Assembly: GCA_021292165.1 (NCBI GenBank)
Contig: CM037877.1
Span: forward strand, 305,044,063 to 305,108,062
Direction of reading: 5' to 3'
Length of the DNA stretch: 64,000 nucleotides
Origin: Shinisaurus crocodilurus
Lineage: Eukaryota > Chordata > Lepidosauria > Squamata > Shinisauridae
Shown here: in pieces, positions 1 to 64,000 of the stretch
Numbering within the stretch: position 1 is the stretch's first letter
Layout of the letters: every line of letters starts with the position of its first letter
The notes under the pieces: model-generated
The model's input: the letters and a program-made list of their open reading frames with translations, nothing else
Told to the model about the DNA's origin: nothing
The model's database searches: none
Translations under genes and position numbers: made by a program

Positions 1-387
1 CTTAATATACATGTGCCTCTATATCTTAGTTATTAACACATACATTTCTGTGTGTGGTTGTCTTCCCATCTGGCAAAGGATGAAGCAGCAGCAAGCCACT
101 TCTGCTGTTCCTGCTGTGCCGCCCACCACATTACAGATCCTCGGACAATTCAAGGGGCCTCTCCAGTATGTGGTTTGGAGGGAAATGAGATCTGTTCTCA
201 ACATAGGTAAAGTGGATATTTGGGAGAAACACAAAAGGATCTTTGTTGCCTTCTCTGAATGTACCACATGGACAAGTCAGGAATCCCCCTCCACTGGGAG
301 ACGGAGCCTGGGTAGACAGAAGGGACATCAGTGGACCACTGGCCAATTTCTGGTGTGGATCACCAAACACCTGCTCATTACTGGGAT
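1..387. other. no gene recognised
   Basis: The reading frames here show no recognisable domain, and no convincing splice-bounded exon is visible. Nothing is annotated. Confidence 0.4.
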
Positions 388-440
388 TAGGAACATAAGA
401 AGCTGCCTTATACTGAACATAGCCATTGGTCCATATGAAG
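388..440 (+). repeat. fragment of tRNA-derived SINE (distal end)
   Basis: The segment contains AAGCTGCCTTATACTGA followed by TTGGTCCAT. The same core recurs at 7247, 50212 and 54037. It looks like the non-tRNA end of the SINE whose fuller copy lies at 54027-54325. Confidence 0.5.
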
Positions 441-930
441 GGAGGGAGGGGGTTGCCCTAGCTCCCAGCAGTGTAGGTAGGGGTGAGAGGCTGCTCAGGC
501 TGAACACCAACCCAGCAAAGTAGGCCGCCGCTGCCACCACCCGTTACATCCACCTCCGCCTGAGCCAGGGGACTCTCAGACCTTGTAGGACACCCTTAAG
601 GCTTAGGGGATAGGGGTTCAAACTGCCACACGCCCTATCACCAAGCCTCAAGCCTGAAACTTTGAACAGTAGCAATGACCAAGAGGAATTAGCTCTGAAT
701 TTCGTACTGAGGCTTACTCGGAAGGAAGCACACACAACTCTTGAGGTAGGTGTTAAGTTTACTAGCAAAGGGAAAGGGGGGAAAGGAGTAAAAAGGCATA
801 CAAGAATCAGAGTAACATTTGGAAACAACAATCCTTCAGGTAAAAATCACAAAAGTTACCTGCAGCTGCTTTCTACATACCTAGGCATCAGGGCCGGTGC
901 TACCATTACAGAAAAAATTACAGAAAACAA
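441..930. other. unassigned sequence
   Basis: No recognisable coding domain is present. The stretch 500-800 has the mixed composition of an old LTR or retroelement, but no TG..CA ends with target duplications could be found. Confidence 0.3.
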
Positions 931-996
931 GCTGGCTGGGGCATGCTGGGAGTTGTAGGCCAAAAACAGCTGGGGACCCAAGGTTGGAGAACACTG
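931..996. repeat. single arm of hAT-like palindromic MITE
   Basis: This is only the right arm of the palindromic family found complete at 34683-34816. It runs from GCTGGCTGGGGCATGCTGGG to the terminal GGTTGGAGAACACTG. The left arm is missing, so this is a deletion derivative. Confidence 0.75.
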
Positions 997-1164
997 CAAT
1001 AGAGCCTTCAGGATTTAGGGGTGACCTGACCTAAAAGGAATTATGTATATGGAGCCAATGAAAAAAAGATCAGGCTGGGAGCTAATCAGGGCCTGGGACG
1101 GCTTAACGAAATGGCAGGGAAAGGACGGAGGAGATCATCATGAGTAACGGCTGAGAGACCCTGG

Positions 1165-1490
1165 AGAGCCAATATATAATGGGTGGACTGCTGGGCCTGA
1201 GTGGTACTGAGTTCAAATCCCCACTCAGCTCTGGAGGGGCTTAGTTTCTATTTTGGTAATTTTTCCCTTTCTTATTGTAGCAATATTCTGTGGGAAAGTG
1301 GGATATAGCTATTCTGAATAAATAATAAATATAGCAATGGAACCCGGTGAGGGATCTTGGGTCAGTCACTCTCTCTCAGTGCGGCCTACCTCAAAGAGGA
1401 CTGTTGTAAGGACAGCATGGGAGGACACCCTCCGCCCATGTACGCCTCCCTGGGCTCCTTGGAGGAAGGGTAGAATACCAGTGTCACTGT
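1165..1490 (+). repeat. degenerate tRNA-derived SINE with internal insertion
   Basis: A B-box-like GAGTTCAAATCCCC at about 1209 and a later segment GGGTCAGTCACTCTCTCTCA match the head and body of the SINE at 6231-6470. About 115 bp of AT-rich sequence ending in AATAAATAATAAATA separates the two parts. The copy is old and diverged. Confidence 0.5.
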
Positions 1491-2322
1491 AGAAGTGGTA
1501 GATTCGGCAAAATCACACAGTAGAGTCCTTCTGCGACAGTACTACTTAAACTGCAGGAGGGGGGATATGCTTTTTGAATACTCCTCTATGCTAAAATAAA
1601 ATAAAATAAAATAAAAATCAGTTCCAGGCTCAGTGAGAGGGGGAAATAGTAGAACCTGTTTTCTTCCTAATGTGCTAGTTTTCTACATGCAGGGGGTATT
1701 AAAAAATGTGGTCCCTCCCTTCCTGCAGCCGGAATTGGTGCAGTCTAGGATGGACTCTACCGTATGTTTTTGCTAAATGTGTGGCTTATCTCTCGGTAAG
1801 GATGGTTAATGCATGTTGAAAGCTAACTGACCTGCACTTAGCATAGGGGTGCAGAACATCAGACTGGGGGCCAAATCCGGCCCTCCTGAGGACCTCAGAT
1901 GGCCATGCCCCCTTTCCCCCAACCACCGATCATTTGGTGGTTTTCTCACTTTGTGCAGACCCCCCCCCCCATTCTAAAATGCCTCTTCTAATGCTTAGTT
2001 ATTGGCATAAGAGCTTTAAGCTAAATTATGCTGGTATTTTGGCCTCAACCCTTTTGCCTTCGGCCGTGCCCACCACTGGAATGCGAGTGGTGTCTCCAAA
2101 ATGGAATTCGGCCCTTGGGTTGAAAGGGGTTCAACACGCCTGATTTAACGGTTTTGAGGGTGCCCTTTCTGTCGGTGCTGGGTCACAAGATATCTATTCC
2201 CTTCTTTGTCCCGTTGAATGCTCTTTGCTTCCTTGGATGATGCACCATTCTAGAAGGTGGGGGTGTGGGTTGTTAAAACATGAGGACACCTCGATCATCA
2301 TTGCCCCTCTCTCCATTCTGCA
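1491..2322. other. non-coding interval before SPRY exon
   Basis: It contains a short (AAAAT)n run near 1595-1613. The segment near 2150-2320 leads into the splice acceptor of the SPRY exon. No B-box, RING or coiled-coil exon was recognised. Confidence 0.4.
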
Positions 2323-2323
2323 G

Positions 2324-2874
2324 ATTTCCCCCGGATAACCCTGGACCCCGAAACAGCTCATCCCTGTCTTGTCCTATCGGATGACTATACCAGTGTCCGG
2401 GATGACCACCTTCGCCGGGATGTCCCGGACACCCCTCTGCGGTTCAACTACTGTGTAGCGGTGTTGGGCTGCCAGGGTTTCTCCTTAGGAAAACATTACT
2501 GGGAGGTGGAAGTTGGCAACAAGCCCTCTTGGACCTTAGGCCTGGTTAGCACCTCCATCAACCGCAAGGGGGAAATCTCTGCCTCCCCAGGCAATGGATA
2601 CTGGGTAATCCGGCTGCGGGATGGGATGGAGCTGATGGCCAAGGACACCCCCCCTCAAAGGCTGTGCCCCGCTTCCTTTCCCAAGAGAGTCGGGGTTTAT
2701 CTGGACTACGATGCGGGTCTGGTGTCGTTCTACGATGGCTCCACCACGGCTCATCTCTACACTTTTGCTACTTCCGGATTCACAGGGAGGCTGCTCCCCT
2801 ATTTTTGCCCTGGACTGTACAATTCAGGGGAGAATGCATCTCCCTTAAAAATATGCCACCTTCCACTTTTGTAG
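2324..2874 (+). CDS. PRY-SPRY (B30.2) domain terminal exon, TRIM/butyrophilin-like
   Basis: This looks like the last coding exon of a TRIM- or butyrophilin-type protein, in which B30.2 acts as a protein-binding module. An acceptor (CTCCATTCTGCAG, ending at 2323) precedes about 182 residues open to a TAG stop. The PRY part begins FPRITLDPETAHPCLVLSDD, with the usual DPxTAHPxLVLS signature. The SPRY hallmarks follow: VLGCQGFSLGKHYWEVEVG, then WTLGLV, YWVIRL, and RVGVYLDYDAGLVSFYD, ending LLPYFCPG. Domain length and motif order are normal. The exon opens with two bases of a split codon (phase 1). No start codon, RING, B-box or coiled-coil exon was found upstream, so the gene may begin outside the window or this may be an orphaned exon. 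Recognition of the domain is sure; the gene name is not. Confidence 0.85.
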
Positions 2875-2954
2875 AGAGAGAAAAAGGTCCCCTGTGCTCT
2901 TGTTCTATTCTCAACTCCTGGGGTGGGTGGCACTGTTGCTCCTCCAAGGAGAGT

Positions 2955-3214
2955 ACAGTAATACCTTAGATTGCAAGTAACTTGGTCTGAGAGCGTTTTG
3001 CAAGACGAGCAAAAATTGTTCATAAATTTTGACTTGATAAACAAGTGACGTCTTGCAATACAAGTGTAGGGATGTAACTGCTCGCCTCGAGTGGGCGTAG
3101 TGGGCCAAAATCGGCCTCGCTCACGCCTGCCAGAGACTCGCTTTGATATAAGAGTGTTTTGGATTACAAGCAAGGTTCCGGAATGAATTACGCTTGCAAT
3201 CCAAGGTATTACTG
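2955..3214. mobile_element. Tigger/pogo-like MITE, copy 1
   Basis: Terminal inverted repeats CAGTAATACCTTRGATTGCAAG and CTTGCAATCCAAGGTATTACTG bound a 260-bp element with no coding capacity. The left end abuts TA, as expected for Tc1/mariner-pogo insertions. The right flank is GA, probably mutated. Homologous copies lie at 41738 and 56075. Confidence 0.8.
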
Positions 3215-3221
3215 GATATAT

Positions 3222-4140
3222 AATAATAATAATAATAAACGTTTATTTATAACGCCCCTTATACCAAAGGGCGGGACAAATAACATATACAGTAAACATA
3301 ACAATACAATAAAATAACCTGGGATTTGATATGCAGTATCAAATCCCAGCAACCACCACATTAGCCCAACCACTCATTCTGGCTGACTAAAAAGATAAGT
3401 CTTTAATCCTTGTTAAAGACTGAACCAAGACTGAACCCTGTGGAACTCCCACTAATAACGGGAAAACATCTGAAACTGAACCCTGAAACAAAACAGAACA
3501 AGAGCGATTAGAAAGGAAGGAACCAAACCAAGATAAAGCATTGCCCTTGATTCCCAGTGATGCCAACCTTGAAAGCAGAATATGGTGGTCGAGTGTGTCA
3601 AAAGCTGCCGTAAGATCCAGCAGAATCAACACAGATGTTTGACGCTGAGCTTTCGCCACTAAGATATCATTCATCACATAAGTTAAGGCTGTTTCTGTGG
3701 AGTGGCCTGAACGAAACCCTGATTGAAAAGAATCTAGGAGATTAAATCTAATTAAATAAGTCATCAATTGGGAGAGAACTACTCTTTCTAAAATCTTAGA
3801 AAGAAAAGGAAGAAGTGAAATAGGGCGGTAATTAACACAAGCTGAAGGGTCTAAATTAGGCTTTTTTAACAAGGGGCGTACAGAAGCATGCTTGAAACAT
3901 TCCGGAAAAATACCCAGTGAAAGTGAAGAATTCACCAGATAAGTTATATGAGGCAAAAACAAAGGTAAAAGCGTCAAATAAAGAAAGGACGGGAAAGGGT
4001 CAGCAGGACACGAGGTAGGAGGAGAAGAGGAAATAAACTGTGCCACAGTTGACTCAGTAACTGGAACAAAGTCAAATCCAGTCTGAAGAGACGGGTCTGC
4101 AAACTGAGCTGAAGGCTGTGGGAAACCTGCTGACAAAAAT
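3222..4140 (-). mobile_element. LINE (L2/CR1-like) ORF2 remnant with 3' tail
   Basis: Read on the minus strand, this is a broken reverse transcriptase from a CR1/L2-type non-LTR retrotransposon. Visible motifs in order are SVRPLLKKPNLDP and NYRPISLLPFLSKILE, then FQSGFRSGHSTETAL, then motif A ILLDLTAAFDTLDHHIL, then GVPQGSVL. After GVPQGSVL the protein jumps to a short unrelated tail, so the YADD catalytic box and the rest of ORF2 are deleted. The low-coordinate end has the 3'-terminal LINE tail (TTATTTATAACGCCCCTTAT, then an AATAAT run). The 5' half is absent. It is a dead copy and cannot mobilise itself. Assignment to L2 rather than CR1 is tentative. Confidence 0.75.
3321..3349. repeat. short perfect inverted repeat
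   Basis: GGGATTTGAT and ATCAAATCCC are separated by 7 bases inside the LINE 3' region. This would form a 10-bp stem; its role is unknown. Confidence 0.6.
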
Positions 4141-5784
4141 TCATCCTCACACTCTCATCCTAGTGAATCTCCTTCAGTTACAATATTGCTGTTAACGTAT
4201 TCAGTCATCCCTGGTTAAGCCCCTGCAGGATCTACACGGGAAGACCCAGAGAAGTAAAAATCCCATTAAAATAGGGGATTATCCTAAAATGATCAACCAG
4301 CGCAATAAGTCGCGGACAGGTGCAAAGGCCATTTGAGAGAGGAACAGGAAGTAGGTTGGTGGAACGGCTCAGGACCAAGAGCCCTCTGAGGCTGAGGCTG
4401 ACTTTCTGAGGAGCAGCCAGAAGCAGTTCCTGAACCTCCCACCTTGGATCCTGCACCCTGCCCACTCGGCCCTCCAGAAGGTGCTGCTGCCCGCTGGCTC
4501 TGAGGAATGGATCTCCGGCTCAGACTCCTCCCGCGAATAGGCTGCCCCTGGGGATCACTTGCCAAGCAGCTCCTCAGAGCCGGTGACTGGGGGAAAGGGC
4601 ACTGGCCCTTTAAAAAGCCAGATCCAGCACTGGAGGAGGTGGGGCTCCCAGAACGACTCTCCTGGCCTTCCTATGAAACCTCTAGAGTCAGTTGCTCTAG
4701 GCCAGTGCTGGGGCAACTGGTCTCATCCAGCTGCGGGTTTTGCTCTCCTTGGTCCTGAATTTGAGCCCACATGGTCCCTGAGTAAGCAACTACTGTCCAG
4801 GGTACTGAACCTGCCCTACTCTGGAACTATGTCAGCTGCCCTTTGCTTGAGTTGTTTGATTGCTGGGGAATGGCTGAATCGGCAGTGAAGCACATCAGTT
4901 GGGACGGAGTGGGATCATGAAAGCAAACACCTCTCTCTCCCGAAAACTGCCTGTTCCACCCTCTAAAGATACAACATGGTTTCCAGCCACCGTTTCTCGG
5001 ACTTGACCCCATGTACATTGCTTTGAGTTCCATGTCAGAAAAAAGGAGAGATACAGATACATGTTAGATGTTGTTCTAGGTTTTAAAAAAGGGAATAGAA
5101 GAATAACACCTGTATTTTGTATTTTCAAAAGGGGGGGGGGATCAACCACTGTTTGTTTCTTCTTCCTAGCAGTCCTAGGGGCAGGCCCAGGTACAACGTG
5201 AAACCATCACATAACCTAGTAGAACCTAATTTGAGTGCCTCCCCCATTTCATTTTAAGACTCTCAACCTGCAGACTTCAACATTGTCAGGTTTCCCCCCC
5301 TCCCGTTCCCTCCCCACCTGCTGTTTTGTAACATCTTGCCTGATTAATAGATCTGTAGATCTTGAAAGCTTGCACATCTTGGGGGGATGACCTTTAAGTT
5401 GGCTTAATAAAGGTATTACCTTAATATGGATTTTGGCATTTTTCTTATGGCCAGCATGGCTATCTTTGCTTTTTATGTATACAGGGGTTTGCTGCAGGTG
5501 TGCAGTAAAAATCATTAGCTAGCTGCCTTTTAAAATAAGCAATATATCAAGCTGGACCTGCAACAAAATGTTGCAGCAGGGAGGGGAGTGCACCTGTTTG
5601 CTCTTCCTGCCAGCCAGCCACGTTTTCCTCCACCAAACTCCATTCCGCTCCATCTCCCACTGTTTTTCATTCGCACTCCCAACAGTCAGCATTCTGTGCC
5701 CACTTTGACTACCGGTGGAAGGAGACAGAAGAGGAAATAGAAGAAATTGAGGTAGCCTCCTGTGGCAGAGGGTTCCAGAGCCTG
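4141..5784. other. unassigned interval
   Basis: It is moderately GC-rich to 4900 and AT-richer after. The reading frames show no known domain and no splice-bounded exon stands out. A run of ten G lies near 5131. It may contain old LTR sequence near 4350-4900, but ends and target duplications were not found. Confidence 0.35.
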
Positions 5785-5985
5785 ATCATAGGATAGGATC
5801 ATAGAGTTGGAAGGGGCCTACAAGGCCATCGAGTCCAACCCCCTGCTCAATGCAGGAAACTAGAGGAGGGGGGTCTCCCATCCAAGTAACAAGCAGGCCT
5901 GACCCTGCTTAGCTTTCCCTGCTCAGACAAGCTGAGCCAACGTGAGCCACAGGCCTGCAAGCGGCCACTGAGAATGAGTCTGTTC
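5785..5985 (-). repeat. CR1 LINE 3' end, antisense
   Basis: ATCATAGAGTTGGAAGGGGC followed by CATCGAGTCCAACCCCCTGC is the reverse complement of a standard sauropsid CR1 3' terminus. A second copy of the same subfamily lies at 28061-28222 and shares the GCAGGCCTGACCCTGCTTAG segment. Confidence 0.75.
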
Positions 5986-6230
5986 ATTAGCCAGTTTGTT
6001 TCATCAATATTGTGCACCAGTATTGTCTCCATATCACTGCTGTGGGGCTGCAGCCGAGAGATAACCACCTACCTGAGGACCAGACTGGACATGACAACCA
6101 TAGGTCTGTGTTCTGGGCAGGGGTCGGTTTAAACAGCTGAACGGATACATCGGTGAGGGGAGTTAAAACATCCTACCTCCTGCACCTTCCTACTCTGTTG
6201 CTCCATTTTAAAAAAACGTATATCCTTTTT

Positions 6231-6470
6231 AAGAGCCAGTGTTGCATAGTGGTTAGAGTGTTGGACTGGGACTCAGGAGATCCGAGTTCTAGTCCCCGCT
6301 CGGCCATGAAACTCACTGGGTGACTTTGGGCCAGTCACTGACTCTCAGCCTAACCTACCTCACAGGGTTGTTGTGAGGATGAAATGGAGAGGAGGAGGAG
6401 AATGTAAGCCACCTTGGGTTCCTTTCAGGAAAAAAGGTGGGGTATAAATATAATAAATAAATAAATTTAA
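6231..6470 (+). repeat. full-length tRNA-derived SINE (squamate Sauria-type)
   Basis: The head contains an A-box-like TAGTGGTTAGAGTGTTGG and a B-box-like GAGTTCTAGTCC. These are spaced as in a tRNA-derived RNA polymerase III promoter. The body has CTGGGTGACTTTGGGCCAGT and CTCACAGGGTTGTTGTGAGG. The element ends in GGGGTATAAATATAATAAAT. About 240 bp in all; this is the most complete copy here. Shorter relatives lie at 20165, 52166 and 54125. Confidence 0.8.
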
Positions 6471-6482
6471 ATAGACATTCAA

Positions 6483-6593
6483 GGTGCAATCTTATGCATG
6501 TTTAGACAGAAAAAAGACTTCCAACATGCCGGTTGGGGAATGCTGGGAGTTGGACTTCCCCCCCCTGTCTAAACATGCATAGGATTGCACCTT
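6483..6593. repeat. palindromic MITE, GTGCAATCCTATGC family, copy 1
   Basis: The ends AGGTGCAATCTTATGCATGT and CATGCATAGGATTGCACCT are inverted repeats, and the centre carries ATGCTGGGAGTTGGACTTCC. Other copies are at 16767, 18022, 23137, 24798, 28035, 39545, 41283 and 43866. Confidence 0.75.
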
Positions 6594-6815
6594 TACTGAC
6601 TGGTTGGATGGCATCGCCGGTCGTTTTGAACAACAAATCAAATGTGCATACAATGGCAGCTTCAAACACACATCTCCCCCTTTCCTTTTTGGAAGGAGGG
6701 GAATACCAGTCAGGGGACACGAAGACAGGTGCTGGCTGCCATCTTTTTGAAAAAGATGCCCGGTCTTTGTGGGAGTACGCACATTTACCTTGGAATCGGA
6801 GGTGCTGCTACTAGT

Positions 6816-6936
6816 CAGTGTTCTCCAACCTTGGGTCCCCAGATGTTTTTGGCCTACAACTCCCAGCTACGCTGGCTGGGGCATGCTGGGAGTTGTGGGC
6901 CAAAAACATCTGGGGACCCAAGGTTGGAGAACACTG
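6816..6936. repeat. hAT-like palindromic MITE, CAGTGTTCTCC family
   Basis: A 121-bp near-perfect palindrome runs from CAGTGTTCTCCAACCTTGGG to the inverse ending GGTTGGAGAACACTG. The arms contain CTACAACTCCCAG. The flanks CTACTAGT and GGCTAGAT are only partly alike, so the target duplication has decayed. Confidence 0.85.
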
Positions 6937-6939
6937 GGC

Positions 6940-7246
6940 TAGATTAATGGGGGGGGGGACTGCGGAAAATTGCCTTCCTGTCCCTCCCTCCTTGCTTTTA
7001 TTTACCGGTGGGGAGGGGGAAGTGGTGCGGCTCAGTTCCTCCTCCTCCTCTCGGCCCGCTGCTACAAGGAAGCACTGCCGCAGCCGGCCAGTAGAGGCTG
7101 GCGCCCCATTATGAAGGAATCTCCCCCGCTTCTTTCCTAACTTTGAGCAGCAACGAACTGAACCCATCGAAGGCGTGGTCTTCATGCCGCTCCTGCGCCG
7201 TCATTGGCTGTGTCTACCTCCAAAGGCAGCGTGTGATTGGTTCATA
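6940..7246. promoter_or_regulatory. possible CpG-rich promoter segment
   Basis: It has raised CpG density and two inverted CCAAT boxes (ATTGG near 7203 and 7217). It could be a promoter of an unannotated transcript, but no associated coding exon was recognised. Weak call from composition and motifs only. Confidence 0.25.
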
Positions 7247-7285
7247 AGAACATGGGAAGCTGCCGTATATTGAGTCGCAACGTCG
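7247..7285 (+). repeat. fragment of tRNA-derived SINE
   Basis: GGGAAGCTGCCGTATATTGA matches the distal end of the SINE at 54027-54325. Confidence 0.5.
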
Positions 7286-7299
7286 GTGGTGGCGGGACT

Positions 7300-7640
7300 G
7301 TCGGAGCGGCAATATCCAAAACTGATCCTCCTGATTTCAGTCGATTTTTAAAGGACCCCTTCCCCAGCCCACACGACCCAATCACAGAGCACATCTGCCT
7401 CCATGGACTGAACCATAAAAAAACAAGGATCCCGGCACTTGTAGGTGCAAAAACGTGGATCCGAAGCATGGATCCTTCGGATTTCGTATGATTTTTAAAG
7501 GGAACTCCCTGCAATCTACAATCAAATCACAGAGCACATCTGCCTCCACAGACTGAGATGTGCTCTGGGATTTTCCCTGTAAAAATCATGAGGATCCATA
7601 ATCTAAAAATCACGAATGCAGCACTTGGTTGGTGCGGCTA
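7300..7640. repeat. imperfect direct repeats around AATCACAGAGCACATCTGCC
   Basis: AATCACAGAGCACATCTGCC occurs twice, about 150 bp apart. Each copy is followed by CTCCAYRGACTGA. Associated blocks recur in both orientations (GATTTTTAAAGG, AAAAATCATGAGGATCC). This looks like a small internally repetitive non-autonomous element; its family was not identified. Confidence 0.45.
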
Positions 7641-7675
7641 CACCGCAAAACCATGTATCCCAGCCACGGAGCCTC

Positions 7676-7738
7676 ATAACTGCTGGCTAGGGGATGATGG
7701 GAGTTGTAGTCCAACACATCTGGGGGGTCGGAGGGCCT
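7676..7738. repeat. arm of hAT-like MITE
   Basis: CTGGCTAGGGGATGATGGGA followed by GTTGTAGTCCAACACATCTG is one arm of the broad palindromic family also seen at 29797-29922. Confidence 0.55.
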
Positions 7739-7973
7739 GACTGCTGCCCGCATCACCCCGTGAGGGAACCCGCCTGCCCCCTGCTAATTCCTGGAGGCGG
7801 AAGTCGTTGGTCTTGGCGCCCTTCCGCTATCACTATCACAGCTGCCAGTCTGCAACTGCCCCGAAAATGCGGGGACCATCACGAAAAGCCTAAAGCCATC
7901 ACGGCTTTTCACTTTGTCATGCAGAGTTCCGAATTCCCCTGCCTCCGGCAACTGCAAGCTACTTTAAACCTTT

Positions 7974-8061
7974 TTTAAAGGGGCCATGCCATGGGCAAAA
8001 TTGCAGCTAAGCTAAAACTGCAAGCTTAGCTGCAATTTTGCCCATAGCATGGCCCCTTTAA
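7974..8061. repeat. long hairpin-forming inverted repeat
   Basis: A left arm of about 39 bases begins TTAAAGGGGCCATGCCATGG and reads to CAGCTAAGCT. It is matched by an inverted right arm from AGCTTAGCTGCAATTTTGCC to GGCCCCTTTAA, with about 9 bases between. The one visible mismatch is near the CATGCCATGG/CATAGCATGG step. It may be a tiny MITE. Confidence 0.7.
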
Positions 8062-8544
8062 GTGCAGCTCTTTTTAGGCTCGAACAGCCACAGGGTCTCC
8101 ACAGAGACAGACGCTGTGAGGACACACACACACTCTGTACCTGCTGAAAAGCTGCACCCACAGGCCTGGACCGAGGAAGAGGTGAATGAGGGAATTTATC
8201 ACATGATTCCTATTTTTATATTGCCAAAGATTTTATTTCCTAACAGAGCTGACTCTGTACAGGTGAGATACAGTGTCAGAAGGAAATGCAAGACACTTCC
8301 CAAGCTCCATGTTTGGGGGTGTGGGGTGAGTGGGTAAGCTTCACCTGTTGAATTTGTGCCAATCCTGACAATTTTAAAACAAAAAGAAAGAGATTGCCCT
8401 GCAAGCACTGACCCCACCCCCCCATGAAAAACACTAGATATCAACAATTAAGGGTTTAAGTAAGGTTTTTAAAAAATTACAAAAGCCACTTATAAAATAT
8501 TATAAAATAATATATAATGTAATAATTATAATATATAAGATATT

Positions 8545-9280
8545 TGTGGAGAAAGCCCAAACCCCAGTTACACACACGCACACACATTTCCCCAAGGGAG
8601 GGGGCAAGGGAGGAGGGATGAGGTCACCAGGGAGTACCCAGACAAGTCATCAGCCCCAACAAAGGAGGACCTCGGCAGAGATCCACAAACGTCCAGGAAG
8701 GACCATCAAGGACCATCAACAAACAGGGCAGTCTCAAAGAGCTGCAAAATATCACTACGTCACCGTCTTCCCGGGCAGGAATAAGCCCACATGAACGAAG
8801 GGGCAGGCACAAGCCCCCACCTGACCCAGAGGGCGGGGGGAGCGGGAAAACCGGGGTAGAAAAACCCCTCTCCCTTCCGGTAGTGGGTTGTTGGGAACCA
8901 CGGGGCCATATCCTCCTAAGCAGAAGCCGTCCAGGTGCACCGTTCTCCGCTAGGAAGCGCCGATCGGGAGCTGGGCTGAAACTGACTAGAAGTAGTATCT
9001 TTGATGTGAGGATATTGACCAGATTCCATCTACTAGCCACGGAGCCCGCTCATTGGGTAAGACGCGGGTCAGCTAAGGTTGTGTTGACTGTAAACGTGTT
9101 CTTAGAAGGCTGATAGTTCCGATCTGATTATTGTATAAACAAATAAAAAGCCTTATTTGGGCATACAAAGGGTTGTGGTTTTTCCTATTGTACTGAGAGC
9201 CGATACGAGCTGTATTGCTCTGCCGGTTAACCCTAGAGTTGCCGAACTCACGCAAAGGATCCGGTTGCTGATCCTTCACA
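8545..9280 (+). mobile_element. solo LTR (family A), copy 1
   Basis: A 736-bp LTR begins TGTGGAGAAAGCC and ends GATCCTTCACA. It is bounded by a perfect 5-bp target duplication ATATT (8540-8544 and 9281-9285). A polyadenylation signal AATAAA lies at 9142-9147, giving plus orientation. No internal region or second LTR is attached, so this is a recombination-derived solo LTR. Two relatives lie at 19121-20139 and 60566-61352. The 5-bp duplication fits Gypsy or endogenous retrovirus elements; no internal gene is present to decide between them. Confidence 0.9.
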
Positions 9281-10160
9281 ATATTATATAATATAATTCT
9301 GGAAAAGTCATCCTAGCACTGCTGCTGCTGCTGCTGCTACCTCTTCTAGCAAGGAGCAGCATTTCACAATTATCCCTCAATTACATGATACTTCTTTACA
9401 CAATGCATAATAAATTTGCTGCCACAAGATGTGATGGTCAGTGTTGTAGATTGCTTTAAAATATACACACTTTCCTGTGAGTAAGTCCCATTGAACATAA
9501 TAGGACTTACTTCTGAGTACACATGCATAGGATTGCACTGTTGTTCTGTTTTCAGAGCAGTGGTACATTTTACTTGGCTCTCCCTGTGTACCCCATATGA
9601 CAGACTTTTTCTAACACATGCTGAAGTACAATGGAAAAAGCTCTCCACAGTACTGATTAGGATTATTCTGCAGGGTTTTTGGATTGATTCTTTTTAATGC
9701 ATTAGCATTTTTTAAAAAGGGAGTTAGCAGAAAACACACCCTCCTCAAGAGAAAGAATTAGAAAAAATCCCAACTGCTTCAAATAGTAACAACAAACATC
9801 ATTCCATTTGGGCATCACAGTGTTGTTGTTCTTGTTTTTGTTTTTTTTTTTTAGTAAAGTACAATAGAACCCACATTTTGTTGTTGTTTTGAGTGGAGAA
9901 AATAGGAGCTTGCAGGGTGGGCCTGTGAACCACTTTGCACACTCAGAGATATCTAAATGTTAAATATTATTATTTCTTTGGCAAACTACTAATGAGAACA
10001 AAGCCACCATGGAGGGATCCATTTCTAAAGTAGGAGGGAGATATTTAAAACAAGGAGTTTCCTGTACAATGTGGGGAAAGTAGGCTGAAAGTTATGTTTG
10101 ACTGAAATAATGGCATATTCCTCCCCGGTTTACCCCTTCCTACCATTTGTTGTCGCCGCT
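9281..10160. other. AT-rich interval with minor repeats
   Basis: A (CTG)n run lies at about 9319-9339. A repeat containing GTGAGTAAGTCCCATTGAA and GGACTTACTTCTGAGTA sits at about 9477-9540; the same type recurs near 16630, 24715, 38700 and 40400. No coding exon was seen. Confidence 0.45.
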
Positions 10161-10164
10161 ATAT

Positions 10165-10267
10165 TACATTTTAGATTTTAAGCTCTTTGGGGCAGGGAAC
10201 TGTTCTCTTATACTCAGTAAAGCACCGTGCACATTGATGGTACAATAATAATAATAATAATAATAAT
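10165..10267 (+). repeat. LINE (CR1/L3-like) 3' end
   Basis: TTTTAAGCTCTTTGGGGCAG, then GCACATTGATGGT, then an (AAT)n tail at 10243-10267, resembles the conserved 3' end of CR1/L3-group LINEs. A relative is at 25048-25150. Confidence 0.5.
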
Positions 10268-12911
10268 GACAACAGCAATCACCATCATGGCTCTGGAGAT
10301 CAAAGTGGCTTCAGAGTGGTCTCAGAGCATCCTGGGGTGGGTGGCTGTAGCTTTAGCCACGCCCTCATGTTGCCTGGCCACGCCCTCTTGATCACACCTT
10401 TATGTTGCTTAACCATACCTCTTACAAATTCACATGTTGTCCCTATTTTCATCTGTGAAACGTTGGAGGGTATGAAATACCACCTGTTAAATCTCTGCCT
10501 GAAATGCTACTGCTAAAGACAGGGGAATCCTGTCAGGAAGAAAAAAGAGGTAATAACCTTTGGCTGAGCCTTATAGCAAATTTAGCCCTCTTTGGGGGGG
10601 GGAATGGTTGGTCAACCCTTATCCTTCTGGAGCAGGAAGAGTTAAAAAGATCATAGAGGAGCTGGTTTTTGGTCAAGCCTTCTCCCAAGCGAGGGATTGC
10701 GGGGGGGAAGATAAAAAGGGATGGACCTCTTCCTGTTCCAAGCTTTATTTCTCCCCCCCTCCCGTCGTTTCCCCACCTATCGACGTTTCGGAGCTCCGAG
10801 GGGAGGTTGCTCATGCAACAAAGGAAAGTGAAATTCAGCAAAACTAAGGGGGCAGGCTGGGTGAGTCAGATGGGCAAAAATAAGTGCAGGGAAAAGGAGC
10901 AAAAAGAACTATCTACAGGGAAAGTGTGTGTGTGTGTGAAGCTTTATGGAGCATGCCGCCGTTATCAAAGATCAGAGAGCAAATTCATTCCTTAGAGAGC
11001 TATTGTAATGCCAGTGGATTTCTGGATCCTCGCTTTCTTTTTATCCCATTGTTTCTTGCATTTCCCCCCTAGTATTTAATTAAGGGCAGTTCCAACATTA
11101 TACGTTTTCTGCAGGAAACAACATTCCCCACAAGAAACACGGAATGTGTAGAGGTTGTGCATGCATGCACGCACCATCTGTAAACACCCACCTGGGAATC
11201 CTGGCCCAATCAGCTTTTCCAGATAGACAGACGGATAACTGAAGATCATGTGTGTACACCTGTATATGTTGTCCATGTGTCACATGTTTGCCGCAAGAAG
11301 GGCCAGCAAACCAGCATTACACCCTACAATGTGAAGCCATCCCAATGTGTGGAGGCTCCCCCGTTCTGGGTTCCGCATACTCCAGATTACATTTTGTCTT
11401 TCAACACAACACTTTTTCACCGCATTGTCTTAGGTGCAGATAGGGGTGATTGGAGCATGGTAAAAGAGTATTCCCCCAGCTCTGCATGGCATGAATTTGA
11501 AGTAAGAATTCTGAAGCAGGGTTAGCGACTGGGAGATATAGGAACCGAATGATAATGTGGTTGAGTTATCATGTGTTTCTGAGGTGCGAAGATCCTGTGT
11601 ATGTGGTGATCTCGTTTCTACTAACCCTGTCTTCCATTTGCATGAACAGCTCCCACCTGAAGGACCAAGGTTCCCGACGTGATTGCCTTGCTATAAGGCA
11701 AGGAGAACATCTGGATCCGACATGACTGCATGGTTGTGGCCGTGAGGGGCAGGCAAGAACCACGTTGCAACTTGATAGCAACAGAAGCAGTTTTTAATTT
11801 TCTGTTTTTCTGGGCTAGGAATCCTTCACTGTGAGTTATACTGCATTGTTCCCTGCTGGAGGAAAAAACAAACAAACAACCCCCCCTCCCTTTCCAGGTA
11901 CTTTCCTTCCCCACTTGTGGAAATGCTTAGAATCCCATTGCTTAAAGCACATTATAAGCCTCTCTTGAGCCCTATGGAAATCCTCCCAGGTGTAAATGCT
12001 GTATCCACAATGAGTGTATTGTCCCTCAGAAAGCATCAGTATTTTTTATAGCCACTAGACCGTTGCTGTATAATATGTATATCTTTATCTAAAATAGCAG
12101 GTGTTTGTTTTTTTTCCTCCTGGGTCACCTTGGTATAGACATTGAGCTGCTTGGTGTAGAATTTGTACAGTAGCCCTGCTCATTCCAAGGCAAGAATGTG
12201 AGGGTTGATGGCGCGTGAGTGACAGCAGAGCCCCGTGTGCGCGAGATGGGAGATTAAAAATCCTGTTCGTGTGTAGAGACCCATAAATCCACACACAGAA
12301 ATCCAGATCTTTCTCCCCCTCTCTCTGTGCAGCGTGCAGCGTTTCGGATGCAATCAGCCAGCCAGCTTTCCAGCCTGTAATCCGACTCCAGCAGCCAGCT
12401 CCCCCGTTTGCAGATAGCAAGGAAAAAACTCTGTAACTCCACAGGTCTATTCTACCTGTTTATTTACTTAGCAAAGTAATATTCTACAGAGTATACATTT
12501 CCTAGTTACAGTCCATGTGCAGAGTACAATGCATAGCAAGCATTTATTCCAGTGGAGCAAGTTGAGCTTTACCCCACCTCAGCAAAGACGCTACATTGTT
12601 GCATAAGTCCAGCAAGCAATAGTCAGAAGAAAAAAGTGAAGAGAGAGAACAGTCCTGCTCCTCTCTAAAATGGCTGCAGACAGAAAAACAAGTCAGTACG
12701 TCACCAGAACATCTAAACCATGTGACTAGCTCATACTGTTTCCCAGGCCTAGCTGTTCCCATGAGAAATAACATGGCAAAGTAGGACGACACAACATTCT
12801 TGTTTACCGCCATTCTGTTCCTTCCATGTTGTAAACAATGTGCTCCAGCTTGTGAATGTGATACATATCACAACAAGGGTAGCATCTTGATTCCACACAT
12901 TCTTGTTTCAG
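10268..12911. other. intergenic or intronic interval before zinc-finger exon
   Basis: No domain was recognised on either strand. There is a GT run near 10925-10938. It probably contains intron sequence of the downstream zinc-finger gene, since that gene's coding exon starts at a splice acceptor. No upstream exon could be identified. Confidence 0.4.
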
Positions 12912-12925
12912 CAGATATTTGGACC

Positions 12926-15199
12926 ATGAATGAGGGATACAGCCCCTCTTTGGTGAAAGAAGAGGTGTCTAATCAAGACGGTCACACTGATTTCAAACTC
13001 CAGGAGATACCTTGTGGTATCCGGTGCTTGTCTGACAATGAGCATCAGGAATGTGATGAGAAATGTCATCCTAGAATTGGGACTGGACACCATTCCCAGC
13101 AACATAGGAGTTTCAGTAATATATATGGGAGATGCCATGAGGGCGGATGTGGTACTAAGAGGGAACAATGTGACAATGGTTCAGACGATGGTGGGGATAC
13201 AGGATTCCGACTCGGGTTAAAAATGGTAGGTAGACGAGGCATTCATAACAGATGTTTTGATGGTTTGGATTTAGATGGAGAACAGAGATCCCAGCCAGAC
13301 TTGGATGTTGATGAGATCAAGAAAATAATTAAGCTGCACTCCAGCAAAGAATATGAACAAACATGTGGCAGCAACTGGAATGACTCTCCAGATGCCAATG
13401 GGGATTTAGATGGGGAGAATAATCTGCATTTTCATCTAAACGAGGATGGCGACCAAGATTTGTCTTCAGACTTGGATGGTGATATCAGCCAAGACATGGA
13501 TAGAAACCCCAATCATGCTTTTGACCCAGACATGGAAGAAAACCCAAATGTCTCTCCAGAAATGGAGGGAGAAGCAGATGAAAATTCCAGCAAGGAGATT
13601 GATGCAGAAATGGACGAGGTCAATGAAGACTTTGATTCTGATGCAGATGGAGAGGACAACAGTCTCCATTTGGATGGCAGTGATGGCGACCGAGACTTTG
13701 ACATTGGCCCTGATCAACTGGATGTCAACTCTTCCCTCACAGCCACCTCGTCCATTTTCCCTTCTGTGCCTGACAAACCCTACAGATGCCCTGAATGTGG
13801 AAAATGTTTTGGCACTAGCTCTATCCTGGGCCAGCATCGTCGCATCCACAGCGGTGAGAAACCCTACAAGTGTGGCGTCTGTGGCAAATGCTTCACCCGG
13901 GGCTCCACCTTCCTCCAGCACCAGCGTACACACACGGGTGAGAAACCATACAAGTGCCCAGATTGTGGCAGGTGCTTTGGTCGGAGCTCCAACCTTATTC
14001 AGCACCAGCGGGTTCACACAGGCGAGAAGCCCTACAAATGTAGCACCTGTGGAAAGTCTTTCTCTCTCAGCTCTACCCTTATCCAGCATCAGATTATCCA
14101 CACTGGAGAAAAACCATACAAATGCCCCGACTGTGGTAAATGCTTCAACCGCAACTCCAACTTGCTGAATCACCGGCGAGTGCACACAGGGGAGCGTCCC
14201 TTTGCCTGTCGCATCTGTGGCAAGAGATTTTCTGAAAACTCCTCCCTCACCCAGCACCAGCGGACACACACTGGGGAACGTCCTTTCCGGTGCAATGACT
14301 GTGGCAAATCTTTTTCCCTTAGCTCAACTCTGATCCAGCACCATGTCACACACACTGGGGAAAAACCTTATGAGTGCCTGCACTGTGGCAAGTCCTTTGG
14401 GCTCAGTTCCACCCTGTTGCGCCACCAGCGGCTCCACACTGGGGAGAAGCCATTTGAGTGCCAGGACTGTGGCAAAACCTTTGCCATTAGTTCACACTTC
14501 TTGCAACATCGAAGGGTCCACACAGGTGAACGCCCATTTCAGTGCCCAGATTGTGGGCGTACATTTAGCCAGAGGGCACATCTGGTGCTACATGAGAAGG
14601 TTCACCGGAATGGGATGGCCTCACAACCTCGTCACCAAGCCCTCTATATTTGCAGTGACTGCGGCAAGAGCTTCCAGCAGAGCTCACACTTGGCACAACA
14701 TCAGAGGGTCCACACAGGTGATAGGCCATACCGATGTGAGGATTGTGGGCATGGCTTCTCCCAAAGTTCCAAACTGCTGGAGCACCAACGGGTTCACACT
14801 GGCGAGAGGCCATACTCCTGTAAGGTCTGCGGGCGCCGCTTTGGGCACAGCTCAGCACTTTTGCAGCACCAGCGCATTCACACTGGAGAGAGGCCCTACA
14901 AATGCCCAAACTGTGATAAAGCTTTCTGCCAGAGTTCAGCTCTCATGCAACACCAACGTATCCACACCGGAGAATTGCCGTACATCTGCCAAGAATGCGG
15001 CCAGCGCTTCCGATACCTTCTGCAGTACACACGGCACCAAAAGGTGCATGCCAGGGAAGGGTCCTCAACGGCTGCCCGTCTTGCAGGAGAGGCAGCCATC
15101 TTGGCAATGGACAACAAGATGGTGCCTTCAGCAGGGGATGAGACTCCGGGAGAAACTTTAATAGTGAAGGATTTCTCCGTAGTAGAACATGGAGATTGA
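12926..15199 (+). CDS. C2H2 zinc-finger protein, 15 fingers, Asp-rich N-terminus
   Basis: This encodes a putative nuclear DNA-binding protein of 757 residues in one exon. The start is the first ATG ([13 protein letters not shown]) after a splice acceptor (CTTGTTTCAG, AG at 12910-12911); the frame stays open upstream, but that is intron. Residues about 1-100 have no known domain; no KRAB, SCAN or BTB is seen. Residues about 110-280 are strongly acidic, with recurring DLDG, DMDxxP and DADGED units. From about residue 285 come 15 canonical C2H2 fingers (CxxC-x12-H-x3-H), first [19 protein letters not shown] and last [19 protein letters not shown]. Most are joined by TGEKPY/TGERPF linkers; the linker between fingers 10 and 11 is longer. 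The C-terminal tail is about 50 residues. All fingers keep their Cys and His, so it looks functional. The exact orthologue is not recognised. Confidence 0.88.
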
Positions 15200-16237
15200 G
15201 TCAAGTGGTGTGAGCCTGGAGGGAACTGCAGTGGGGATTTTGAGGAAATGGTGCTGGATTATGGTACAGAGTTGAGGAGAGAATGCTGTAGCAGCATAAT
15301 GCTGGTTTGGGGGATTATGGGGCAAAAGGAATGGGGACACCTGTTTCATCAGTGGAGCAGGAAGGTGTTAATATGGAAGTTAGGGTTAACAAAATAGTAG
15401 GGGTAAAAGAACCTCATGTTAGGGACATCTTAAGTGGGTGGAAAATTGAAGAGGAAAATATTCTCAACTTCTGGAATGTTTCTCCTTAGGGAATATTTAT
15501 TTTCCTCAGGAACCTTCCTTCATATTAAGCTTTGTGTATGAGAGGCACAAGGGAAGATATTCCTGTTAGGGACAATCTTTCCCCAATAATCCTGTCCATT
15601 TGACCTGCACTGATCTCTCCATAGCCTTAGTTGTCTCTTCCAGAGCATTTTGAAGCATTAAAGCCTAAACCCCGCCAGTGAAGAGTGATTCAGAGAAATC
15701 AAAGGGATAACCCCACAGAAAAGGTGCTACCCATAAACATTATTTTCACCCCTTCACTAGTCAGAATTCAAATAGATTTTCTCCTCAGAAACCCTTTCAC
15801 TCATCTTAGAAACCAATGTTTTCTTATCAGAAACCCTGTTGTTCTTGCTGAAGAGTCTCATTCAAAGTTACTGCTGTCCAGCATTTCTTTAATAACCAGT
15901 TATACATTCTGAGGTTTGAGGAGGAAAAGTTTTCACTATTTCATGGAGATAGGCCTTGGTTTCTGTCCCTGCTCCCCAATTTTGCCTGAGAGAATTCTTC
16001 TCTTTGATAACTTTTCACAGAACTCCCAGAATTCTGCTTAACCGATCACCTCAGTTTTTCTTTAATAACTCCTCATAGTCTTTGTCTTCCCTCCATCTAT
16101 GAGTGGCAAGTGACATCTCCAGCTAATTCCCACTCCTTGGATCTTGAGATGTAAAACCTCTGGATTTAAAAAAAAAATGTTTTTGTAGGGAAAATTATCC
16201 CATAAATGTTTAGGGAAATTGAAAACTACTGCAGTAG
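15200..16237. other. probable 3' untranslated region and flank
   Basis: It follows the stop codon of the 15-finger gene. Short stretches resemble decayed finger coding sequence (repeated CAGAAACCC and TTCTTATCAGAA-like text), but no open frame persists. Confidence 0.35.
15657..15662 (+). promoter_or_regulatory. possible poly(A) signal ATTAAA
   Basis: An ATTAAA hexamer lies about 460 bases after the stop of the upstream zinc-finger gene and could end its 3' untranslated region. It is a motif match only. Confidence 0.25.
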
Positions 16238-16373
16238 CAGGGCTCTCCAATCTTGGGCCCCCAGATGTTGCTGGACTACAGCTCCCAGAATCCCTTGCCA
16301 TTAGCCATGCTGGCTGGGTATGCTGGGAACTGTAGGCCAGCAACATCTGGGGACCCAAGGTTGGAGAGCCCTG
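16238..16373. repeat. hAT-like palindromic MITE, CAGGGCTCTCC variant
   Basis: Ends CAGGGCTCTCCAATCTTGGG and CCCAAGGTTGGAGAGCCCTG are inverted. The arms carry CTACAGCTCCCAG. This is a variant of the family at 34683, closest to the copy at 43126. No target duplication remains. Confidence 0.8.
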
Positions 16374-16766
16374 AGTTAATGGGTTTCAGAGCTCTTAAAG
16401 AATAATAGATACATTATGTCTAATTTGACTAGCACTTATATATAGCGCTATTTTATTTAGATATGAGAGAAATAAATGTGTATATTTTAGATCATTCAAA
16501 TACAGCTGATTGATCTCTCAAACAATGGCCCCTATCCAGCTAAAGTTAGTTGTCACTAACTATGCAGAGTAGGCTTAGATGCAGCTAATTCTGCATAAGC
16601 CCACGTTGCATGATTGAATTTTGTTGGGCTTCCTTTTGAGTAAGCATGCAATACAGTTCAGCTGCATATCCCACTGGAACTGAATGGGGTTTACTTCTGA
16701 GTAAATAGGCATAAGATTGGGTCATTCATTTGACTGAATGCAATGAGACTAAAGTTAGTCAGGCTT

Positions 16767-16882
16767 AGGGTGCAATCCTATGCCTGTTTGGACAGAAAAA
16801 AGTCCTACAACTCCCAGCCAGTCATGTTGGCTGGGGCAGGCTGGGAGTTTTTCTGTCTAAACAGGCATAGGATTGCGCCCTA
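16767..16882. repeat. palindromic MITE, GTGCAATCCTATGC family, copy 2
   Basis: GGGTGCAATCCTATGCCTGT and ACAGGCATAGGATTGCGCCC are the inverted ends. The centre holds CTACAACTCCCAGCCAG and its inverse. Confidence 0.8.
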
Positions 16883-17701
16883 AATCTGTTATATTGATTT
16901 CAGTGGGATTTAGTAACTGGATTGGGGCCATTAAGTATGGTGCAGATGTATACCTCAATACTGCGTTGTAATCAAGAGAACCTTTTTTTAGGACACACTA
17001 AAATAACCAGTGATTTCTTCATTTTTTAAAAATGCTGACAATAACTTAATTTTTCTCTTTAATTGTAATTGGTACTTGGAAGAGCTTCAACTACTGATTT
17101 TCATTTTTCCAAGAATAATGATAGTTCATTTCTTTCTTCTAAAAATTATTTTGTTCATTTTCAGAAGAAAAAAGTCAGCACCCATAGGAATGTTCTCCTA
17201 ATTTACTCTTCAGCTATTTAATCTTATTCTTTGTCCAAATGTTGCTTTCCGTCCATGCACCCACTCGCCCTGCACCTGTTAAACTACCACCAACCTTGCC
17301 GAAGACATAAACATAATTTGTCAGTTTGGGATGAAAGGGCCTTTATTTTATTCTTCGCCCTGCCCTTGAGTCGAGGGCAAAAGGTTGTGAGGGGAACAAT
17401 TTTTCTACTTCCAGCTTGAGGCACAGTTCTAGAATCGGAATCTGGGATCAACTGGGTTAGAAATAGCAGCCCTGTTAAGCCCATCAGTGCCTCATTTTCT
17501 CTCAGAGAGGTAGAGGTTAGCTTTTGTAAATGTCAGGAAAGCACTTAGGGGGTGATGGGACCTGATGGGGGTAGTGAAGATTATGCTGTGTAGGGATTTA
17601 TAAGTCCCTTTTACATTTTCTCTCCATGCTGTGTTGTGAATTAGAAGGAAGGGGGGATCCATAACTCTGTCCGTACAAGGAAGCAAAAGTGTTAGAATTC
17701 A

Positions 17702-17911
17702 CTGACTGGGTTCGCACAACACAATAAGCCATGGTGGTTTATAAGCCATGTTTGTTTCAGAGTGGCTTGTCATGTTGTCTGAACCCAGCAGCATGGTTTG
17801 TTAGCCCACGCACAAGCCACTCTGGCTGGGTTCAGACAACATGACAAGCCGTTCTGAAACAAACATGGCTTATAAGCCACCATGGCTTATCATGTTGTGT
17901 GAACCCAGTGT
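17702..17911. repeat. long palindromic MITE, CTGGGTTCRGACAACA family
   Basis: About 95-base arms run from CTGGGTTCGCACAACACAAT to ATGTTGTCTGAACCCAG, then inverted from GGCTGGGTTCAGACAACATG to ATGTTGTGTGAACCCAG. Each arm itself ends in inverted copies of CTGGGTTC. This gives a nested palindrome of about 210 bp. A related pair is at 22455-22715. Confidence 0.8.
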
Positions 17912-18021
17912 CTTCACAACTGAAATGAAAAGCACTTGCTAGCCTCCCTCAGGCAATTTGAGCACTGGCTGTAGTGGTGCATTTAGTGAATGTGCTGGAA
18001 CATAGTTCTTAAAACAGATTA

Positions 18022-18101
18022 AAGGTGCAATCCTAAGCAAGTTTAGACAGAAAAGTGGCCTACAACTCCCAGCATGCCCCAGCCAGAGGATTGTACCTTA
18101 A
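18022..18101. repeat. palindromic MITE, GTGCAATCCTATGC family, deleted copy
   Basis: It has a complete left arm (AAGGTGCAATCCTAAGCAAG to CCCAGCATGCCCCAGCCAG) fused directly to the last bases of the right end (AGGATTGTACCTT). Confidence 0.7.
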
Positions 18102-19115
18102 GAGCCACACAAGATAGGTTCCCGTTTCAACCTTCATGTGATATTTTTTTTAAAAAAGTCACTTGTGAATAAAAATTGTTCCCTCTGAAGCACGCAATTG
18201 AGCCTTCATCAACCACCGTTAGTATATTTGAGAGCAACACTTTCTGGACTTAAGCAAAGAGGCGCACATCTTCTCCCAGGCTAGCTGGGGGTAGGTGGGG
18301 TAACCTTTCTAGAGGAAAACGCCTCACTTGTGGACAGCAGTAACACTGGGATGTCTTCACAGATTTCTGAGCAATAAAGCAATTTTCAAGGCACTGATGA
18401 AAATGCCTGACAAGGAAGAACTCTCTGCTTCCAGCTGTCCAGAGCCAAGAGGCGTCCATAGGTTAAGAGTGTAGCATAATTGAGATATCTCACTCACCAA
18501 TTTGTGCCTCTTCTACTTGCTTGTAATAAAGACATATGGGCACACCTGGGAAAGTTTCTGCTTCTTTTCTAAGCTCCTGGAATACCACCCGTCTGCATGG
18601 TTTGTGTCTTGGGTGTCCCTTCTCTTGAATCGGCCTTCTCCCTTATCTACTGTATGTACAAGGTTTCCCTGGAACCACCTACCTTCCCTCAGATGGGTAT
18701 TCTCATGTATTTATCTGTTACAGGAACACACAAAAAGGGTTGCCAACCCCTCCCCCCCCAGGGGCTCCTGTGCATTTCCCTGTTTTTTTCATATAAAGCA
18801 CAGCAACAAAAAATCTCCACACACATCATTAATTGGCTGATGTATACACCTACACACATCCTTAAACTAGAATACAGCAATAAGAGTAATACACATTTTA
18901 GTTACAGCAGGGTATCTGTGTTAATCTTTATTTGTACCCTATGTTTTACAATGTACCATTTGTGGTATAGAGCCCCTTTCACTAAGTATGGACAGAGTCA
19001 CTATTAATAATTACAAGTGGAACCTGTAACAAAATATTGCTGCATGGAAAGCTCCCTATTCAAGATTCCACGGCTACTAAACATGCTCCATCCTCATTGC
19101 GCTGTTTTGGGGTTA
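18102..19115. other. unassigned interval
   Basis: No domain, RNA gene or clear repeat boundary was recognised. A C-rich run lies near 18751. Confidence 0.35.
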
Positions 19116-19120
19116 CTCTC

Positions 19121-20139
19121 AGTGGAAGACCGACAACCGGGTCTTCTGCATGGGTTCAATGCTAAGGGGGTAGCGAGTCCTGGGGCGGCCTTCTCCGAGA
19201 TCCCCAGCGACTATCACCCTTAGCCCAGAACAAAGGGATAACTTATAGCCACAGAAGTATCTTTTAGAAAACAAGTTTATTTACAACATTACCTTCACAA
19301 ACCCAGACACACGCCAGCACTACAGCTTATCAGTACGGTACAAAGTAGCAAGCAAGAAGTCTCAAGGACACCGTGATTTCAGGGCTCTCAGCTAGTTAGT
19401 TCAGCTCGGGTCCCGGCAGAGGCCCGGTCAACTGCACGCTGCTAGCTGGGTTCCCGGCGGAGGCCCGGTCTACCCAAGCGGCTCGTGAGTGATTTCAGCT
19501 TGGTTTCCCGGGGGTCCGGTCAACCCAAGCGGCTTGTGAGTGATTTCAGCTTGGTTTCCCGGGGGTCCGGTCAACCCAAGCGACCAGTGATTTCAGCTAG
19601 CTGGAGCGTGCCGGGTGTGGCTACCCGGGGTTGCAGACCCTTCGTTCTCTTACCCCAGGCATGGGGCAAGATTGTTGATCAGGTCCAACAACCCAGTTCC
19701 CTTGCGCAGGGTGTTTTATACCTTGGTGTTTCAGGTAGCCCCTCCCTCCATGATCAGGTGGGTTGCCACCCTCCCTGAGGGGCGGCCTTTTGGGTCAGGT
19801 GGGGTGACGCCCTCCCCCCATGGGGTGGGGTCCCTTTGAAGCCACTTGCTTAATGGTCCCATCCTATGGTGTTGAGTGGCCATTTCTTAGGAGTGCCGAA
19901 GTGTCTGCTCTGGAGAGGTATTCAAGTCTTATGTAGATGGGGCTGATATGCGAGAGCATTGACAAACCTGGTGATGCTTCCTGCCTCCCCCCCCCCCCCG
20001 GGGTGATTCTATGCAGATGTTGTTTGTCCCCTTTTGCATCTGTGGAGACTGGCTGTCTCCCCCCCCCCTGGGTCTCCTTCCCCCCTCCTTGGTGAGTGTG
20101 TGTGTGTCAGGCAGGGGGCCTAGGTTGGCTTTCTCCACA
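19121..20139 (-). mobile_element. solo LTR (family A), diverged antisense copy
   Basis: Read on the minus strand it begins TGTGGAGAAAGCC (high-coordinate end). It finishes in sequence aligning to the 3' end of the LTRs at 8545 and 60566 (shared TCTTYTGCATGGGTTC-like block). The 5-bp direct repeat CTCTC flanks it (19116-19120 and 20140-20144). The antisense polyadenylation signal TTTATT is at 19276-19281. It is longer (1,019 bp) than its relatives because of internal tandem duplication at 19488-19589. The terminal base next to the left duplication is mutated (AG instead of TG). Confidence 0.75.
19488..19600. repeat. 51-bp tandem repeat inside LTR
   Basis: Two adjacent near-identical 51-base units (19488-19538 and 19539-19589) each begin AGTGATTTCAGCTTGGTTTC. 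A third partial unit follows, and a degenerate one lies upstream near 19440. It accounts for part of the extra length of this LTR. Confidence 0.8.
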
Positions 20140-20164
20140 CTCTCCCTTAGGAGTTTCCCCCCTT

Positions 20165-20382
20165 ATTATTACATTTATATCCCACCTTTTTTCCCTATTG
20201 CAAGGAACCCAAGGTGGCTTACATGGTCCTCTCCATTTTACTCTCACAACAAGACGCCTGTGAGGCAGTCTGTGACTGGCCCAAAGTCACCCAGTGAGCT
20301 TCAGGGCCGAGTGGGGACTAGAACCCGGATCTTCCGAGTCCCAGTCCAACACTCTCACCACTACGCCACACTGGCTCTTAAA
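20165..20382 (-). repeat. tRNA-derived SINE (Sauria-type), antisense
   Basis: The reverse complement matches the SINE at 6231: tail TTATATCCCACCTTTTTTCC, body CCAAAGTCACCCAGTGAGCT, B-box region GGGGACTAGAACCCGG, and head CTCTCACCACTACGCCACAC. Confidence 0.8.
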
Positions 20383-20496
20383 AGGTTATCTGTACTTCCT
20401 CCCGACCTCTTGTGCATGAGCAGTGCTATTTTGGCTACATAAACAATGGCACACCTCACCATCAGAAACAGAATGATGATTCTGTCATAGTCTAGA

Positions 20497-20622
20497 GCGG
20501 GGTGTGTGTGTCCCTCCAGATGTTGCTGGATTCAGTCTCCCATCAGCCCCAGGCAAACATGACCAATAGTCAGGAATGAGGAGTTGTAGATCAAAACATC
20601 TGGAGGGCCACAGCTTTTCCAC
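20497..20622. repeat. diverged hAT-like MITE
   Basis: TCCAGATGTTGCTGGATTCA near the left and GATCAAAACATCTGGAGGGC near the right form inverted arms. This is an older member of the CATCTGG-bearing palindromic families. Confidence 0.5.
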
Positions 20623-20769
20623 TCCTGCTTTAGAAATGGAAACCCAGGATGAGTTTGGCTTGGTGACCAGGGAACATATTTAATCCCTACACTGAACAAA
20701 TGCTTGTCATTCTTTCTTGCGTAGAACAGGATAATGCTGAACTTGTAATTTTTGTGATGGCAGAGTCTC

Positions 20770-20850
20770 CAGGTTGAATCCTGGGCATCTTCAGTTAATG
20801 AATCAGGTAGCAGGTGATGTGAAAGACCCTTGCTGGAGAGCCACTCAAAA
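20770..20850. repeat. fragment of tRNA-derived SINE
   Basis: AGGTAGCAGGTGATGTGAAA and CTTGCTGGAGAGCCACT resemble the body of the SINE at 54027-54325. It is short and diverged. Confidence 0.35.
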
Positions 20851-20865
20851 TAAACAACACAGAGC

Positions 20866-21260
20866 TTTTGATTTATTTATTACGTTTCTATACCACCCAA
20901 TAGCCGAAGCTCTCGGTATTTCACAACAACCCAAACCATCAAATACAACACAATAACATAAAATTTAAAAGTTTAAAATTACAGTATAAAACAAAAACAA
21001 AAACCAAGATAAAACCTAGCAGTGGTGCAAACATTTCAAATAACAGTAACAGATTTTAAACAACAGAAACTGAAATACAAAAATGCCTAAAATGCCTGGG
21101 AAAAGAAGGTCTTCACCTGGTTGTTCTAAAAGATTACAATGCAGGCACCAGGCAAGCCTCTCTGTGGAGCTCATTCTACAACTGGGGTACCACCACAGAA
21201 AAGGCCCTCCTCTCAGTAGCTGCCCAGCTCACTTCATTTAGCTAGATGGATAAATAACCT
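20866..21260 (-). repeat. LINE 3' end, antisense, with ORF2 C-terminal relic
   Basis: It begins at the low end with the tail TATTTATTACGTTTCTATAC and CACCCAATAGCCGAAGCTCT. Further right, the minus strand keeps traces of an ORF2 C-terminus (GGTCTTCACCTGGTTGTTCT region). It belongs to the same group as 28575 and 39127. Confidence 0.65.
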
Positions 21261-21629
21261 CACCTGGCAGAAGGCCACTCCCTGTGTTGCTAACATCACC
21301 CCCTCAGTTCCCTTGCAATATACAAGCCTGCATTTTGTGTACACCCCTCATCTATATGTATTCTTTTAATAATATTTTCATGGTTTTTTGCCTCTGAACA
21401 TGGAAACACTGTTTGTAGATGTTGGTAGCTATGCATTTATCTTCCCACCCCCAGCCATCTGAGTTAGTGGCCAATCTCTGTAGCTAGTGACAATGAAGGC
21501 CATAATTAATTGCGAGGATCAATCCTCTGTATGGAACAACAACAGAGATCTTGCAACAAACTGTCTTATTTTTTTATTTGTTATTGTTGGGACTGCCTTC
21601 AAGTTCAATTTTATTCCTTAGCATATTTT

Positions 21630-21990
21630 GGCCTGGCCCGAATCGTATTTATTTAATACCTTTCTATCCCGCTTGCACCACATCCCCAGCTCAAGGTGGC
21701 ATATGACATTAATTAAACAAATCTAAGAATCAAATAGCCAAATTAAAATAAAATGAGCAGTACACACAGTGCTAGCAATAATATGGCAGTCCTAACAGCA
21801 GCAGCAGCAGCCAAAAGTTTCCTAAAAGAAAAGAAAAAAATCACATTCCCTGAAAAAAGCAAAGTTGGTTTGGAAGGTTGCTCCAAAGCCTTGGGGGCAA
21901 TTGCAGTAAAGGCCCTGCTCTCCTTACTCTGCACATGGAACAGGGACCAGCTTTGCAGATAGCAGGTTGCAAGGGCTCGCAAAATTGGAC
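21630..21990 (-). repeat. LINE 3' end, antisense, diverged
   Basis: The tail ATTTATTTAATACCTTTCTA is followed on the minus strand by a relic AFTAIAPKALEQPSK. That matches the ORF2 C-terminal motif SFSAVAPRLWNELPKE of the copy at 39312. A (CAG)n stretch lies near 21797-21812. Confidence 0.6.
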
Positions 21991-22454
21991 CTCACTCAGA
22001 AATCTTTGGTGGATCTGGTTTTGGTTTGGGGAATCCCCGCATTTGCCCTCTTTCTTAAATCAACGTTTACGGTGAACAAGCACACTGCCTACCAACTACT
22101 AATGACATAATTACACACACTCAAGGAGCATGTTTGTGGGTTTGATTGCATAATTAAACATTAATTTCTTCATTAGCCTGGGGAAGCACCGTGCTTATTG
22201 CAAGTGGAATCACGACTGTGTTCTACACCCTCGGGAGAGGAAAAGCCAAGCAGTCCTGCCTGCCTCCAAATGTCCTGTGCTAACCTAGCCAACTGTTGGC
22301 TGCCATTCCAGAACTTGGAAAGAACCCAGGCCAGGAGCATGGTGCGGCAGAGGGCTGTGGCTCGGTGCTAGAACACACACTTAGCAGGCAGGCAAAAGCT
22401 CCAGCACTGCTAGCTAAAAAAGGATCTCACATAGCAAGGGTGGGGTAAACCTCT

Positions 22455-22715
22455 GGCTGGGTTCAGACGACGCGATAATCCACACTCAAGGGTTGAGTGT
22501 GGGTTGCTGCTGAACCGTGGGTTATTGCATCGTCTGAACCCAGCCGAGATGACAAACCATGGTGAACAACCCACAGTTCACAACCCAACAACAAGCCATG
22601 GCTTGTTAGAACAGCTGGGTTCAGACAACAGGATAACCCACATTTTAACAACAACCCACAGTCAACCCATACGCAACCCTTGCGTGTGGGTTGTCGTGTT
22701 TTCTGAACCCAGTCT
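22455..22715. repeat. tandem pair of palindromic MITEs, CTGGGTTCAGACRAC family
   Basis: Four copies of CTGGGTTCAGAC in alternating orientation (about 22458, 22535, 22616, 22698) delimit two palindromic units and an intervening spacer. The sequences between them are rich in AACCCACA/TGTGGGTT and CCATGG. This is the same superfamily as 17702-17911. Confidence 0.7.
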
Positions 22716-22718
22716 CTG

Positions 22719-22790
22719 TTGGAGACCCTGGAAAGCTGCTGGCAGTCAGAATAGTCAATGCTGGGTTAGATGGGCCGTTCAGTACCAGAC
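22719..22790 (+). repeat. fragment of tRNA-derived SINE
   Basis: GAGACCCTGGAAAGCTGCTG and GGGTTAGATGGGCC match the SINE body at 54027-54325 in the opposite orientation. Confidence 0.45.
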
Positions 22791-23136
22791 AGATGTCAAC
22801 CCCTGCCCTCCCCCCTCCTCCTCCTAAAATAGGGTTCCCACCTTACCCTCCCTCCGCCTCAAGTCCATAAGGACAAGCAGAAAACAGCAGCGGCAGCAGC
22901 TTCATCAGATGCAGTTGCTGCTGGCAAAAGTGTCACGGGTTAAACGCCTACCTGTCACGCCGCTCTTAAAAGTTTGGCAACGCCCTTGAAGCCTTTTAAA
23001 AGAGATTCATCTTTTTGATTCATCTGGTGACCCTAAAAAGGACCTGCACATCTAAAACGTACTTTAAAAAAAAAAAAAAAAAAAAGACAAGAAGGAGGGG
23101 AAAGGAGAAAAAAAGAAAGACACCGAAATGCGTTAA
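22791..23136. other. no feature recognised
   Basis: It contains a poly(A) run of about 20 at 23065-23084. That may be the tail of an unrecognised retrotransposed sequence. Confidence 0.3.
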
Positions 23137-23252
23137 GGGCACACAATCCTATTAAGCGTGTTTAGACAGAGAGAGAAAAAAAAGTCCTACAACTCCAGCT
23201 GTAGGACTCCCCCGCCCCGCCCGGTCTAAACATGCTGATAGGATTGCGACCG
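23137..23252. repeat. palindromic MITE, GTGCAATCCTATGC family, copy 4
   Basis: Outer arms GGGCACACAATCCTATTAAG and CATGCTGATAGGATTGCGAC flank a centre with TCCTACAACTCCAGCTGTAG. The central part is shortened. Confidence 0.7.
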
Positions 23253-23259
23253 AAGTAAA

Positions 23260-23800
23260 GGACGATTGTTTACGCATCCTCCCCCCTTTGCAGGATTCGC
23301 TCCGCTTTCCCAGAACTGCGGTGGGATGGAACTCGGGAGTCCTGGCTCCCCAAACCTAATTACACACCCTGTCTCGGAAAGCAACCCAGGAGTCCTGGCT
23401 CCCGCCACTCCCCGTGTAACCCCCCCCCCCCCGCCGGCCTGGACCTTCATTCTCCTCGTCCCCCGTTGCGCTGCCTCTTAGAAGTGAAACGGTTAAACAC
23501 CATAGAGGAGAATGCCTCCTCTCCTGTCCATTCCCAGGCAGCTGCAACCACCAGCACCACCAGCAGCAGAGCGGAAGAGGGGAACTATGTCGGGGTGGGA
23601 ACTTCCTCTCCCTCCCTGCCTCCCTCCCAGTCACCCTGAGCCCTGGTGGCTGAGGAGCAGAGACGGGGAGGGGGCCCCGCCTGCAGTGCAAAAGGAGCTT
23701 TGGGGGGCTCCCCAGGCCTAATGGGGGAGGTCCCCCTGGGTGCGGATCTCCCCAGAGAGAGAGAGACACACACCTCTAGGCAGGGGCAGCTGCAGTGGTG
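23260..23800. promoter_or_regulatory. GC-rich, CpG-containing segment
   Basis: It is GC-rich with several CpGs and long C runs (about 23419-23432). It could be a promoter or 5' exon of an unannotated transcript, possibly of the zinc-finger gene 6 kb downstream, but no splice-joined coding exon was recognised. Confidence 0.25.
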
Positions 23801-23854
23801 AGTTTGGGACGCTCTGCAAGAGCTGGGAAATGGGTGCATTATCATTATTTTTTT

Positions 23855-23855
23855 A

Positions 23856-23912
<57 letters not shown>
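23855..23912. repeat. (ATT)n microsatellite
   Basis: About 19 uninterrupted ATT units. Confidence 0.95.
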
Positions 23913-24797
23913 GCAAACAAAAGAGACGGGGGTTGGCGTTGACGGTGGTGCGGACGGGCCAAACCCAGTTTAGTTCGTCCGTTTTGCGTGCGCAAAGGCT
24001 CAAAAAAAGAAGAGATGGAGCTGGCAAGGGGAGATTGGCAGCAGGGTTGTACTTCTCAGATCACTTCGCAAGGATTAAGTCACCCTTTCGTCACTTTACC
24101 GTAGTCGCAGTCAAGGCGATTGGCAACGCGATCCTATCCATATTGACTCACGAGCACTCCCTTAATAGAGTTGTGTAGGTCTTACTCCCTACGAAGCGGG
24201 CATAGGATTCCAGCCTCAGAAGTGGGTTTTCATGCCCACCTGTCAAGGCGCACCACAAAGCCAGGCTCCTAATCGGTGTTACTGATTCTCAAGAGGATTA
24301 ACTGCTGCAGAATACAAAGGGGTGTGACCATGAGCATGTTCTGAAGCTGCTGTGGACATTGCATTAGAGTGTGGGACCCTATCACTGGGGGAAACCCCTT
24401 TCCAAAAATGGGACACCTCCTTTGCAGCTGCTTAGATGTGAAACAAATGCATTCTCTCTCCCCCCCCCCCCCGCCCAGCCCCCTGCTCGCTCCTTCATAT
24501 AATCTTTTGATCCTTGACTTTTTTTTTAAAGTTTTGTATTTAAATAAGAGCAGTAGAAGAAATCAGTCAGCAATGTATTTCTAAGCGTATAAAACCATCT
24601 TTTAAAAATGGAAAGGGTTTCAGCTGGGTTCTGCAAGGGTGTCTGTGGGGCTTTGGGCATTTGTGAAGCTGGTTGCTGAACTCTTAGCTGAAATGAAGAC
24701 ATATAGTGTGATCTTAAACATGCTTACTCAGAAGTAAGTACCACTGTGTCCCATGGGGCATACTCCTGAGGAAGTGTATTTAGGATAGTAGCCTAAA
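23913..24797. other. no gene recognised
   Basis: Only low-complexity runs and a possible TACTTCTGAGTAAGC-type repeat near 24715-24770 were seen. Confidence 0.35.
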
Positions 24798-24941
24798 GCT
24801 GCAATCCTATGCATGTTTAGACAGAAAAAAAGTCCTACAACTCCCAGAATCCCGCAGTCAGCAATTCCCATCATGACTGGGGCATGCTGGGAGTTGTAGG
24901 ACTTCTTTCCTGTCTAAACATGTACAATAGGATTGTGCCCA
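24798..24941. repeat. palindromic MITE, GTGCAATCCTATGC family, copy 5
   Basis: CTGCAATCCTATGCATGTTT and AACATGTACAATAGGATTGT are the outer ends. Both arms carry CCTACAACTCCCAG or its inverse. Confidence 0.85.
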
Positions 24942-25047
24942 AGGTACGTTTAGGTCCAATTGCTTAAATTCATCCCTTCTTACCCTTGACTCTCCTCTCC
25001 TCCTCCCTCCTTCACCTCCACCTCCTTCTCTTTGTTGTCTGCTTAAC

Positions 25048-25150
25048 TGTTGAATGTTAGACTGTAACCTCCTTGGGGCAGGCTCCTGCCTTTTTCGCTT
25101 GATGCTCTGTGATGCACTATGTCTGTTGATGGTGCTGTGTAAATAATACT
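25048..25150 (+). repeat. LINE (CR1/L3-like) 3' end
   Basis: GACTGTAACCTCCTTGGGGC to GTGCTGTGTAAATAATACTA matches the conserved 3' terminus also seen at 10165-10267. Confidence 0.5.
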
Positions 25151-25170
25151 AATCTGTCCTCGTGGCTCAG

Positions 25171-25194
25171 CCTCTCTCTCTCTCTCTCTCTCTC
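25171..25194. repeat. (CT)n microsatellite
   Basis: Twelve CT units. Confidence 0.9.
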
Positions 25195-25402
25195 AAGCAT
25201 CCCAAGGGAGTCTCCCAGCAGCCATATGGCACCCACTGACGGCTGGCCTTGCCTGACTGCTTGGAGAGGCCGCAGCTCAATGGCAGAGTGCATGTTTGCA
25301 AGGTCTAATTGCTGCTGGCGTTTCCAGTTGCAAGCAGCAGGACTGGGGGAGACCCCTTGTCTTGAGAGCCTGCAGAACTGCTGCTGATTAGAGGGGTAGG
25401 CA

Positions 25403-25505
25403 ACCAGGATCCTTCCAGATGCTTTGCACTACAACTCCCATCACCCGTGACCATTGACTGGGGACGATGGGAGTTGCCATCCAAAACGTCTGGAGGGTTG
25501 CGTGG
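25403..25505. repeat. hAT-like palindromic MITE, diverged
   Basis: CACTACAACTCCCATCACCC and GACGATGGGAGTTGCCATCC are inverted arms flanked by CTTCCAGATGC and ACGTCTGGAGG. Confidence 0.65.
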
Positions 25506-25975
25506 ATCAACGGTTTGACCCAAGACGGCAGCTCCCCATTTTCAGTGCTAAACCGCCAGTTTGTATGCACTCGATGCCTGTAATCCCTTTGGAGTTTGCC
25601 TGCTTTCCAGAGTCATCTTGATGAGTGTTTGTCTCTTCCCCCACTCCGTGGCGGGCCCCAGCACACCCAGTTATGAGGATAGCATCAATCAGATGCATAG
25701 GTTGCTTCCAGGCACTAAGACATTAGGGAGGAGGACTCTGTATCTGGACTCGGCTCTCCCGAATAGGCGGCACCCGACAGATCCCAGCTGCGAAGGTTCA
25801 GTTTCAGCTTTAGCAGTAGCTTCCGGACGAAGGCGGCAGTGCGATCTGTTCTTTAGATGTGTATCTTTGCTAAGGTGGCAGCACTGTTTGTGCTCCCTTT
25901 GCTGCATGGTGCCCCTTTGGGTGTCAGTGAGGGCTTGAACTGGAGCCGCGGATTACTTGGGACAAATTTCAAGTG

Positions 25976-26045
25976 GCTGTGTTGGCTGGGAATGATGGGA
26001 CTTGCAGTCCAACACCTATGGAGAGCACCAGGTTGGGGAAGGCTG
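25976..26045. repeat. arm of hAT-like MITE
   Basis: GGCTGGGAATGATGGGACTT followed by GCAGTCCAACACCTATGG and GGTTGGGGAAGGC is a single diverged arm. Confidence 0.5.
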
Positions 26046-26129
26046 GAGTTTACAGTTGGGGCGGGGACGTGGCCTGATTTCCACTGACACGGACCCCGTG
26101 AGGAGTTACAATATATGCGTGTGCAGCTG

Positions 26130-26900
26130 CCAACCTTCCCGCAGAATCATGGTCTGCAGCTGCTTTGGCCTGGGGAGCGGACCAAATATTCATATGTTTA
26201 TCCATCCGTAGGTGGCGTCTAAATACCACCTGTTCAAATATTGAAAGCGTTGTTAGGTCCTCAATCCATTGTGTTATAGGAGGTGAGTTTTATCTTTCCA
26301 GTGTTGCAGTATCAGTCTTTTAGGTGTCAAGAGGGTGTGGAAAATCCACTTGCATTGTCCTTGTGATAAATTCCATACAGCAGGTGAATAAATTAAAAGA
26401 ACGTGTGCATCAGTAAATATTAAAGAGCATTCTAATACTAAGTTTATCTACTATGACCTCTACCCAAAAAGAAGCAACCACTGGGCATTGCCAAAACATA
26501 TGGGTAAATCAGCCCCCCTTCCTCCACAGAAGCATTCGCTGTATTACCCCTCCAACAGTTAGCTGACTTAGTCAAACCCTTATTAAAAGACATTGTGGTG
26601 TCCACTAAACACAAAACAAAAGTTTTTGCTGAATAAGACGTAACCTAAGATCTATAGACCCTTCTGGCACAGATGCAAAAACAATGTTCCATTGATTAGG
26701 CAAAATAAGACCATCTAATCCCCTATTCCATTTGTCTTTAAGACTCTGTGTATCATACTTATTCACCGACAATAAGTATTTATAAACATGAATCCTAGGT
26801 CGATACAACTGCTGAGCCTTTTTCTGAAGCTTAGGCATCACTGTTTTTATTGATAGCTGTATTACTACATACTTATTGATATACATTTCATACACATCTA
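26130..26900 (-). mobile_element. L1/Tx1-like LINE ORF2 C-terminal remnant
   Basis: On the minus strand, 26605-26895 reads LKDKWNRGLDGLILPNQWNI and SIDLRLRLIQQKLLF. Further on, in broken frames, comes THMFWQCPVVASFW, a Trp/Cys/His signature of L1-group ORF2 C-termini. Stops and frameshifts interrupt it. It is an old dead copy without a reverse transcriptase domain. Confidence 0.6.
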
Positions 26901-27040
26901 CTGTAAGTGATTCGTTTTAATTTCTGTAAGAAAATTATTCTCCCCCCCCCTTTTAATATGGTTTTTGCTTTGTTTTGGTGAAATTCACATTACAAAAATT
27001 AATAATGAAAAAAACCTTTGGCCTGGAGAACTTCTTTGGA

Positions 27041-27063
27041 CGTTGTTGTTGTTGTTGTTGTTG

Positions 27064-27100
<37 letters not shown>

Positions 27101-27240
27101 AATTTATGTGTTGCTTCCCACTGCAAAAAGCAGTCTCAAAGTGACCTGCACACATACAGAAATCCATCATTAATATAACAGAAAACCCACAAAATCAATA
27201 TAAAGCATAATCTAGCACAATACAGATAAAACACTGTGAA
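27041..27240 (-). repeat. (GTT)n(ATT)n tract and adjoining LINE tail
   Basis: Nine GTT units pass into about 12 ATT units (27041-27099), followed by AATTTATGTGTTGCTTCCCA. That last block looks like an antisense LINE 3' end whose tail gave rise to the microsatellite. Confidence 0.55.
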
Positions 27241-27605
27241 AACATAATCTAAAAATAATACAATACTGAAAGTGTACATCTATAATATGTGAAATCTCCC
27301 CCTCCCCCTGCACAGGGGGAGGTGGGCCAAAATCTTCCCTTTTGAAAGTGGCCTCCCTGAAAGGCACTTGTAGAGCCAGCAATCACCCAGGCCTGGGGAT
27401 TGTCTGTTTGTGATCTAGCAAAGGTCTGGGCTGAGTTGGCAAAGAACAAGAAGCTGAGTGGCGGGGAATGCTCATTGAGCTAACGTGCCCTGGTCTCTGC
27501 CTTTCTCTCTGGGGATGCGTGAAAAAAAGTGGCTGAAAATGCCAAGTGTTGGTTAGTTTGGCGTGGCAAAAGCACCAAAGTGTATCGGGATGGCTGCCCA
27601 GCACC

Positions 27606-27771
27606 CAGGACCGGTGCAAGGCAGTTTGGTGCCCTAGGCAAGATCAGATATTTAGCGCCCCCCTTCCCACTTGAGAGCACTGTATTTTTTCCCCAGAGGC
27701 GTTTCTGGTGCCCCCTTTAGCCCTGCGCCCTAGGCGGCTGCCTAGTTGGCCTAATGGTAGCACCGGCCCTG
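27606..27771. repeat. hAT MITE with CAGGRCCGGTGC ends, copy 1
   Basis: Terminal inverted repeats CAGGACCGGTGC and GCACCGGCCCTG delimit 166 bp. A perfect 8-bp target duplication CCAGCACC flanks it (27598-27605 and 27772-27779), diagnostic of hAT transposition. A second copy in inverted orientation is at 55297-55461. Confidence 0.92.
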
Positions 27772-28034
27772 CCAGCACCTCCTGGCTTAACCCACATTTC
27801 AAAGGTTGCATTGTTTATGTGGGATGTTCCAGGGGTCCCCATCCCTGTGTAGTTTGATAGGCCCTTGCAGTTTCTGATTGATTGTGGCCAGATAGGATTT
27901 GCCCCTTAAGAGTATGGAGATGGAGAATGATTCCCCTCTACCTGCATCCTGGTCCTGCCACCCACATGGCAGCATTCAAATGGGAACAGGAAGTTAGAGT
28001 TGCGTTTTACTCTTCTTACTCTCTATAGTCAGTT

Positions 28035-28334
28035 AGGGTGCAATCCTATGTATGTTTAGATTCATAGATCATAGAGTTGGAAGGGGCCTACAAGGCCATC
28101 GAGTCCAACCCCCTGCTCAGTGCAGGAAACTAGAGGAGGGGTCTCCCCAGTAACAACCAGGCCTGACCCTGCTTAGCTTTCCACACTTAGACAAGCTGAG
28201 CCAGCGTGGGCCACAGGCCTGACTTATGGGGGGAAAAGGCCTACAACTCCCACCATGCCCAGCCAGCCATGCTGGCTGTGGAATGCTGGGAACTGCAGGA
28301 CTTATTCTGTCTAAACATGCACAGGATTGCACCC
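28035..28334. repeat. palindromic MITE, GTGCAATCCTATGC family, split by CR1
   Basis: The left end AGGGTGCAATCCTATGTATG and right end CATGCACAGGATTGCACCC are separated by a CR1 insertion at 28061-28222. The remaining arms carry CTACAACTCCCACCATGCCC. Confidence 0.8.
28061..28222 (-). repeat. CR1 LINE 3' end, antisense, nested in MITE
   Basis: ATCATAGAGTTGGAAGGGGC to AGGCCTGACCCTGCTTAGCT matches the copy at 5785. It interrupts the left arm of the palindromic MITE, so it is the younger insertion. Confidence 0.75.
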
Positions 28335-28574
28335 ATAGCTGCTTACTAGGCATCCACTGCCGAGTACTTCCTCCTGCCTTCATTATCCTTTAGCAATATG
28401 ATTGGCCAGGGCCAAAGCACAATGGCAAGATGGGTGCCTGGATGCTAAGTATTTGCCCTCTTGAATGGGTCTGGGACTATATAATAAACTTTGATTGATT
28501 GCACTGTTTCCTCAATAGTCAAAACAGCCATCCTTTTAGAACAGGGGTGTTCATTCATTCATGCATGCATTTTC

Positions 28575-29060
28575 CTTCATTTATTACATTTCTATACTGC
28601 CCGATAGCCAAAGCTCTCTGGATGGTTCAAAGCATGATCAAACATAATATAAAACCTTTAACGTTCAAGAATTTTAAACAGTTAAAAAACAAATTAAAAA
28701 CAATTAACAATAAAACTACCAGGACCTGATAGCAAACTAAATGCCCCATCATTTGCTGTCAAATGCCGGGGAGTAGAGGAAAGTCTTTACCTGGTGCCAA
28801 AAAGATGATTGGAGCCAGACGGACCTCAGTTGGGGGGGCCACCACCAAGAAGCCCCTGTCCCATGTTGCCATCCTCTGAACCTCACTCAGAAGAGGAACT
28901 TGGAAGAGGGGCTTCAGATGTTCATCATAGTGTATGGGAAGGTTCATACTGGGAGAGGCGCTCCATTAGGTATTGTGGTCCTGAGCCCTGTAAAGCTTTA
29001 TAGGTCAAGACCAGCCTGAGGGCTGAATTGAATTCTGGACAAGCTCTTGGAGGGGGAGGT
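28575..29060 (-). repeat. LINE 3' end, antisense, with ORF2 relic
   Basis: The tail TTTATTACATTTCTATACTG and CCCGATAGCCAAAGCTCTCT precede a minus-strand relic TEVRLAPIIF, equivalent to KEVRLAPTLYSF at 39312. Further right, CTTTATAGGTCAAGACCAGC continues the ORF2 C-terminus. Frames are broken. Confidence 0.65.
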
Positions 29061-29484
29061 GCATTCCAGGGGAGGGCAGGGTTGAAGGCAAAAGGGGCAG
29101 GACCAAAATACCAAAAATACCAGCCTATTTTAGCTTGCAGCTCTTACTGCCAGTAAGGAAGCCTCAGCAGAGGCATTTCAACCTTTTAGAGTGGGGGAAA
29201 AACTGCACAAAAGCCAGGAAACCACCAATCAACTTGCAGCCCCGGCAGGGGGGGAAGAAGACAGTGGGGCCAAGGGAAGGGGGCGTGGTCATTTGGGTAA
29301 CCCTGGAGAGTTGGATTTGGCCTCCAGGTAGGCCGGATTTGGCCTGCAGGCCTGTGGTTCAACACTCCTCTTTTAGAAACTCAATAAGGCGCGCCTCTAG
29401 ATTCCAGATGAACTGCTATTCAGACCCCACTAAAACCGGAGGGACAGTTTCACCACGCAAGAGTGAGACTCTGTCTTGTTTCAG

Positions 29485-32400
29485 ATGCTGTGGACCCTGC
29501 CGGCTGAGGCTTAGCACCTGACATCGTTGAGTGGGGACCCAGGGAGCCTGGGCGGGGAAGCCATGCAGGAGAACTCGGAAGCCGACGTTTCTCTGGGTAC
29601 GTCTTTGGGTCATTGTGTACTGTTACTCCGACGGCCCAAAACTCTGTCCCAAGAGTTGGTGAACAGGTGGCTGCCACCAAAACTCAGTCCTGAAGGGAGC
29701 GCTTGGAGGAGGGTGGGGGCGAGTCCTTTTACAGGTAAGGCCTGGGCCATGGCGGCGGCGGGGGGGGGGGGGAGGGTGAAAGGGTCGGGCAGACGTCCCC
29801 AACGCGGCGCCCTCCAGCCGGTCGGACTACAACTCCCAATCAGCCCCAGCCAGCATGGGCAATGGCCGGGGATGATGGGAGTTGTGGTCTGACAACATCT
29901 GGAGGGCGCCGTGCTGGGGCGGGCTGGGGTAGCGGATCTGGTGGTAAATGCTTAGGAAAAGAGGACTGGTCCTGGAAAGCAGGACTTGTTGATCCTGTGC
30001 CCAGCTCTGAGAAGGGACTGGTGGAGTGGGCGGGTGTCAGCAAAACAAGGCCTGCTCAGAGTTTGCTGGCATAAGGACTTGCTACATTCAGAGATGGGCA
30101 AAATCACTGATAGAGCTCGGGGTTTTTTTGAACGCTCTGGCCTCAGGGAACCCTTTCCACATGGATTTGTCTGTCAAACCCCCCCCCCCCACAGTGGAGC
30201 TCCTTGTTTGTTGCATAGGACGTATCCTTGGTTCACGTGTTGTACTGGCTGGGCCTGTAAATTGAGAGTGCCCCCCCTCTCCCAGGCCGCAGTCCATTTT
30301 TGCTTGCCGCTGTGCATTATGGGGGAGAAATGGTAGCCATGGGTCTTTCAGGGAAGCTTGTCCCTCAGTCCTGATCTCGACGTTGAGGAACCCCGGGATT
30401 CCCCAGAGCACGGTTTGAAAGCTACGATACGGCTCACGGCTGTGTCAACCCTGATAGGTGAGAGATTTTCAGGGTCTCAGCCTCTTGCTTTTAACTCTGT
30501 GTTCACAGATCACCCGGAGAATGCTCCTGCCGCAGCCTCCCAGATGGAAGGAACAGAGGACGCATGTGATCCTGATGGCCCTGGCGCTTTGGAGGAAGAA
30601 GAGGAGACCCCAAGAGTCACCCCTGCAGGTGGGAAAGATGAAAACAGGAAGATTCATCTTGGAATGAAGGGCTAGGACAGGGGTGGGGAACGGGGGGGCC
30701 GGTTACGGACCACCCTGGAGCCCTGCAGTCAGTGTGGGTCATTCTGGGCTAGATGCACCCATAGTCTTACTGTGTAAAGGCAGCTTTATATTTTCAAGGG
30801 AATCCTTACCCCACATAATGTTTGGGCAGGGATGGGATGCAGGCGATTTTAATTTTTTAAAATTGTTTTTGGTCTTCTCCTGGATGACATTCCAAACATT
30901 TGCACAGTTCAGCCCGGAAAATAAGCTTCTGCCTTATTTTAGGTACTTTGGGATCTTTCTTTTTCGGATACGTTTCTGATTCTGTCTTTCTCCTCCTCTT
31001 GCCAGCTGACGGAGAGAAAGTGGAGCCCGTGAAGGCGGAGAGGGAGGAAGGCGCCTTTTGTACTGGACCACGAAGCCATGTCGAGGAGGACCTACCAACA
31101 GCAGCCGTAGCACCTCCGCCCCGCGGGAAGGGGGAGCGCCCTTACCCCTGCAGCGAGTGCGGGAAGGCGTTCAGCCAGTGGTCAAAGCTGGTGCGCCACC
31201 GGCGCATCCACACGGGGGAGCGCCCCAACACATGCACCGACTGCGGCAAGTCCTTCACCCAGAGCTCCCACCTGGTCCAGCACCGACGGACGCACACGGG
31301 CGAGAAGCCCTACGTCTGCGGCGACTGCGGCAAAGCCTTTTCCTGGAGCTCCAACCTGGCCCAGCACCAGCGCACCCACACGGGCGAGAAGCCCTATGTC
31401 TGCCGGGAGTGCGGCAAGGCCTTCTCCCAGAGCACCAACCTCATCAAGCACCAGCGCAGCCACACGGGCGAGAAACCCTACCGCTGCCCCGAGTGCCCCA
31501 AGAGCTTCTACCGCTCCTCGGACCTCATCCAGCACCAGATCACCCACACCGGCGAGCGGCCCTTCAAGTGCGAGGAGTGCGGCAAGGGCTTCACCCAGAG
31601 CGCCAACCTGGTCAAGCACCGCAAGATCCACGCCGGGGAGAAGCCCTTCCGGTGCAACGACTGCGGCAAGACCTTCATCCAGAGCTCGGAGCTCATCCAG
31701 CACCAGCGCACCCACTCGGGCGAGAAGCCCTACCAGTGCCAAGAGTGTGGCAAGCGCTTCGGCCACGGCGCCACCCTGGTCAAGCACCAGCGGCTCCACA
31801 TGGGGGTGGAGCCCTACCGCTGCGCCGACTGCGGCAAGACATTTGGCCTCAGCTCGGCACTGGAACGCCACCGGCGGTGCCACAGCGAGAGCCGCCCGTA
31901 CGCCTGCGCCGAGTGCGGCCAGAGCTTCTCCTTGGCCTCCAACCTCACTCTGCACTCTCGCATCCACCGGGGCGAGAAGCCCTACCGCTGCGCCGACTGC
32001 GGCAAGTGCTTTGGCATGAGCTCCACCCTCATCCGTCACCAGCGCATCCACACGGGCGAGAAGCCCTACGCCTGCCTCGACTGCGGCAAGGCCTTTGTCC
32101 GCAGCTCGCACCTCACCCAGCACCGCCGGACGCACACGGGCGAGCGGCCCTACCACTGCGAGGAGTGTGGTCGGCGCTTCTCCCAGAGCTCCAACCTCAT
32201 CACCCACCAGCGCATCCACATGGAGGAACGCCCCCACGTCTGCCACGGCTGTGGACGGCGCTTTGCCCAGGAGGAGGAACTGCAGCGCCACCAGCAGGAG
32301 GAGGACGGGAAGTGCAGTGGCAAAGGAGAGGCTCACGAGCCAGAGGGCCACGCCTCCCCCGTGGGCGACGTGGGTGGGGAGAGCCGCGAAGATGGGCACG

Positions 32401-34238
32401 CGTCTCCCCCTTGCCAGGGGAGCATCATGCCACGTGCCACACGTGGACTGGACTGCAAAGATTTGGACGAACTGGAGGAGCATCAGAAGAGCCACGTTGC
32501 CCATCTCTGTATCATTTGCGGGCAGAGCTTCCAAGACAGCGCGATGTTGCTGCGGCACCGAGAGAGCCACACCTGTTACATCTGCACCGCATGTGGGAGG
32601 AGCTTTGGGGATGCCGGTGCCTTGGCCTGCCACCAGGAGAACCACGAATCTTGGATCTGTGGCATTTGCGGGCAGAACTGCAAAGACAGCTTGGCCCTGG
32701 CACAGCACGAGGAAACCCACTCGCGGCATGTCCGTGGCACGTCCGGGGAGGGCTCTGTCGGTAGCAAGGCGCTCGTGCTGCACGAGGAGGGCCGGACCCA
32801 CAAGGAGGATTCGAAACTTACGTCCGTCTCGGAATCCCCCGAGGCCCTTGCACGCATTGATTCCAGGGAGGGCTTTGTAGTCGGGACCGTCCTTATGCCA
32901 CAACAGGAAACACAAGCAGCGTGGGCCTGTCTGGAATGCGGGGAAATCCGCAAGGATAGTTTGGCGCTGGTGGCTCGCCAGCAGAGCCACGGGGCCTTTG
33001 CCGACAGCTCAGCCCCCGGTCTCCAACAGACCACCCACGTGCAGGAGAAACTGTACAAGGGTCCCGAGTGCAAACAGAGCTTTAGGGGCATCTCGGCTCT
33101 CGCTCGGCATCAGAAGGAGTGCATCTGCGGGAAGCTGTGCCGATGTGCAGAGTGTGGGCAGGCCTTTGAAGACGTCACTGCCCTGACGCTCCACCAGAAC
33201 AGCCACGAGGGGGACAAAGCACATGGAAGTCTTGAATCCAAAGAAGCTTTTAGTATTGACTCTGATCTTGCCATACATCCAAGGAATCACAAGGAGGGGC
33301 CGCCTTACACGTGTCTTATAGCACCCCAGAAAATATCCCCCAGAGACAAGGCCTCCGATGAAAACTCAGTCTCTCGCTCCCATCGGAGCATCCCGTTGGA
33401 GGATCACTCACTAAAGGGCTGCTCGGGTCTTACTGTACACCAGGGAATTCACTCAAAAGATAAAACTCTCGGCAGTACACCTCAGAGAATCCCTGCTGAA
33501 GAGGAGGCATCCTCGTGTGGGCTCCTCCAGGACAGCTCAGCTCTCGCCTCACGTCAGCAAGTCCACCTTGAAGAGGAGCCTGAAAGTGCCCTGGGCCCTG
33601 TTGCTCTGCCCCAGAAAAGAACCTCTGTTGCGGACAGGCCTGCTCCAGTTTCCACCGAAATGGCTGCCCTCATCCGGCACCCGAGCCCCAAGCCCTATAA
33701 GTGCCACGACTGTGAGCAAAGCTTTGCGGATGCTGCCAGCTTGTCCCGCCACCAGATCGGCCACATGAAGGAACGGTCGCTGAAGTGTCCCGAGTGTGGG
33801 AGTGGCTTCCCGGAGAGGCTGTCCCTGATCCGACACCAGGTGGAGCACACGGCAGAGAAAGCCAAGAGTGTGCGGCAGCTGCCACCGCCGAAAAACAACC
33901 ACAGCAAGGAGCGGGACCATCGGAGTCCTCTGGAATTTGGGGAGAGTTTCACGGAGATCTCGGCCATCCTCTTGCAGAGGGGGAATCGTGTTTCGGACAG
34001 GGGCACGCCGCAGCGGCCAAAGGACCATGGGGTGGACGGAAAGCGGAGTTCGGGCGATGCGCTGGAGACCACAGAGCCCTACTTTCACCTCGATCTGAGG
34101 AAAAAACCCAGCACCGGCAGCGTGCTGGTTCAGCAGGATAAGGGCAGATACTTTGCGCATTCCGAGCCTGGGAAGATCTCTAGGAACAGCTCTATTTTGC
34201 TGCAGCACCTCCAGAATCACATGGCGGAGAAACCGTGA
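29485..34238 (+). CDS. C2H2 zinc-finger protein with vestigial KRAB exons, about 1,128 aa
   Basis: Predicted coding exons: 29563-29596 ([11 protein letters not shown], inside splice-bounded exon 29485-29596, donor GTACGT), 30509-30628 (acceptor TTCACAG, donor GTGGGA), and 31006-34238 (acceptor CTCTTGCCAG, stop TGA). All junctions are phase 1 and join in frame. The short middle exon encodes an acidic linker. The last exon begins with 13 canonical C2H2 fingers with TGEKPY-type linkers, first [19 protein letters not shown] and thirteenth [20 protein letters not shown] 14th ([19 protein letters not shown]) lacks its last His. The remaining 600 or so residues hold scattered fingers, some intact ([30 protein letters not shown]) and many with lost Cys or His. 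MQEN is the residue string that normally ends a KRAB-A box, but the bases before it are frameshifted. It probably encodes a nuclear DNA-binding protein; the start is inferred and the orthologue is not recognised. Confidence 0.8.
29797..29922. repeat. hAT-like palindromic MITE in zinc-finger gene intron
   Basis: Ends CCCCAACGCGGCGCCCTCCA and TGGAGGGCGCCGTGCTGGGG are inverted. The arms carry GACTACAACTCCCAATCAGC and GGGGATGATGGGAGTTGTGG. It lies 200 bp downstream of the exon donor at 29597. Confidence 0.75.
30352..30457 (+). pseudogene. relic KRAB-B-like exon
   Basis: It has an acceptor (GGTCTTTCAG) and a donor (GTGAGA), spanning 106 bases. One frame reads [18 protein letters not shown], reminiscent of the KRAB-B pattern PDLxSxLEEEEEPW. 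Joined in phase 1 to the previous exon, however, it meets TGA after seven codons. Its length also does not preserve the frame of the next exon. It is inferred to be skipped or non-coding. Confidence 0.45.
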
Positions 34239-34674
34239 TGAGCTGGGCATCGTGGGACATGTCGATCCCAGAGAGGCGGCGGGTGTGACCCGTGACATTC
34301 TGCCTCCTGTCACTCCCCCCCGCCCGCCCCCCAATGCTCAGGGCAATAAGTTGGGAGGGGGGAGATCAACATAATGGGGGCTTTTAGGTCTGCCAAGGGC
34401 AGGGAGGCGTGCCCAAGATGGAGAGAAGATATTACAGACGTTCTTGTTAGGGTGGGGTGCGTGCAGACGCTCAGAACTGAAACGGGGTGTGTGTTGTAGC
34501 AAACGTGGCAGGATTAGAAACCCTACTTTCTTTACCAGCAAAACACAGGGTGAGTCCACCTGTCCAGGTATCCTTTTCTTCTCGCTCATTGCTTCCTGCA
34601 TTTTCTCTCCCCACTTTCTGCTCTGTCCCCCAGTCCCCTCAAAAAACCCCTCGAGGAATTGTATGTACTCAAAT
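34239..34674. other. 3' flank of zinc-finger gene
   Basis: This is the presumed 3' untranslated region. No AATAAA was seen close to the stop codon. Nothing else was recognised. Confidence 0.35.
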
Positions 34675-34682
34675 CTCTATAG

Positions 34683-34816
34683 CAGTGTTCTCCAACCTTG
34701 GGTCCCCAGATGTTTTGGCCTACAACTCCCAGCATGCCCCAGCCAGCTATGCTGGCTGGGGCATGCTGGGAGTTGTAGGCCAAAAACATCTGGGGACCCA
34801 AGGTTGGAGAACACTG
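34683..34816. repeat. hAT-like palindromic MITE, CAGTGTTCTCC family, intact
   Basis: The 134-bp near-perfect palindrome has ends CAGTGTTCTCCAACCTTGGG and CCCAAGGTTGGAGAACACTG. A perfect 8-bp target duplication CTCTATAG flanks it (34675-34682 and 34817-34824). This is the reference copy for the family. The arms contain CTACAACTCCCAGCATGCCC. Confidence 0.95.
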
Positions 34817-34824
34817 CTCTATAG

Positions 34825-35233
34825 TGTGGAATGAACAGGGTCTGGCAGCAGGCAGCCTTGCACAGAATGTGGTTCAAGCTCGTTTGAGCGGGACTGTGTG
34901 TGTGTGAGTGAGTGAAGGAGAGGGCAGTCTTCCAAATTCCAGCTCTCCTCTTGCCCCAGAGTCATTGCCTATTTAGCTGGAAATACACCCTTCTGCACAA
35001 AATGGCTCCCTTCAGTACTTCCTTTTACAAGCCGTCTGCTGAACCTCCCTCCCGCTGCTTACCGAGTGGGAGGCCTCTCTTGGCCATTCCCTAGTAAGAT
35101 ATTGATGGCGGTTTTAAGAGTTTAAATCTGAGCTTAACTCTCCCTCTTTCCTCTGGCAGGGGTTCCGTTGATCCCAGCAGATGGCGTCGACAAGCTAGGA
35201 TACTCTCCACCACCACGTCTCCTACTAAGAGAT
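34825..35233. other. no feature recognised
   Basis: A GT-rich run lies near 34894-34910. No gene was seen. Confidence 0.35.
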
Positions 35234-35548
35234 GTACGGATTTTGTTAAACTCTTTCCGTCTTATGTTTTGCGGATTATTGGGCGTCTTTCGTTTCGTTG
35301 TCCGCTCATTGATGGTGTTGGATTTTTTTGTACGTTGGCTTGTAAATGTGCACTTGGGGAAGTGCGCATTAGTGGAAAACACCCCCCCCCCCGCCCCACA
35401 GTAAAACAGCTGGTCTGCAAGTCTGTGGAACCTGTGTGACTCAGAAAAAGCCGATCTCCTGTGGAATCCACAGGTCAGATTCACAGAGATCCAATCTCAT
35501 TTGAATCGCTTGCAGATTTCTCTGAAGCCCTTCTCCTGTTCCTCAGAT
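35234..35548. repeat. unclassified interspersed repeat, copy 1
   Basis: It shares ordered blocks with 38206-38555: TGCGGATT, CAAGTGCGCATTAGTG-like text, CCCCACAGT, GTGACTCAGAAAA(A)GCC, GGAATCC(A/G)CAGGTC and TTGCAGATTTCTC. This 315-bp copy lacks the internal expansion of the second. Confidence 0.6.
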
Positions 35549-36410
35549 TTCCACTACATGGAATAAAATGGAAGGAGCAACGGAAAATCTGTGTTGGGAG
35601 GCACCTCCCCATGGATTATTTAATCCAGGGCTGGGCAGAATTTGACCCCTTGCCTGCTTTTCTTGGAATTCTTAGAACTCCAGTTTCTATTCTAAAATAG
35701 GATGTTGCTAGCTCTCAGAATTGCAGAGATGATTTGATACTCAAAGAGATTAAGAAATCGGCTTACCACAAGCAATAGGAAGAATGTTGGGGGTGCCACC
35801 CCTCCTTTCTCTGGGCGAATGTCTTGCAATTAACCTGTGGAACTCACAGCTGCAAGGAGTTGAGACCAGTGGTATGAAGTTTTTTAAAAAATATTTATAA
35901 CCCAGGCATACTCATTCTTACAAAGGATGTGGGGTAGACCATCGTTGTCCCTTTTTTTTCTCCTTTTTTTTTTTACCAAAATGGGGAAAGAGAGAGAGTG
36001 ACTTTTGTCCAAGATCACAGTGCATTTGGGTTTCAGCACTGATCTCTAGGGATCTAAGTTCAACACTTCACCTACTGGGTTATTTTGGCTTTCCAGTCTT
36101 TAGGGAAAGGCAGATGTATGGAAGAGCAGCTGTGTGATGCAAAGAAGGATGAAGCATCATACTCTAGATGTCCCTACACCTTTAGAGATTCTGGGAAAGA
36201 AGTTGAAAAGATGGATGGATCCCCTTGTGGTTTTCCCTGTAGCAGCTAGATCTGCTTACTGATGGGAATGGGATTCAGGAATGGATGGACCATAGCTAAA
36301 ACATAATATGGCAACTCCTGGATTCCTACGTTTCTCTGACCCCATGCTCACATTGATGCATCTTGTCCATCTTTAGCTCTGCTAGCTAAAACAAATTGAT
36401 TATCAGAAAT
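35549..36410. other. no gene recognised
   Basis: The sequence is AT-rich with T runs near 35948-35973. No repeat boundary or coding domain was seen. Confidence 0.35.

Positions 36411-36487
<77 letters not shown>
36411..36487. repeat. (TG)n(AG)n compound microsatellite
   Basis: A TG tract passes directly into an AG tract, 77 bp in all. Confidence 0.95.
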
Positions 36488-36489
<2 letters not shown>

Positions 36490-38205
36490 CAGGGGAGGGG
36501 AATAAATAGAACCTTCTTGGCATATCTTAAGTGAAGCAGATTTTCTTTTCAGATCTCCACACACTCAGTGGTATCTGGGACCTCTTCTCACAGGGTTTTT
36601 TCTTCCTTGTCTTCCTCATCCCAGTTCAATTCCCAATCCTGGTACAATCTTAGGTCGAGCAGCCATTCAGTGCCAACGCCCTACCTCACCAGTCCCAAGT
36701 TGGACCATGACAAGCACTTTGTACATAGAAAGTGCTGTCGGGAAGATAGGTAATAATCCTCACAGGACAGCGAAACAACCTACTTGCCTGTGGAACTCCC
36801 TGACACAAGATTATCCATGGTAACAGGCTCCTAACTTGTAGCATTGAGACTAAAACAGATTTTCTAAATCTTCGAATACTCTTTGTAGCTATGGATCCTT
36901 TTCTTAGGCTTCTTTTCCTATATGATTTTTTTTTTTATTTTTAAATGGATATCTCCCATCCTAGAGCAGCTTTGATTTCAAACGCCTTCCCAGTGCCGGC
37001 ATCTACCTCACTAGTTCAGCTGTGTTGTGCCCTGATCCCTGGAAAAAGCAGAGGAACTGGCTGCTTGCCTCTGTTGAACCTCCAGCCAGTGGAACTCCCT
37101 GCCACATGATATGCATGATAAGACTGAGAACTTAGGAGGAGGGAGACCGAAACCAGCAAGGGTAGAGGCCCACCTCAAAACCAGTTGTTTTTTTGACAGA
37201 GCCAGTTCACACACCCCACCATCGGTCACCAAGAGAGCGAATCTCCCCTAAACCCTTCGGCCACAGCAAGAATTCACCGATTGTCTCCACCCTCGGATCC
37301 ACAGTGCACTTGCGTCGGACCTGTGCAGTCTCCTGGCTGGTCTGCTCTGCAGCTAGAAGTGGAAGGCGGGCCTAGTCTGCATAGCCAGGGGAATGATGGG
37401 CATGCAGGAGTATTCCCTTGTCACCTCATTCTTGCTCCTTCTAGAACAGGGACAGGGAACATCCGTCATGGCAGAGGTACCCTCCCAGGCCCTGCCCCCT
37501 TCTCCCAGCACTAGAGAAACTCAGCCTTTCTTTAGCACTGGGAGACGAAACCTCTGCTCTTATCTCTGATCAGTGATTGGAGATAAGACTAGGGATTTCC
37601 AACGGTTGAGAAAGGCAGCCTTTCTAGTGCAGGGACAGGAGACCTCTGTGGTTATCTCCAATCAGTGATTGGTGAGGGCCTTTTTTTTCTCTGTGGGGAG
37701 AGAGGGGCGGGAGTGATTGTTCTGTGCCCCTCTCTGCATGGAGAAAGGGACCCCTATGATGTCAGAGGGTGGAGCTTCAGGAGGGAGACACCCACTCCCA
37801 GTCCCTGTGGGTGGGGTTGGGCCAGAAGGCAGTCTGCCCCCACCGGGTTGTAACAGTTCACCCTTGTTCTAGAAGGAAATGGTTCCCTCACTTCTGTGTG
37901 AGTGGCTTTATCTTGATGGGGCCCAAGTGAAGAGTCTGTGTGTTGCCTGCTGCAGGAGCACTGCTGAAGCTATGTGGCTATGGGCCTGATGTGAGGCTGG
38001 ATCAGGACCAATGTACAGGCAGAGTTACCTGCTGCAGCCACTTTAGGCAGCACAATGTGTGCAGCATGAAAGTCCCAGAATGCTTTGTGACATCAAGATG
38101 AGCTGCCCTGCCTAGGATGTCAAAAGCACTTCAGCTGAGAGACCACTGGGAGCGTCTCCCCCTTGAGCTTATTGAAGCTGAATGAAGAAGTAGTAATTGG
38201 ATTAA
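36488..38205. other. unassigned interval
   Basis: Local similar blocks (ATCAGTGATTGG near 37570 and 37663; GAGAAAGGCAGCCTTTCTAGTGC-like text) suggest internal duplication around 37440-37700. No coding domain was recognised. Confidence 0.35.
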
Positions 38206-38555
38206 TGCAAGGGATTTGCGGATTTTGTCAAAAGCCATTTTGCCTGTGTTTCGCGGATAGCCTTTCGTTCCATCTGCTTGGACGTTTCAAACCAGAATTT
38301 CATTCTACTTGCAAATTCGCGCGAATGCGCATTTGCTCTAATGCAGTTGCGCAAGTGCGCATTAGTGCTGATACGCAAGTGTGCATTAGCGCTAATGCTA
38401 ATTAGCATCTCCCCCCACAGTGAAAAACTGCAAGTCGAATCGCCGATGGAATCCACGTGACTCAGAAAAGGCCGCTCTGCTGCGGAATCCGCAGGTCGAG
38501 TTCATAGAAATCTGAACTCAATTGAATGCGTTGCAGGTTTCTCCGACGTCCCTAA
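38206..38555. repeat. unclassified interspersed repeat, copy 2
   Basis: It is homologous to 35234-35548 and carries an internal expansion of CGCAAGTGYGCATTAG-type units near 38350-38400. The last block TTGCAGGTTTCTCCGACGTC matches TTGCAGATTTCTCTGAAGCC. Confidence 0.6.
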
Positions 38556-39126
38556 TTAATACTTTGCCTTTTCCTCATCTCCCCCTCTTCTCTCTTTTTC
38601 CTTTCTTCCTCCCATGCCCCTTCAGTCACATTATCTCCCCCGCCCCACACACACCCCCCAACCTTTTTTTTATTGGGATTATCCCTTTAATTTCTGATGG
38701 CACAATCCTATTCATGTTTACTGAGAAGCAAGTCCCACTGTCTGTTGGATGGGGGTTTACTACTAGGGAAGTGTGCATAGGATGGGCTGCCTTCAGAACT
38801 CATCTTTTGTAACTCAGGGCTAACATCTGATTCCGCAACGCCCGCCCCCCAAGAAGAACACATGCAAATTTCTCTTGTAGCAGCCAAATGATAACTGTGT
38901 AGGAATCTCTCCATATATTTATGTCTGTGACTTTTGTTTTTTGGAGGAGCTGGGATTATTGTGGTAGTTAAAATTCATTACCTCTTCCCTGTCCTCTGTT
39001 CATTTCCGCTTGATGGATTCGGTGGTGTGGTTTGTCACCGAATTTTCTCTGTAATTATAGGAATGTATCAAACCTGAGACTAATACAAACTCAAAAAACT
39101 GATTTATTCAAATGGTTTTGTGTTTT
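38556..39126. other. no gene recognised
   Basis: It contains a GTTTACTGAGAAGCAAGTCCC-type repeat near 38710-38780. Nothing else was recognised. Confidence 0.35.
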
Positions 39127-39500
39127 TGTGTCATTATTTATTTATTTAATACATTTTTATACCGCCCAATAGCCGAAGCTCTCTGGGTGGTTTACAACAG
39201 TTAAAATCATAAAATACAATATAAAATATAAAATTTAAAACCACAGATTAAAAACAAACAGCAGAGCTAGCAGCAGCAGTTACAATAACGGAATTAAAAA
39301 CAATTACAAGATTAAAATGCCTGGGAGAACAGAAAGTTCTTCACCTGGCTCCGGAAAGAATACAAAGTAGGCGCCAGGCGAACCTCTTTGGGGAGCTCAT
39401 TCCATAACCGGGGTGCCACAGCAGAAAAGGACCTCCTCCTGGTAGCCTTATTACTATTATTAATAATAAAAAGCTCTGGTGAGATGGCATCAATCAATCA
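39127..39500 (-). repeat. LINE 3' end, antisense, with ORF2 C-terminus
   Basis: The tail ATTTATTTATTTAATACATT and CCGCCCAATAGCCGAAGCTC is followed on the minus strand by an open C-terminus (39312-39497). It reads SFSAVAPRLWNELPKEVRLA and SFRSQVKNFLFSQAF. This is the best-preserved member of the group with 20866, 21630 and 28575. It is 5'-truncated. Confidence 0.75.
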
Positions 39501-39544
39501 AGGAGTCAAAGCAAGCCAGAAAGAAAAACTTGGGGGCAGTTTTT

Positions 39545-39694
39545 AAGGTGCAATCCATCCTACGCACGTTTAGAAAGAAAAAGTCCTACAACTCCCCGCA
39601 TGTGCCAGCCAGCCATGCTGGCTGGGGTATGCTGGGAGTTGTAGGACTCCCCCCCCCCCCCCGCCCCCATCTACACATGATAGGATTGTGCCCT
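39545..39694. repeat. palindromic MITE, GTGCAATCCTATGC family, copy 7
   Basis: AGGTGCAATCCATCCTACGC and CACATGATAGGATTGTGCCC are the ends. The centre carries CCTACAACTCCCCGCATGTG and its inverse, plus a poly(C) run. Confidence 0.8.
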
Positions 39695-40342
39695 TGATTA
39701 CTTTTGATGCCGGAGGCCCAATCTGGCCTGAGGAGGGTTTGGCCCCCTCCATGGGAACTGCTCCTTGGCTTGGAGGCTTGGGGAGGAGGCAGGAGAGGAA
39801 TCCTCATGTGATCTCCTCAGAAAGTGGCTCACCCTCCACTGGGAATCCCTTTGTTATCTCTGATAACATGGGGATTCCCCTGGACTCTGCCCAGGGCTTG
39901 CAGGACCAGCTCCTGCAAGCCCTGCCCCTGTGTCCCTTCCCAATTGGGCCAAGAGCAGCACGGAAGCAGATGCTTGACCCAGCTGGCGCTTGCAAATGCA
40001 AGTAATAAATGAACTTCTGCAATCGTGTGTGCAATATAGCCAGCTGGCCATTAACTATAAAATGTTTGTTTAAAAAAAAGAAAAGAAAAGGATGCTGCAG
40101 CCATGCTGGCCACGGTGTTGACGTGGGGCCAGCTTACTGCTACCCCCGTCATCTGCTGCCCTCTCGGGGGTCATTTTGGGGGACGCTGGGATGTGGGACC
40201 CTGCATTTTGGTCCCGAGGTGCAGACCCAGCTGAACCATGGCATGAATGGGCTCCTTTGAGCCCCCTTTAAGAGAAGAAGGAACAACTCTTCTAAGATGA
40301 TGGCTTCTGCAAGACATGTTCATCACCTAAAAATGAAATGTG

Positions 40343-40344
<2 letters not shown>
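39695..40344. other. no gene recognised
   Basis: No domain, RNA gene or repeat end was identified. Confidence 0.35.

Positions 40345-40378
<34 letters not shown>
40345..40378. repeat. (TA)n microsatellite
   Basis: About 16 TA units. Confidence 0.95.
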
Positions 40379-40379
<1 letters not shown>

Positions 40380-40689
40380 CCATATGTAAATTTATTCAGG
40401 CTTACAACCCAATCCTCTGCATGTTTGCTCAGAAGCAAGTCCCTCTATGTTTGATGGGGTTACTCCCAAGTAAGTTTTCATAAGACCGTAGCCATAACCG
40501 ATTACCTAATCTGCTAACAGAGCAATTCTATGTATGTTTACTCAGAAGTAATGCTCACTTTTCCTCCAGTGGGATTTACTTCTGAATAAATGTGTATTGA
40601 TTGGATTGGGGCCATAAGCTTGTGTAGTGGCCTTTATTGGCTGGGAATGTTCGGGCTTCCAGTCCAACCTATCTGACTGGTTTACACTG

Positions 40690-40830
40690 ACTGACAACAG
40701 TTTTCCAGGCTTTCAGATAAGAGTCTTCCCCAGCCTTGCCTGGAGATTGAAGCTGGATTGAATTGAGCTGGATTTTTTTTGCATGCAAAGCGTGTGCTCT
40801 ACCTACCACTGAGCCTTTACAGACTGACTG
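40690..40830 (-). repeat. tRNA-derived SINE, antisense, diverged
   Basis: CCCCAGCCTTGCCTGGAGAT and GCATGCAAAGCGTGTGCTCT then TACCACTGAGCC correspond to the body and tRNA-like head of the SINE at 54027-54325. Confidence 0.55.
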
Positions 40831-41282
40831 GTGGAACGTGTCCTGTCTGGTCTTTTTCTCTCCATGGGGTGGAGAGAAGGAGGTACTCCTCTTCTGGGGA
40901 GAGGCTGAAGCCTAATAGGGCTGCGCCCCAAGTCAGTATTATTATTCCTCTTACTGCAGATAGGACTGAGGCTGAAAGAGAACGTGGCTTGCGTAGAACT
41001 ACATGAGTTAACGTCAGAATCAGGATTCGAACCAGGGACTTTGCGAATTGGTGGCTGAGTCCTTAAGAGGTCGGATCGTCAGTACGTTCACAGGTTGTGG
41101 AAAAATTGGCATCTTCTCTTCAGCACCATCTCGGTGGGCCATTCACTTTTTCTATTCCAGGGGACTACAAGCTTATCACTGCCAAACTGATTGGTATTCA
41201 GAAAACTGTTACATGTCAGGATCTCCTACAAACAACTCATGTTCCTCTCTGGTCCAGACATAGAAAAATGTGCCATCTACTT

Positions 41283-41411
41283 ACGCATAAGCATGTTTAG
41301 GCAGAAAAAAGCCCTACAATTCCCAGCATGCCCCAGTTGGCCATGCTGGTTGGGGCATGCTGGGAGTTGTAGGACTTTTTTTCTGCCTAAACATGCGTAA
41401 GATTGTGCCCT
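41283..41411. repeat. palindromic MITE, GTGCAATCCTATGC family, copy 8
   Basis: CGCATAAGCATGTTTAGGCA and TGCCTAAACATGCGTAAGAT are the outer arms. The inner arms are CTACAATTCCCAGCATGCCC and GGGCATGCTGGGAGTTGTAG. Confidence 0.85.
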
Positions 41412-41420
41412 CACCTTACA

Positions 41421-41500
41421 GCAGCTTTCCCCAACCTCGTGCCCTCTGGATGTGTTGAGCCGCGACTTCCATCACCTCCGACCAGGTTGGGGAAGGCTGC
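41421..41500. repeat. short hAT-like palindromic MITE
   Basis: CAGCTTTCCCCAACCTCGTG and GACCAGGTTGGGGAAGGCTG are inverted ends about 40 bases apart. The centre includes GCGACTTCCATCACC. Confidence 0.6.
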
Positions 41501-41619
41501 CTTACAGGGTTGTTGTAAGAGTCACAACTAGGCAATGCACCTGAAGTGCTTCGAACGCTTGGAAGCACCATACAAATGTTATGTACTGTGCCTTGAGCTC
41601 CTTGGATGAAAAGTAGGAT

Positions 41620-42290
41620 ATAAAATATGAGAAATGTCTATTTTTTATCTATAAATATTTCTGATATCTATACACCACCTTCCAAGAAAATGATACCGTG
41701 GATTACAAAGTCCGGGCAAAGAAATAAATTTAAAATACAGTAATACCTTGGATTGAGAGCATAATTCGTTCCGGAACCGTGCTTGTAATCCAAAACACGC
41801 TTATATCAAAGTGAGTCTCTGGCAGGCGTGAGCGGGGCCGATTTCGGCCCGCAACGCCTGCTCAAGGCGAGCGGTTACATCCCTACCAAGACGTCGCTTG
41901 TTTATCAGTCAAAATTTATTTAAAAATTTGCTCGTCTTGCAAAACGCTCTCAGACCAAGTTACTTGCAATCCAAGGTATTATTGTAGCAGTAAAAACACC
42001 CCCCTCCCCAAATTATCTAAAATGGCAACTTGAAAGCTTGAAGCAGCAACAATCAAATCTCATTTAAAAGCAGCATCCAGAATAAGACCACTGGGATCAA
42101 ACTGTCTTTGCTGCCTGCTGAAAGAGCAGTGATGGGGCCAGGTTGTTCCAAATTCTGGGTGCCACCATGAAAAAGCTCCCTTTTCTCTGTATCTAGGACT
42201 GCCCCCTCCTTAATTTTTAAAATGAGATGAACCAGGGTCCCCACTAACATGGGAATTGAGCCCTCTGCCCCAGAAGCTGACACCCTGATG
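41620..42290 (-). repeat. LINE 3' region, antisense, interrupted by Tigger MITE
   Basis: LINE-like tail sequence (TATCTATACACCACCTTCCA) precedes the MITE at 41738-41984. The LINE then resumes, with a minus-strand relic near 42120-42240. The insertion lies at a TA dinucleotide retained on both sides. Confidence 0.5.
41738..41984. mobile_element. Tigger/pogo-like MITE, copy 2
   Basis: Ends CAGTAATACCTTGGATTG and CAATCCAAGGTATTATTG, with TA flanks on both sides (41736-41737 and 41985-41986). 247 bp, non-coding. It shares AAGTTACTTGCAATCCAAGG with copies 1 and 3. Confidence 0.88.
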
Positions 42291-42884
42291 ATCCCAGCAG
42301 TGTTTATAGAAAGTGACCAGCATTATCCAATCATGAGCAGCTGGTAATCGGTACATGCTCAAAGACACTCTTGCCCTTTTTGTTATTGCTTTGCATATAC
42401 CTGGACAGAGTGCTGGCTCTAAAGGTGGGTTTGGGGTGGAGGGTCATCCTTGGTGAGCCTTGAGGTGTATTAAGACCTCTCCATACCTATTGGAGATGGG
42501 CCTGTAACCATTGGGGGGTGCTGGGGGCCTGCCCCCCTAAATTTTCTCTGTCCCCATAATTTTTTTTGTATGAACAAATAATTTAAAAAGTTTACAGTTT
42601 TGAAAGGCTGGCAAACCAGATCAATTAGCCCCCCCTACGTTTGGGGAGGCCACCCCCTCGGACTTTTAGGCTGATTGGAGATATGAAGCAGAGGAAATAC
42701 TCTAGGCAGCTTCTCCCATTGCACGGGCTGATTCTGCTTTGGTGGCTTGGCAACACTGCACGGATTTAGGAAGTCCAAACCGCTATCGTAAGTATAATCA
42801 GTCTGTTTATTTGCAATTTAAATTATTCCTCCAGTTCAGTTTTACACAAGGCTTCCTTCCCTATGTGGGCATCTGAATTGATAA

Positions 42885-43010
42885 GGAAGCTGGAGTGGCT
42901 AGAGTGCTGGCTGAACCGAGACCTGGGGGACCTGAGTTCAAATCCCGCCTCAGCTAGAAAAGTCACTGAGCAACCTTGGCCCGCAGCCACCACCTCACAA
43001 GACTGGTTTT
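42885..43010 (+). repeat. diverged tRNA-derived SINE
   Basis: GGCTAGAGTGCTGGCTGAAC (A-box region), GAGTTCAAATCCCGCCTCAG (B-box region) and CACTGAGCAACCTTGGCCC follow the order of the SINE at 6231. Confidence 0.55.
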
Positions 43011-43125
43011 GTACGTGCGTGTATAAAACGGAGGTGACGCACATCGCTGCTCTCTAGAGGCAGGAAGGGACAAAAACGGAAGGGAGAAATATAAACGCTT
43101 GATAAAGTGCCTTGTTTCTTTAAGC

Positions 43126-43258
43126 CAGGGCTCGCCAACCTTGGGTCCCCAGACGTTGCTGGACTACAGCTCCCAGAATCCCTTGCCATTACCCATGCTG
43201 GCTGGGTACGCTGGGAGCTGTAGGCCAGCAACATCTGACCCAAGGTTGGCGAACCCTG
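43126..43258. repeat. hAT-like palindromic MITE, CAGGGCTCGCC variant
   Basis: Ends CAGGGCTCGCCAACCTTGGG and CCAAGGTTGGCGAACCCTG. The 8-bp target duplication is CTTTAAGC/CTTTAAGA (43118-43125 and 43259-43266), one mismatch. The arms carry CTACAGCTCCCAGAATCCC. Confidence 0.92.
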
Positions 43259-43865
43259 CTTTAAGAAGAAAGGTTGAAAAGAAAACTACAGCTCCCAGAA
43301 TGCTCTTTGACATTCCATTTCCCATGCTGCTTTGCAAAGGAAGCCGACTCCAAAGAAGAGACTGGTTGTATCCATCTCCCTTTGCCTGCTGATGATGTAA
43401 CTTTTTATTATTATTTTTTGCGTGGAATTTCCTCCTTTTTTCCTTCGTTTTTTTGCATCTGTTGCACAACATGGGATGGCCCTGAAACCTAGCAGGTAAG
43501 TACTGTCGTGGGAATCCACCAACAATGCTTGCCTGTGGTTTTGCTGAAAGGGTTGGTTTGGAGGGAATTAAATGGATGTATCTGCGCTGTTCATACTGGA
43601 AGCGTGTTTTTAAATGGCTAAATGGTTTACTTGCTTTGAGCCGCCTAGAACTTACGGCGGGATATACATGTTTTAAAACAAATGAGTAAAAAAATTAATA
43701 TTATCTATGATTGCATTCCCGTTAATGTGTCTCTCCACTTTAAAAAGAAGGAGGAAAAAAAGAATCCATACGGTTATAATGGCAATAAAATGACTACTAG
43801 GCTATGTTAGGGAGGAGTTAAATCATCCCTAATTTTAGAAGTTGCCCCCCAGAATGGTATACTTG

Positions 43866-43958
43866 GGGCACAGTCCTATGTATGTTTAGAGAGAAAAAAA
43901 GCCCTACAACTCCCAGCATGCCCTAGCCAGCTATGCTTGGCGTGGGCGGGGGGGAGTA
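43866..43958. repeat. palindromic MITE, GTGCAATCCTATGC family, left arm only
   Basis: GGCACAGTCCTATGTATGTT then CCTACAACTCCCAGCATGCC is a single arm. The inverse arm is lost beyond CTTGGCGTGGGCGG. Confidence 0.65.
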
Positions 43959-44466
43959 CTAGATGTGTCAGCTTCTTTGCCCTGGCTACAAGAAAGAAAA
44001 ACGGGAGCCAGATTTATTTTTGGGCTACAATTCAGGTTTGTATTGTTTCTGCTTTTTGTGATAGGTGTGCTGTATTTCCATTTTGAGGTGCCCTGGCTTT
44101 TGGCTTGTCAATTCCTGCCTTTGCTCTCTGCCCCAGCGCTGTGGGTGGGTGGGAGGCAGGCAAACAAGCAGTCAGCAGGGATGGTTCGAATTTAGCAAAT
44201 TCTCTGTGTAACCTAACCTGAGAACAAAGGGAAAAAGGAGACGTTAGTGGCGCTGGCAGGATCCCATCCCAGAGAAGGCGGACAGTGATTGCTAAAGGGA
44301 ATTAACTTTTTCCTGGCTCTGTACCTCTGAACACCGGTTGCTGTTGGGGGCAAAGAAGGGTGTGAGTGTATGTGATTGCCTTCATGCCCTGTCTGTTGGC
44401 TTCCCAGAAACTTTTGGTTGGCAACGGTTAGGAAAGAGGATGATAGATGTTGGCCTAGATCCGCTT
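43959..44466. other. no gene recognised
   Basis: No domain, RNA gene or repeat end was identified. Confidence 0.35.
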
Positions 44467-44540
44467 TCCCTAGCCTGGTGCCCTCCACATGTGTTGACTG
44501 CAACTCCCATAATTCTCAGCCAGTATGGCCAGGCTGGCCT
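44467..44540. repeat. arm of hAT-like MITE
   Basis: TTCCCTAGCCTGGTGCCCTC, then GACTGCAACTCCCATAATTC, is one arm of the CTCCCA-bearing family. Confidence 0.5.
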
Positions 44541-44852
44541 TGTGCTGATCCGGCAGGACTCTTAAGAATTAAGGAACAGGGTGCCTAGGAGCATATGGTT
44601 CAGGCCAAGCGTTTACCAGTATTTTCGGCACCAGCACTGAGCTCGCAGCCCCTTCACATAAAAAACCAACTCCGGGTTCTTTCCTCCTCCCAACAAAGCT
44701 TTCTTTGCTGCAGCAGCCTAATTTAGAGGGGGCAGGGGCAAAGCCAGTCTTGTGTTTGTTGCTGCTGCCGTTAGAGAATTGGGCATTGGAAACCATTGCA
44801 GATCTATTGCAAATCACCCAGAGATCTACCAGTCGTTCTCGATCTTGCCTTC

Positions 44853-44952
44853 NNNNNNNNNNNNNNNNNNNNNNNNNNNNNNNNNNNNNNNNNNNNNNNN
44901 NNNNNNNNNNNNNNNNNNNNNNNNNNNNNNNNNNNNNNNNNNNNNNNNNNNN
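44853..44952. other. assembly gap (100 N)
   Basis: Exactly 100 N, a conventional placeholder for a gap of unknown length. The right side opens in the middle of an antisense LINE, so that element's 3' end is lost here. Confidence 1.
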
Positions 44953-46695
44953 GATAGTCCATGTTTCGCAGGCATACAATAAGTTGGTAATACAATGGCT
45001 TCATAAACCAGTGTTTGGTCTTCTTACAAATATCCCGATCCTCGAACACTCTATGTTTCATTCGAGAAAATGCGGCACTTGCGGAGCTCAGACGATGCTG
45101 GATTTCACTGTCGATGTTAGGCTGTAACAGAAAGATAGCTGCCAAGATAGAGAAAATGATCGACATTTTCCAGTATTGTCCCGCCAAGCTGGATAGATGG
45201 CATCACCAAAGGATTGGCTTGCACTTGCTGATGAAGCACTTTGGTTTTTTGATGTTAAGTGAGACCAAGTTTTTCGTATGCTTCTGCAAAGCATTTAGGA
45301 TAGTTTGGAGATCATCCTCTGAATGTGCGGAGACCACATTATCATCAGCATACTGAAGTTCCACAACGGAGGTTGTAATTACCTTACTTTTTGCTTTCAG
45401 CCTGCTGAGATTAAAAAGCTTTCCATCTGTTCGATATATAATTCCCACACCGGTGGGAAGTTTCCCCTTGACAAGATGTAAAACCATGGCGATGAAAATG
45501 GCAAATAATGTTGGGGCGATAACACATCCCTGTTTAACACCTGATCCCACTTTAAATGGAGCACCATGAGAGCCGTTGTTGTCCAAAACCGTTGCCGTCA
45601 TGTTGTCATGGAGAAGTCGCAAGATATTCACAAATTTATTGGGGCATCCAATTTTCATAAGGATAGTCCAGAGAGCTGTACGGTCTACAGTATCAAAGGC
45701 CTTAGCCAAATCGATAAATCCCATATAAGGGGTTGATTTTGCTCCCGGCATTTTTCTTGGAGCTGACGTGCAGTAAAAATCATGTCTACTGTCCCTCTAG
45801 AGGGGCGGAAACCATATTGAGTTTCAGGAGGATCTCTTCTGAAATAGATAGAAGACGGTTTGCGAGAATCCTAGCAAATATTTTACCTGCGGTTGCTAAG
45901 AGAGAAATGCCCTGATAGTTTCCACAGTCTGTTCTATCACCCTTCTTAAAGAGGGTGATAATTATGGCATCCCTGAAGTCTTCTGGGATCTCTTCTCTTA
46001 TCCAGATTTTTTCAATGAGTTTATGAAGATGTTGTACAAGTTCGGGGCCCCCTTCTTTAAAGATTTCAGCAGGAATCCCATCTGGTCCACTAGTTTTGTT
46101 GTTCTTCATTTGATTAATGGCTTTTTTTACTTCATCCAAAGTGGGGAGTATTGCAAGTTCCTCTTTAATTTGTTTTTGTGGGATTTGCGAAAAAATCTCA
46201 TTATCCACCTTAGATTTACGATTTAAAAGGTCATAATAATGCTCTTCCAACGCAGTGCAATAGATTCTTTGTCTTTTAAGAGTTTGGTGCCATTTTTGAT
46301 TGTAAAGGGTTTGTACCATAGGTTTTTGGTCCATAAATGGCCCTTGTGGCCTTAAAAAAGCCCCGTGCATCATGAGATTCTGCAAGTTGTTGAATTTCTT
46401 CAGCTTTCTTTTTCCACCAAGCGTTCTTAAGTTCTCTTGTTCTTCTTTGGACCTCAGCCTTTGCGCTAGCGTAGGTTTTTTTCTTGGCAGCGCAGTTAAT
46501 ATCATTTTGCCATATTTGGAAGGCTTTCCTTTTTGGTCAATTATATATTTAATCTCATTGTCATTTTCATCAAACCAATCCTGATGTTTCTTAGTTTCAT
46601 ATCCAATAGTTGTTCACAAGCTGCAGTAATGGAGGTTTTCAGCTTAGACCAATGGTCCTCAATGTTGTCAGGAGGTTCCGTAGGTAGATGTTCCT
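44953..46695 (-). mobile_element. non-LTR retrotransposon ORF2, frameshifted copy next to gap
   Basis: It is nearly identical base for base to 62905-64000 where the two overlap, and continues further 5'. Minus-strand pieces include the pre-RT region (SGPDGIPAEIFKEGG), RT blocks GNYQGISLLATAGKIFARIL, FIDLAKAFDTVDRTALW and VKQGCVIAPTLFAIF, and catalytic LQYADD. Relative to the other copy there are repeated single-base losses in short homopolymers (for example near 45288, 45727 and 45828), one extra G near 45120, and a lost GA near 45268. These split the ORF. The 3' end falls in the N gap; the 5' side fades out near 46695. It is either a recently inactivated copy or a poorly polished sequence. 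Confidence 0.85.
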
Positions 46696-47095
46696 TAAGA
46701 ACAGGCGGAGATGGAAAGCGAGGGGTCCACTGTCATCGCAGGAAAGAAGCCTGCAAAGCTCCCTGTGGAAATGGGTTGGGCAGCGTGCGAAGAAGGACCA
46801 CTGCCCCCCCAACACCTGCCAGGGAAGGTCTGGTGAGTCAGAGCTTCGAGCTCTCAGCCAGACTGAAGAATGAAGGAATCGCTTCACATTTGCTGTGGAG
46901 CTTCAGCCACATCTGCCCCCATTGGGCCAAATCCAGTGGACGGAGGCCTCGAGCCATGGCCAGTGCTGCTGCTCCCCTGGCGTGTGCCTTCCTCTCCTTC
47001 AAGGCCAGGGAGCAGCAGGTGCTGGGGAGCGGATGGAGGGCAAAGTGTGGCGGCCTGCCATGTGCCCCCTCCAGCAGGGCCGTGGATGATTCAGC
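46696..47095. other. GC-rich unassigned sequence
   Basis: It directly precedes duplicated unit A and is not present before unit B. The reading frames show no known domain. Confidence 0.35.
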
Positions 47096-50000
47096 GCAGC
47101 AGTGGAAGTGGGGGGAGGGGCGTTGATGCTGAAAACCAAACCAGCAGTTAATCTGCACCCCCTGCAGAGCAGGACCAGTGGCCAAGGCAGCCGTCTTCTT
47201 GGTTGGCGAGCAACGCAACACTGACCACGGATTCTTCTGTGGGTGGGTGATCCTCCGAGAAGAGGGCTGTAAAGGAGTAACTCCAAGATCTCCCTCGTGG
47301 CACGTTTGATGATGGAGTTTTAACACGGGCAGCTCAAACCTTTGAGAAATCCTCCTTGAAGATAAAGAAATCCCAGGGTACTTCAAGATCGCTGCGGCCT
47401 TCTATGTTGAGGGGAGGTGTGTTGAAATTGTCCAGGATCTCTTGACAGGTGGGTAGAGCACGGAGCTGGAGGCAGCAGGGGCAGGCGGGTGGGGTGGGGG
47501 TCTCCTTGTCCGGCGGGCCTTTTGCTTCACGAGCTGCTGCGATCTGTTCCGGGGCTCTTGTCAACGGCCCTGGCTTTGGGTCCCGGCACAATGAAGCATC
47601 TTCGAGGAATCCTCCTTGAAGAACTGCTGTCCTGCGTCTTTCTCAGAGGGAGATGCCTGGCATTGCTTCCCTATCCCTTCCATGAAGAGTCAAGAGAGAC
47701 TTCCCACGGCCTAGTTCTGGGGTTTCGCTGCTGTGCACATGCAGGCATGGGCTGTGTCGAAGGGCCAGTCAGGGAATCCAGGAATAGAAGGTGGAACTTC
47801 TCCGTCTCTCTCCCTCCTTTTCTTCCTCCTGGGTGGCCCTCTTCATCCATGGAGGAGCTCCTTCTCTTCTTCCAAGGGAGGCAGGCAACATCGGATCAGA
47901 GCCGCCCGTGAATCAGAAGGCAGGCCACCTCCCAGACCTTCCAGGGGGCTTGTCTTCTTCTGGGAGGACAGGAGGTTCTTCGAGTGGTTGCAAGCCGGAG
48001 AAGGAGCCCCGCGTTGTGTCAGAAGGATGCTGCTGAGAAAGGGTTCCCTAAAGTATGGAGGAGAGAGGCAGCATTTAAACTCTCTTGGTTTTTTTTTTCC
48101 TTCATTATTATTATTTATTTATTTATTTTAAATGAACACACATAACAGAAGGAAAAAAAACATAAATCTACAAATCATAAACTCCAAGTGCACCCGTCAC
48201 CCCGGGGCCAAAACAAATTCTATCAACATAATCCATATAATCCATATTCCAAAAATACATCATATCATGACATGGCTTCTCCCTTTTCCCTTTACTAAAA
48301 CATAATCTAAGAATGATCCCCATATATCCTTAAATTATTTTTCTTTAATTGTCCCTTTTTACGTTTAATACTACATGTTAGTTTATCATTTAAAGCAATA
48401 TCCCAGACCTCTTTATAACCAATCTATTATTAAATACTGGTGTTGAACTTTCCAATTCCTTGCTATCAGTAATCTCCCTGCCGCTAATAAACTTACAATT
48501 AATTCCTTTTTCTCTTGTGAGCACAGAAGTTTCTCCGTTATTGATAACAATGCTAATTTTGGACAGACCTCCAAATTAATGCCAATAATTTCTGAAATTT
48601 CTACAAAAATTTTATTCCAAAAATCCAATACGCTTTTACAACTCCACCACATATGAGCATAAGTACCAAGTTCCTGACATCCTCTCCAACACAATGGAGC
48701 ACAGTTTACTGTCTATTTTGTTTAATCTTACTGGAGTCAGATACCATCTCCAAATAGTTTTTAAAAAATTCTCTTTTATCCTTACTGACATATATTTCTT
48801 AATATACGTCTGCCCCAAATATTTCTCCACCCCGCATTCGGTATCTCCTCCTCAAATTCCATTTCCCATATCGTCTTAAGGTTATCTTTTTTCGCTTCAA
48901 TCCTTTGGAACATTTTATATATCTCCTTAGTTAACCCTCTGGAAGAAACATTCCCTTCTATAAGTTCTCTAGACAACACTTTCTTTTCAAATCCAGTAAG
49001 TTCTCTCTCATGCTCATTTCTCTTCTTCCATTTCTTAGTCCACTGATCTAATTGCATTAAATTTAACCATGAAATTCTACCTGGCCCAAACATTTCCAAT
49101 ATTTGTTGTCTAGTCTCAATTTTCCCCATCCAATCCATTAATTTGATAACCTTATTTTCCCTAAATATACCTTCCCAGTGCTGTGCATTTTCTGGAAAGT
49201 CCTCCATTGCTAGCACTGGAGTTAACGGGGATACCCCCCCCCCGATATAAAAATCTGTCTATTACTGTTCCAAATCCCTAACATATTTTTCAAGAAGGGA
49301 TTTTCTATTCTTTTTACCCTACTATTAGTTTTTGTTTTTTTTAATAAATTTTTTCCATCCCAATTCTATTTCCTGCCTTTCTAATTCTAACCACATAATA
49401 TTCTTCTTAACTAAAATGTCCATTATAAACCTTAACTGGTTAGCTATATAATACCGCTTGATATTAGGAAGGCCAAGCCCACCTTCTTTTTGGGATTTAT
49501 ACCATTTACTCTTAGTAATCCTCGCCTTCCCCCCCCCCCATTACAAAAATATTAATTATTGCTTGCCATTCCTTAATTTCCTTCTCTGATAAACACATTG
49601 GTATCATTCTAAATAAGAAAATTATCTTTGGTAAAATCTTCATTTTTATCAAAGCTATTCTACCAAACCATGAAAGTCCAATTTTTTTATATTCCTCTAT
49701 CTTTTTTTTTTTTTACCTCATTCTTTAACTTTCTAAAATTTTGTTCTCCTATTTTTTCTAGCTCCTTTAAAATCTCTCTTTGGTTTTGCCCACAGAACAC
49801 ATTTAATCACTTCTGCAGAGTCAAACCAGGTGGGTTTTTGGTTTGCTTTTTAAGTACAGAGGGAGCCCACAATAAAACAGCACCACCCTATCAGTTCTGG
49901 TCTTCAGCTGATGTGCCCAACTGTCCATCCTGCCTCCCCAGCCCCAGAAGATTCCATTGTGACCACCACAGCAGGGCTCACAATGGGATGTGCCACTGCA

Positions 50001-50215
50001 GCTCTCCCCCTGACAAGGGAAAGTACCATTGCACAGCTCTCCCTCTGCTGATATGCAAATAGACATCCCAAATTAGGTAATGGGCTTACATCTGAGTAAG
50101 TAATAGTCATGAGTGATACCCACCTATACAGAGGCTTGTAGAAGTGAGCAGTAGTTCTTTCCAACCAGCATTTAACTCCTGTTTTTATCAAAGCTGCCCA
50201 TCCATCCTATAGGAA
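47096..50215. repeat. duplicated unit, copy A (split by L1)
   Basis: Segments 47096-48090 and 49776-50215 together match 50256-51678 in order and orientation. Shared markers include GTTAATCTGCACCCCCTGCA, CTCCGAGAAGAGGGCTGTAA, TTCTTCCAAGGGAGGCAGGC and CTGCAGAGTCAAACCAGGTG. The unit is about 1.43 kb without the insert. No coding domain was recognised on either strand. It may be a non-autonomous element or a local duplication. Confidence 0.8.
48091..49775 (-). mobile_element. 5'-truncated L1 inserted in duplicated unit A
   Basis: An antisense L1 of about 1.7 kb: the low end has the poly(A) tail as a T run (48091-48100) and AT-rich 3' sequence. On the minus strand, broken ORF2 C-terminal pieces read HMWWSCKSVLDFWNKIF (48413-48694), FLKTIWRWYLTPVRLNKI (48636-48830) and SWLNLMQLDQWTKKWKKRN (48782-49216). 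Frameshifts separate them. The empty site is visible in copy B near 51232 (TTTAAACTCTCTTTGG). The flanks TTTAAACTCTCTTGG and TTTAAAATCTCTCTTTGG are the probable target duplication. Confidence 0.82.
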
Positions 50216-50256
50216 CATTGGGATCTGCCTTATACTGAGTCGAACCCTTGGTCCAG
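50212..50256 (+). repeat. SINE fragment between duplicated units
   Basis: GGGATCTGCCTTATACTGAG and CCCTTGGTCC match the distal end of the tRNA-derived SINE. It sits exactly at the junction of copies A and B. Confidence 0.55.
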
Positions 50257-51678
50257 CAGTGGAAGTGGGGGGGAGGGGCGTTGATACTGAAAACCGGCAG
50301 TTAATCTGCACCCCCTGCAGAGCAGGACCAGTGGCCAAGGCAGCCGTCTTCTTGGTTGGCGAGCAACGCAACACTGACCACGGATTCTTCTGTGGGTGGG
50401 TGATCCTCCGAGAAGAGGGCTGTAAAGGAGTAACTCCAAGATCTCCCTCGTGGCACGTTTGACGATGGAGTTTTAACACGGGCAGCTCAAAACCTTTGAG
50501 AAATCCTCCTTGAAGATAAAGAAATCCCAGGGTACTTCAAGATCGCTGCGGCCTTCTATGTTGAGGGGAGGTGTGTTGAAATTGTCCGGGATCTCTTGAC
50601 AGGTGGGTAGAGCACGGAGCTGGAGGCAGCAGGGGCAGGCGGGGTGGGTGGGGGTCTCCTTGTCCGGCGGGCCTTTTGCTTCACGAGCTGCTGCGATCTG
50701 TTCCGGGGCTCTTGTCAACGGCCCTGGCTTCTGGGTCCCGGCACAATGAAGCATCTTCGAGGAATCCTCCTTGAAGAACTGCTGTCCTGCGTCTTTCTCA
50801 GAGGGAGATGTCTGGCATTGCTTCCCTATCCCTTCCATGAAGAGTCAAGAGAGACTTCCCACGGCCTAGTTCTGGGGTTTCGCTGCCGTGCTCATGCAGG
50901 CGTGGGCTGTGTCGAAGGGTCAGTCAAGGGTCTCCAGGAATAGAAGGTGGAACTTCTCCATCTCTCTCCCTCCTTTTCTTCCTCCTGGGTGGCCCCTCTT
51001 CATCCATGAGAGGAGCTCCTTCTCTTCTTCCAAGGGAGGCAGGCAACATCGGATCAGAGCCGCCCGTGAATCAGAAGGCAGGCCACCTCCCAGACCTTCC
51101 AGGGGGCTTGTCTTCTTCTGGGAGGACAGGAGGTTCTTCGGGTGGTTGCGAGCCAGAGAAGGAGCCCCGCGTTGTGTCAGAAGGATGCTGCTGAGAAAGG
51201 GTTCCCTAAAGTATGGAGGAGAGAGGCAGCATTTAAACTCTCTTTGGTTTTGCCTACAGAACACATTTAATCACTTCTGCAGAGTCAAACCAGGTGGGTT
51301 TTTGGTTTGCTTTTTAAGTACAGAGGGAGCCCACAATAAAACAGCACCACCCTATCAGTTCTGGTCTTCAGCTGATGTGCCCAACTGCCCATCCTGCCTC
51401 CCCAGCCCCAGAAGATTCCATTGTGACCACCACAGCAGGGCTCACAATGGGATGTGCCTCTGCAGCTCTCCCCCTGACAAGGGAAAGTACCATTGCGCAG
51501 CTCTCCCTCTGCTGATATGCAAATAGACATCCCAAATTAGGTAAAGGGCTTACCTCTGAGTAAGTAATAGTCATGAGTAATACCCACCAATACTGAGGCT
51601 TGTAGAAGTGAGCAGTAGTTCTCTCCCGCCAACATTTAACGCCTGTTTTTATCAAAGCTGTCCACCCACACTATAGGT
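50256..51678. repeat. duplicated unit, copy B (uninterrupted)
   Basis: Colinear with copy A over about 1.42 kb with only scattered substitutions and small indels. It lacks the L1. Its right end (GTTTTTATCAAAGCTGTCCA to ACTATAG) matches copy A's end at 50215. Confidence 0.8.
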
Positions 51679-52165
51679 CCTATAGTAATAATTACTTCTG
51701 GCTCCCCGCTCTGCACCCCAGTCGTTTCTTCTTCCTCTCATGGCAGCCCAACCCCTGCAGCCGATGCTACTAATATTTTCTTCCCCCCCCACAGCGCTTC
51801 CTCCTCTTCCCTCCCTTGCCCCCCACCCTTAGTTCTCTGCAACTAAGTTATCTTAGTTCCCTCCTAGCCAGCACCTTCGCCTCAGTTGCCTTTTCCCTCT
51901 GCTTGTCACACCCAAGTCTTGCTTTTATTTCACCGCCGCAGGCTTCCCTTCTTCTCTCTTGGCGACCCCCACATTCTCCCTGGCTTCATCACAAGCCCCC
52001 CCCACTCTTTCCCCCAAACGCTTGAGGTCTTCTCCTTTCCCCTCCAGATTCCTTCCTCATTTTTATTGTCAGGATTATCCTCTTTATTATTTTTATCATT
52101 ATGAATATTATATTTATTGTTTCTGATATTCATTATTTATTTTATCATATATACGGTAAATAATA
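51679..52165. other. pyrimidine-rich then AT-rich interval, no gene
   Basis: C/T-rich sequence (51700-52060) is followed by TTATT-rich sequence (52070-52160). No domain was recognised. Confidence 0.4.
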
Positions 52166-52305
52166 TATGTGTTGCACTGGGACTGGGAGTGTGGGACTGG
52201 GCCAGTCACTGACTCTCAGCCTAACCTACCTCAAAGGGTTGTTGTGAGGATAAAATGGACAGCAGGAGGATTATGTAAGCCGCCTTGGGTAGGTTCCTTG
52301 CAGGA
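52166..52305 (+). repeat. SINE (Sauria-type) 3' portion
   Basis: CTGGGCCAGTCACTGACTCT, then CTCAAAGGGTTGTTGTGAGG, then GTAAGCCGCCTTGGGTAGGT, corresponds to the body of the SINE at 6231. Confidence 0.7.
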
Positions 52306-52952
52306 GTTTGCAGTCCAAGACATAAAGGTTGCACGTTTAGTTTTCTTGTTTATCTTGCTCATCCTAGTACAGGTTGACTTTTACTTTTACTAATCCAACA
52401 CCTGTAGAAGCAGGGAAAGGACCCCAGAGTTAAGCTTGCCCCATACAATTTCAGTCTGGCATATAATCATATTACAAGTTGAGAATCCCTTATCCAAAAA
52501 TACATGCGCCTAATTATTTAAAAAGTTTATCTAAATTACCTTCAGGCTATGTGTACAATGTAGTACTATTAAAAAAAAATTGAGTTGATGTTTACAATAA
52601 AAAACTGTTTGTATCATTGAAAGCCCTGTTATTGTGTTTTTCTTTTAAGACAAAATATGTTAATTAGCTTGGACAACTGTATGAGTTGTTTTTACTAAAC
52701 TAAAACCCCGGTATTCAGGTTTAATTGCAGTGTTGGCACTTTGAAATAAACAAGTTGGTTTTGTGTTACAGTTTGGGCACTCGGGCTCAAAAAGGTTCGC
52801 CATCACTGATTTAAGGGCTCCATGTCCAGACTTGGGGGTGTTGTTGAAGGAAGGTGACTGTTTTGAAGGACTTAACCTCCTGAGGCAGGTCAGGATTTCA
52901 TGCATCACAATTATGGGCCGGTCTCAAACTGTATCTGGACCAACAAGACATG
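52306..52952. other. no gene recognised
   Basis: It is AT-rich. CAAGTTGAGAATCCCTTATCC at about 52475-52495 is the kind of sequence found at ends of old Tigger-type elements, but no partner end was located. Confidence 0.35.
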
Positions 52953-52960
52953 ACCTAGAT

Positions 52961-53254
52961 CAGTGTTCTCCAACCATGGGTCCCCAGATGTTTTTGGCCT
53001 ACAACTCCCAGCATGCCCCAGCCAGCTATATTTTTGGCCTACAACTCCCAGCATGCCCCAGCCAGCTATATTTTTGGCCTACAACTCCCAGCATGCCCCA
53101 GCCAACTATATTTTTGGCCTACAACTCCCAGCATGCCCCAGCCAACTATATTTTGGCCTACAACCCCCAGCATGCCCCAGCCAGCTATGCTGGCTGGGGC
53201 ATGCTGGGAGTTGTAGGCCAAAAGCATCTGGGGACCCAAGGTTGGAGAACACTG
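52961..53254. repeat. hAT-like MITE with five tandem left arms
   Basis: This is the same family as 34683-34816, with 8-bp flanks ACCTAGAT/ATCTAGAT (52953-52960 and 53255-53262; one mismatch). The left-arm unit beginning TTTTTGGCCTACAACTCCCA is repeated at 52991, 53031, 53071, 53111 (each 40 bp) and 53151 (39 bp). A single right arm ends CCCAAGGTTGGAGAACACTG. Confidence 0.93.
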
Positions 53255-53289
53255 ATCTAGATTCTTCCTCACAGGTCAGAAGCAAGGTG

Positions 53290-53960
53290 ATCTGTGGGTC
53301 AGATGGATGAAACGGTCTACCTTCCTAATCACCTGCTCCCATCAGTGGTTCATGCTTTGGTCTCCTCTCGCCTAGACTACTGTAATGCGCTCTACGTAGG
53401 GTTACCCTTGAAGACGGTTCGGAAGCTACAGCTGGTACAGAACGTGGCGGCTCGCCTGGTTAAAGGCAGCCGCCGGCGGGATCACATCACGCCAGTGCTC
53501 AAGGAGCTGCACTGGCTACCAGTTGCTTGCCGAGCTGAATTCAAGGTGTTGGTTTTGACCTTTAAAACCCTATACGGCTCTGGTCCAGTCTATCTCAAGG
53601 AGCGTCTCTAGCAACACCAAGTAGGCCGCTCAACAAGATCTGCCACGGATGGCCTTCTCCTTGTCCCTTCCGCCAGAGCAGCTAGACTGGTGGGGACGAG
53701 GAAGAGGGCCTTCTCTGTGGCGGCCCCCGTACTGTGGAACTCTCTCCCGAGTGACCTCCGCCATGCCCCCTCTCTGCTGAGCTTCCGCCACTCATTAAAA
53801 ACCTGGCTGTTCAGGCAGGAATATGGGGTGGGTTAAGATTTTTTTAAAAAATTATACTGTTTTAAATGTATTTTATCTTGTTTTTATCCTATGTACATCG
53901 CCCAGGGTGGCCGGTTGTCGGCCAGATGGGTGATTAATAAATGTAAATAAATAAATAAAT
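53290..53960 (+). mobile_element. LINE ORF2 C-terminus and 3' tail, plus strand
   Basis: The translation HALVSSRLDYCNALYVGLP, then KTVRKLQLVQN, ARLVKGSRRRDHITPVLKEL, HWLPVACRAEFKVLVLTFKT and GSGPVYLKERL, is the classic C-terminal part of a CR1/L2-group ORF2. A stop after KERL (TAG where the other copy has a Gln codon) breaks the frame, which continues to SFRHSLKTWLFRQEYGVG. It ends with GGGTGATTAATAAATG and an AAAT tail. It is 5'-truncated. Confidence 0.85.
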
Positions 53961-54026
53961 AAATAAAATTTCTGGCCCAGGTCACTTTCACGTGTTTTCA
54001 CCCATAATTACATCTCACTCCATTTT

Positions 54027-54325
54027 CGCATTAGAAAACCGCCATATACGGAGTCAGAGCCTGGGTCCATCTAGCCCAGTATTGTCGACACTGACCGGCA
54101 GCAGCGTCTCTCCAGGGTTTCAGGCAGCCTACCTACCTCACAGGGTTGTTCTGAGGATAAAATGGAGAGGAAGAGGGTGATTATGTAAGCCGCCTTGGGT
54201 TCCTTGGAAAAAAGGTGGGGTATAAATATAATAAATAAATATTAAAAAATGCTGCCGGGGATTGAACCTGCGACCTTCTGCATGCAAAGCAGGGCCTTTA
54301 GCACTGAGCTATTTAGTTTTGGAAA
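54027..54325 (-). repeat. tRNA-derived SINE, antisense, interrupted by second SINE
   Basis: From left: CCGCCATATACGGAGTCAGA, GGGTCCATCTAGCCCAGTAT and TCCAGGGTTTCAGGCAG, then the foreign SINE at 54125-54240. It resumes ATGCTGCCGGGGATTGAACC and ends in an antisense tRNA-like head (GATTGAACCTGCGACCTTCT, GCATGCAAAGC, GCACTGAGCTA). Read in reverse, the head resembles tRNA-Ala. Confidence 0.7.
54125..54240 (+). repeat. Sauria-type SINE 3' portion nested in another SINE
   Basis: CCTACCTACCTCACAGGGTT to AAAAGGTGGGGTATAAATAT and an AATAAAT tail match the 3' half of the SINE at 6231. Confidence 0.7.
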
Positions 54326-54404
54326 AAAATCACTCTCCATATGCATATTTTAATATGAATTAATAGGCTTCTCTGCATGAAGTATTTAAACAGCCACTTT
54401 ATTA

Positions 54405-55025
54405 TTTATTTATTTATTTATTATTAATATTATTTATCGCCCATCTGGCCGGCAACCGGCCACCCTGGGCGATGTACACACAATAGAATACATAAATACA
54501 ATAAAATACATTAAAACAATATAAAAATTTTAAAATCTTAACCCACCCCATATTCCCGCCTGAACAACCAGGTTTTTAATGAGCGACGGAAGCTCATCAG
54601 AGAGGGGGCAAGGCGGAGGTCACTCGGGAGAGAGTTCCACAGTACGGGGGGCGCCACAGAAAAGGCCCTCTTCCTCGTCCCCACCAGTCTAGCTGCTCTG
54701 GCTGAAGGGACAAGGAGAAGGCCATCCGTGGCAGATCTTGTTGAGCGGCCCACTTGGTGTTGCTGGAGACGCTCCTTGAGATAAACTGGACCAGAGCCGT
54801 ATAGGGTTTTAAAGGTCAAAACCAACACCTTGAATTCGGCTCGGCAAGCAACTGGTAGCCAGTGCAAATCCTTCAGCACTGGCGTGATGTGATCCCGCCG
54901 GCGGCTGCCTTTAACCAGGCGAGCCGCCGCGTTCTGTACCAGCTGCAGCTTCCGAACCGTCTTCAACCGTCTTCAAGGGTAACCCCACGTAGAGCGCATT
55001 ACAGTAGTCTAGGCGAGAGGAGACT
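54405..55025 (-). mobile_element. LINE ORF2 C-terminus and 3' tail, minus strand
   Basis: The inverted partner of 53290-53960. The minus-strand frame (54538-54966) is open: KTVRKLQLVQNAAARLVKGS, HWLPVACRAEFKVLVLTFKT, GSGPVYLKERLQQHQVGRST and SFRRSLKTWLFRREYGVG. The 3' tail is the ATTTATTTATT run at 54405-54425. Near 54955-54975 CCGTCTTCAA is duplicated. Confidence 0.85.
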
Positions 55026-55296
55026 ACTGAAAACTTTCTGTTTTCTTTGTCGGAGGAAGAGTGTGTCCTTTGCACAGGGTCTTTTTCTGGGGTTTGCCTT
55101 TCTCAGACTTTCTATATATTTCATTGTCCAACCAGAAGGTGGCGCCGTGATACAGCTGCAGTGTTGTGGAATTGAGACTTTACATGAGACTTCCATTCCG
55201 GTTTTGTTCTGGTTTGAAATGTAATACCTGTCTACGCCCTCGTTCTAACTCCCCCCCCCCCGGGAAGGGGCCACTGTCAGTGCTCTGGGAAGCAGG

Positions 55297-55461
55297 CAGG
55301 GCCGGTGGTACCATTAGGCCAACTAGGCAGCTGCCTAGGGCGCAGGGCTAACGGGGGCGCCAAAAACGCCTTGGAAAAAAATACAGCGCTCTCAAGTGGG
55401 AAGGGGGGGCGCTAAATATCTGATCTTGCCTAGGGCACCAAACTGCCTTGCACCGGTCCTG
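55297..55461. repeat. hAT MITE with CAGGRCCGGTGC ends, copy 2
   Basis: Ends CAGGGCCGGTGG and CACCGGTCCTG. The 8-bp target duplication is GAAGCAGG/CAAGCAGG (55289-55296 and 55462-55469; one mismatch). 165 bp, inverted relative to 27606-27771. Confidence 0.9.
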
Positions 55462-55469
55462 CAAGCAGG

Positions 55470-56070
55470 GGGCTCCCCCGGCCTTTGCTCTTTGGGGTCT
55501 GGAGGGCTTTGCTTGTCTCTCAGGGAGAGGATCTCACTCACTCAGGGTTATTATCACCTTTGTTGTTAAAGGCCCCATTGAGCATCAGCGGCAGGGACAG
55601 GAGAGAGAGGAGGGCAGGGCCAGACCGAGACGATTTGCTGCCGGAGGCCAAGGACAGGACGGCACCCCCTCCCTGTTCCCTGCACAGAAGCTGCCCAAAC
55701 CTGCACTTGGATCTGACTTCAACACTGACTGTGGGGGGTTGCATCCTCCGCTACACCCGAGGCAGCGGGCTAGTTTACACTGTAGGACTTCAGTGCCCAT
55801 TTCTACATAGCAGCCTTTAAGAACAACTAACCACCCACACCCATACATCTCCTGCCTTCGCCACCTTGAAGTGGCAAATGCCTCCCGGCACTTTATTGGA
55901 CGTGAAGATCAAAAAGAGTGGCGGGCCTTAGCAACACGTGTCTAGTATTGAGCAAGTGAACCCACCCGCCCCAAGAATCCTGCTTTGGCTAGAAATACTT
56001 TTTTACCTTCTATTTTTTTAATGAAAATTGGCTAACAGGGAATTTAACAGTTTTTTGAAGGACGTGTCTA
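55470..56070. other. no gene recognised
   Basis: It has mixed GC and reading frames without a known domain. Confidence 0.35.
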
Positions 56071-56074
56071 TCTA

Positions 56075-56351
56075 CAGTAATGCCTTGGATTGCAAGCATA
56101 ATTCGTTCTGGAAACGTGCTTGCAATCCAAAGCACTTGTATATCAAAGTGAAATTCCCCATAAGAAATTTGTACACATATTTTTAATTTAAGCTGCAATG
56201 AAGAATGATACAGTCTTCATTTTTCTTGACCGTACTACAGTACTTGTATTGCAAGATGTCGCTTGTTTATCAAGTTAAAATTTATTTTAAAAATTTGCTT
56301 GTCTTGCAAAACACTTGCAGCCCAAGTTACTTGCAATCCAAGGTTTTACTG
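56075..56351. mobile_element. Tigger/pogo-like MITE, copy 3
   Basis: Ends CAGTAATGCCTTGGATTGCA and GCAATCCAAGGTTTTACTG with TA flanks (56073-56074 and 56352-56353). 277 bp. It is more diverged internally than copies 1 and 2. Confidence 0.85.
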
Positions 56352-57694
56352 TACGTATATTCAGTAGTGTAAACTGCCTATATAGGTTGTAAAAGAAAAC
56401 ATGATTTAAAAACAAACTGGCAGAGGTACCCATTAATCAAATGTTCATTTTAAATTTAACTCCCTTTTGGGATCTGGCATATGAGTATTTGAGTATTTTG
56501 TTAATATTGTTAGTACATTGTTAAATGGTGTTGCTGTTGTTTTTAAGCTTGAGGGTATTTTTTTGGCATATTGACATACCAAGAAATCAGAGCTACTGTT
56601 TAGGCTCATACGTCCTACTTTAATGAGCTCATCAGAAGAACACAAGAGTAAAGCGCCTGAGGACTGTGTGCCTTGGGATCATTCATTTTTAGGCTCCTTC
56701 ACAGTTAATTGAAAACACAAATTTGGAGGCTGTGTTTCTGCATATCGCACTGAAAATAAAACAAGTCTTTAAAAAAAAAACAACTGAGCTTAGTATAGTA
56801 AACTTCCAGTTGGTGGAAGCTTTTCCTCTATGAATGGTAATAATGATTTTTTTAATTTGAGAAAGGTTAACTGCTTTTTGTACAGTAATTTAAAATATAG
56901 ATGAAGTGATGTGTTTTATTTAGCAGTTGTCAATACTATTTTGTTTGTACTATTTTATTTAGAATGTCTCAAAACTCCATCTGCCAATCTACAGATGTCC
57001 ATGCAGTCTCCAGTGCAGTGTATTACCCGTTATGTTTTGCTGGCTAATGAATAATGCATTTAATTTCTCAGCTTCATTCATTAGTACAAGTATGCTTTTT
57101 CTGTGTTGAAAATTTGCTTTACAAATATGTTTGTAAAGCAAATGGAACACCTAATGGTGTGCAAATGTCTCTTTACCAGTTGCATGTCTGAATATCTTCT
57201 CACAATGAGGAAGTGCAAAAACTTGTTTGATCTGTTTCACTGTTCTTGGACGGTTTGTTTTTATATAAAAGGGTTTTCTTCTTGTTGTTCTTCTCGGGTT
57301 TTCTCTGGTAAAAGGTTTTCCTGTTTTGGTACTGATCACTTGATTGTTCTTTCCACTGAGAAGCCGGATGCTGCAAGGGAGTAGCTTCACAATACTTATG
57401 GACCGTGGCAAATTCTTCTTGGCAAGGTAAAATGGACAGTGTGGTATCTCTTTGCAAATGATCTGTGCGCCTCTGTGGATTGTCTCCTTACCGTATTGAC
57501 ACTTTCAATATTTTCTCTCCGTGGGAGAAATGTAGTTTCAGAATAGAGGAGAGGGGAACAGGGAAATAGGGGGTCTGCTGATCAGAGATGCTGGTGTCAC
57601 TGAGCGGAAGAGGTGCACGTGCAGTCATGAGGTGGCCTTGAGGGTGAGGCGAGGAACCTGCTTTGCTCTGCCCCTTCCCAGCCAGGCGGGCCCC
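56352..57694. other. AT-rich interval, no gene recognised
   Basis: No domain or clear repeat boundary was seen. ORFs are short and without family features. Confidence 0.35.
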
Positions 57695-58327
57695 TCAGCG
57701 GGAGTGTTGCAGGGCGAAGGCACACTTCTTGTAGGCGGCGTAAAGCAGGAGGATGGCGCGCAACATTTGCCGACACATGGCCATAGCCATGCGCGCTTGT
57801 GGCTCCCGGAGCCCACGGGGCCAGCACTGGCGGGGGCTTATGACTTGACAGAAGGCCGAGCGCTCCGAGACTCTCAGTGAGCCAGTCCAGCGTGGGGGCT
57901 GTGCTGTCACAAGGCGGCCAAAGACCGAGTCGAGCCCCGCGAGGCGCACGGCCTGGGGCTTGCACACCGTCCCAGTGCGCCCCCTTGTCTCTCCAGCGGC
58001 CCCGGGGGGCTGCGGCAGCCCTGCTCCCGTCTGAGCACCGGGCTCCAGCACCAGGCTGAGTCCCTGGAAGCAAAGCTGAACTTCCAGGTCAGCGGCAGCT
58101 GGGCTCTGTCCACCCCGGAAGGGGTGCCTGGTGCCACTGGCCCTGGGTACGGTGCCCCTCAGCCACTGCAGGGATTCATCCAGTGGGGACCAGGGTGCCC
58201 ACAGCTGGTACCCGCCAGCTCTGGTCAGTGCCATGTGGACGGACACACCCCCCCCTGTGGTGTCCGTACCTCTGGCGCACCTTTCCTCTCCTGGTGTCCT
58301 TGGCAACCCATTGTGAACACAGTCAGC
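57695..58327 (-). CDS. unidentified minus-strand ORF, about 200 codons
   Basis: The minus-strand frame is open from just after a TAG at 58328-58330 to TGA at 57695, about 210 codons in a GC-rich island. The first in-frame ATG gives [20 protein letters not shown] (about 58232). The C-terminus reads [20 protein letters not shown], a hydrophobic-basic helix-like segment. No family is recognised. An AG at the start (ACACCAG, then GAGAGG) could be a splice acceptor, making this a terminal exon. In GC-rich DNA such a frame may arise by chance, so reality is doubtful. Confidence 0.25.
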
Positions 58328-58422
58328 CTAGAACCTTCTGCCAGAGGCAACCTTCCAGAAGCCCCCACCCCCAGGATGGCTCCTCCTCCTCCTCGGGCGA
58401 GAGCAGACGCCTGCCAATAGCA

Positions 58423-58449
58423 CACCACCACCACCACCACCACCACCAG
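58423..58449. repeat. (ACC)n microsatellite
   Basis: About nine ACC units. Confidence 0.9.
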
Positions 58450-58859
58450 GAGGCCCCACTCATTCCGGCACTACAACAGCCTCTCCAGCGATGGACTTCG
58501 TTTCCGCAACCAGTTGCCATGAGATAATGTTTTCAGTTTTGTGGGTTTGAATCTAGGGGTAAAAAAATTGCTGTTGCTATTTGCAACAATTGGGAGACAG
58601 ATACCTTTGCTGGTCTACTGTGAATTACCCTTCCCCCCCCCGACTCCTCATATAATAGGGTGGCCCCATTGATAGTGGCAGCAGGTTCTGCCTTGTCAGC
58701 TTGCAAAGTCTGAGCCAATTTTCTACTTTCTCAGGTGGATGCATGACAAATAAGTTCGATCTCATATTGTCATTGTGAACACTTTTGGTTCTAATTATTA
58801 TTCTTTTAATTCTTTATTTGCTCCCGGTCTCCAGCATAGGGCACCCCAGTTCGGGGAAA

Positions 58860-59562
58860 CATTAGCGGACCATTTAAGCTTTTGGACGTGGCGCGGGGCG
58901 GCGACCCCGAAACATGCCAAAGGCCGCGTCGAAGAAGGCGGGATGGGGTTCTGTCCCGCCGCCGCTCGAAGCCAGAAAGCTGGACCGACCCGCGCCGGGG
59001 CCCGCCGCCCCCCCGCTCACGGGCGCTTCCACGCGCGTCTTCCACAGGGAAGGGCGCCGGGAGGGGGCTTCTGCCACTGCGCGGCTCATTCCGCGGGGGG
59101 GGGGCTTTTCGGCCTCGTGTGCAGGGAGTTTTCTTTCTCTCTGTGCGGGGGGGCCGCGCGCGACGGGCTCTGCATTTTATTTTTTAGGCGCTTTAAAAAA
59201 AACTGCCCTACTGACACGGTTCCCCACATGGCAGGGGGGGAGCTCGGCTCACGACTGCCCTGCAGTGTAGGAGGCTGCCGTGGATTCCCCCGCCCCCAGT
59301 TTTAAAGGCCCATCAGAGCCGGAAGCGGAGCCCCCCGTACCACTCTAGCCGCTTGTGTAAAGTGCGCCTCTATTGTCGGGAGAAGACTCGCCGGGTACGT
59401 GGCTGACCTCAGAAGCGCTCAGCCAATCGCGTTGCCTCGCGCCCTCACTTCCGCTTCCGTCCCAGCGCCGGCCGATCAGCGCGAGGCAGGGGCTGAGCCT
59501 GGCGCCGCCTTCCCTACGGCCACGTGACGAGGGGCGCTTCCGGCTTCGGCGGCGGCTCCGTG
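58860..59562 (+). promoter_or_regulatory. CpG island and MRPL17 promoter
   Basis: Very high CpG density spans roughly 58860-59760 and reaches into exon 1. Close to the start codon there are CCAAT (59423-59427), two CTTCCG ETS-like sites (59448-59459), an E-box/CRE-like CACGTGAC (59521-59528) and CTTCCGG (59537-59543). No TATA box is seen. This is the usual TATA-less ETS-type promoter of nuclear genes for mitochondrial proteins. Open frames in the island (for example from 58914) are likely compositional. Confidence 0.65.
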
Positions 59563-60587
59563 ATGAGGCTCTCGGCGGCGGCCTGGATCTCGCACGGGCG
59601 GGTGCAGCGGCGCTTCGGGCTCAGGCCCCGCTCGCGCCTCGACCTGCTGCGGAACCTCGTCACGGGCCTGGTGCGGCACGAGCGGATCGAGCCCCCCCGC
59701 GCGCGCGTGGACGAGATGCGCTTCTATGCCGAGCACGTGAGCACCGCTTGGGGCGGGGCCTTCTCCGTTCTCAGCCAATGGGAGGCGCGGGAGGGAGGGA
59801 GGCCGAAGGTGAAGCCCAGGGCCCCGACAGCGGTCTCTGCCCCGAGGGGCTTCCAGAGCAGGGAGAGCCTCCTGCAGCCGCTGCAGTGGATCGTGGCAGA
59901 GGATCCCTGCCTGAGGAGGCATCTTTCTTCTCTCTCTCTCTCTCTCTCTCTCCCCCTTCTGCCTGGCAGCTGATTGACTACGCCAAGCGCGGCGACAGCG
60001 ACCCCAAAGCCATGCGCATGGCCGACTTCTGGCTGACTGTGAGGCGGCGGCGGCGGCGGCAGCCTTGGCCCTTCGACGTGCCCTTGCTCCTGGGGCGGGG
60101 GAGGGCTGGCTGGGCCCTGCCGATGCTGAGCGGCCGCCTCTCTGCTTTGGGCTCTTCCTGCAGGAGAAGGACCTTGTTGGGGGTGAGCCGTCAAAACCTC
60201 AAGCCATGTACAAGTACATGATGTAATTGGGACCACAGAGTCTCTGCATCCTAGAGCAGACACTCTGTGGAATGTTACCCAGGACTCACCTGGGGCAGGA
60301 TGTGGGCGTCGCCAGTCGCCTTCTCTTCCTGCCCTGGAAAATAGTCTGAGCCATGAACTTGAATGAGTAGCATGTCGAGAAGATGTAGCTGAGAACCAGT
60401 TCTGAACGTGCTGAACTTTTCCTAAGTTCAGAACACAGCAGCTACCACATGATTCCTGCATGACTGAAAATAATCTTCTTAAGCCTGCCTGTAACCAGTC
60501 TGCAAGATCTGAGTGAGTAAGCTCTGTTTCTTAACCTCCAAAAGACTGTTTATCTTGTTGGTAGTTGTGGAGAAAGCCTGACACGAG

Positions 60588-60624
<37 letters not shown>

Positions 60625-61854
60625 AGTCTCCGCCCAAGGGAAGGGGGCGAGGAGGGGGGATGAGGTCACAGGGGAAGCAGCCAGACAGACCGGCATCCCC
60701 AACAATGGAGAGTCTCGGTGGAATTCCACAAAACCCAAGGAAGGACCATCAAGAACCATCAAACTATCAGGGCAGTCTCAAAGAGCTGTAAAGTACCCAG
60801 TACGTCACCTTCTTCCCGGGCAGGAATAAGCCCACCTGATACGAAGGGGCAGGCATAAGCCCCCACCTGACCTGGAGGGTGGGGGGAGCGGGAACTCGGG
60901 TAGAAAACCCCTCTCCCTTCCGGTGAAGGGTTGTTGGGAACCCAGGGTACTTCGGAACCAGATTCAGCCTCCAAGCGGCAGCTGGAGTAAGCTATTCCCA
61001 TCCCCGGATCGGCCGACCCGGAGCCAGGCTGACATTGACTAGCGTAACGTCTTTGGTCTGAGGTAACTGACTAATCCCAAAGCGCTAGCCTGGGAGCCTG
61101 TTTTCATTGATAAACGCAGAGGTCAACTGAGGTTGTGTTGACATTGTAGTATTCCTAGAAAGCTGTTAGTTCCGCTCCGTATCTTGTGTAAACAAATAAA
61201 AGCCTTATTTGGTCATTTAAAGGGCTCTAGTTTCCTCTTGTGTGTGCGAACCTCCTAGGCAGTCTCCTGTGCTTGTACGGGCTGTAACCCAGTGCCGGTT
61301 AACCCGTTAAGCGCCGAACTCACGCAAAGGATCCAGGTGTTGATCCTTCACAGTAGTATAAAGGGGGGGGAACCAGGTGAAAAGCCCCAGTCCGTCCACA
61401 CAAAGGGACAGACTGTGTCATTACCAAATTGCCGTTACTGCCCTAACCGGCAGCTCCACACATACCCACGTTTTTCCGCTGCAGTTGGGGTTAAGCTCTG
61501 CTGAACTTGCACACGCAAGAGGGGAGAGATAATAACTCTTAATATCCTCTCCCAGCCCTTTTAGCAATCCCCAACAGACCTGATCCACAAGCTCTTCAAA
61601 GTGCTGGCTCCGCGCTTCCAGGCTCACACGGGGCACTACACGCGCATGCGGCAGATTCCCAACCGGGAGAACCTGGACCGAGCCAAGATGGCTGTAATCG
61701 AGTACAAGGGGAACCCGCTTCCCCTTCCCCACCGGGACAGTGAGAAGACCCTGGTGAACCAGCTGCTGAAGGGCCACCGGGAGGACGTGCTCAGTCCCAG
61801 AGGAGCCCAGCAGGGCCCCCCCCGGAGGAGCACCCCGTGGGCACGGCTGTGTAG
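59563..61854 (+). CDS. MRPL17: mitochondrial ribosomal protein L17, third coding exon split by LTR
   Basis: A bL17-family protein of the mitochondrial large ribosomal subunit. Exon 1 59563-59736 (58 codons): [41 protein letters not shown], donor GTGAGC. Exon 2 59970-60038 (23 codons): [20 protein letters not shown], ending WLT. The third exon starts at 60164 with GAG AAG GAC CT (EKDL) but is interrupted at 60174 by an LTR insertion. It resumes at 61579 with the duplicated GACCT and reads [39 protein letters not shown], then [15 protein letters not shown]. Splicing from 60183 (GTGAGC) to AG at 61578-61579 keeps the frame and adds four residues. The C-terminus depends on a run of eight C (61816-61823). 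As written the frame runs to 62098. With nine C it stops at 61852-61854, giving about 174 residues before the insert, like the human protein (about 175). Confidence 0.88.
59930..59953. repeat. (CT)n tract in MRPL17 intron 1
   Basis: The CT run lies just before the exon 2 acceptor and extends its polypyrimidine tract. Confidence 0.9.
60175..61578. mobile_element. LTR-like insertion inside MRPL17 third coding exon (family B)
   Basis: Terminal TGTTGGGG (60175-60182) and CCCCAACA (61571-61578) form an 8-bp TG..CA inverted repeat. They are flanked by the perfect direct repeat GACCT (60170-60174 and 61579-61583), which is native exon sequence. Without the nested LTR (60566-61352 plus one GTAGT) the element is 612 bp, so it looks like a solo LTR. 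A TATA-like GTATAAAGG spans the nested insertion site, suggesting plus orientation. No internal coding region remains. It is not related to family A by eye. Confidence 0.85.
60183..61579 (+). other. predicted LTR-derived intron of MRPL17
   Basis: Donor GGGG|GTGAGC lies eight bases inside the LTR. The acceptor is CCCTTTTAGCAATCCCCAACAG, whose final G is the first base of the right target duplication. Removal yields E-K-D-L-V-G-D-L-I-H-K in frame, through a 19-base exon 60164-60182. This is inferred from splice consensus only. Confidence 0.6.
60566..61352 (+). mobile_element. solo LTR (family A), nested in the MRPL17 LTR insertion
   Basis: Begins TGTGGAGAAAGCC, ends GATCCTTCACA, with the perfect 5-bp duplication GTAGT (60561-60565 and 61353-61357). 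787 bp including an (AC)n tract at 60591-60623. A sense AATAAA lies at 61195-61200, so a polyadenylation signal sits in the MRPL17 intron in gene orientation. It is strongly similar throughout to 8545-9280. Confidence 0.92.
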
Positions 61855-62022
61855 CGACTCCTCACACTCTTCTTCCTCCTCCCTCTGGGGCGGATGGAAG
61901 CAGCCACCTGTGGCAGAGAGTGTTGCTGCCTCTCGGATTCCGCTGGCCGTCCAGATACAGCCTCAGGTGCGCCCTTCAGCTGTTGCACATGGTTGCAAAA
62001 TTGCCTGGGGGGGGGGGTCGTC

Positions 62023-62165
62023 TTTATTTATTTATTTATTGCATTTATACCCCGCTCTTCAGCCAGAAAAGGCTCTCAGAGTGGCTTACAAAGATTAATA
62101 ATAAGACAGTCCCTGCCCTCAGGCTCACAATCTAAAAGACATGACACAAAAGGAAAAGGGATTGG
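62023..62165 (-). repeat. LINE 3' end, antisense
   Basis: TTATTTATTTATTGCATTTA, then CCCCGCTCTTCAGCC and GGCTCTCAGAGTGGCTTACA, is a typical antisense CR1-group LINE tail. It lies in the MRPL17 3' region and overlaps the long version of the MRPL17 frame, an argument that the longer C-terminus is not native. Confidence 0.6.
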
Positions 62166-62269
62166 GAGGGAGGAGGAAGAATGCAAAACTCAGGCACTAG
62201 TTCTTAGTTTAAAAGGTTCTTATGGGTTTTCTTTCTTCTTTTGGGGGGGCACCCTTCCTCCTCTTTGTT

Positions 62270-64000
62270 AGTCATCATCATCAGGCGATCACTCGTGACC
62301 GAGTAAGATTGTCTTCCGGGATAAAAGGAGGAAATTCTAAAGAAGATTGTGTAGACTCTAGCGATGGGTCCGTAAGTGACTGTGGAGGCCAATTCTAGAT
62401 CCACACAGCTTCCCACAGTGAGGACACAGGTTACCAGATAGAAGATGGTCCTGTAAAGGATTCATTTGACGTGCTTTTCGCTTAGCACGTTTCTCCCTTT
62501 CACCTTGCACTCGGGCTTCTTCAAAGTCCATGGAACCTTTGTGAAAGGCCAACCTCCATTTAGATCGTTCATGGGCCAGAGCTTCCCAGTTTTCGATGTT
62601 TATATTGCATTTTTTTAGATTAGCCTTATGAACATCTTTAAACCTCTTATATTGACCACCGATATTCCGCTTTCCATCCTTGAGTTGGGAGTAAAGTAAC
62701 TGCTTTGGGAGACGGCAGTCAGGCATTCGAACAACATGACCGGTCCACTGAAGTTGGCGTTGACGGATCATTTTTTCAACGCTAGTAGTCTTTGCTTCTT
62801 CCAGTACACTGACATTTGTTCGCCTATCTTCCCAAGTAATTTGCAGGATTTTCCGGAGGCAACGTTGATGAAACCTTTCAAGGAGGTGGAAGTGACGTTT
62901 ATAGATAGTCCATGTTTCGCAGGCATACAATAAAGTTGGTAATACAATGGCTTCATAAACCAGTGTTTTGGTCTTCTTACAAATATCCCGATCCTCGAAC
63001 ACTCTATGTTTCATTCGAGAAAATGCGGCACTTGCGGAGCTCAGACGATGCTGGATTTTACTGTCGATGTTAGCTGTAACAGAAAGATAGCTGCCAAGAT
63101 AGAGAAAATGATCGACATTTTCCAGTATTGTCCCGCCAAGCTGGATAGATGGCATCACCAAAGGATTGGCTTGCACTTGCTGATGAAGCACTTTGGTTTT
63201 TTTGATGTTAAGTGAGAGACCAAGTTTTTCGTATGCTTCTGCAAAAGCATTTAGGATAGTTTGGAGATCATCCTCTGAATGTGCGGAGACCACATTATCA
63301 TCAGCATACTGAAGTTCCACAACGGAGGTTGTAATTACCTTACTTTTTGCTTTCAGCCTGCTGAGATTAAAAAGCTTTCCATCTGTTCGATATATAATTC
63401 CCACACCGGTGGGAAGTTTCCCCTTGACAAGATGTAAAACCATGGTGATGAAAATGGCAAATAATGTTGGGGCGATAACACATCCCTGTTTAACACCTGA
63501 TCCCACTTTAAATGGAGCACCATGAGAGCCGTTGTTGTCCAAAACCGTTGCCGTCATGTTGTCATGGAGAAGTCGCAAGATATTCACAAATTTATTGGGG
63601 CATCCAATTTTCATAAGGATAGTCCAGAGAGCTGTACGGTCTACAGTATCAAAGGCCTTAGCCAAATCGATAAATCCCATATAAAGGGGTTGATTTTGCT
63701 CCCGGCATTTTTCTTGGAGCTGACGTGCAGTAAAAATCATGTCTACTGTCCCTCTAGAGGGGCGGAAACCATATTGAGTTTCAGGGAGGATCTCTTCTGA
63801 AATAGATAGAAGACGGTTTGCGAGAATCCTAGCAAATATTTTACCTGCGGTTGCTAAGAGAGAAATGCCCCGATAGTTTCCACAGTCTGTTCTATCACCC
63901 TTCTTAAAGAGGGTGATAATTATGGCATCCCTGAAGTCTTCTGGGATCTCTTCTCTTATCCAGATTTTTTCAATGAGTTTATGAAGATGTTGTACAAGTT
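62270..64000 (-). mobile_element. non-LTR retrotransposon ORF2, apparently intact, continues past window
   Basis: The minus-strand ORF is open from the stop at 62358 to the window edge (over 540 codons). Reverse transcriptase blocks in order: NYRGISLLATAGKIFARILA, QYGFRPSRGTVDMIF, motif A FIDLAKAFDTVDRTALW, SGVKQGCVIAPTLFAIF, catalytic LQYADD, and LSLNIKKTKV. After these come YLGSYLS, LLYACETWTIYKRHFHLLER and QLQWTGHVVRMPD. The C-terminus is a C2H2 finger (CPHCGKLCG, HSHLRTH). The short 3' untranslated region ends in ATGATGATGA-type repeats (62273-62283 on the plus strand). Short tandem 3' tails are known from RTE-group LINEs, but the clade is uncertain. The endonuclease part is outside the window. 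Confidence 0.88.

Follow-up and report, generated by a model that had tools for sequence, protein, structure and literature searches.

Transposon-derived intron gain is said to have been described for the maize Ds element by Giroux in 1994. Introns are known to be gained through the insertion of transposons, and the tabulated part of one compilation gives 35 events in Oryza, Drosophila, Oikopleura and Zea (PMC3443670). The locus described here, an LTR insertion in a coding exon of the MRPL17 gene, resembles these events in that a mobile element came to lie in an exon and that its own or nearby splice sites could excise it nearly precisely. It differs from the corresponding row of that table, which holds no vertebrate, in that one LTR enclosing another lies in an animal mitoribosomal gene; its splicing is predicted. 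Introners, as presented in the relevant sections of PMC9860276, are also mobile elements with target duplications and inverted repeats, and in their case, too, the element becomes the intron. However, they are found repeatedly, in many genes of the same genome, whereas one such insertion was seen in the 64-kb stretch of DNA analysed here (the window). According to the same sections, the authors of the Introner study detected no pattern of this kind among vertebrates.

Novel introns of Drosophila have weak splice sites, according to passages of PMC2809761. They share with the MRPL17 insert an origin from exonic insertion, the weakness of the splice sites, and premature stop codons upon retention. 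In contrast, the source of the MRPL17 insert is an LTR, whereas the passages on the Drosophila introns do not contain the string 'transpos'. In vertebrates, intron gain has been called very or extremely rare in passages of two studies (PMC3151243, PMC3257199). A third study from 2025 reports, in the part available, 342 gains in 293 human genes, using a method that was not designed to detect transposable-element gains (PMC12124190); therefore, vertebrate intron gains as such are not unique. The MRPL17 case is similar to the cases in these three studies in that a gained intron would reside in a vertebrate gene, and some of the fish introns hold repeats, for example an ERV1-labelled fragment in medaka MC5R. 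However, in the passages considered of the three studies, none of the gains was deduced from an LTR whose two target duplications are still preserved. Among the literature matches listed, none described a vertebrate intron that stems from an LTR inserted into a coding exon.

Results

The bL17m (MRPL17) gene is located near the right end of the window, and its coding exons are found at 59563-59736, at 59970-60038, and from 60164 onward. The gene, its insert and the related LTR described below are on the forward (+) strand. The coding part of exon 1 (59563-59736) and exon 2 (59970-60038; 69 nt, ending with ...WLT in phase 0) were assigned from the reading frame and the match to solved bL17m chains. 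Exon 3 begins at 60164-60182, which encodes EKDL and includes the first eight bases of the LTR; upon use of the donor at 60183, this segment forms a microexon of 19 nt. The remainder of exon 3 (61578-62098) was recognised by a Pfam match and its open frame; the conserved core extends to about 61800, and the frame stays open to a stop codon at 62098, with an uncertain tail. The joined product matched two solved bL17m chains with E-values of 7e-66 (9e9c_O) and 1.8e-65 (3j7y_O), and the part after the insertion alone matched the Pfam family Ribosomal_L17 (E 1.1e-9). Because both native introns are present, the locus is not a processed copy, and a retrocopy was ruled out. The CpG ratio is 0.95-1.17 in the upstream region and exons 1-2, compared with 0.43 for the window.

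The window contains further open reading frames. Two of these, at 12785-15199 and 30888-34238, have 804 and 1116 residues and, by eye, C2H2 zinc-finger repeats, and a third one of 196 residues at 2284-2874 resembles by eye a PRY-SPRY (B30.2) domain. In addition, the regions 62904-64000 and 44953-46042 are 98.9% alike over 1098 columns, and the second one begins just past a gap of Ns (44853-44952). The pair probably represents a young retroelement, as the open frames are by eye like those of a non-LTR reverse transcriptase.

Exon 3 reads GAG AAG GAC CT, followed by an insert of 1402 bp (60175-61576) and then by GACCTGATCCACAAG. The frame ...WLT/EKDL is interrupted after GACCT (60170-60174), and IHKLF resumes past a second GACCT (61577-61581). 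The insert begins with TGTTGGGG and ends with CCCCAACA, thus having TG..CA ends and a perfect inverted repeat of 8 bp. The coding sequence was previously continuous, as two solved bL17m chains read EKDLI without extra residues. The chance occurrence of such marks was estimated by searching for perfect 5-bp duplications together with 8-bp TG..CA inverted repeats at a spacing of 300-3000 bp. When the window was shuffled 20 times at the mononucleotide level, seven cases arose; the real window has two, one of which is the MRPL17 insert. Taken alone, therefore, the marks are weak. However, they lie exactly where a conserved series of codons is interrupted, and thus the insertion is secure: an LTR insertion into the MRPL17 coding exon is well supported. 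The other pair in the real window (53867-54510) has a perfect TTAAA duplication of 5 bp and an 8-bp TG..CA inverted repeat (TGTATTTT), and may be due to chance.

The insert turned out to consist of two elements. The outer LTR is split into a left arm of 391 bp (60175-60565) and a right arm of 219 bp (61358-61576), 610 bp in sum. Between them lies a nested LTR of 787 bp (60566-61352), which starts with TGTGGAGAAAGC, ends with TTCACA, and is flanked by its own target duplication, GTAGT, at 60561-60565 and 61353-61357. A relative of the nested LTR with the same ends is present at 8545-9280 (736 bp, flanked by the duplication ATATT); the two are 73.4% identical over 771 aligned columns. With defined ends, a target duplication and a second copy, the nested element has the properties of a solo LTR, and so has the outer element with its TG..CA ends, short inverted repeat and target duplication. 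Further copies of either outer arm were not found in the 64-kb window. Because neither LTR retains an internal region, at least four events are inferred, since each element would have been inserted and later have collapsed to a solo LTR; dating by LTR-LTR divergence is impossible because both are solo. In the outer left arm the CpG ratio is 0.28, which may hint at an old age of that LTR. A polyadenylation signal, AATAAA at 61195, is located within the nested LTR in the sense of MRPL17. The insertion point of the nested LTR coincides with a TATA-like box in the outer element (61353-61362), and the repeated GTAGT keeps TATAAA whole at 61357.

A first-pass annotation of this DNA had already described the break in the MRPL17 frame after GACCT at 60170-60174 and the resumption at IHKLF, and had attributed it to an LTR retroelement on account of the 5-bp duplication and the TG..CA ends. 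The sequence shows the same break, and both the perfect GACCT pair and the 8-bp inverted repeat lie exactly there. Its coordinates for the right GACCT (61579-61583) were two bases too high, although the duplication itself is real. It had also taken the insert for one LTR; the LTR nature holds, but the inner ends and the GTAGT duplication rule out a single element.

The extent of decay was assessed by comparing the gene before and after the insertion. Identity to the human chain was 64/83 aligned residues before the insertion and 52/74 after it. Of the sites that are common to two bL17m chains, 62 of 78 were kept before and 48 of 56 after the insertion, and for sites that are also common to the bL17 of B. 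subtilis the numbers were 23 of 26 and 16 of 16, respectively. Hence the separated downstream part decayed no more than the rest, a comparison of low power if the insertion is recent. The conserved MRPL17 core and the native introns are as expected for a functional bL17m gene. In contrast, the C-terminus is not of normal length, as the product has about 260 residues versus 175-176 in the two best full-length chains. Past a C8 run, the MRPL17 frame is open to 62098 into non-conserved sequence (61814-62098), and another frame stops soon after the run. The long tail may reflect a real change of the tail, an assembly error or early decay, and only the variable tail is affected.

The splice sites of the locus were then scored with approximate frequency tables and not with a trained model. 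The candidate donor GTGAGC (GGG/GTGAGC, 60183-60188) scored 7.87, the highest value for a donor in 60100-61900, and thus above both native donors, for which the approximate scores were 6.89 (exon 1, CAC/GTGAGC) and 5.40 (exon 2, ACT/GTGAGG). The candidate acceptor AG (61576-61577) straddles the junction: its CAG arises from the terminal CA of the LTR and the initial G of the duplicated GACCT. It is weak, with a score of 2.72 versus 7.18 and 8.99 for the native acceptors, the latter being that at 60163. The weak sites noted for new Drosophila introns in passages of PMC2809761 fit this weak acceptor. In the outer right arm, three AGs outscore it, at 61484 (9.71), at 61555 (6.90), and at 61563-61564 within TTTTAG (4.66). 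Several further AGs in the inner LTR and the outer left arm also exceed its score, as does one at 61621 within the exon (8.36). When combined with the donor at 60183, the acceptors at 61484, 61555 and 61564 yield frameshifts or stop codons. A branch-like TTAAT has its A at 61542, which is 13, 22 and 35 nt upstream of 61555, 61564 and 61577, respectively. However, the same scan found no yTnAy motif within 60 nt of either native acceptor, and therefore it is insensitive and proves little.

Two of the eight donor/acceptor pairs examined gave an in-frame product, whereas the other six as well as retention of the insert gave frameshifts or early stop codons. The first pair joins 60182 to 61578 and reads EKDL-VGDL-IHKLF. 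The second joins exon 2 at 60038 to 61565, with EK replaced by QSPT, and no stop codon is encountered before 258 residues. Frame-restoring GT..AG sites are thus present for the MRPL17 insert, with a weak acceptor. The four residues added by the first junction (VGDL) align opposite extra residues of the bL17 of B. subtilis, and other bacterial bL17 chains are longer still at this position, which suggests that a change of length is probably tolerated there. When the insert is retained, translation would stop within the last exon, where nonsense-mediated decay may be inefficient, which would set the insert apart from the novel Drosophila introns.

The first-pass annotation had proposed the consensus donor GTGAGC at 60183, eight bases inside the LTR, together with an acceptor ending at the right duplication, and a restored frame with the four additional residues V-G-D-L. 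The position of the donor, its score and the frame rescue by joining 60182 to 61578 all agree with this proposal. The acceptor site is likewise as described, although it is weak, its AG includes the initial G of the duplication, and the exon resumes at 61578 rather than at 61580. The 19-nt microexon and the second in-frame junction, 60038 to 61565, had been overlooked in that scheme. Its further reading, according to which the element was made into an intron and the hit was thereby tolerated, is an inference.

To judge how often a random insertion would provide such junctions, 40,000 mock inserts were sampled from the one 64-kb window, allowing both replacement and overlap. A donor and an acceptor of at least the observed strength near the ends, an intact frame and no stop codons, as for 60182/61578, were found in 39 of the 40,000. 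Relaxing the donor threshold to the weakest native donor raised the number to 213, and 107 passed when that donor threshold was combined with an acceptor score of at least 4.66. By comparison, a path like 60038/61565 was open to 4,979 of the 40,000 mock inserts, and therefore the existence of that junction is weak evidence. Accordingly, restoration of the frame was dropped as strong evidence for the 60038/61565 junction and was kept for 60182/61578 at the observed site strengths only.

Discussion

On balance, we favour, if by little, the reading that MRPL17 is a live gene in which the nested LTR has recently become an intron, mainly via the junction of 60182 to 61578. It is the most economical one, because the core of the gene is intact after several successive events. 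According to this reading, an LTR retroelement would have integrated into exon 3 of the intron-bearing gene, duplicating GACCT, and would then have been reduced to a solo LTR. Another LTR element would have entered this outer LTR and would likewise have collapsed. The spliceosome would remove the inserted DNA as a new intron, and the locus would still make bL17m. A microexon of 19 nt should be hard to recognise. As the start of exon 3 has just this length, native intron 2 is expected to be spliced first, and its removal would probably give a fused exon of 88 nt. The donor at 60183 would then be joined to the junction CAG at 61577, adding V-G-D-L, and the junction of exon 2 to 61565 may contribute. 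The AATAAA inside the candidate intron counts against this reading. While the anatomy, the nesting, the frames and the approximate scores were read from the DNA, the splicing, the order of events and the function of the gene are deduced from them. Removal by pairing of the element ends, which has been described for some DNA transposons, was also considered and seems unlikely with an 8-bp repeat; nothing on it was found among the literature matches listed.

The strongest rival is that the locus is a dead or dying copy, and that the splice sites are there by chance. It could be a harmful allele confined to one haplotype, or it could be redundant because the genome has an intact MRPL17 at another place. 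We regard this as unlikely, though it deserves to be taken seriously. The stops and frameshifts of six of the eight pairs and of the retained insert, the weakness of the acceptor at 61577, and a possible frameshift of the tail at the C8 run are all in keeping with it. However, the core beyond the insertion is intact even after the presumed two insertions and two collapses, all 16 deeply conserved residues are kept, the upstream region is CpG-rich, and a second significant MRPL17 match was absent from the rest of the 64-kb window.

A live gene could also produce a main in-frame message that skips the microexon, from the donor at 60039 to the TTTTAG acceptor at 61564. In that case the LTR would have replaced the old acceptor of exon 3 and lengthened intron 2, and no intron would have been added. 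This path is in frame, requires no microexon, and has an acceptor that is stronger than that at 61577 (4.66 versus 2.72) and 22 nt past the branch-like A. However, it must bypass the strong native acceptor at 60163, relies on the weakest donor, loses E-K, and is of a kind that is common among the mock inserts, and we consider it rather improbable. It is highly improbable that an assembly artefact joined a repeat into MRPL17, as integration produces just such precise target duplications and full ends as are seen for both the outer and the nested LTR, and the sole run of Ns is 15 kb away, even though that gap is followed directly by a stretch nearly identical to the region downstream of MRPL17.

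Returning to the LTR as a new intron, its ends are of interest for the origin of splice sites. Whichever way an LTR element is oriented, its terminal bases are CA, and therefore a target duplication that starts with G makes a CAG at once; likewise, a duplication that ends in G forms a GT at the other end of the LTR. The proposal that integration itself created the 3' splice site of a retroelement intron, and that a mitoribosomal gene is kept alive with this intron, is tentative and at present doubtful. The mechanism of intron gain in vertebrates can seldom be read, and intact target duplications would show the starting material. If the proposal is true, the MRPL17 case would show the cost of a new intron, four residues, as well as its splice sites, and this in a gene whose structure is known. 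In that case, LTR elements would be pre-armed to some degree as introns, a simple and testable rule would predict which exonic LTR insertions survive, and one could screen the exons of vertebrates for insertions of this kind.
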